Position numbers and translations under genes: made by a program | In this document: positions 1 through 33,029 of the stretch, in pieces | Layout: every line of letters begins with the position of its first letter | Position numbering within the stretch: position 1 is the first letter of the stretch | The notes under the pieces: model-generated | What the model saw: the letters and a program-made list of their open reading frames with translations, nothing else | Told to the model about the DNA's origin: nothing | The model's database searches: none | From: Planctomycetales bacterium | GTDB taxonomy: Bacteria > Planctomycetota > Planctomycetia > Pirellulales > Pirellulaceae | Length of the DNA stretch: 33,029 nucleotides | Assembly: GCA_020426925.1 (NCBI GenBank) | Contig: JAGQPC010000301.1 | Coordinates: 1-33,029, forward strand | Reading direction: 5' to 3'

Positions 1-948
1 AAAGACTATATCGCCTCCGTGAAGGCTCAGTCGCTTCAAGACCAACATCCCAATGAAGCTGATCTGCATCGAGCATTTTCTGACTTGCTGATCAATAAGA
101 AGATGTTTCTTCGGCTCGGCCCTGCGGTAAACTCTGGACGCGGAATGTTCTTATTTGGTTATCCTGGAAATGGAAAAACGAGTATCGCGGAACGCGTGAC
201 GAAAGCATTTGGCGATACCGTGTGGATCCCGCGGGCCATCGGGATCGATGGTGAGATCATTCGCGTCTATGACCCGAACCATCATGTCGAAGCGCCACTC
301 GATGCTTCAGACGGACTTCTAAGTTCGGCGAAGTTTGATTCTCGATGGATCCGTGTCAAGCGGCCAACAATCATCGTCGGTGGTGAACTGACGATGGAAC
401 ACCTCGAGCTCCGCCTGAATACTTCGACCAACATCAATGAAGCTCCTGTGCAGCTCAAGAGCAACTGCGGCACGCTCGTCATCGACGACTTCGGCCGTCA
501 GAAAATGCGAACGGACGAGCTACTCAATCGCTGGATCGTACCTTTGGAAAAACGCTACGATTTTCTCAGCCTGCCGAGCGGAAAGTCGATTCAAGTTCCA
601 TTCGATCAGCTGGTAGTTTTCTCAACCAACTTGGAACCGAAGGATTTGGTTGATGACGCGTTCTTGCGACGGATTCCCTACAAGATCGAAGTTGAGAATC
701 CGACGGAACAAGAGTTCGTCGAGCTGTTTAAGATCATGTCTCCGATCATGGGATTCACCTATCAAGAGGAACCGATTCGCTATCTAATTGACACGCACTA
801 CAAACCTGTGAATCGGCCGTTCCGATGTTGTCAGCCTCGAGACTTGTTGCTGCAAATCAAAAACCTGTGCCTGTACAAAGGCGTCGAGCAACAACTGACC
901 AAAGAAGGCATCGACTTTGCCGTCGAAAACTATTTCGCGGTCATGTAA
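1..948 (+). CDS. AAA-family ATPase, 5'-truncated by the window edge
   Basis: The reading frame is open from base 1, with no stop before the first possible start (GTG at 19), so the true start probably lies upstream. Numbering from that GTG, a Walker A motif GYPGNGKT is at residues 47-54 and a Walker B-like TLVIDDF has its acidic pair at 156-157. FSTNLEP further on fits sensor 1, and the FLRRI segment could carry the arginine finger. There is no signal peptide or membrane segment in the visible part, so a cytoplasmic NTP-driven remodelling role is likely. The substrate is unknown. Planctomycetes and myxobacteria carry similar stand-alone AAA ATPases, often beside pilus or regulatory genes, but that context is outside this window. 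It converges on cdsA with a 28-bp gap. I am confident of the ATPase class and do not know the biological role. Confidence 0.85.
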
Positions 949-976
949 GCCGAACGCTCGCCACTAGTGACATCGC

Positions 977-1891
977 TCAACCGAGCAAGCCTGTGACCCA
1001 CCATGCGTAACTCACAGGCGCGACGGCCAATGCGGAATCCAGTACATCTAGCACGCCGCCCAACCCGGGAAGCCACGTGCTGGAATCCTTAACTTTAGCG
1101 TCTCGCTTTAGCAGAGATTCAAACAGATCGCCGATCATGCCAGCGACGGTCAAGCTGGCGGCGTACAGGCAACACGTAACCACGGGCACCGTTGGCGGTG
1201 TGTCTCCCCAGGCACTCATCCACGGGCCAAGGACATAGAAAACGAAGACTGCTCCACCACAGGCGACGAGCAAACCGCCTGAAGCTCCTTCCCACGTTTT
1301 CTTGGGGCTCAAAATCGGCGCCATCTTATTCCGTCCCAACGATCGCCCAACAAAGTACGCGCCCGCGTCCGACAGCTTCACGATCATCATGGCACCCATG
1401 AAGGCAAACAGCCCTTTTCGAGAGGGCGATTCGGCGGGCCCTCCTTCAAGCATTCGCAAGCCAAGCATGAATGTCATTAACGCACCAGCATAGAAAACGA
1501 CAAACATCGAGTTTGCCATCCGAGCAATCGAATTCCCCGGCCCTCGATACCGAAGCATTTCTTCAACGACGACGATGCAAAACGCAAGAACAATGCCCAG
1601 CAGCGCCCAGCCAGGTTTCGTTAGAACGCAATCGCTTGGGTACTCTTTCCACAGGAATGGCGCGGACGCACACAAAACGACCGCCAGTGCACCGAAGTGC
1701 GCACCAAACTTGCTGGTCAGTGCGTTCTTCGCCTGAAACAAAGTGAGCGTTTCAGCGCAGGCCATTTGACTTGCTAGTACCGCCAACGGAGCCAACCAGA
1801 TTCCTGGGTAGCTGCTCCGATCATCCAGCCAAATAAGAAGCAATATTGGGCCGATGATGCAGATAGCTGCGATCATTCGAACGCGCAGCAC
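977..1891 (-). CDS. cdsA: Phosphatidate cytidylyltransferase (CDP-diglyceride synthase)
   Basis: This integral membrane enzyme makes CDP-diacylglycerol from phosphatidic acid and CTP, the branch point of phospholipid synthesis. The protein is mostly hydrophobic, with about eight likely membrane segments. It has the family landmarks SPKKTWEG in the middle and, near the C-terminus, the CTP_transf_1 signature (GDLFESLLKR, KDSSTWLPGLGG, then DVLDS). The usual signature reads PGHGG followed by DRxD; here the His is Leu and the Arg is Val. I chose the GTG at 1891 because GGAGG lies 8 nt before it, giving about 304 aa. A TTG at 1909 would add six residues but has no such site. It follows uppS by 18 bp on the same strand, so purA, uppS and cdsA are probably co-transcribed. 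uppS next to cdsA is a widespread arrangement. Identity is secure; the start is fairly secure. Confidence 0.92.
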   Translation of the reverse strand: MLRVRMIAAICIIGPILLLIWLDDRSSYPGIWLAPLAVLASQMACAETLTLFQAKNALTSKFGAHFGALAVVLCASAPFLWKEYPSDCVLTKPGWALLGIVLAFCIVVVEEMLRYRGPGNSIARMANSMFVVFYAGALMTFMLGLRMLEGGPAESPSRKGLFAFMGAMMIVKLSDAGAYFVGRSLGRNKMAPILSPKKTWEGASGGLLVACGGAVFVFYVLGPWMSAWGDTPPTVPVVTCCLYAASLTVAGMIGDLFESLLKRDAKVKDSSTWLPGLGGVLDVLDSALAVAPVSYAWWVTGLLG

Positions 1892-1909
1892 AACGTTTTC
1901 CTCCGTCAA

Positions 1910-2665
1910 CTACGTGTTGTTCAGCCCGCCAAATCGACGGTCACGACTCGCAAAATCACGAATCGCTTGGTGAAGATCATCGATCTGAAACGCCGGCCAA
2001 CATTTTTCGGTGACCCAAAGTTCGGCGTAACTGATTTGCCACAGCAAAAAGTTGCTCACTCGCATTTCGCCTGCCGTACGCACGAGCAAATCTGGGTCAG
2101 GCATTCCGGAAGTGTACAAATACTTTGCGATCAATTCTTCGTTGACGTCGTCTGGAACAACATTTCCATTAACAGAATCTTCGACGATTCGGCGTACGGC
2201 ATCCGCCATTTCTCGACGCCCTCCGTAGTTAATCGCCAGGCACAGCCGAGTTCCCGTATTGGTTGAACTCAACTCGATGGTCTTGTCGATTTCTGTAAGA
2301 ACGTTGTCGGGTATTCCGTCGCGACGCCCAATGACGCTGACAGAGATATTCTGCTCCATAATTAGCGCACGTTCCTCAATCATGTACTGCTCGAGCAGAT
2401 GCATGAGGAAATCTAATTCGTGCTGAGGCCGTTTCCAGTTTTCACTGGACAGGCAATAGAGCGTCAGCTGATCAATATGTAGTCGGGCGCACTCTTCCAC
2501 GGTGCGGCGGACAGATGAGACACCTTGCCGGTGCCCTTCAATTCTGGGAAGACCTTTCCGCTGAGCCCACCGGCCGTTTCCGTCCATGATCACGGCAATA
2601 TGCCGAGGACGACGATCAACCGGAATATCCAGTTCGCTTACAGGCTTGGCGGATGTTTCAGACAC
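1910..2665 (-). CDS. uppS: Undecaprenyl diphosphate synthase (isoprenyl transferase)
   Basis: This enzyme extends farnesyl diphosphate with isopentenyl units in cis to give the C55 lipid carrier for cell-envelope glycan synthesis. The sequence has the cis-prenyltransferase hallmarks: HIAVIMDGNGRWA with the catalytic Asp at residue 28, the GHRQG segment, LTLYCLSSENW, and the C-terminal DLLVRTAGEMRVSNFLLWQ region that binds isopentenyl diphosphate. From the GTG at 2665 the protein has 251 aa, normal for the family. The frame stays open upstream to 2794, but that extension runs into purA and would add 43 atypical residues, so I reject it. A GGAG about 13 nt before the GTG is a weak ribosome site. 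The gene starts 34 bp after purA and ends 18 bp before the cdsA start, which suggests one transcript. Confidence 0.92.
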   Translation of the reverse strand: MSETSAKPVSELDIPVDRRPRHIAVIMDGNGRWAQRKGLPRIEGHRQGVSSVRRTVEECARLHIDQLTLYCLSSENWKRPQHELDFLMHLLEQYMIEERALIMEQNISVSVIGRRDGIPDNVLTEIDKTIELSSTNTGTRLCLAINYGGRREMADAVRRIVEDSVNGNVVPDDVNEELIAKYLYTSGMPDPDLLVRTAGEMRVSNFLLWQISYAELWVTEKCWPAFQIDDLHQAIRDFASRDRRFGGLNNT

Positions 2666-2699
2666 GTTTTCGGAAATACTCCAGCTAAAAATCGAACGC

Positions 2700-4025
2700 C
2701 TAATTGCCAAACCGTTGAGCCAGATCTTTGTCCAAAAACATCGTCTGACGTCGGTCAGGTCCAACGGAAATGACGCCGACCGGTCGCCCGACAAGTTCGC
2801 TAATTCGGTTCACGTACTTGATCGCATTTTCCGGCAAGTCTTCTACACGCTCAACTTCCGTGATTTCCTGCTGCCAGCCGGGCAAAGTTTCGTAGATCGG
2901 CACTGCACGTCGCAAATCGTCGGAGTGGCTAGGAAAATGCTCAACTCGCTTACCATCGATCTCGTACGCCACGCACACTTTGATTTCAGGCAGCGCGGCC
3001 AGAACATCTAACATCATTAGTGAAAGCATATCGACACCACTTAATCGAGCGGTGTACCGAACTGCCACGGCGTCAAACCAACCGCAGCGCCGCGGCCGAC
3101 CGGTTGTCGTGCCATATTCGTTGCCGCGATCTCGAATGTGCTGGCCGTCATCGTTGTCTTGTTCCGTCGGAAACGGGCCGCCACCGACACGAGTCGAATA
3201 CGCTTTTATTACACCGATAATTCGGTTTACGAAACGTGCGGGTACGCCAGCACCGGAAAACACTCCAGCGCCAGAACTGTTGCTGCTGGTAACAAACGGA
3301 AACGTTCCGTGGTCGATGTCCAACAGCGCACCCTGAGCTCCTTCGAAAAGGATGTTTTTGTCTTCGTCAATTGCGTCTAGCAACAATGCCGTCGTATCGC
3401 CCACGTGTGGCTTCAACCGTTCAGCGTATCCAGAGTATTCCTCGAAAATCGCGGCAGCATCCAAAGCTACATTTGCATCTCCGTTCAAGCTTTGGAAAAC
3501 TTGATTCTTCGATTCGACAATTCGCTCGATTTGCTGTTTGAATTCCGGCCGATACATGTCACCAAAACGAACGGCCATAGTGCGACCGACTTTGTCGCGG
3601 TAGCACGGTCCAATTCCGCGAAGTGTAGTGCCTATGTTCTCGGACGATTCAGCAACTCCACCAACTTTGGCGGCATTCAGCAGCCGGTCCTCAGCGATGT
3701 GCCACGGCAACACGACGTGCGAACGATCGCTGATCATGAGATTGTCGACCTTGACGTTTCGCTTTGCTAGTGCGTCGATTTCGTCCAGAATTGTCGGTGG
3801 ATTCAGTACGACCCCAGGTGAAATTAGGTTCTTGACATTATGGCTGAGAATTCCGCTTGGTATATGGTGAAGCTTGTACGTCTGATCGCCCACGACAACC
3901 GTGTGACCAGCGTTGGCACCGCCTTGGTAGCGAACGACGATTTCAAAATCAGATGTAAGTAGGTCGACGAGCTTCCCTTTTGCTTCGTCTCCCCACTGTA
4001 AACCAACGACACATGTACCCGGCAC
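2700..4025 (-). CDS. purA: Adenylosuccinate synthetase
   Basis: PurA joins IMP and aspartate using GTP, the first committed step to AMP. The 441-residue protein is full length for the family. The catalytic Asp (D13) and His (H41, in GGANAGHTV) sit at the same numbers as I recall for the Escherichia coli enzyme. The GTP-binding region [22 protein letters not shown] and the later [12 protein letters not shown] are also clear. The phosphate-binding loop reads GDEAKGK where most homologues have GDEGKGK. The start is GTG, preceded by AAAGG about 10 nt upstream. It is the first gene of the minus-strand purA-uppS-cdsA string, and the promoter must lie in 4026-4270, shared with the divergent small gene. 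Identity is essentially certain. Confidence 0.96.
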
Positions 4026-4188
4026 TGTTTTCGTCCCTTTCTGGTGGGATCTCTCGGTTCAGCCAAACTCCACAGTTTATGGACCATTATCGAAGCCAAC
4101 AAGGAGCCTGCAAATCGGGTGATCGGCCGACAAATCGACAAAACGCCGATTCAATCTTTGGTCAACACACTCTACGTGGCATGAAATC

Positions 4189-4219
4189 TTGAATCTGGCG
4201 GTGCAGAAAAAGCTATATT
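4189..4219 (+). promoter_or_regulatory. Weak sigma70-like promoter candidate
   Basis: TTGAAT (4189-4194) and TATATT (4214-4219) resemble -35 and -10 boxes but are 19 bp apart, longer than ideal. They lie about 52 bp upstream of the ATG at 4271 and could drive the small secreted protein gene. This rests on motif resemblance alone. Confidence 0.25.
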
Positions 4220-4270
4220 CAGTGCGCAATCCTTCTCCGCTCCATTCATTCAGTTGGCGAGATACCCCAA

Positions 4271-4705
4271 ATGAACCGACTTACTGTTTTGCTCGCCTTG
4301 TGCATCGGAATCGTGATTTCTTCACTCGCGATAGCAGCCGACGACATCGCCGGAGACTACACCTGCAAGGGCACCAATCCCGATGGCTCGGTGTACAAAG
4401 GCGAAGTCAAAATTAAGAAGGCAGGAGACGCCTATGTCATTACGTGGGACCTATCTGGGCAAAAGCACAGCGGTGTTGGACTTTATTTGAACGACGTTTT
4501 CTCCGCAACTTGGGCGTACAACAATGCGCCACAACATCACGGAGTCACAACGTACCAGAAACAACCTAACGGGCAACTTCAGGGTAAGTGGATTTCTGTT
4601 CGCGGCGGACGAGTGAACACAGAGACGCTGACTCCAGCTAAGGCAAATGATGAGCGCAGATCGCGCGGAGTCGAACCACTCAAAAGTGTGCGGATCTTGA
4701 ATTAG
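4271..4705 (+). CDS. Small secreted protein of unknown function
   Basis: The 144-residue product opens with a typical Sec signal peptide (Lys/Arg-poor start, hydrophobic stretch through residue 20, then AIAADD as a likely cleavage site). The mature part is a single compact, beta-rich domain that begins GDYTCKGTNPDGSVYKG and alternates hydrophobic and charged residues, with Gly-Val pairs typical of small beta-barrels. It has one Cys in the mature chain, so no internal disulfide. I recall similar short exported proteins in planctomycetes, but no function is known to me. It lies alone between divergent purA and the convergent lhgO (18-bp gap to the latter). The coding call is supported by the signal peptide and clean domain; function is open. 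Confidence 0.8.
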   Translation: MNRLTVLLALCIGIVISSLAIAADDIAGDYTCKGTNPDGSVYKGEVKIKKAGDAYVITWDLSGQKHSGVGLYLNDVFSATWAYNNAPQHHGVTTYQKQPNGQLQGKWISVRGGRVNTETLTPAKANDERRSRGVEPLKSVRILN

Positions 4706-4723
4706 TCGCACTGGCTCAATCGA

Positions 4724-5926
4724 CTATGCAAATCGAGTTGAAAGTCGATCGACGATCGTTTTGCCGATATTGAGCGATGATGTGGCAGCAGGTGAGGGCG
4801 CATTGCAGACGTTGATTACGCGTGGCGCATCGATGATTTGAAAGTCGTCCACCATCGAGCCATCAGGTGCTACGGCTTGAGCTCGCACGCCGGCGGGAGC
4901 AGTCTTGAGTAAATCGGCATGAATTTCTGGAACCAATCGGCGAAGTGCTTTTACAAACGCTCGCTTGCTGATCGATCGCCAGATTTCTCCCGCTCCAATT
5001 CTCCAGTATTTAGACGCAAGACGAATGAAGCCGCCGTACGTCAACGATTCAACTAGGTCCCCGAGATTGACGTCGGTCTTTAAGTAGCCTTCGCGAGCGA
5101 ACGCCAACACCGCGTTTGGTCCACACTCGACACTGCCGTCGATCATGCGAGTAAAGTGGACCCCCAAAAACGGAAACTTGGGATCGGGAACGGGATAAAT
5201 CAAATTGCGACAAAGGTGGTAAGCTTCCGGTCGAAGTTCGTAGTACTCTCCGCGAAACGGAACAATCTTCGACTTCGGTGTCTCACCAGTCAGCTTCGTT
5301 ATTCGGTCGCAGTGCAAGCCAGCACAGTTCACGGCATGATCTACGGTCACGTCACCAGCCGTCGTATCAATCGTCAGCCGACCTTCCCATTGACGAATGT
5401 CTGTCACCCGAGCCGACGTCACGACCTCGCAGCCTGCTTCCTCAATGAGTTCACCTAGCCGCTTGCACACCTGCTTGTAGTTAACGATTCCTGCTTCTGG
5501 CACGTGGATCGCTTTTACTCCACGAGCATGCGGTTCTAATTCGCCCAAGCGTTCCTTGCTAATGATTTCGCACTTGACACCGTTGGCTTGTCCCCGTTCG
5601 AAGATGCGCTCGAGCGCCGGGATCTCGGACTGCTCTGTGGCGACGATGACTTTTCCGCAAATGTCGTAGTCGATGTTCTGTTCTGCACAGAATCTTTCCA
5701 TGGCAACTTTGCCTTCGCGGCAATTTGTTGCTTTCAGCGAGCCAGGTTTGTAATAGATGCCAGAGTGCAAAACACCGGAGTTGTGGCCTGTCTGGTGCTG
5801 GGCGAGCCGCGATTCTTTTTCCAACACAACCAGCGACCGGTCAGGGAATCGCATGGTCCACTGGTACGCCGTCGCCAAACCAACAATTCCGCCCCCAATA
5901 ATTGCAACGTCAGCCGATTTCTTCAT
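4724..5926 (-). CDS. lhgO: L-2-hydroxyglutarate oxidase (FAD-dependent)
   Basis: This enzyme oxidises L-2-hydroxyglutarate to 2-oxoglutarate, with electrons passing to the respiratory quinone pool in characterised members. The N-terminus has a Rossmann FAD motif G11-x-G13-x-x-G16. [19 protein letters not shown], a strong LhgO hallmark in the DAO oxidoreductase family, follows at about residues 48-66. The length of 400 aa and the C-terminal [17 protein letters not shown] segment, which closes over FAD, both fit. No signal peptide is seen, so it is probably a cytoplasmic or peripheral membrane protein. It is not obviously in an operon: the next gene upstream is divergent, with 185 bp between. 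A glycerol-3-phosphate dehydrogenase-like alternative is less likely because of the hallmark motif. Confidence 0.9.
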
Positions 5927-6038
5927 TCGTGTTCGCTTTGATTAATCTTCTCGTGGCCTTGAAAGCCGCCATTTTACTTTCGCACCGCAAGACTTCCTAG
6001 CGCTCGGAAAACCTCACACGGGAAAGACAACGATTTAA

Positions 6039-6066
6039 TTGTTCAACATCCCGAATCAGCTATACT
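6039..6066 (+). promoter_or_regulatory. Likely sigma70-type promoter of the S41 protease gene
   Basis: TTGTTC (6039-6044) and TATACT (6061-6066) form good -35 and -10 boxes with a 16-bp spacer, about 45 bp before the ATG at 6112. The placement and quality make this the best promoter match in the window, though it is judged by eye only. Confidence 0.5.
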
Positions 6067-6111
6067 TCTTAGATTCGCACTCCGCTTCACGCCTAACGAA
6101 CCCGTGCTTTC

Positions 6112-7488
6112 ATGCGTCATTCATTGCGTTCGTTAATCTACGCTTGCTTTCTGTGTAACTGGATTGGGTTCGCTCTTTGCCAAAGCCTGTGTTCGGCACA
6201 GCAGGCAGAGGTTCATTCAACGGCGAACGAGGGCTCGGCGGAATCGCCGACTGACGCCAAAAACGAAAATGAAGACGCCGAATACTTCGAACTGCTGAAA
6301 CTGTTTGCCGACACGATCGATCAAGTCGAACGCAATTACGTCAAACCTGTCAGCAAGCGAGAGCTTATGGAAGCCGCGATAGAAGGCGTGCTTTCCAAAC
6401 TCGATCCATATTCGGATTACATTTCACCCGACGGCATCGACCAGTTTCGAACCGAAGTCGAAAGCGAATTTGGCGGCATCGGAATACGCGTTGGGATCGA
6501 GAACAAACGAGTTGTCGTCGTGACGCCTCTGTTCCAAACTCCTGCTCATCGCGCAGGAATTGTCGCGGGAGATCAGATTCTCAAAATTGATAACGCGTCG
6601 ACCGAAGGAATGACGCTTGACGCTGCGATACAGCACCTGAAAGGAAAAAACGGAACGACTGTGTCCCTCAATGTTCGTCACCGTTCTGGCGAAACGGAAA
6701 CAGTTCAATTGAAGCGCGAAACCGTTCAAGTTGAAACGGTCATGGGCTGCAAACGAGTCCCGAATGGCGACTGGGATTTTATGCTGGAAGGCAAGAGCAA
6801 GATCGGATACGTCCGGCTCGCTTCGTTTAGTCGTGCAACCGCTGATGACGTTCGATCGGCCATGAAATGGCTCACGGCGAAAAATGCCCAAGCCGTGATT
6901 CTCGATTTGCGATTCAACACAGGTGGCTTGCTTTCCACTGCTATAGAAACGGCCGACATGTTTTTAGCAGAAGGCACGATCGTAGGCACCTCTGGACGCA
7001 ACATTAAAGAGCAGGCATGGACGGCGCGGGCAGACGGCACGTTTGACAAGATTCCAATGATGGTTTTGGTGAATCGTTACAGCGCGAGCGCCAGCGAAAT
7101 AGTGGCCGCCGCACTTCAGGATCACGAGCGAGCAATCGTTGTTGGAGGTCGTACGTGGGGAAAGGGCAGCGTGCAAAACATCATCGAACTCGAAGGTGGA
7201 CGGAGTGCTCTTAAGCTGACGACAGCGTTGTACACTCGCCCAAACGGAAAGAATATTCACAAGTTCCCCGGAGCGTCCGACGAGGACGAATGGGGAGTCA
7301 CACCGAACCCTGGTTTTCAGGTTGTTCTCAACAGCGACGAAATCCGCGATCTGGTGAACTGGAACTTTCAAACGGAAATCATTCGGTCAGTCGATTCCGA
7401 ATCGCCAGGGACTGCCAGTTTCGTCGATCGACAGCTTCAACGATGCATTCAGCATCTTACTGCTCAGTTGGCCAACGAGTCGAACTGA
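6112..7488 (+). CDS. S41-family C-terminal processing protease (CtpA/Prc type)
   Basis: The 458-residue exported serine protease has a signal peptide ending near CSAQQ (about residue 30), an N-terminal helical segment containing LDPYSDYIS, a PDZ domain at about 115-205 (FGGIGIRV, then AGDQILKID), and the S41 catalytic core. The Ser-Lys dyad can be read as S326 in SASASEI and K351 in WGKGSVQ; the 25-residue spacing is that of known CtpA/Prc enzymes. These proteases trim C-termini of exported proteins in the periplasm, with the PDZ domain binding the substrate tail. The gene stands alone behind a good promoter. The adjacent large surface protein is a conceivable client only by position. Family assignment is secure; the substrate is unknown. 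Confidence 0.93.
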   Translation: MRHSLRSLIYACFLCNWIGFALCQSLCSAQQAEVHSTANEGSAESPTDAKNENEDAEYFELLKLFADTIDQVERNYVKPVSKRELMEAAIEGVLSKLDPYSDYISPDGIDQFRTEVESEFGGIGIRVGIENKRVVVVTPLFQTPAHRAGIVAGDQILKIDNASTEGMTLDAAIQHLKGKNGTTVSLNVRHRSGETETVQLKRETVQVETVMGCKRVPNGDWDFMLEGKSKIGYVRLASFSRATADDVRSAMKWLTAKNAQAVILDLRFNTGGLLSTAIETADMFLAEGTIVGTSGRNIKEQAWTARADGTFDKIPMMVLVNRYSASASEIVAAALQDHERAIVVGGRTWGKGSVQNIIELEGGRSALKLTTALYTRPNGKNIHKFPGASDEDEWGVTPNPGFQVVLNSDEIRDLVNWNFQTEIIRSVDSESPGTASFVDRQLQRCIQHLTAQLANESN

Positions 7489-7735
7489 AGTTCATTGCGA
7501 ACTGGAGTGCATGTCTGTCAAGGTTTGCCTTTAGACGGAAAACGTGGCGGTATGTCTTTACGGCTCTCGGGGCTTCATAGATGTTTGCGCAGCCGTGCCA
7601 ATATTGACGGTTTAGGCAGACATTCCGAGTTGGCGACTTTGTCTGTATTCCGGAAAGATTACCGGCGAGCTGTCCGATAGACAGATGGGGGCTGAGGATG
7701 CCGGCACGATTGCGCCACTATTGCAGGATTCTACT
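7489..7735 (+). other. Intergenic leader before the surface protein gene
   Basis: This 247-bp stretch separates the S41 gene from the chosen start of the surface protein. It contains a small imperfect hairpin around 7513-7536 (AAGG/CCTT core with flanking GTCT/AGAC) but no U-tract, no recognised riboswitch and no convincing promoter. An in-frame ATG at 7685 is open to the next gene but has no ribosome site, so the segment is treated as untranslated. Confidence 0.4.
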
Positions 7736-10700
7736 ATGACTTCACCATGGATGCGGCTACGCTCGAAGTTTTCTCATACGCCAAGTAAGCGGAAGACAGT
7801 TCGGCTGAAGCTTGAAACGCTGGAACACCGCCGAGTGCTAGCAGCAGCGGGCACTCAGTTTCCTGCAATCACTGGAACCATATTTCAGGACTTCAATCAA
7901 GACGATGTTCCGTCGGCAGGCGAAGAGGTCGAGAACGCGGTCGTGCGGCTGTTTGCCGATGATGGCGATGGGATCTTCGAACCAGGTGGTGATGACCTGC
8001 AGTTTGGTGCGGACGAAACGACCGATGCGAACGGAGTCTATTGCTTCGACAATCTTGACGGAAGCACGACCTACTTTGTGCAGCAGATTGCTCAGACCGT
8101 CAATGGCGTTGTGTTGGAGGAACAAGTAGACAGCGTTTCGCCCGGCACGCCTGGCATAACGATCGACCGATTCGAGACGACACAAATTGGCGCGGAAGCG
8201 TCGCCGCCGGTCGGCACGTCGGGAAGCTCCACCGTCCAAACCGCTCCGCCTCCGGACGAAATCATCGGATTGGAACGCGACATCGTCGTGATTTTGGATG
8301 CGGGCGCGGGAAGTGTTGATGCGACGGTTAACGAGTTTGGTACGACTAATTCGTTGCGTTTCAATGCCGATGTCGATGTATTCGGCAGGGCCACGTTGAC
8401 CTGGGACGGCACGGACAACGACGCGGCCGGGTTAGCGTTTGGATTAAGTGGCACGGATCTGACGGACGGTGGCCTGAACACGGGAATCATGCTGCGGATC
8501 GGCGCGCGCGATACGGGCTCAACGGCTCGAGTGAGGCTCTACAAGACGAACTCCTCGACATTTTCAGAAAGCAGTTTCGGCATTCCGCAGTCTGCAACTG
8601 GAGTCGCCGAGTTCTATCAGTTTCTGCCGTTCACCGGTTTCGCGGGCAGTGTCAACGCGAATGACGTCGATGCAATTGAGTTACTAATCGATTCAGATGC
8701 CGCTGCCGCAAACAATGTCGAAGTCGATGTCATCGGTGCAAACGGGCCAAAGCAGCTCAATTTCGACAACACTCCGAACGTCGATTTGGAAATCACTAAG
8801 ACAGACAATCTAGCAACGGCCGTTCCTGGGCAGCAGCTTACGTACACGATTACGGCGACGAACAACGGCCCAGTGGATGTCACAGGCGCGACGGTAACAG
8901 ATACCTTTCCCGTGGAATTCGAAAACGTGACGTACACCAGCGTCGCAACCGGAACTGTTTCTGGCCACACAACCAGCGGCACAGGGAACATCAACGACAC
9001 GGTGAACTTGGCTGTAGATTCAAACATCGTCTACACAGCGATCGGCACCGTGTCACCTTCTGCGACAGGTTCACTGACGAACGACGCAACAATTGCGGTA
9101 CCAAACGGTTTTGTCGACAGCGTACCGGAAAACAATACGGCACAAGACGTCGATACGTTGGAGCCTCAATCGGATCTCGAGATTTCCAAGACTGACAACA
9201 TCGCGTCGGTCACTCCTGGCGATGCAGTCACCTATACGATTATGGTGACAAACAACGGACTCAGCGACGTGAACGGAGCGGTCATCGAGGATGCTTTGCC
9301 CGCTGAGTTGACCAACGTGACTTACACCAGCACGGTTACCGGAGCGGTCACTGGCAACACGTCAAGCGGATCCGGTGATATCAACGACACGGTTAACATG
9401 CCTGCAAACAGTGCAATTACATACACTGTCGTCGGTACGGTTGCATCTAGTGCGACGGGCACACTTTCGAACACGGTAACCGTAACAGCGCCGTCCGGAG
9501 TCGTGGAACTCAACCTCTTAAATAACAGCTCAACGGACCAAGACACGATCACGCCAACGTTTGATTTGGAGATTTCGAAAACAGACAACCGCACAACCGT
9601 CGGCCCAAATGACGTTGTCGCTTATACTATCGTTGTCCAAAACAATGGTCCCAGCGACGTAACAAACGCGACGATCACAGATGACTTTCCAGCGGCATTG
9701 ACTAACGTGTCGTATACCAGCACGACTTCCGGAACCGTCTCAGGTCAAACAGCAAGCGGCAGCGGCAATATCAATGACGTCGTCAGCTTGACGAGCGGTT
9801 CTTCGATCACGTACACCGCAACCGCGACGGTTGCCGCAAGTGCAAGCGGTACGATCGTCAACACAGCAACAGTGACACCCTCAAATCTGGCGGACGAATC
9901 GAATCAATCGAATAATTCAGCGACCGATACTGACACGGTGACTCCCGATTTTGATCTGTCCATCACAAAAACGAACAGCGTGACAAGCGTAACGTCCGGA
10001 CAAGCGACCAGCTATACGATCGTTGTTGCGAACTCTGGGCCGAGCGATGTCGACGGAGCGACGGTCGTAGACGCATTCCCCACAGAACTGACGAACGTAT
10101 CGTACACGAGTGTCGCGTCGAGCGGAGCGTCTGGAAATACCAGCGGCACCGGAAGCATTTCCGACACCGTTAATCTGCCATCCGGCTCGAGCATCACCTA
10201 CACCGTCAGCGGTACGGTTGATGCAAACGCGAGCGGCTCCATCGTAAACACCGCGACCGTCACGGCACCGACGAGTTTGACTGAATCGAATACCACTAAT
10301 AACTCGGCGACCGACACCGATACGATCAACCGCCAGCTCGATTTGACGATCAGCAAAACAGATAACCGCACAACGTTGTCTCCCGGTGAAAGCACAACGT
10401 ACACCATCGTTGTTTCTAACGAAGGTCCAACGGATGCCACCGGAGCAACCGTAACCGATGCCTTTTCGTCTAACTTCACAAGTGTGACCTACACCAGCTC
10501 TGCAAACGGCGGAGCGTCTGGGAATTCAGCGGCAGGCACTGGCGACATCAACGACACCGTAAATCTTCCAGCGGGAAGCTCCATTACTTATTTGGCTACG
10601 GCGACGTTGGCCAATTCGGTTTCTGGAAATATTACGAACACGGCAACCGTCACAGCGCCGGCGGGAATCTCCGAGTCAGATTTCGGGAACAACGTGGCGA

Positions 10701-11119
10701 CGGACACAGACACGATTGATATCGCGTTGCGAAGCATTTCTGGCTCTGTCTACGCAGACCTCGACAACAACGGAAGACGAACGGGGCTAGAGCCGCCGAT
10801 TGAAGGAGTTCTGGTAACGCTCGACGGCGTCGACAACACCGGCGCGCCGGTCGTTCAATCCACAACGACAAACGCGGCGGGAGACTACTTCTTCGAAAAC
10901 TTGCTCCCTAGAACATACACCATCCGGGAAACGCAACCGTTTGGTTTCACAGATGGCCAAGAAGCGATTGGCACGGGGCAAACGGTCGACCCGACAGTTA
11001 CGGACGATGTGTTCGCGAACTTGCAACTCGGGTCGGACGACGACGCGATCGACTTCGACTTTGGCGAAATCCGCCCTCAAGGTACAAAACGCAGATTGCT
11101 TGCGTCGTCATTCAGCTAG
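7736..11119 (+). CDS. Large DUF11/SdrD-B repeat surface protein
   Basis: The protein of about 1127 aa is a modular extracellular protein. Its N-terminus has the basic LETLEHRRVLA motif (residues 26-36), close to the LEPR-XLL motif found on many planctomycete exported giants. An SdrD-B-like domain follows (about 46-108, ITGTIFQDFNQDD), then a beta-rich region of about 180 residues, five DUF11 repeats of about 130 residues each, and a second SdrD-B-like domain (ISGSVYADLDNNG). The last residues read GTKRRLLASSFS. Such proteins act as adhesins or envelope stalks in other bacteria; here the role is inferred only. I chose the ATG at 7736 because AGGA lies 7 nt before it, whereas the ATG at 7685 has no ribosome site. 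Acidic, Thr/Ser/Asn-rich composition fits an extracellular location. It ends 9 bp from a convergent gene. Confidence 0.9.
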   Translation: MTSPWMRLRSKFSHTPSKRKTVRLKLETLEHRRVLAAAGTQFPAITGTIFQDFNQDDVPSAGEEVENAVVRLFADDGDGIFEPGGDDLQFGADETTDANGVYCFDNLDGSTTYFVQQIAQTVNGVVLEEQVDSVSPGTPGITIDRFETTQIGAEASPPVGTSGSSTVQTAPPPDEIIGLERDIVVILDAGAGSVDATVNEFGTTNSLRFNADVDVFGRATLTWDGTDNDAAGLAFGLSGTDLTDGGLNTGIMLRIGARDTGSTARVRLYKTNSSTFSESSFGIPQSATGVAEFYQFLPFTGFAGSVNANDVDAIELLIDSDAAAANNVEVDVIGANGPKQLNFDNTPNVDLEITKTDNLATAVPGQQLTYTITATNNGPVDVTGATVTDTFPVEFENVTYTSVATGTVSGHTTSGTGNINDTVNLAVDSNIVYTAIGTVSPSATGSLTNDATIAVPNGFVDSVPENNTAQDVDTLEPQSDLEISKTDNIASVTPGDAVTYTIMVTNNGLSDVNGAVIEDALPAELTNVTYTSTVTGAVTGNTSSGSGDINDTVNMPANSAITYTVVGTVASSATGTLSNTVTVTAPSGVVELNLLNNSSTDQDTITPTFDLEISKTDNRTTVGPNDVVAYTIVVQNNGPSDVTNATITDDFPAALTNVSYTSTTSGTVSGQTASGSGNINDVVSLTSGSSITYTATATVAASASGTIVNTATVTPSNLADESNQSNNSATDTDTVTPDFDLSITKTNSVTSVTSGQATSYTIVVANSGPSDVDGATVVDAFPTELTNVSYTSVASSGASGNTSGTGSISDTVNLPSGSSITYTVSGTVDANASGSIVNTATVTAPTSLTESNTTNNSATDTDTINRQLDLTISKTDNRTTLSPGESTTYTIVVSNEGPTDATGATVTDAFSSNFTSVTYTSSANGGASGNSAAGTGDINDTVNLPAGSSITYLATATLANSVSGNITNTATVTAPAGISESDFGNNVATDTDTIDIALRSISGSVYADLDNNGRRTGLEPPIEGVLVTLDGVDNTGAPVVQSTTTNAAGDYFFENLLPRTYTIRETQPFGFTDGQEAIGTGQTVDPTVTDDVFANLQLGSDDDAIDFDFGEIRPQGTKRRLLASSFS
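8783..10727 (+). repeat. Five tandem DUF11 repeat units within the surface protein gene
   Basis: Units begin with the codons for D-L-x-I-x-K-T at 8783, 9173, 9563, 9953 and 10340. The steps are 390, 390, 390 and 387 bp, and the last unit ends near 10727. Each unit carries the same landmarks: TYTI near the start, TNNGP or a variant, a TDxFP turn, NVTYTS, a GxINDTVNL strand and a closing NNSATDTDT-like linker. The nucleotide copies are clearly diverged, so this is an old domain duplication rather than a fresh tandem expansion. Confidence 0.9.
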
Positions 11120-11128
11120 CAGTTGGCA

Positions 11129-11479
11129 TTACTGCACAACCGCGGTGGGCGACAGGTTAACGCCAATACGTGCGGCTCGCAGTTCCAGTACGCGTCTAAA
11201 GTACTGAAACGGGTAGTGACGGTGGCCTCGTCGACGAGCGTAATCGAACGACCCTTGAACTAGCTTCAGGGGCAGTCTGCGTTGTTGTACAAGTTCCGCG
11301 ACGCGTCCAACATATTCGAATTCACTTGGTTGTCTAACTCGCAGCCCCTTTTCAAGTTGCTGCTGTAATGTTGCGACACGGCCAGTGGTGGCACTCGCCG
11401 AAACTGTTTCTGACTGACCGAACATTGGCGGCGAGAACAACGCGGCCACCAGCAAAATCAATATTGAACATCGCGACAT
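11129..11479 (-). CDS. Small secreted helical protein of unknown function
   Basis: The 116-residue product begins with a clear signal peptide (SILILLVAALFSPPMFGQ). The mature part is rich in Arg, Gln and Leu and looks helical, with QQLEKGLRVRQPSEFEYVG followed by LPLKLVQGSFDYAR and PFQYFRRVLELRA. GGAG lies 8 nt before the ATG, a good ribosome site. I recall similar short exported proteins in planctomycetes but cannot name a family or function. It converges with the surface protein gene and is separated by about 250 bp from the NarL-type regulator upstream on the same strand. That 250-bp stretch shows no other gene. Coding status is supported by signal peptide and ribosome site. Confidence 0.75.
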   Translation of the reverse strand: MSRCSILILLVAALFSPPMFGQSETVSASATTGRVATLQQQLEKGLRVRQPSEFEYVGRVAELVQQRRLPLKLVQGSFDYARRRGHRHYPFQYFRRVLELRAARIGVNLSPTAVVQ

Positions 11480-11730
11480 TTGTTTGTCTCCGTGCGTGTA
11501 GACGGCTTTTATCGGAAATGTCGTTTTGTCTCAATATCAGCGGGAACTGTGCTTGCAGCTAGCGTAAGCTGTGCTTCAGTGAAGTTTCTTAATGAGACAG
11601 GGGGCGGCGACGAAGATACTGCCGCAGCTGTATCGGCGATCATCGCAATTGGATCAACCGCCACAACAGAAAGAAACAAACCGTCATAAGCGATGAATAA
11701 CGTCGAGGCGAGAAGAAAAGAAGACCTCGC

Positions 11731-12363
11731 TTAAACCAAGCCCTTCTTTACCGCCCAAACAGCGGCTTGCGTCCGGTCGGTAACGCTGATCTTTCGCAGA
11801 ATGTTTTGAACGTGTTCTTTCACGGTTTCAACACTGATTTTCAGCGAGCGTCCGATTTCGCGATTACTCAAACCAAGGGCAACGTGGCGGAGTACTTGCG
11901 TTTCGCGATTGGTTAGTGGGACGTCGTCTCCAACACCCTCGCGTTTGCGTTCCATCGCGTCCTTCACTTGGGTTAGAAGGCTTTGATCGGATGGCGTTTG
12001 ATCGTTCGCAACGCGATTGATGCTCGCAACCAACTCGTCTCGCGAGGCACCTTTCAGAACGTAATCATTTGCACCCAATGCGACGGATCTTGCAACGTAA
12101 GTAGGGTTATCGTAAGTCGACAACATGACTACCCTCGTATCGGGGGCTTCTGCTCGAATTCGTTCGAGTGCTTGAAGACCGTCGGTACCCTGCATGCGGA
12201 TGTCCATCAGTACGACATCGGGTGATAGTTCGAGAGTCTTCGTTACGGCATCGTCACCATTGTCCGCTTGGGCCACGATTTCGATATCGGCATCTTCAAG
12301 CAAATGAACCAAACCGCTTCGAACCACTTCATGGTCATCGGCGATCAATAGAGAAACTGTCAT
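11731..12363 (-). CDS. NarL/FixJ-type response regulator
   Basis: The 210-residue protein has an N-terminal receiver domain and a C-terminal LuxR-type helix-turn-helix. The acidic pocket D9-D10, phosphoacceptor D54 (VVLMDIRM), S82 and K104 are all present, so phosphorylation should be normal. The DNA-binding domain starts near residue 148 with LTNRETQVLRHVALGLSNREIG, the usual GerE pattern. Such proteins are phosphorylated by a partner histidine kinase and bind promoter DNA as dimers. No kinase is encoded in the window, so this is an orphan regulator here. It is divergent from an NtrC-type regulator across a 402-bp region with operator-like dyads. GAGG is 10 nt before the ATG. The target genes are unknown. 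Confidence 0.93.
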   Translation of the reverse strand: MTVSLLIADDHEVVRSGLVHLLEDADIEIVAQADNGDDAVTKTLELSPDVVLMDIRMQGTDGLQALERIRAEAPDTRVVMLSTYDNPTYVARSVALGANDYVLKGASRDELVASINRVANDQTPSDQSLLTQVKDAMERKREGVGDDVPLTNRETQVLRHVALGLSNREIGRSLKISVETVKEHVQNILRKISVTDRTQAAVWAVKKGLV

Positions 12364-12765
12364 TACGTTCTGCCCTCGGGTCGCGACTGTTCCCAGATTA
12401 GGTGGTAAGGAACAGAAGCATTATATCGATGTCGTCACAGCGACCACACTCATAATGTTATGGACGAAGCCCTATTTGACAATACACCCTGACCGCTCGG
12501 ACTCAATGAACGTGTCGCGAATTGGCTTCAATCCGACACATTCTTGAACATTTTGCCGTCATTTATCCGCAAATTGGCCCGTTTCTTGGCGGTTTGTTGA
12601 CTCAGATATTCCCATGACGTAGATACCCTACGTCAGAAGTTCGGGAATGCATCACTGATGCTCAATGTACCCGACGTGGTTTTCTTTCCGCGGCCTAGCG
12701 TTCTGACGTTTGGAGATTTTGTCAGGACGAGCGTGACATCCAACGGGCTTATTTGAGCGATACCG
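12364..12765. other. Divergent regulatory region between two response regulators
   Basis: This 402-bp stretch has no credible gene. On the minus strand a TATAAT (bases 12425-12420) lies about 57 bp before the NarL-type regulator start and may be a -10 box, but no good -35 box accompanies it. On the plus strand a TTGACA near 12477 has no matching -10 box at the right distance. A perfect dyad at 12615-12635 is listed separately. No sigma54 promoter signature (GG-N10-GC) was convincingly found. Confidence 0.4.
12615..12635. promoter_or_regulatory. Perfect dyad, candidate operator
   Basis: TGACGTAG (12615-12622) and CTACGTCA (12628-12635) are exact inverted copies separated by 5 nt. The site sits about 130 bp before the NtrC-type regulator start and 250 bp before the NarL-type start. 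The length and symmetry suit a dimeric DNA-binding protein such as either neighbour, but the binding partner is unknown. Confidence 0.4.
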
Positions 12766-14160
12766 ATGAAAGAAGGCAAGCTGTTACTAGTCGATGACGA
12801 TCGACACGTGCTCGATTCGATGGCAAGTTGGCTACGTGAACAGGGGTTCCACGTCGATGTGGCTGACTCGTTCGACGTAGCGACGAGTTGCATTGACGAT
12901 ACCGATTACGACCTAGCCATTGTTGATATTCGTTTGGGCGACCGAGACGGTTTCGATTTACTTGCATACTGCTGCGAGCACCGACCAGGCTTGACGGTCA
13001 TTCTCATCACTGGATACGGCACTGTCGAAACTGGCGTGGAAGCGCTCCGAGCAGGTGCGTTTGACCTGCTTACAAAGCCGTTGCTTGACCAAGAACTCTT
13101 GATGTCAATCGAACGTGCACTCTCACAGCGAACTGTCATCGCTGAAAACAAAAACTTAAAAGCTCAACTCGATACTCGGTTCGGACTCGACAATGTTGTC
13201 GGTCATGACATTCGCATGCAAAAGATCTTTGAAATGATCGAAAGCATTGCCGATACACGAGCAACAGTGTTGATCACGGGCGAAAGCGGCACTGGCAAAT
13301 CGATGATTGCTCGCGCCATTCACCGGCGGAGCGAGCGGCGTGAAGGGCCGTTCATCGAAGTGGCGTGCGGAGCCCTACCGGAGACTCTGCTAGAAAGCGA
13401 GTTGTTCGGACACGTCGCTGGAGCTTTCACCGGAGCTACAGGAAACAAAACTGGAAAGTTCATGCAGGCTGACAAAGGCACGATTTTCTTGGATGAGATC
13501 GGGACGGCATCGGCCAGCATGCAAGTCAAGATGCTACGAGTCCTGCAAGACTTCCAATTTGAGCAAGTCGGTGGGACAAAAACGTTCGATGTGGACACTC
13601 GAGTTATTCTCGCCACGAATGAGGATTTGGCGACCGCCGTTGAAGAAGGCCGATTTCGCCAGGACCTCTTCTACCGCATCAACGTGATCAACATCGAACT
13701 ACCGGCTTTGCGGCAACGTCAGACGGACATACCGGTTCTAGCTCAATTCTTCCTAGAAAAAATGAGAAAGGAATCGGGCAAGCAAGTCGATGGATTTTCG
13801 CCGGATGCAATCCAAGCCATGCAGCGGTACTCATGGCCGGGCAACGTCCGGGAATTGCAGAATGTTATCGAACGAGCGGTGCTTCTCGGTCGCAGTACGA
13901 TGATAGGAGTGGAAGATCTTTCAGCGACGATCCGGTCGGCACCTGCATCTGCAATCCCAACGGCCGCCGGGCGAACACTGAAGGAAGCACTGGCCGGCCC
14001 CGAGCGTCAAATTATCTTGGAAGTCTTGGAATCCAATAACTGGAACCGAAACGCGACGGCCGATTCGCTCGGCATCAATCGCACGACGCTGTACAAGAAA
14101 ATGAAACGTCTGGGGTTAGATGAAACCAACGTCGCTCGCGCAAGCGGCATGGGTTTGTAA
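12766..14160 (+). CDS. NtrC-type sigma54-dependent response regulator
   Basis: The 464-residue protein has the three NtrC modules. The receiver domain (about 1-120) holds D10-D12, phosphoacceptor D54 and K104. The AAA+ sigma54-activation domain (about 145-380) has Walker A GESGTGKS at 172-179, GAFTGA at 219-224 for contact with sigma54, and GTIFLDEIG as Walker B. The C-terminal Fis-type helix-turn-helix includes NRNATADSLGINRTTLYKKMKR. All key residues are intact, so it should hydrolyse ATP and open sigma54-RNA polymerase promoters. It is preceded by a long divergent regulatory region and followed by a strong terminator, so it is probably a single-gene transcript. No histidine kinase is nearby. 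The regulated genes cannot be inferred from this sequence. Confidence 0.95.
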   Translation: MKEGKLLLVDDDRHVLDSMASWLREQGFHVDVADSFDVATSCIDDTDYDLAIVDIRLGDRDGFDLLAYCCEHRPGLTVILITGYGTVETGVEALRAGAFDLLTKPLLDQELLMSIERALSQRTVIAENKNLKAQLDTRFGLDNVVGHDIRMQKIFEMIESIADTRATVLITGESGTGKSMIARAIHRRSERREGPFIEVACGALPETLLESELFGHVAGAFTGATGNKTGKFMQADKGTIFLDEIGTASASMQVKMLRVLQDFQFEQVGGTKTFDVDTRVILATNEDLATAVEEGRFRQDLFYRINVINIELPALRQRQTDIPVLAQFFLEKMRKESGKQVDGFSPDAIQAMQRYSWPGNVRELQNVIERAVLLGRSTMIGVEDLSATIRSAPASAIPTAAGRTLKEALAGPERQIILEVLESNNWNRNATADSLGINRTTLYKKMKRLGLDETNVARASGMGL

Positions 14161-14190
14161 GCAGCGTTTGCAATAAGACAGATATCACTA

Positions 14191-14222
14191 AATGGCCCGA
14201 AGTTCTCGCTTCGGGTCATTTT
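14191..14222 (+). terminator. Rho-independent terminator of the NtrC-type regulator gene
   Basis: A 12-bp stem (14191-14202 with 14209-14220, one G-U pair, GC-rich upper half) closes a 6-nt loop and ends in a short TTTT. It begins 30 bp after the stop codon. Structure and position make this a convincing intrinsic terminator. Confidence 0.8.
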
Positions 14223-14285
14223 GCTTGCGCACAGCTTACTGTGAAACTTCTGATCGTTTACGCGACGTTCGTTGAATGACAACGT

Positions 14286-14315
14286 AAAAAAGGCCGATCA
14301 CGACGATCGACCTTT
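14286..14315 (-). terminator. Rho-independent terminator of the BBP7 barrel gene
   Basis: Read on the minus strand, an 11-bp stem (14315-14305 with 14299-14289, one G-U pair) closes a 5-nt loop and runs into six T residues (14291-14286). It lies 24 bp after the stop codon of the minus-strand gene. This is a classic intrinsic terminator, placed tail-to-tail with the one at 14191. Confidence 0.85.
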
Positions 14316-14339
14316 CGATTTGTTTGTTCTGAACCTGAT

Positions 14340-15608
14340 CTAGAATCGGACAGTTGCGTTGATCGACGCACCATGAATCAGGATTCCACCGCCCGTGTCG
14401 AGCGACGCGCTGCCTGCTCCAGCGAGCGACGAAGCGGCAAGCTGATCAGGAGCAAGTGCCAGGCCTTCTAGGAAGATCAGGTGGTAGCCACTACCCACTG
14501 AAATGCAGTTGCTCAGCTCGTAAACCGCTCGGAGTCCTAGTTCGCCCAGGAACGTTGTGTGGTTGTCGGACGCTCCGACATTCGAAGCGATCGTATTTGC
14601 AGGAAGGCCATCGAACACTGGCGCGTTCGTCGTCTGATCGGCATCGTTGAACAGCACACCAACTCGGAAGATCGAATCGATGTGGAACTGTTCCGTGCAG
14701 TTAATCAGCTCACTATCGAAGCCTAACTGGAACCCATACATGTGATTATCAGCGTCGATAGTAAACATATCGCGGACTGTAGGAGCAATCGTTTGAGTTG
14801 CCAATGTGTCCGAAAAATCGATCATGCGGAAACCCAGCACCCACGTCAAACATTGATTGCAACGCTTGCGAACGTTCACTTCACCGCTGTGAAACTCGCT
14901 TCCATAGGCAGCGTTGAACATGGTTCCTGGGGCTGACGACGGAATTGCAACTCCTGGTGACATCAGTGTCGGTGAGATCACGCCTCGAGTTTCCGCATCG
15001 TTCCATGAATCGAGTCCAATGTATCCAAGCTCGAAGCCGATGCAGTCGGCGGTTTCATATCGCAAGAGCAATCGAGGCGCACCGTTGTAGTTAAAGTCGA
15101 AGTCGCCAACGTTCAGCAGTTCGACACTTGAATTCTGGTCGGTGATGAGCGCGTAGTCTTCGGCGTCTGTTCGAGACAGAAACAGCACTTCGCCTACTGC
15201 CGTCCAGCCAGGGCAACATCGCATGCACTGGCAGCAGGAAGTGCCACTACAGAGTCCGCCGCGATGTCCGAACAGTGATCCAAAACCGATTCCGTTGCTA
15301 CTGCTACATCCAGAACTACAACACGGCCCACAGGTAGAACTGCAACGCGAAGCACTGCTGCAAGTGGCCCCAGTGCATGCAGTGCAGCCACATTTCTTGA
15401 CGTCGTCATGTCGAATCTGCTCTGCCATGGGGCGTGTGCTGTCGTCAACAATAATTGGCGCGGGTGCTTGTGTTTCATGCGTGGGCATCACGTTGGTTAG
15501 CTGCTGGTCCTTGCCACAACATACCGGTTGGACCGCTACGATTTCGGCGGTCGCTAACGCAGTCAGGCACCCCGCAAGCAGCAACGCAGTTGGGACATAT
15601 CGAGTCAT
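14340..15608 (-). CDS. BBP7-family outer-membrane beta-barrel protein with Cys-rich N-terminal region
   Basis: The 422-residue exported protein has a signal peptide ending near TALATAE (about residue 21). A segment at residues 73-132 holds 15 cysteines in small clusters (CGCTAC, CGPCC, CCQCMRCC). The rest is a beta-barrel-like domain with alternating strands, such as PRLLLRYETADCIGFELGYIG, ending in NATVRF. The final Phe fits an outer-membrane insertion signal. This layout matches planctomycete BBP7 outer-membrane proteins as I recall them. The Cys block may form disulfides or bind metal at the cell surface. A G-rich ribosome site precedes the ATG, and a strong terminator follows. The barrel call is good; the function as porin or structural protein is not known. 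Confidence 0.85.
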   Translation of the reverse strand: MTRYVPTALLLAGCLTALATAEIVAVQPVCCGKDQQLTNVMPTHETQAPAPIIVDDSTRPMAEQIRHDDVKKCGCTACTGATCSSASRCSSTCGPCCSSGCSSSNGIGFGSLFGHRGGLCSGTSCCQCMRCCPGWTAVGEVLFLSRTDAEDYALITDQNSSVELLNVGDFDFNYNGAPRLLLRYETADCIGFELGYIGLDSWNDAETRGVISPTLMSPGVAIPSSAPGTMFNAAYGSEFHSGEVNVRKRCNQCLTWVLGFRMIDFSDTLATQTIAPTVRDMFTIDADNHMYGFQLGFDSELINCTEQFHIDSIFRVGVLFNDADQTTNAPVFDGLPANTIASNVGASDNHTTFLGELGLRAVYELSNCISVGSGYHLIFLEGLALAPDQLAASSLAGAGSASLDTGGGILIHGASINATVRF

Positions 15609-16025
15609 CTAAATTCCCCCCAAGAGAATGTATTTGTTTATGCGACGGTCACGATGCGCGTGATCCGCTCTTCCCAAAAAACTGGATCGACACGCCCAAC
15701 CCTGATTTCGATCATTTTGCTAATCCGCGGCCCAACGCGAATGTTCCGAAGAAGTGGCACAACCCTCACAATGTGAACTTGATTGGCCTGCTCATCGGCT
15801 CGGCGGTAGTGATTTGAAGGGTCAAAGAGTCCTCTGCTGAGCAACTGCTAGGATCGCGGTGTGCGGATACGATCGCGCGGGAGTTCATGAAATATTCACC
15901 GCAAAATCGGCAAAATTAACCGTCTGCTGGTGCTATTTCAGGCTGAAGGGGCCACTCAACGAGCTACAATTGCACCGGCATAGAACCCGGAAAATCTCAG
16001 TAAAACGCCCAGACTAACAAGTGTC
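15609..16025. other. Divergent intergenic region between the BBP7 gene and ppk1
   Basis: The 417 bp hold the 5' region of the minus-strand barrel gene, the protein-like stretch at 15641-15817 described separately, and about 200 bp before ppk1. No ribosome site is visible before the ppk1 GTG, and no convincing promoter boxes were found by eye. Confidence 0.4.
15641..15817 (+). pseudogene. Possible small gene remnant or small gene with unusual start
   Basis: In one plus-strand frame, bases 15641-15817 encode about 58 residues that look like real protein: RDPLFPKNWIDTPNP, then FANPRPNANVPKKWHNPHN, then a hydrophobic end NLIGLLIGSAVVI and a TGA stop. The residue mix (Pro, Asn, Trp, His motifs) is unlike random translation. 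No ATG, GTG or TTG lies in frame between the barrel gene's start and this stretch. An ATG at 15628 begins a different frame (MYLFMRRSRC) that stops at 15661-15663, just where the good frame takes over, so a single-base deletion or frameshift could have broken a gene of about 60 aa. An ATT start at 15632 is another possibility. Function unknown. Confidence 0.35.
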
Positions 16026-18173
16026 GTGGAACAGCAATTCTTACCCGAGCATTTCATCAATCGCGAATTGAGCTGGCTGGAATTCAACGCGCGAGTGCTT
16101 GAGGAGGCTCAGGATCCGACGACACCGCTGCTGGAACGAGTCAAGTTCCTGTCGATCTTCAGCTCAAACCTTGATGAGTTCTTCATGGTCCGGGTCGCTG
16201 GACTGCGAGAACAGGCGTTCGAGTTCGAGACACCTCAGGATTACAACCCAGACGGTCTTCGAGCGATTCAGCAGCTGCAGCGAATTAACGATCGTACTGC
16301 GAAGTTAATCGTCGATCAGTACGCCTGCTGGAGCGATGACATTCTGCCCGCCTTGAAGCAGGAAGGCATTCGGATCGTTCCTTGCTCAAAAGTCAAGAAC
16401 ACCGAGCTGCTTGACAACTACTTTCACGAGCGGATTTATCCGATCATCACGCCGATGGCAATTGACCCTAGCCATCCTCGTCCGCGCTATCACAACCGCG
16501 GTCTCTATATTGCGGCACACTTGCGACGGCGCAGTGGGATTGGGCCAAAACGAATGTTTGCTGTTGTGCAGATTCCACAGGTCTTACCGCGGCTTGTTGC
16601 GACTGACGCCGATGGCAGTGAATTCGTTTGGCTGGAAGACTTGGTTTGCCAAAGACTTTCTGAACTATTCGGTGGCCACGAAGTACAAACATACGCCCCG
16701 TTTCGACTTACTCGAGACAGCGATCTCGATCTGATTCATCAAGAATCCGACGACATGCTGAAGATGATCGAAGAGCGGCTGAGGCTGCGTCGCCGCGCAG
16801 ATGCGACGCGATTGGAAGTTTCCGCTGACGCGGACGCCGAGCTCGTTCAGACGATCGTGGAACAGGAAGAGCTGCGAGTGCGTAGCGATTACACAGAAGT
16901 TTATCGGATTCCCGGGCCGCTCGACCTTACCAGCCTTTTGGATTTGTATAACCTTCAGGACCATGAACGACTGCGGGACGCGTCGACGACGCCTCGTTCT
17001 CCGGTTGGATTGCGTCGAGTTGGAGAAGACATATTTGATGCGATTCGTCGTCGTGATGTATTGCTTCATCATCCATTCGAAGATTTCGCTCCGGTTGTCG
17101 ACTTCATTCGCAAAGCTGCAAACGACCCAAAAGTTCTGGCGATCAAGCAGACGCTGTACCGAACGAGCGGTGATTCTCCGATCGTTCAGTCTTTGGTCGA
17201 GGCGGCCGAAAACGGTAAGCACGTCACGGCACTGGTCGAGTTGCAGGCGAGATTTGACGAGCAAGCCAATGTCACGTGGGCTCGCCAGTTGGAGCAATCT
17301 GGCGTGCACGTTGTTTACGGTTTTCTAGATATGAAGACTCATTGCAAGGTGTCTTTAGTCGTTCGAGAAGAGGACGATGGTGTGCGACGCTACGTCCACC
17401 TTGGCACGGGTAACTACAATCCGACAACCGCTAGGATCTACACCGATTTGGGGCTGTTCACCTCCAACGTCGATTTCGCATCGGATGTGTCGGCTCTGTT
17501 CAACTTGCTCACCGGATACTCGCAGGGCTACGAATGGAAGAAACTGGTCGTGGCTCCAATGGATTTGCACAATCGCACGATTGAGCTGATCAACGAGCAA
17601 GCGGAGCGAGCTCGCGCGGGCCAGCCATCGCGTATCTTCGCAAAGTTAAACTCGCTGATTGACCACAAGGTGATCGAGGCACTCTACACGGCCAGTCAGG
17701 CGGGAGTCCCGATTGATTTGGTCGTGCGAGGCATATGTGGATTGCGGCCAGGTATTACGGGGATCTCTGACACGATTACGGTGCGTAGCATTGTTGACCG
17801 TTTTTTAGAGCACAGTCGCATTTTCGTGTTTGGGGCGGAGGACGACTGCAAGTTGTTTTTGTCCAGTGCGGATTGGATGCCACGCAACTTCTATCGACGT
17901 GTCGAGGTAATGTTCCCGATCGAACTGGGTTCTCTGCGGAAGACGGTTTTGCAGGAAATCATTCCGGCATATTTGGCCGACAACACGAAGGCAAGGCAGC
18001 TACGGCATGATGGAACCTATGTCCGCGTTCAGCCTGCTCGCGGGGAGACGCCTTACCGAGTTCAGCAAGCCTTACTAAACTCAGATTCATACGAGCTGCC
18101 AAAGATCAAAAAGGCAACGGCAGTTCGAGAATCAAAAGCGTCGAAGTCGAAGAAGAAGACTCGAGCGAAGTAA
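16026..18173 (+). CDS. ppk1: Polyphosphate kinase 1
   Basis: PPK1 reversibly polymerises the gamma-phosphate of ATP into inorganic polyphosphate, at the inner membrane or in the cytoplasm. The 715-residue protein has the full four-domain layout. The N-terminal FINRELSWLEFNARVLEEA is the family hallmark. The autophosphorylated His is H439 (in MKTHCK), followed by H458 (YVHLGTGNYNP) and H596 (EHSRIFVFG). Each is four positions beyond the residues I recall in the Escherichia coli enzyme (435, 454, 592), so spacing is conserved. GTG is the only sensible start given the hallmark directly after it, although no ribosome site is visible. The C-terminus ends in a Lys-rich tail (SKASKSKKKTRAK). A SixA-like phosphatase gene follows after 12 bp, so they are probably co-expressed. 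Confidence 0.96.
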   Translation: MEQQFLPEHFINRELSWLEFNARVLEEAQDPTTPLLERVKFLSIFSSNLDEFFMVRVAGLREQAFEFETPQDYNPDGLRAIQQLQRINDRTAKLIVDQYACWSDDILPALKQEGIRIVPCSKVKNTELLDNYFHERIYPIITPMAIDPSHPRPRYHNRGLYIAAHLRRRSGIGPKRMFAVVQIPQVLPRLVATDADGSEFVWLEDLVCQRLSELFGGHEVQTYAPFRLTRDSDLDLIHQESDDMLKMIEERLRLRRRADATRLEVSADADAELVQTIVEQEELRVRSDYTEVYRIPGPLDLTSLLDLYNLQDHERLRDASTTPRSPVGLRRVGEDIFDAIRRRDVLLHHPFEDFAPVVDFIRKAANDPKVLAIKQTLYRTSGDSPIVQSLVEAAENGKHVTALVELQARFDEQANVTWARQLEQSGVHVVYGFLDMKTHCKVSLVVREEDDGVRRYVHLGTGNYNPTTARIYTDLGLFTSNVDFASDVSALFNLLTGYSQGYEWKKLVVAPMDLHNRTIELINEQAERARAGQPSRIFAKLNSLIDHKVIEALYTASQAGVPIDLVVRGICGLRPGITGISDTITVRSIVDRFLEHSRIFVFGAEDDCKLFLSSADWMPRNFYRRVEVMFPIELGSLRKTVLQEIIPAYLADNTKARQLRHDGTYVRVQPARGETPYRVQQALLNSDSYELPKIKKATAVRESKASKSKKKTRAK

Positions 18174-18185
18174 GAAGGCACACGG

Positions 18186-18677
18186 ATGAAAAGACTGATC
18201 GTTATGCGGCACGCGAAAAGTTCGTGGGCCGAACCAGGAATGCAAGATCATGCTCGCCCACTGAATGATCGAGGTCGGCAAGACGCTCCGAAGGTCGCGC
18301 AACAGCTGACGAACATCGGTTGGCAGCCAAATATCATTATCAGCAGCGATTCAACTCGGACTCGCGAAACGCTCGGCTTGATGGCGCTCGAGTTTTCAGA
18401 CGATGTACGTCTAGTCTTCGAAAGCGATCTCTATCACGCCGGAGTACGAGAAGTTGTCGCGCACGTCTGTAACGTTCCGAATGACGTGACAACGGTGATG
18501 GTGCTCGGCCACAATCCTGGTTGGGAATATGTCGTTGAGCACCTGTCGGGTGAAGAAGTCATTATGAAAACGGCAACCGCCGCGTTGCTTGACTTCGACG
18601 TCGACGACTGGAACGATGCGATCCGCTGCCCCGGAAGCTGGCGTTTGGTCGATGTGATTTATCCTCGCGACCTGTGA
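18186..18677 (+). CDS. SixA-like phosphohistidine phosphatase (histidine phosphatase superfamily)
   Basis: The 163-residue protein is close in length to SixA. It begins KRLIVMRHAKSSW, where R8-H9 is the RHG-type catalytic pair with H9 the phosphate acceptor. The second catalytic His is H109 in VLGHNPGWE, and STRTRETL supplies a further phosphate-pocket Arg. SixA proteins remove phosphate from histidine in phosphotransfer domains; some relatives act on small phosphates. AAGAAGG lies 8 nt before the ATG, and the gene begins 12 bp after ppk1, so the two are likely one transcript. The pairing suggests a role in phosphate or polyphosphate metabolism, but the substrate is not shown by the sequence. 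It ends 15 bp from a convergent gene. Confidence 0.9.
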   Translation: MKRLIVMRHAKSSWAEPGMQDHARPLNDRGRQDAPKVAQQLTNIGWQPNIIISSDSTRTRETLGLMALEFSDDVRLVFESDLYHAGVREVVAHVCNVPNDVTTVMVLGHNPGWEYVVEHLSGEEVIMKTATAALLDFDVDDWNDAIRCPGSWRLVDVIYPRDL

Positions 18678-18692
18678 ACTTGTAGCAGCGTC

Positions 18693-19379
18693 TTACTTTC
18701 GCTGCCGTCTAAACGCCAAGACCGGCAGCAACAAGCAACTAAAGACTGCCGCCGATGGCTCTGGAACAAAAACGATCTTGTCAATCGACAACGAAACGCT
18801 GTTCCCAATTCCGATGAGGCTGATACCAACCTCTGCGATGTCTGACCGATCGAGACCCGTTTGCTGGCTGTCAATGTGCAAAGATGCCACGAACGGTTCG
18901 GTCGACTGAGTCACGTTGAAGATCGAACTTCCGCCTGATTTTCCACTGGAGTCAGCAACAAAAAGATTGAGTGCTGCAGTACCCGCGGGTTCGAGATAAT
19001 GACCGAAGTAGATTTGGACCGCCGCATCAGGCACACTGAAGTCCAGAGAAGGCACGGTGGGCGGATCGTTGCGATTGCCTGTGCCGCTCGCATAGTAACT
19101 CAAGACGAGAGCCTCTACGCTTTCGGGGCTATCGAAATCCAGGCTGCCCGTGCCGGACGAGTCGACTTCTAGAATCGCTGGATCGTCTGGCCGACTTGGA
19201 TAAATGAATTGACGATATCCGGCCCAAACATGGTCCTCGTCGAAGCCTCCGCCCGCGAAATTGAATGGCGGACTTATGAAACTCCCCACGCTGAAATCGT
19301 CGAGGATCGTATCGGCGGAAAGCAGAGAACTGCAGAGACCAACGGTCAAGATTGCAAGAAGCGTTTTGCAGAACGACAT
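18693..19379 (-). CDS. PEP-CTERM sorting-domain exported protein
   Basis: The 228-residue protein has an N-terminal signal peptide (LLAILTVGLCSSLLSADT) and a C-terminal PEP-CTERM anchor: VPEPSAAVFSC, a short hydrophobic stretch, then FRRQRK. This tripartite tail marks proteins for processing by an exosortase, usually toward an extracellular polymer matrix or the cell surface. The middle is a beta-sandwich-like domain starting ILDDFSVGSF and rich in Asp, Ser and Gly. No exosortase gene is in the window. GGAGG is 5 nt before the ATG, an excellent ribosome site. The neighbouring iron-type binding protein lies upstream on the same strand with a long stem-loop between them, so they are probably separate transcripts. 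Confidence 0.88.
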   Translation of the reverse strand: MSFCKTLLAILTVGLCSSLLSADTILDDFSVGSFISPPFNFAGGGFDEDHVWAGYRQFIYPSRPDDPAILEVDSSGTGSLDFDSPESVEALVLSYYASGTGNRNDPPTVPSLDFSVPDAAVQIYFGHYLEPAGTAALNLFVADSSGKSGGSSIFNVTQSTEPFVASLHIDSQQTGLDRSDIAEVGISLIGIGNSVSLSIDKIVFVPEPSAAVFSCLLLPVLAFRRQRK

Positions 19380-19428
19380 GGCAACCTCCGTACCTGCTGC
19401 GTGCGAGCGACATCGCCCGCACCATTAT

Positions 19429-19482
19429 CGCAAGGCCTAGTCGAAGGTCAAGTTTGCACCTTCACTGAGCATAGGCCTTGCG
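19429..19482. repeat. Two-tier stem-loop between two minus-strand genes
   Basis: The outer arms CGCAAGGCCTA (19429-19439) and TAGGCCTTGCG (19472-19482) match over 11 bp. Inside, GAAGGT (19443-19448) pairs with ACCTTC (19458-19463) around a 9-nt loop. It starts 13 bp after the binding-protein stop codon. There is no T-run on either strand, so it is not a standard intrinsic terminator. It may protect an RNA end or act with Rho. Confidence 0.65.
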
Positions 19483-19495
19483 GCGACAGTCGTGA

Positions 19496-20542
19496 TCAAT
19501 TCGCGATCGTGAATACGTCGCGTACGGTTTCTGCAGCGGTCTCCCACTTGTCGGCTGCCAGATTGAAGTCGACGGACATGGCTCGGATGGTGTGCGGAGT
19601 CGCAACTCGTGACGTCGCAGTGCCGGTCGTGTTGAGCGGAATCTGTGCACTTTCTCCTGCGGCTAACAGTTGCTCCGTTTCCGGCCGCAGCAGAAATTCG
19701 ATCAGCCGCTGACCGTTTTCGCTGTTGCGGGCACCCTTGATCAATGAGAGCGAGTTCGGAATGAACAGAGTGCCCAACTGGCTGTCCGCTTGATCTGGAT
19801 AAACGATTTCAACGGGGCGTGCCGCTGCGATTTCGACCATCGCGTCATCTGTATCGGTCAGGCCAAACGCAATTTCGCCCTTGGAGACAGCCAATGCGAC
19901 TTGTTTGTTGCCCGGATAGACCTTTGCGTTCTTGCTAATCTGCCGCAAGAACGCAGTGGCCTCTTCGCTGCCTAGCGTCGCAAAAAGGCATGCTGCGTGT
20001 GACGCCGTCGTGCCGAACAACGGCTTTGCAATTCCGACTTTTTGTTTCCACTTTGGATCGGTGAGATCAGAAATCGATCGTGGTAATTCGTCCGGCTTGA
20101 CGATGTCCTTGTTTACCAAAATCACACGAGCTCTCGCTGCGAACCCGAACCATTCGCGATCAGGGTCGCGGTACTGCTTCGGGTAGTACTTGGCTGTTGC
20201 CGGCGAACATGATTGCAGTACGCCTTCGGACTTAAGTCGTAGTGTGTTGAGGATTTCGTTGTTCCAAAATACATCGCAACGCGGCCGATTCCGTTCGGCA
20301 AGAATCAGATTCGTAAGCCCAACCGTTTTGTTGGCCTCGGTGTCAAATTTTGGTCGCACGGCAATCCCGGTTACTTCGGTGAATTCCGCAAAGGTCACTT
20401 CAGCAAATTCACGATCCAGCGCGGTGTAAACGACGACCTCATTCTTCTTGCAGCCGCCAGCGCAAAGCATCACTCCTGCGAGCAAGCAAAAGAGCGTTAT
20501 TCGCGAACGACCGGAATCTTGTTTGGGCATATGCATTCCCAT
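19496..20542 (-). CDS. Iron(III)-type ABC transporter solute-binding lipoprotein
   Basis: The 348-residue protein starts with a lipoprotein signal ending in AGGC (Cys31), so it should be lipid-anchored outside the cytoplasmic membrane. The mature part follows the ferric-binding (FbpA/AfuA-like) class 2 solute-binding fold: [47 protein letters not shown], then [14 protein letters not shown] and [15 protein letters not shown]. These proteins capture iron or similar small ligands and hand them to an inner-membrane permease and ATPase. Neither partner gene is in this window, so this is an orphan component. Three ATGs lie close together at the start (20542, 20536, 20530); GGGA before the third makes it equally possible. 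Ligand identity is inferred from family only. Confidence 0.88.
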
Positions 20543-20647
20543 GACAAATCGACCTCTGACAAATGGAGTGTACGGTGTCTAGCCATCGTCGGTATCTATC
20601 GATTACAACAAATTGGTTCAACCCGCCTTTGCGTTCGACACAGTCTC

Positions 20648-21256
20648 ATGGCAAAAGTTTACTTTTACTACTCTTCGATGAATGCTGGCAAATCGACCGT
20701 GCTACTGCAGTCGAACTACAATTATCAAGAACGCGGGATGACCACGTATTTGCTGGTGCCCGAAATCGATACGCGTTTTGGCACAGGCAAGATTTCGTCG
20801 CGTATCGGAATCGAAGCCACAGCGGAAACGTTCAATGTGTCCGACAATCTATTCACAAGGTGTCGCGACCGACACGAATCTGATGCATTGCACTGTGTAC
20901 TCGTCGACGAAGCTCAATTCTTGACTCGGTCTCAAGTAAACCAGCTCACCGATGTTGCCGATACGCTCGATGTTCCCGTGATCGCGTACGGACTGCGTAC
21001 CGATTTTCAAGGTAACTTATTCGAAGGCAGTACGTGGCTGTTGGCTTGGGCTGATAATCTGGTTGAGCTAAAAACGCTTTGCCACTGCGGCCGTAAAGCT
21101 ACCATGGTGTTGCGTTTGGACGCTACTGGAAAGCCTCTGCGAGACGGTGACCAAGTGAAAATTGGCGGCAATGAAACATACACTTCGGTATGTCGCCGCC
21201 ACTTCAAAGAAGGTATTGCACACTGCCCAACTCGGCCGCTCCCGTTCAAAGATTGA
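20648..21256 (+). CDS. tdk: Thymidine kinase (type II, Zn-containing)
   Basis: Tdk phosphorylates thymidine to dTMP with ATP in the nucleotide salvage path. The 202-residue product starts [16 protein letters not shown], with the P-loop at about 10-17. The catalytic region [10 protein letters not shown] has Asp-Glu at 87-88. Zn ligands are likely C145, C147, C182 and H185 (LCHCG and SVCRRH). The frame is open 129 bp further upstream, but that part overlaps the divergent binding-protein gene and lacks family similarity, so I take ATG at 20648, directly before the conserved start. From memory the protein is very close to Escherichia coli Tdk across its whole length. It is followed by a hairpin and then the DUF1080 gene. 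The 105-bp divergent gap upstream should hold its promoter. Confidence 0.95.
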
Positions 21257-21272
21257 AGCCGCAACTTGTGGA

Positions 21273-21297
21273 GGGGTGCAATCGCTCACTGCACCCC
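21273..21297. terminator. Hairpin after tdk, possible terminator without U-tract
   Basis: GGGGTGCA (21273-21280) pairs perfectly with TGCACCCC (21290-21297) around a 9-nt loop, starting 17 bp after the tdk stop. The stem is strong, but no T-run follows on the plus strand, so termination is plausible rather than clear. Confidence 0.45.
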
Positions 21298-21379
21298 ATA
21301 GAATTGGCGTCCTCAATAATTCCGCGAGTTGCACTACCTCGCTACTGTTTTAGATCTCAGCCTTAGGAGCTTCCCGTTT

Positions 21380-22015
21380 ATGAAGATGACTGCGATTCGT
21401 ACACTGTGTTTGCTTTTCCTCGTTGCCGGTTCGGCACTGGCCGACGACAGCAACAACGAGTGGATTTCCATGTTCAACGGCCGCGACCTCGATGGCTGGA
21501 AGGTCAACGAAAACAAAGACTCTGTCAAAGTTGACGATGGCATGCTTATCATCGACGGCCCACGAGCTCATGCGTTTTTCGCTGGCTCAACAGGTAACGC
21601 CGATTTCAAGGATTTTCATTTCCAAGCTCAGGTCAAAACAACGCAGGGTTCGAACTCAGGGATTTATTTCCACACGGAATATCAAGACTCGGGCTGGCCA
21701 TCAAAGGGTTACGAGTGTCAGGTCAACAACACGCACGGCGATCCCAAAAAAACTGGCGGCCTCTATGGGATCCAAGATAACTTCGAGGCTCCCGCCAAAG
21801 ACGGCGAGTGGTTTAACTACGACATCATTGTCAAAGGAAAACACATCGTCGTTCAGATTAACGGAAAGACAATTTCCGATTACACCGAACCTGAAGACGC
21901 GGAGCGAAACGGTGAATTCAAGAATCGCCTGGTGTCGTCTGGAACGTTCGCCATTCAAGCACACGATCCCAAAAGTGTCGTGTACTTTCGCAACATTCGA
22001 GTGAAAAAGCTCTAG
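21380..22015 (+). CDS. DUF1080 (3-keto-disaccharide hydrolase) secreted protein
   Basis: The 211-residue protein has a signal peptide (TLCLLFLVAGSALADD) and then one DUF1080 domain, a concanavalin-like beta-sandwich. Landmarks are WISMFNGRDLDGWKV at the start, SNSGIYFHTEYQDSGWPSKG in the middle with YECQVNN following, and a closing FRNIRVKKL. Planctomycetes encode many such proteins; some members hydrolyse 3-keto-glycosides, so a role in breaking down oxidised sugars outside the cytoplasm is reasonable. I chose the ATG at 21380 because AGGAG lies 10 nt before it and the signal peptide begins there; an upstream ATG at 21329 adds 17 non-signal residues. The neighbours (tdk, a membrane protein) are unrelated. 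Substrate is unknown. Confidence 0.9.
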   Translation: MKMTAIRTLCLLFLVAGSALADDSNNEWISMFNGRDLDGWKVNENKDSVKVDDGMLIIDGPRAHAFFAGSTGNADFKDFHFQAQVKTTQGSNSGIYFHTEYQDSGWPSKGYECQVNNTHGDPKKTGGLYGIQDNFEAPAKDGEWFNYDIIVKGKHIVVQINGKTISDYTEPEDAERNGEFKNRLVSSGTFAIQAHDPKSVVYFRNIRVKKL

Positions 22016-22032
22016 AGGGCGACCGAAGCGTA

Positions 22033-22183
22033 GCGAGAGATGGCTAATAACCAAGCATCTTGGATTTCGGGTAGCTCGTAGTGGATCTTGCTAAAGATCC
22101 CGTCCGCCAGGAAGTTTAGCAACTTCCACTACCCGAACTAAGCTGACACAGACTACTAGCCGAGTGTTTATGCCGTCTCTCGC
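22033..22183. repeat. Nested inverted-repeat element with two inner hairpins
   Basis: Three layers of symmetry fill the gap between convergent genes. Outer arms: 22033-22044 with 22172-22183 (12 bp, one G-U pair). Middle arms: TTCGGGTAG (22066-22074) with CTACCCGAA (22129-22137). Inside these are two separate 7-bp hairpins: GGATCTT/AAGATCC (22083-22100, loop GCTA) and GGAAGTT/AACTTCC (22110-22127, loop TAGC). The two loops are each other's reverse complement. A second GTAGT at 22078-22082 could also pair with ACTAC at 22128-22132, so alternative folds exist. No coding frame or T-run explains it. It may be an intergenic mobile repeat or a bidirectional transcript end. Confidence 0.75.
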
Positions 22184-22192
22184 GCGAGTGCA

Positions 22193-23143
22193 CTATTTGG
22201 GAACGCGAGGTCGTTGGCGAGGGCCTCGCTCCAAAAGTTCATTGACAGAGCATTCGCCGCTGATCACGTCGTCGATTTCGTCCCATTCGAATCCACACGC
22301 TGACAACTCGGACACGTCGCATTCGGAAGGCTTGTCATCAAATAGCCCAATCGCTCGGTCTTCATTGACAGTCCGTTCGAACTCGTCGATACCGATCGAA
22401 TGCTGAGACCGCACCCAGGCAAGCAGATGGCTTAGCAAGTGGAAATTGGCAATTGTCCGAATCGGCAAATGCAGCCAGTGCGTTGATTCGTGGCTGTAAC
22501 CGATTCGCACTCCATCTTCTTCATCCAAGAACACGTCGTTGATTTCGTACCAACTGATCCCTTTCGAGCCGACCTTGATTCCTTCACGGCTGACTGAAAG
22601 TTTCTTTCCAAAACGCAGCCAATGCCCCGCTTCGTATGCGTGTTGATATGAGCCGAGCATTCGGTGAGTGATTTCGTTTTGAATACGTCGAGCAATCGCG
22701 ACCGAACCTTCAAAGCGGTCTAGTTTCAATCGACGTTCATCGTTCGACTCGATGCGAACCGTCCAACCTTGCGGCTTGTGATTGTTTGGTTTGTCAGAAT
22801 AGACGGGAGTTTGCCAGACGTTGCATATGTCTTCCCAGTGAAAAACGTCCGACGAAACGATGTCAATGTACTCTACGCCAAACTGGTGAAGATGAACTTG
22901 CCGAGTCTGTCTGACCCACAGCCTAATGGTGCTTAATGCAGCAGCTGCTAGGACGACAATCGAACTTCCCAGAAACAGGCGGCTTGCATCAGGCTGCAAC
23001 AGAGCGTGGTAGAGCGACCAGGCGCCGACAGCAGTTGTTGCACTCAAAAGCCACAGCAGCTTTCGGTACTTTCTAGATTCGGGAAAGTACGTTGCGACAC
23101 GTTTTCCCAGTGAGTTTGATGACGCGTCTCTCGTCGAAGACAT
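22193..23143 (-). CDS. Two-segment membrane protein of unknown function, possibly DUF6585-like
   Basis: The 316-residue protein has a basic N-terminus and two membrane segments, at about residues 28-48 (LLWLLSATTAVGAWSLYHALL) and 55-74. A soluble region of about 240 residues follows. The soluble part has two similar halves, each with a strand pair and a W-x-E-I/D-I element: FHWEDICNVW near 100 and ISWYEINDVF near 200. This PH-like, duplicated pattern reminds me of the DUF6585 group, but I cannot confirm it. The C-terminus is acidic, with a short basic end. The hairpin topology suggests both ends are cytoplasmic. It is alone on its strand with a structured element after its stop. Coding status is firm; function is unknown. 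Confidence 0.8.
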   Translation of the reverse strand: MSSTRDASSNSLGKRVATYFPESRKYRKLLWLLSATTAVGAWSLYHALLQPDASRLFLGSSIVVLAAAALSTIRLWVRQTRQVHLHQFGVEYIDIVSSDVFHWEDICNVWQTPVYSDKPNNHKPQGWTVRIESNDERRLKLDRFEGSVAIARRIQNEITHRMLGSYQHAYEAGHWLRFGKKLSVSREGIKVGSKGISWYEINDVFLDEEDGVRIGYSHESTHWLHLPIRTIANFHLLSHLLAWVRSQHSIGIDEFERTVNEDRAIGLFDDKPSECDVSELSACGFEWDEIDDVISGECSVNELLERGPRQRPRVPK

Positions 23144-23306
23144 GGCGAATCAATCCGTTAATCCGATGTCGTTCCTTGGTGTAGGCAAAGCGTTCCGTAA
23201 AATCGCGAGCCTCTTTCTGTTTATTGTCGAGATCAATGTGGAAAATTGAGGCCGATTCGCGAAACTGCGGTGTTCTTCGAATGCTATCAGCTATGGCTGC
23301 TTGAAA

Positions 23307-23732
23307 TCACTTCATTATCGAACGTGCTTCCAGCCGAAGCAGTTGTGCCAGATTCCGAAGTTTATCGGCCGAAAGATAATCCGTTTCACCCTCAAGCCGA
23401 TTCGCACGAGCATCCAGCAAAGCTGCAGTATCGCGCAGTTGAAGGCATAGCTCGTCGTCAGCCTGCGAACGCGTTTCTGCCGTCGCAGTGGTGTCGACTT
23501 GTTCGAGTTTGCGCGGTCCTTTTTCGGCGACTAGCTTCTGTAAGGCCTCGCGGAAGAGTTGGTCGCTCTCTTGACCGCTTAGAAACGGCAGCCCGTGCTG
23601 AGATCTGATTTCTGAGATTTCTTCGATCGAAGAGAGATCTGAGTCGTCTTGGATCGCACGTTCCTGCGAGTTGATGACTCCAACGCCGAAGCACGCTGCC
23701 GCCAAACAGGCGGCGACAATTCTCAATCGCAT
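23307..23732 (-). CDS. Small secreted helical protein of unknown function
   Basis: The 141-residue product starts with a signal peptide (IVAACLAAACFGVGVINSQE). The mature chain is acidic in its first half and strongly helical in its second (TRSQADDELCLQLRDTAALLD, then a LRNLAQLLRLEARSI end), with heptad-like Leu spacing that could form a coiled coil. AAAGGAG is 6 nt before the ATG, one of the best ribosome sites in the window, which settles the frame over an overlapping minus-strand frame at 23458-23850. I do not recognise a family. It is followed by 163 bp to the membrane protein gene on the same strand. Confidence 0.7.
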   Translation of the reverse strand: MRLRIVAACLAAACFGVGVINSQERAIQDDSDLSSIEEISEIRSQHGLPFLSGQESDQLFREALQKLVAEKGPRKLEQVDTTATAETRSQADDELCLQLRDTAALLDARANRLEGETDYLSADKLRNLAQLLRLEARSIMK

Positions 23733-24245
23733 GGCAGACTCCTTTCTGCAGCTGTTGGTTCACAGTTAACCCGCATCGCTCCGGCGGGCGACTTTCCCGT
23801 GGGTTTGCACGTTGAAGCCGGTCTTCTTGAGTGGCTGGTGCTCGGTGCAATTCTCAGTTTCTAAAAAGTCCCGGTCCGGCGCGGGTAGTGACTTACTTCA
23901 ACGTCGAGACAAGATACTTGGTTAGCGGCAGGTGCGCAAAGTTCAATAAATGCGCCGCCAGGAAAGACTGGTCAAATCGTGGCCGCAGCGATAGTGGAGA
24001 GAATCGCGAGTCAACGCATTGAAGCATCCGATGGCATCACACCTTCATGCAAACCCCCTCGGTCAGGTTGCCTGCGATACACAAGCGAGTGGACGAACCA
24101 ATGCTCGAGAGCGAGTGAATATCGCGGCGCCGAAAAAATTTCAAGAATTCGCGGAACACTTCGCCAGCGACTGCGTATTCATAATCAGCTGCAGTAAATC
24201 CACCAATTACGCAGTGAAACTTCAAAGTCTTCCTCCCAGCACGCA

Positions 24246-24300
24246 ACAGCCTCGGAAGCGCATGATGACGCTAGTTCGGCATCATGAGCTCCGAGGCTGT
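24246..24300. repeat. Two-tier stem-loop in the long intergenic region
   Basis: ACAGCCTCGGA (24246-24256) and TCCGAGGCTGT (24290-24300) pair over 11 bp. After a small internal loop, CATGATG (24261-24267) pairs with CATCATG (24280-24286) around a 12-nt loop. No T-run follows on either strand. It could be a REP-like element or part of a small RNA. Confidence 0.65.
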
Positions 24301-24419
24301 TCGCGTTACGCTTGGCCTTGCGTCTTTTCGCAGGTTTTCTGGACTGAATCTGGTTGATGTAATCCATCTTTCTTGTTTTGTATGGTGAATTGAACAGGCC
24401 TCAACTACGATGAAATATG

Positions 24420-24467
24420 CAGCTTTTTTAAGAAACCAACCCAGTTAAACCGGGTTAGATAAAGCTG
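24420..24467 (+). promoter_or_regulatory. Structured leader of the secretin-N gene
   Basis: CAGCTTT (24420-24426) pairs with AAAGCTG (24461-24467), and inside that AACCC (24438-24442) pairs with GGGTT (24452-24456). The fold ends 26 nt before the ATG at 24494, so if transcribed it would sit just ahead of the ribosome site. A role in translation control or mRNA stability is inference. Confidence 0.45.
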
Positions 24468-24493
24468 GATTACAAACGCGACGTTCAGGATCG

Positions 24494-27352
24494 ATGAATC
24501 AAATGTACAAGTATCTTTTCGTACTTACGCTTGCGTCCTTTCAGATCGCCGGGAACGCCTACGCTCAGATTGAAGACGTACCGGCACCGCAAACTGAGGG
24601 CATGCGTTTCAACTTTCATAGTACGCCGTGGCCAACCGTGCTTGAGATGTTTGCCGAAACGTCTGGTCTCTCTTTGGTAATGAACACGCCACCGGACGGG
24701 ACTCTGAATTACCACACGGACAATCGCGTTTATTCGCCTGGCGACGCGATCGATATTATGAACAGTGTGCTTGCGTCAAAAGGGTTCACGTTGGTTCGAC
24801 GCGAGAAGATGCTGATGGTGATCAATGTCGCTGATGGCATTCCACCCGACTTACTGGAAACGATTCCGTTGTCGGAGCTGGATGGTCGCGGCAAGTTTGA
24901 ACTGACGCGTTGCATCTTTCCAATCAACAAAGTCTCGCCTGTTGAAGCTTCCGAAGAGATCAGCACTCTGATTGGCTTGCAGGGCGAAGTCAAGATTTTG
25001 GCGCAGTCGAAGCAACTTCTGGTTACAGGCACTGGCGGGCGGTTGCGTTCCGTGCGAGATGCGCTGCAACGAATCGACGACCCGAACGGTATCGGAGCGA
25101 CCAACATCAAGGTGTTCGAGCTGAGCAACGTGACTCCGGAGGACGCACTGGTCGTCATCCGCCAAATGCTTGGACTCGCTGAAGATCAAAACGCAGCTCC
25201 TGAAGGTACGTTGCGTATTTCGACCGACCCCACGGGAAAGAACCTGCTTGCGTCAGGAAGAGACGATGAATTGAAGCGAATTGACGAAGTTTTAAAGCTG
25301 GTCGATGTCGCAAAGAAGACTACTGCGATCGTTGAGTTTCCGCAGCTGGAAGTTTATTCGACGATGGATGCGGATCCTCAGACAATCTACGACGTTGTCT
25401 TCTCGATGTTTGAAGCCGACGAAAATGTGCGTCTCGCTACCGACCCTGTCAGTGGAAAGCTTATTGCTGAATGCCTTCCGTCACAACACGCAACGATCCG
25501 GGCTGTGCTGCAACAAATGCAAAAGGATGGTCGGCAGTTTGAAGTCATTCCGCTCGACTACGTAGACGTTCAAACCGCTGTGCTGTCAATCAACAAGCTG
25601 TTTGGCGTCGTTGAAGGCGAAACTAATCCCAAGGCACCGATTGTCAGTTCCGACATCACATCGGGAAGCCTGCTGGTTCGCGCCACGCAAACTCAGATTG
25701 ACGACATAAAGGCGCTGCTCAACAAAATGGGCGAGGACGGCCAGATGCTGGGCGATTCCGCAACTGCGAGCAACGTCCGAATGCTCGATCTGACCGGGCG
25801 CGAAGCTCAAATGGTGCTCGAACAGGCCGCGCTGATTTGGCCGTCTCTTCGTGGGAATCGCATTCGATCGGTTACACCGTCCAATGCCATCGACGCAATG
25901 AAGAACAGCACAATCGAAGAGCGACACAGTCCAGTAGCCGGCGATTCCTCGGACGAAACCGAAAACGATTCCGACGAGGGAGCAGACGAATCTGACGACG
26001 TTCAATCGCAGCCCAACCCGCCGATCACTGGCGACGCGAAATTCGAATTCAAGGATACAGATACGCTGCTCGCACAGGCTCCGGCAATCGATTTTCGTCG
26101 CATGGTCGCTCAGGCCGATCCAGCGGATAAGCCAGCTGAATCAACAAACCAAGACCCAGGCTCAAGCTCAGCTGTTGCGAACATGCCTGGTTCAGACATC
26201 ATTGTCGCACCGGGTCCCGGTGGCCTGATGGTCACGTCCAAGGATCCTGAAGCGCTCGCCGACTTCGTTGACCTGATTGACATGCTGACGGCCAATATCA
26301 GTTCGTCGGCAAGCAAATCATTCACGGTCTTTTATCTAAAGCATGAAACGGCCGGGGCCGCAAAATCGATGCTGGAAGAAATCCTCGGTGCCAGCTCCTC
26401 AGGCGGTGGTGGCGGAGGAGGAAGCCTGCTTGGCGATATCGCTGGAGCCGCGTTGGGTGGCGGAGGCGGTGGTGACCTCATGGGATCGTTACTCGGACTA
26501 GGCGGAGACGATGGCGGAAGCTCGGTTGAAGCTACTGGGCCATTCAAAATCACGGCCAACAACCGACTGAACTGTTTGGTTGTAGAAGCCAACCCTGTCG
26601 ACATTCAGCTTATGGAAGACTTGCTCACAGTGATTGACCGCAAGAAGAGCATTGAAACGATCCAGACATCCCCGAGGCCTCGAATAGTTCCGATCAAAAA
26701 CGTCGACGCCAATACGATCGCGACGATTCTAAAGGGCTCCTACTCAGATCGCTTAGCCGGCGGCGGTGGTGGCCAATCGCAGCCTCGCCCGGAAGACCTC
26801 ATCCGTGCAATGACGCGAGGCCGTGGTGGAAATAACCAGGGCGGAGGAGGAGGCCAAGACGCCGAGGAAGCGAAAAAGAACGTTTCAATCGAGGTCGACG
26901 TTGCTAATAACGCGTTGGTCATCGCAGCACCTGACGATACGTTCGCGGAGATGTTGTTGCTCATTGAACAACTTGATCAAACTCGTGAGATAACCCACAT
27001 CGTTCCCATCAAACAAGCCGACCCGTCGCTAGTTCGCCAAGCCTTGGCCAGCTTCCTTGGCGACAAACTGGGATCATCTGCCTCGTCAGCCAGTTCACGT
27101 AGCCCATCAGCTACTCCAACGCCCGGTGGTGGCGGAGGCCCAAGTGCCGTAACTCCTGGTGCAGCACCGCAGCCACCAAATGCCGGTCCACAAGCGGCAG
27201 ATTTCATTCGTGCTATGCAGCAAGGCGGCGGCGGACGCGGTGGCCGTGGCGGACCTGGTGGAGGCTTCGGCGGCGGTCGCGGAGGTCGAGGCGGTGGTGG
27301 ACCTGGCGGGGGCGGCGGTCCCGGTGGTGGTCGAGGCGGACGCGGCGGATAA
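24494..27352 (+). CDS. Secretin N-domain repeat protein with Arg-Gly-rich tail, no secretin barrel
   Basis: The 952-residue exported protein has a signal peptide (YLFVLTLASFQIAGNAYAQ). It then carries about six secretin N-domain-like (NolW) units, starting near residues 135, 205, 349, 610, 730 and 834. Each has an F/I-x-V/I-x-x-L/I-K/D strand and a later N-x-L-V/I-V-x strand, as in FKITANNRLNCLVVEA. In type II and III secretion secretins such units form the periplasmic ring below the outer-membrane barrel. Here no barrel domain follows; the protein ends in about 43 residues of almost pure Gly and Arg (910-952). Gly-rich loops also interrupt units near 635-676 and 755-789. An acidic low-complexity linker sits near 480-515. 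AGGA precedes the first ATG closely; the ATG at 24503 is an alternative start. Confidence 0.88.
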   Translation: MNQMYKYLFVLTLASFQIAGNAYAQIEDVPAPQTEGMRFNFHSTPWPTVLEMFAETSGLSLVMNTPPDGTLNYHTDNRVYSPGDAIDIMNSVLASKGFTLVRREKMLMVINVADGIPPDLLETIPLSELDGRGKFELTRCIFPINKVSPVEASEEISTLIGLQGEVKILAQSKQLLVTGTGGRLRSVRDALQRIDDPNGIGATNIKVFELSNVTPEDALVVIRQMLGLAEDQNAAPEGTLRISTDPTGKNLLASGRDDELKRIDEVLKLVDVAKKTTAIVEFPQLEVYSTMDADPQTIYDVVFSMFEADENVRLATDPVSGKLIAECLPSQHATIRAVLQQMQKDGRQFEVIPLDYVDVQTAVLSINKLFGVVEGETNPKAPIVSSDITSGSLLVRATQTQIDDIKALLNKMGEDGQMLGDSATASNVRMLDLTGREAQMVLEQAALIWPSLRGNRIRSVTPSNAIDAMKNSTIEERHSPVAGDSSDETENDSDEGADESDDVQSQPNPPITGDAKFEFKDTDTLLAQAPAIDFRRMVAQADPADKPAESTNQDPGSSSAVANMPGSDIIVAPGPGGLMVTSKDPEALADFVDLIDMLTANISSSASKSFTVFYLKHETAGAAKSMLEEILGASSSGGGGGGGSLLGDIAGAALGGGGGGDLMGSLLGLGGDDGGSSVEATGPFKITANNRLNCLVVEANPVDIQLMEDLLTVIDRKKSIETIQTSPRPRIVPIKNVDANTIATILKGSYSDRLAGGGGGQSQPRPEDLIRAMTRGRGGNNQGGGGGQDAEEAKKNVSIEVDVANNALVIAAPDDTFAEMLLLIEQLDQTREITHIVPIKQADPSLVRQALASFLGDKLGSSASSASSRSPSATPTPGGGGGPSAVTPGAAPQPPNAGPQAADFIRAMQQGGGGRGGRGGPGGGFGGGRGGRGGGGPGGGGGPGGGRGGRGG

Positions 27353-27426
27353 ATCACGGTCACGCTCGACAGCATCCCCCAATAAAACTGGCGGAATGCT
27401 GTCCGCACAGCTGTTGCTATCTCGAA

Positions 27427-27867
27427 ATGAAACTCAAGCGGTACCGAATTCAGTTCGGATTGTGCTTTCTATTTGCCGCAGCGACTGTAGCTGCATTCGT
27501 GTCGATGCGGCTTCACTACGAATTTCTTGAAGTTGAATGGAAGACGTATTCTACAGAAGAAGCCCAGACGATTGTCGAATCGAGGCGGCCTGTGATAGTG
27601 TTTGTTTCTGTCGACTGGAACCTAACTGCGGCCGCGGTCCAGCGAGACTTCAAAGACGACTGGCAAGTTAAGCGAGCGTTGGAACAGGCAGGAGCTGTGA
27701 TGTTCTACGTCGAGACAACAGGTGAAGACGGAATGCTTCCTGATGAATTGGGCTCAAATGATGTACGCATGACGGCGATTGTCGGGTTTTCACCTTCTGC
27801 ATTTTCGGCACCGCAAAGAGTTGACGGCGTGTTCCAGGCCACGGACTTCGTGCGGTTTGTCCATTAA
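27427..27867 (+). CDS. Membrane-anchored thioredoxin-like domain lacking the redox cysteines
   Basis: The 146-residue protein has one N-terminal membrane segment (about residues 10-27), then a thioredoxin-like domain. The strand and active-site region RPVIVFVSVDWNLTAAAVQ matches the start of DsbD-gamma-type domains, where DW is followed by CxxC. Here the four positions read N65-L-T-A68, so no thiol chemistry is possible. The following FKDDWQVKRALEQAGAVMF segment and the C-terminal VDGVFQATDFVRFV fit the same fold. It starts 74 bp after the secretin-N gene on the same strand and may be co-transcribed. A structural or binding role in the periplasm is inferred. No ribosome site is obvious, so the start is moderately sure. 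Confidence 0.72.
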   Translation: MKLKRYRIQFGLCFLFAAATVAAFVSMRLHYEFLEVEWKTYSTEEAQTIVESRRPVIVFVSVDWNLTAAAVQRDFKDDWQVKRALEQAGAVMFYVETTGEDGMLPDELGSNDVRMTAIVGFSPSAFSAPQRVDGVFQATDFVRFVH

Positions 27868-27943
27868 ATTGCAGACGGCAAACAGATGCCGCAAGGTTAC
27901 ATCTCTCGCGGCGGTGAATGAACATGAACTTCGAGGAAGGCCA

Positions 27944-29218
27944 CTATTCTTGCGCGATGCAATAGAGTGCTTCGTCCGAGCGGATGAATAGCTGGCCGTT
28001 GCTGGCCGCAGGGCTGGCGCTGAAATCGCTTTCGTCCGAAAGCGTGTTGTGAGCGATTTCTTGAAACTCCGGCGAGATCTTGAAAACTCGTGTCCCGTCA
28101 AATCGACTGACAGCGTAAAGCTTGTCACCGGCGAGTAAAACGGATGCGTAGTACCTGCCACCGATTCGCTTGCGTGCGACTTCCTCGCCCGTTTTTGTGT
28201 CGACACACATGCCGACTCCTTGATCGTTGATCCAATAGAGTTTCTCTTCGTACAAAACAGGTGATGGCACGTAGGAGCCTCCAGATTCTGACCAAACCGT
28301 GTTCTTGGCGGTTATGTCTTTCCCGCTGGCTACGTCTTCTTGTGAGCCAAGCTTAATCGCCGCACGACCTCCGCTCCGTCCGCCGATTACGTAAACAATG
28401 TCGTTGTCAGCCAGCACGGATGGGCAGGCGGCTGTGTCGACTTTGGTTTCGGCGTACCAGATCAACTTGCCCGTTTTGGGGTTCATGCCCCACAGTTCGA
28501 ATGCAACCGAATGGACGAGGTGTTCCACTCCATCGGACGCAGTAACCAGCAGCGGCGTGGAATAGCTCTGCGAGAGAGAACCAGCCTGAGCTTTCCAGAC
28601 TTCTTCACCGGTGACTTTGTTAAACGCTCGTATTGATTCGCTTTCTGATCCTGCCGTGACGATTAGCAAATCACCGTACAGAATTGGACTCGACGCCGTC
28701 CCGAACCGAGCACTTCGCTCGTTCCCCAAATCGTGATGCCAAAGTTCGTTCCCGGCGAGATCGTATGCCTTGATTCCGCTGCTGCCTAGCATCGCGTAAA
28801 GACGTTCACCGTCACACACAGGAGTATGCGAAGCCTGGCCATGGTAAGCGAATCCTGGTTCTCCGCCGTCGCTGACGCCGTCTGTCGATTTCGTCCAATT
28901 GATCGATCCTTTTTCGCGATCGACGCTGATGACGTGCCGTTTGACGTTGTTCCCGCTGCCAGAATAAGCAGTCACAAAGACCGTATCGCCAACCACAATC
29001 GGACTCGAAAAACCCGCACCTGGAAGCTTTAATTTCCACTTGAGATTCTTTTCGTCGCCCCATTCAACGGGTAGTGATGTGTCTGACGTTTTCCCGTCGC
29101 CGTTTGGTCCTCGAAAGCGAGGCCAATCATCTGCGACGCTCGGTGACTCCAAAAGACGTGCGAGAAAAACGACATAAACGATAGCAAGAATTGCGTGAAC
29201 GAATCGACGATCAGACAT
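27944..29218 (-). CDS. Exported PQQ-like beta-propeller protein
   Basis: The 424-residue protein has an N-terminal signal or anchor (ILAIVYVVFLARLL, then VADDWPRFRGPNGDG, a start typical of planctomycete propeller proteins). It goes on as repeated PQQ-like blades: strands such as SPIVVGDTVFVTAY, TPVCDGERLYAML, SPILYGDLLIVTAG, TPLLVTASDG and PSVLADNDIVYVI, each followed by a D/N-x-x-T/K-G-x-x-x-W turn. Seven or eight blades are likely. Most such proteins in this phylum have no known enzyme activity, and no quinone-binding or haem residues stand out, so a binding or scaffold role is more likely than a dehydrogenase. GGAG lies 9 nt before the ATG. It is convergent with the thioredoxin-like gene and about 107 bp from the rhodanese gene upstream. 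Confidence 0.9.
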   Translation of the reverse strand: MSDRRFVHAILAIVYVVFLARLLESPSVADDWPRFRGPNGDGKTSDTSLPVEWGDEKNLKWKLKLPGAGFSSPIVVGDTVFVTAYSGSGNNVKRHVISVDREKGSINWTKSTDGVSDGGEPGFAYHGQASHTPVCDGERLYAMLGSSGIKAYDLAGNELWHHDLGNERSARFGTASSPILYGDLLIVTAGSESESIRAFNKVTGEEVWKAQAGSLSQSYSTPLLVTASDGVEHLVHSVAFELWGMNPKTGKLIWYAETKVDTAACPSVLADNDIVYVIGGRSGGRAAIKLGSQEDVASGKDITAKNTVWSESGGSYVPSPVLYEEKLYWINDQGVGMCVDTKTGEEVARKRIGGRYYASVLLAGDKLYAVSRFDGTRVFKISPEFQEIAHNTLSDESDFSASPAASNGQLFIRSDEALYCIAQE

Positions 29219-29325
29219 GACAACGAACTCCGTAATGAGATAGGCGCATACCTTTAGCGGTATTCGTTAAACCTGGGCGAACGGCAAAGGTTTCGCCGAA
29301 TCGAAGATTTGTCGTCAACTAGTCG

Positions 29326-29754
29326 TTACTCTGACCCAAATCGCGCCTGAGCATCTTGATATCCACCGACATTCTCGACATTCGTGTAGCCCAGCTCTTC
29401 CAACGTCGTCTTTGCGACTCCCGCTCGGCCACCAGAACGGCAGTAGAGCGCAATTTTTGCATCCTTGCTTGCGGCGTGCGCTTCGATCTGGGTTCCGATC
29501 TCCGTATGTGGAATGTGAATCGCTTGCGACAAGTGCCCCGAGTCCCACTCTTCTGTCGAACGCACATCGATGATCAATGTTTCCGCTTCTGCAGACGAGT
29601 TGGTACTGACATCGGATGGTGCCGACTCTTCAGGCTCCACAGCAGATGCGTTGTTGCTCGAATCTGCCGGCGTTTCGCCTGTTGAATTGCAGCCAATGCA
29701 AATTGCAAACGCCAGGAACCAAACGACGGGCTGAAAATTAATCCATAGTTTCAT
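29326..29754 (-). CDS. Rhodanese-domain lipoprotein
   Basis: The 142-residue protein has a lipoprotein-type signal ending near CIGC (Cys22), then a Ser/Glu-rich linker (about 23-58) and a single rhodanese domain. The domain starts LIIDVRSTEEWDSGHL and has the active-site loop C105-R-S-G-G-R-A, a canonical six-residue sulfurtransferase loop, followed by LEELGYTNVENVGGY. These proteins move sulfane sulfur or bind thiols. Being lipid-anchored outside the cytoplasm is less common than a cytosolic location. The lipobox is imperfect at the -3 position, so simple export is an alternative. It lies on the same strand as the propeller gene and is divergent from the enolase-superfamily gene across 177 bp with no clear promoter. 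Confidence 0.88.
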   Translation of the reverse strand: MKLWINFQPVVWFLAFAICIGCNSTGETPADSSNNASAVEPEESAPSDVSTNSSAEAETLIIDVRSTEEWDSGHLSQAIHIPHTEIGTQIEAHAASKDAKIALYCRSGGRAGVAKTTLEELGYTNVENVGGYQDAQARFGSE

Positions 29755-29931
29755 GGGGTTTCGATCTCACTTTGGTAAATAGAAATGTGGAGCTACAGCC
29801 ACCATACTACTAAATCGAGATACACGTGTGCATTGGCTTTAGCGACGCGTCCTATGGTGGGCAAATCGATTGTGCTAACGTAGCCGGTTGCTGTAATCAA
29901 TCGCCGCGATCCCAATGGTTAGCCCCAAGCC

Positions 29932-31326
29932 ATGCCGAATTCAAAAGACGTCAAGGTCGTAGACGCCGAACTCTATTTTCTTCCGGTTCACACACGCATG
30001 CCACTCAAGTTCGGTGCTGAAACCGTTAAGTACGTTACGTGTGCTCGCTGCAAAATCACTGTCGAAGGACAAGCTGGAAAATCAGCGGTTGGCTGGGGCG
30101 AAACTCCGCTGAGTGTCACTTGGGTTTGGCCAAGCTCGCTTGCTTACGAAGAACGCCATGAATCGCTGAAAGCGTTTTGTCGAACTTTGACTCGCGAGTG
30201 GCCGAAGTTTGATGTGTCAGGCCACCCAATCGAAATTGGGCGAGACTTTATCGTCGATGAACTGGCAAGGTTGCAGTCAGCCCATAACGAATCACACGCT
30301 GCAAGCGAGCCTATGCCGTGGCTCGCGTCGCTGGTTTGCTTTTCGTTGTTCGACATCGCGACACACGACGCGTATGGGAACTTACACGATTGCGATATCT
30401 ACTCGACGTACAATCGAGATTGGATGAACCGGTCTCTCGAACACTTCCTTGAACCGGCATTGAATTCGAATCACGACTTTCGCGATCAGTACCCCTGCGA
30501 CTTTTTGACTAGCTCGCCACCACATCATCTACCTGCATGGCATCTGGTCGGCGGTACCGATCCGATCTCTCCCGAGGAACTCACCGGCAATGAACCGGAA
30601 GACGAATATCCCGTGCTGCTTGAGGACTGGATTCGCACCGACAAGCTGAATTGCTTGAAAGTAAAACTGCGCGGGAACGACGCAACTTGGGACTACGATC
30701 GATTGGTGAAGACCGGCCAGCTCGCGATCAACAATGATGTCGATTGGCTGACGACTGATTTTAACTGCATGGTCACCAATCCTGATTACGTCAACGAGAT
30801 GCTTGATCGGCTTTGTCTCGAGCATCCGCGCATCTACGGAATGATCCTCTACGTCGAGCAACCGTTTCCGCACGATTTGGATGCGAACCGGATCGACGTG
30901 CACAGCGTGAGTGCCCGGAAGCCGCTGTTCTTGGACGAGAGTGCGCACGACTGGCAGCACATTCGTTTAGGCCGACAGCTGGGCTGGACCGGAGTTGCCT
31001 TAAAGACCTGCAAAACGCAAACCGGTGCGATTCTAAGTGCTTGTTGGGCGAAGGCTCACGGGATGACACTTATGGTGCAAGACTTGACGAATCCGATGCT
31101 GGCTCAAATTCCGCACGTGCGCCTGGCGGCGCACGTCGGCACGATCATGGGTGTCGAGACAAACGCAATGCAATTCTATCCCGCTGTTTCGAAGCCCGAA
31201 TCCGCGATTCATCCTGGGCTTTACCAACGCCGCAACGGACAAATCGATCTGTCTACAATCAGTGGAAGCGGTTTCGGTTATCGCGTCGGCGAAATCTCTC
31301 GAGAACTGCCAGACGCTGAGAGCTGA
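29932..31326 (+). CDS. Enolase-superfamily enzyme (mandelate racemase/muconate lactonizing type)
   Basis: The 464-residue protein has the superfamily's alpha/beta capping domain and barrel. Readable active-site residues are a K-x-K pair at 243-245 (LKVKLRG), metal ligands D276 (TTDFN), E309 (YVEQPF) and D335 (FLDES), and a later lysine near K358-K361 (ALKTCKTQTG). The K-x-K with an opposite Lys places it nearer the muconate lactonizing/dipeptide epimerase side than the mandelate racemase side. These enzymes remove a proton next to a carboxylate of a sugar acid, amino acid or aromatic acid; the substrate cannot be told. No signal peptide, so cytoplasmic. An insertion at about 185-225 is larger than usual. 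Its last 49 bp overlap the end of the convergent secreted protein gene. Confidence 0.88.
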   Translation: MPNSKDVKVVDAELYFLPVHTRMPLKFGAETVKYVTCARCKITVEGQAGKSAVGWGETPLSVTWVWPSSLAYEERHESLKAFCRTLTREWPKFDVSGHPIEIGRDFIVDELARLQSAHNESHAASEPMPWLASLVCFSLFDIATHDAYGNLHDCDIYSTYNRDWMNRSLEHFLEPALNSNHDFRDQYPCDFLTSSPPHHLPAWHLVGGTDPISPEELTGNEPEDEYPVLLEDWIRTDKLNCLKVKLRGNDATWDYDRLVKTGQLAINNDVDWLTTDFNCMVTNPDYVNEMLDRLCLEHPRIYGMILYVEQPFPHDLDANRIDVHSVSARKPLFLDESAHDWQHIRLGRQLGWTGVALKTCKTQTGAILSACWAKAHGMTLMVQDLTNPMLAQIPHVRLAAHVGTIMGVETNAMQFYPAVSKPESAIHPGLYQRRNGQIDLSTISGSGFGYRVGEISRELPDAES

Positions 31327-32666
31327 AATGCAGCCCAAGCGGTACACCATTCGCGATCCACGGTGCTGCTGCCGTAGGCCTGAAGGGTCCATAGTAGACT
31401 CGGATTCGATGGGTCCCGACATGTAGCCGAGTAGTGGCTCCAGTTGACTGACCGCTGGCCGTTGTAGTGATAGGCAGTCGTGCCGGGAACAGCTTGCACT
31501 GGCTTTCGCATTGTGCCGGGTGGATCGTTCGCCGCATGCATCATGACGTACACGGAAGGAAACTCGGTTTGTGACGATCCGGTACAGCCGATGCCGATAT
31601 TGCCGTGGGCGTTGACGGCGATCGAAGGATAGATGAAATCGCGATCAGGCGAGTCGACGAAACCTTCTTGCAACAGCTTGCCATCGCTGATCCTGATTTG
31701 GTACCAAAGCACTCCTGGGCGCGAATCGATCGACCGTTTCGCTCCGTTGCAGCCAAACACACTACCACCGTGGACAAACACGCTGTCGAGCCGTCGCCCT
31801 CCTCCACCTGCTCGCAGCTTCGGACCCGGTGGCGGTTGGAAAGCTTCCATCGCTGGCGTCGTATTGTTGGGAGTCAAGTAATTCCGGCTCAGCGGAACGG
31901 TTAACGCGTCAGAAATACTGGCCTGCCCGTCCGACCAGATGACTTTGTAGATATACAACTCGCTGCAAGCTCCGTCGAAGAACTGATTGGCCAGTAGAAT
32001 CATCGGCGCATTTGCAGCCTTGTCCGGATCAGGGTCCATTGCTGGCATCGTGCTGAATTGCAGCTTGGCAAATGTCTGGCCGCGAGTTAGCACGGGCCCA
32101 CCGTCCGCGATCGCGTCTTGCTTGGGAAGAACGTAACAGTTCGTGCCTTTGCTCATTTCAGGATGGCCATTGCACGAACAGACAGAGAGCCCGTTTCGGT
32201 CGACTCCGAGTTTCATGTATGGATTGATGCGAGGCAGAGGAAGCTTCGCACCCCGCCAGGTCTCCAGCGGGTTGGAGCTGCTCGATACGGCGAGAAAACA
32301 GTCGGGCTCGGTTGTCCCCGCCGCGCAGGCGAACCAACGCTCTGACAGAGGGTCGTAAATGATGCGTGCGTCGTTAGCATTGGCCTCCGGAATCAACTGA
32401 CCCAACGGTTCAACTTGTTGCCAGAATTCTCGCGACGAAAGTTTCTTCAGGACTCTGCCGGTCGACTTGTCATGGACGACGAAACTTGCAACATCAAAAT
32501 CGACGAGATGGTCTGGGCCAACCGATCCGGCGACATCGATTGTCTGCTTCCAGCCCGGACCCTTGTTGCCCGAAAACGAATCAACGATTGCAACGTCTTG
32601 GGCGCTGGCTGTAACAAACGAAACGACTGTGAAGGCGAGTGTTAGGTTGATTCGATTCCGTTGCAT
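31278..32666 (-). CDS. Secreted protein of unknown function, propeller-like repeats
   Basis: The 462-residue protein has a signal peptide (LTLAFTVVSFVTASAQD). The mature chain has repeated beta-strand blocks such as RIIYDPLSERWFACAAG, YMKLGVDRNGLSVCSCNG and YPSIAVNAHGNIGIGCTGS, which look like blades of a propeller. The D-x-x-x-x-x-W-F turn (DPLSERWF) resembles those of sialidase-like folds, but no Asp-box repeats are clear. Eight or more Cys residues are spread through the chain, suggesting disulfides. I do not recognise a named family. No ribosome site is visible before the ATG at 32666. The gene runs 49 bp into the end of the enolase-superfamily gene, so one of the two may have an extended 3' end. 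Confidence 0.75.
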   Translation of the reverse strand: MQRNRINLTLAFTVVSFVTASAQDVAIVDSFSGNKGPGWKQTIDVAGSVGPDHLVDFDVASFVVHDKSTGRVLKKLSSREFWQQVEPLGQLIPEANANDARIIYDPLSERWFACAAGTTEPDCFLAVSSSSNPLETWRGAKLPLPRINPYMKLGVDRNGLSVCSCNGHPEMSKGTNCYVLPKQDAIADGGPVLTRGQTFAKLQFSTMPAMDPDPDKAANAPMILLANQFFDGACSELYIYKVIWSDGQASISDALTVPLSRNYLTPNNTTPAMEAFQPPPGPKLRAGGGGRRLDSVFVHGGSVFGCNGAKRSIDSRPGVLWYQIRISDGKLLQEGFVDSPDRDFIYPSIAVNAHGNIGIGCTGSSQTEFPSVYVMMHAANDPPGTMRKPVQAVPGTTAYHYNGQRSVNWSHYSATCRDPSNPSLLWTLQAYGSSTVDREWCTAWAAFQLSASGSSREISPTR

Positions 32667-33029
32667 AGACTAGTTCGACATGTTTGGCCAGCTGGTAAAT
32701 TGCGAGAATGAGTCGCCAAACCGGACAGGCCCGCAGTTTTCATCGCCGTCTGAATTCCAGCCATATTGCATATGGTATGGATTTGCCCCTCGTACAAGCT
32801 GAAATCTTAGCATCCTGCGCTACTCGACTTCAGGCCTATTTGGCGACTCCGTCCCTGTCGATTCGCGAGAGTTCTGGCAGCGCCTAGTCCCCCAGTCAAG
32901 GCAAGCTGGACAGAGTGGTCCATTCTGCTCTTTAGTGCGCCATGACGCACACTTTGGCGCGCTGATTGGTCTACGACTGGGCGATATGTCGCGCGCATTC
33001 TGTTGACTGATCCAAGTTCTAAAACGTGC
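32667..33029. other. Region to the window edge, no gene recognised
   Basis: These 363 bp have only short, unconvincing frames. A small perfect dyad, CCATAT and ATATGG with a 3-nt gap, lies at 32761-32775, about 95 bp before the start of the minus-strand secreted protein gene, and could be an operator. Nothing else is evident. Confidence 0.35.

Follow-up and report, generated by a model that had tools for sequence, protein, structure and literature searches.

A probable REPIN/IS630-MITE chimera in a convergent gap of a Pirellulaceae genome

The closest described counterparts of the repeat analysed here are GTAG REPs and REPINs with their RAYTs (PMC3733652, PMC3116915, PMC2817692). Shared features are a GTAG tag, a 7-bp stem, alternative complementary stem types, arrangement as inverted pairs, hundreds of copies, placement in convergent or codirectional gaps, and RAYT genes alongside. 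Rhodopirellula baltica has already been listed as a species with multiple REP families and numerous tyrosine transposases (PMC3733652). A second likeness is to IS630-type MITEs of the Tc1/mariner superfamily (ISY100, PMC2170065), which also have IS630-like terminal repeats of 29-36 nt and CTAG edges, are noncoding, and occupy many unrelated sites. The CTA...TAG edges found here agree with the insertion of IS630-family elements at TA, which they duplicate (PMC2170065); a preference for CTAG is named, as far as a title tells, by Tenzen and Ohtsubo 1991, cited in PMC2170065. Fusion of REP units to other repeats in hundreds of copies is known from Pseudomonas, where degenerate GTAG-1 units and unrelated stem-loops form inverted repeats (PMC3733652), and, in the available text of PMC1525189, insertion sequences enter REPs, so that an IS and a REP share one site.

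The locus departs from each of these. The copy in the window (the whole 33,029-nt stretch of DNA analysed, contig JAGQPC010000301.1) differs from GTAG REPs and REPINs in lying inside the terminal repeats of another transposon class, and its cognate RAYT was not found in its own 82.7%-complete genome. Unlike IS630-type MITEs, its interior is a REPIN and not an IS remnant, and TA duplication is here only putative. The Pseudomonas GTAG-1 repeats adjoin RAYT-like genes, and their description is not that of IS630 ends around a REPIN (PMC3733652). The available text of PMC1525189 places the IS inside the REP, whereas here the REPIN lies inside a miniature IS and the whole unit is amplified. REPINs and IS630 MITEs are each already known, and a search of the openly accessible literature found no description of a chimera of the two.

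The nested inverted repeats of the original prediction are all present at 22033-22183, in a convergent gap between a hydrolase gene that ends at 22015 (+) and a DUF6585 gene that ends at 22193 (-). The outer arms are 12 bp (11/12 complementary), the middle arms 9 bp (9/9), and the inner hairpins (22083-22100 and 22110-22127) have 7-bp stems with the loops GCTA and TAGC. A 23-nt inverted repeat, 83% complementary, takes in both inner hairpins, which are inverted copies, as the predicted duplicated and inverted unit implied. Folding energies of the region on its two strands are -60.8 and -64.6 kcal/mol, whereas shuffled sequences average -38.0 and -41.5 (z = -5.9 and -6.0); 0/200 shuffles were as stable. 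The arms of the predicted triple nesting are real, but they do not form a single element with the outer arms, as only about 22044-22159 is repeated elsewhere. The nested repeats are three layers, each with a different origin, and not a single unit (Table 1). The feature is very probably a non-autonomous chimera in which a REPIN sits in an IS630-type MITE that was inserted in the loop of a host hairpin. A further 23-nt inverted repeat in the window (78%, 9-nt gap, 19913-19967) lies within a solute-binding protein gene and is probably due to chance.

Table 1. Features of the element and its neighbouring genes (window coordinates)
Feature	Coordinates	Strand	Basis or remark
3-keto-disaccharide hydrolase gene (PF06439)	21329..22015	+	upstream of element
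Left arm of probable outer host hairpin, outside repeat	22033..22044	+	no repeat match reaches into arm; 1/600 random positions
Complete chimera (116 bp) edged by CTA...TAG; probable IS630-type MITE enclosing REPIN	22044..22159	.	blastn copies and sharp edges
Degenerate right-type terminal repeat (IRR), inward from left edge, CTAATAACC in place of CTAGTAGTC	22044..22077	+	consensus alignment
TA, left edge, possible target duplication in CTAG	22045..22046	.	sequence; T and A 83-98% in both half-element sets
Middle arm, left: IRR inner end (TTCGGGTAG)	22066..22074	+	arm mapping and consensus alignment
REPIN, inverted pair of GTAG-tagged hairpins, 9-nt spacer 22101-22109	22078..22132	.	half-unit counts; armless pairs exist too
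REP 1, GTAG-T-GGATCTT-GCTA-AAGATCC, TC stem type	22078..22100	+	identical 23-mer beside RAYT genes, L095/L131 and L132
REP 2, GTAG-T-GGAAGTT-GCTA-AACTTCC, AG stem type, compensated	22110..22132	-	motif counts, stem covariation
Middle arm, right: REP 2 tag and IRL inner end (CTACCCGAA)	22129..22137	+	arm mapping and consensus alignment
Left-type terminal repeat (IRL), CTAGTAGTCTGTGTCAGCTTAGTTCGG inward from right edge	22133..22159	-	arm consensus vs L341 IS630 IRL
TA, right edge, possible target duplication in CTAG	22157..22158	.	sequence; T and A 83-98% in both half-element sets
Right arm of probable outer host hairpin	22172..22183	+	flanks joined at CTAG give 12-pair stem, 15-nt loop, z = -2.0
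DUF6585 protein gene	22193..23143	-	downstream, convergent

The innermost layer, judged by its anatomy, is a GTAG-type REPIN. Each hairpin reads GTAG-T-7 bp-4 nt-7 bp, in keeping with GTAG REPs, whose tag precedes by 0-2 nt a short-looped stem of at least 7 bp, and in the host genome the motif GTAGTGGANNTTGCTAAANNTCC occurs, at 3 mismatches or fewer, as 152 and 146 half-units (~298), against 2 and 4 for a reversed-pattern control. Most half-units are arranged as inverted pairs. Plain pairs that lack the arms are also present, many of them with spacers of 9 to ~160 nt and unrelated flanks. By ORF-based gene calls, none of 45 mapped REP pairs lies inside an ORF, where random positions would place ~34; their gaps are convergent in 21 cases, codirectional in 23, and divergent in 1. 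With hundreds of copies, the anticipated small intergenic mobile repeat is thereby upheld.

The stems covary. Four stem pairs were left free in the search, and at these (pairs 4 to 7) Watson-Crick pairing across all loci is 97, 77, 75, and 98%, against expectations of 37, 36, 59, and 44%. Mispairings mostly belong to a single class, in which the tandem G-A/A-G pair is regular. Compensated changes distinguish two stem types, TC/GA and AG/CT, and occur both within the genome and between genera, so the suggested search for copies and covariation gave a positive answer on each count. A REP class with the sequence GTAGTGGACGAGGCNACGAGTCC (L138, G013:C1:1145512-1149063), very common and present in several genera, has a stem in which a regular tandem G-A/A-G mismatch replaces Watson-Crick pairs.

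Related genomes share the hairpin, and there it adjoins transposase genes. In two other genera of the family, represented by G010 (an uncultured Pirellula) and G013, the identical 23-mer flanks a RAYT gene of 189-192 aa on both sides (L095, L132); G013 also holds two RAYT paralogs (L138, L140) with GTAG hairpin arrays of their own. The RAYT proteins of these relatives carry DH-x-H (HuH) and YIARNPER (Y) motifs, and they match NCBIfam REP_Tyr_transpos at 5e-9 to 2e-10, below the NCBIfam cut-off. The AlphaFold2 model (pLDDT 92) has the Y1 fold, and its best PDB match is 4er8, the E. coli RAYT with bound REP hairpin. The clade also scores under the Pfam cut-off (PF01797) and was discovered through the hairpin cluster in G010; PF01797, when used to look for the cognate RAYT, picked up other Y1 genes of the host genome and of relatives, none flanked by this repeat. 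Perfect GTAG hairpins number 95 in the 49 kb within ~500 bp of 51 RAYT genes and 1 in 120 kb farther off, with one nearby at 20/51 loci and none at 31/51. The RAYT genes are flanked by plain REPs without IS630-type arms. Among 149 genomes of the family, at least 10 REPs are present in 29/37 with this RAYT and in 13/112 without it (p = 6e-14, shared descent uncorrected). Relatives of the RAYT at 42-47% identity, mostly from Verrucomicrobia (L230-L252), for the most part have no perfect GTAG hairpins within 500 bp.

The host genome is one of those 13 REP-rich genomes without RAYT. No RAYT of this clade was found in its assembly, which is 82.7% complete in 1273 contigs, some of them ending in the repeat, and five other Y1 genes of the genome have no repeat copy within 1.5 kb. 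The same genome contains a 152-aa Y1 transposase gene between genes that, by eye, resemble those for NADH-quinone oxidoreductase subunits (one NuoH-like, one NuoI-like; L061, G000:C55:14511-17855). It is flanked by a different repeat, translating as GVSLRSTCSTLG / RVEQVERSETPRNPG, which constitutes another REP-like family with its own transposase.

The second layer consists of the arms around the REPIN. By blastn, the host genome contains ~39 other near-full copies of the element at distinct sites, and ~45 chimera copies, the window copy included, measure 116-121 bp and have conserved arms with the edges CTAGTAGTC/GACTACTAG. These have no coding capacity and lie at many unrelated sites. The edges are sharp: in sets of 48 and 43 half-elements, the 12 nt outside are random, while the CTA...TAG edge bases are conserved at 73-98% per base. 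The right-arm consensus agrees with the IRL of an element in G113 (L341), a genome from a related genus, at 27/33 positions, against 21/33 for the best of 100,000 shuffles. That element is 1242 bp long and its frames resemble IS630 transposase (4e-21 and 2e-23), although the frame is apparently broken. A plasmid search also gave a match to an IS630 transposase region of Methylobacter; the transposases of Methylobacter and G113 are 60-67% identical. IRL and IRR are distinguishable, and the chimera has both. No empty site was found for the chimera, and none of the 45 mapped pairs interrupts an ORF from which a target duplication could be read; the TA duplication is therefore putative. The left end of the window copy is degenerate (CTAATAACC), so IS630 can probably no longer mobilise that copy.

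Arms without a REPIN were not found in the host genome, except at contig ends. A joined-arm query for REPIN-free MITEs there returned matches that covered single arms only, and regions with possible unpaired arms contained no IS630 transposase. Arms and REPIN may move only as one unit.

The chimera extends across the family. In six genera (g1, g37, g70, g62, g61, and g69), the REPIN starts ~29 nt from one end of the element and 36-37 nt from the other; in the window copy, the junctions lie 27 and 34 nt from the ends. This architecture is constant in the host genus and five others while the REP stems differ. Chimeras in G164 and G160 have the ends CTAGTGGTCTG, which match the ends of the 1242-bp element of G113, and G164 holds five near-identical copies, arms included, at unrelated sites with unrelated flanks. 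In G164 and G160 the chimera carries the REP found beside the genome's own RAYT, and in G137 it does so with one difference; in G150 and G134 the two REPs differ. Other interiors, non-REP or very short, are likewise found between such ends: 88 bp (G160), ~142 bp (G163), and 165 bp (G170). Variants include MITEs of ~142-158 bp in G163 (L312, L327, L333), which have same-type ends and other internal hairpins without the GTAG tag, and 397-bp chimeras in G113 (L342, L343), represented by several near-identical copies whose REPIN part contains additional inverted repeats. In one G160 chimera (L354, G160:C1:1313800-1314200), a REP is duplicated in tandem together with part of the arm next to it, which may represent an intermediate stage in the growth of the element.

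The outermost layer appears to belong to the host. By blastn against the host genome, the outer 12-bp arms lie at or beyond the repeat edges and are unrepeated. A match of 11/12 at this geometry is found at 1/600 random positions, and joining the flanks at CTAG yields a 12-pair stem with a 15-nt loop (z = -2.0). Since the outer arms are non-repeated, fold once the flanks are joined, and are rare by chance, the chimera was probably inserted into the loop of an older hairpin, which the arms would have formed before insertion.

A plain long REPIN or BIME would account for the arms as an outward extension copied along by RAYT, with IS630 uninvolved. This reading agrees with a core that is a REPIN, with edges that start with GTAG (CTA-GTAG-TC), and with the constant company of arms and REPIN in the host genome, contig ends aside. 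It is nevertheless unlikely, given that the arms match IS630 terminal repeats at 27/33 positions, that a distinguishable IRL and IRR are both there, that REPINs without arms exist and plain REPs are what flanks RAYT genes, and that same-type ends enclose other interiors as well. Movement of the entire 116-bp unit by RAYT was the first idea in this analysis and was dropped once the arms matched IS630 ends.

Explanations that dispense with transposition fare worse. An accumulation by chance, or a transcription terminator selected to serve both convergent genes, accords with the convergent gap, and the outer 12-bp hairpin is improbable by chance; hundreds of copies elsewhere, and the absence of both a U-tract and a terminator-like site, make this very improbable. 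The bidirectional terminator once proposed is thus abandoned for the element, although a terminator reading may still hold for the outer, non-repeated hairpin alone, as a host transcript end. A structured RNA that functions through kissing loops would be consistent with a stable fold on each strand and with the compensated stems. The compensation, however, is also compatible with a hairpin that a transposase reads as DNA, the hairpin adjoins transposase genes, and there is no Rfam match above the gathering score. The loops, whose complementarity had suggested kissing, are complementary because the two hairpins are inverted copies sharing the loop GCTA, so that this observation carries no weight. 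The RNA reading has no specific support, the hairpins being accounted for as DNA structures that RAYT recognises, and is the least probable.

The REPIN/IS630-MITE chimera would work as follows. The two inverted hairpins of the core are of the kind bound as single-stranded DNA by RAYT, a HuH, IS200-like transposase. This REPIN would have been placed between the IRL and IRR of an element of the IS630/Tc1-mariner type that lost its transposase gene, and an IS630 transposase acting in trans would be expected to move the resulting 116-121-bp unit into TA within CTAG. The inner REPIN might also be recognised by RAYT, for which GTAG-TGGATCTTGCTAAAGATCC single strands are the predicted substrate. A broader and more doubtful proposal is that a single ancestral MITE of the IS630 type took up a REPIN at fixed positions (~29 and 36 nt from the ends) and spread in at least six Pirellulaceae genera, its REP stems changing with the RAYT of each lineage. 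Two unrelated transposition systems would then be in lasting partnership, the ends of the element being readable by a DDE transposase and its middle by a HuH transposase.

The spread of REPINs is attributed to their RAYT, and their persistence and dispersal are debated. A REPIN inside an IS630 miniature transposon would offer a second, RAYT-independent dispersal route. This IS630 route may explain genomes with many REPs but no detected RAYT, the host genome included. The constant junctions and changing stems of the chimera also allow one to ask whether REP sequences track their RAYT over time.
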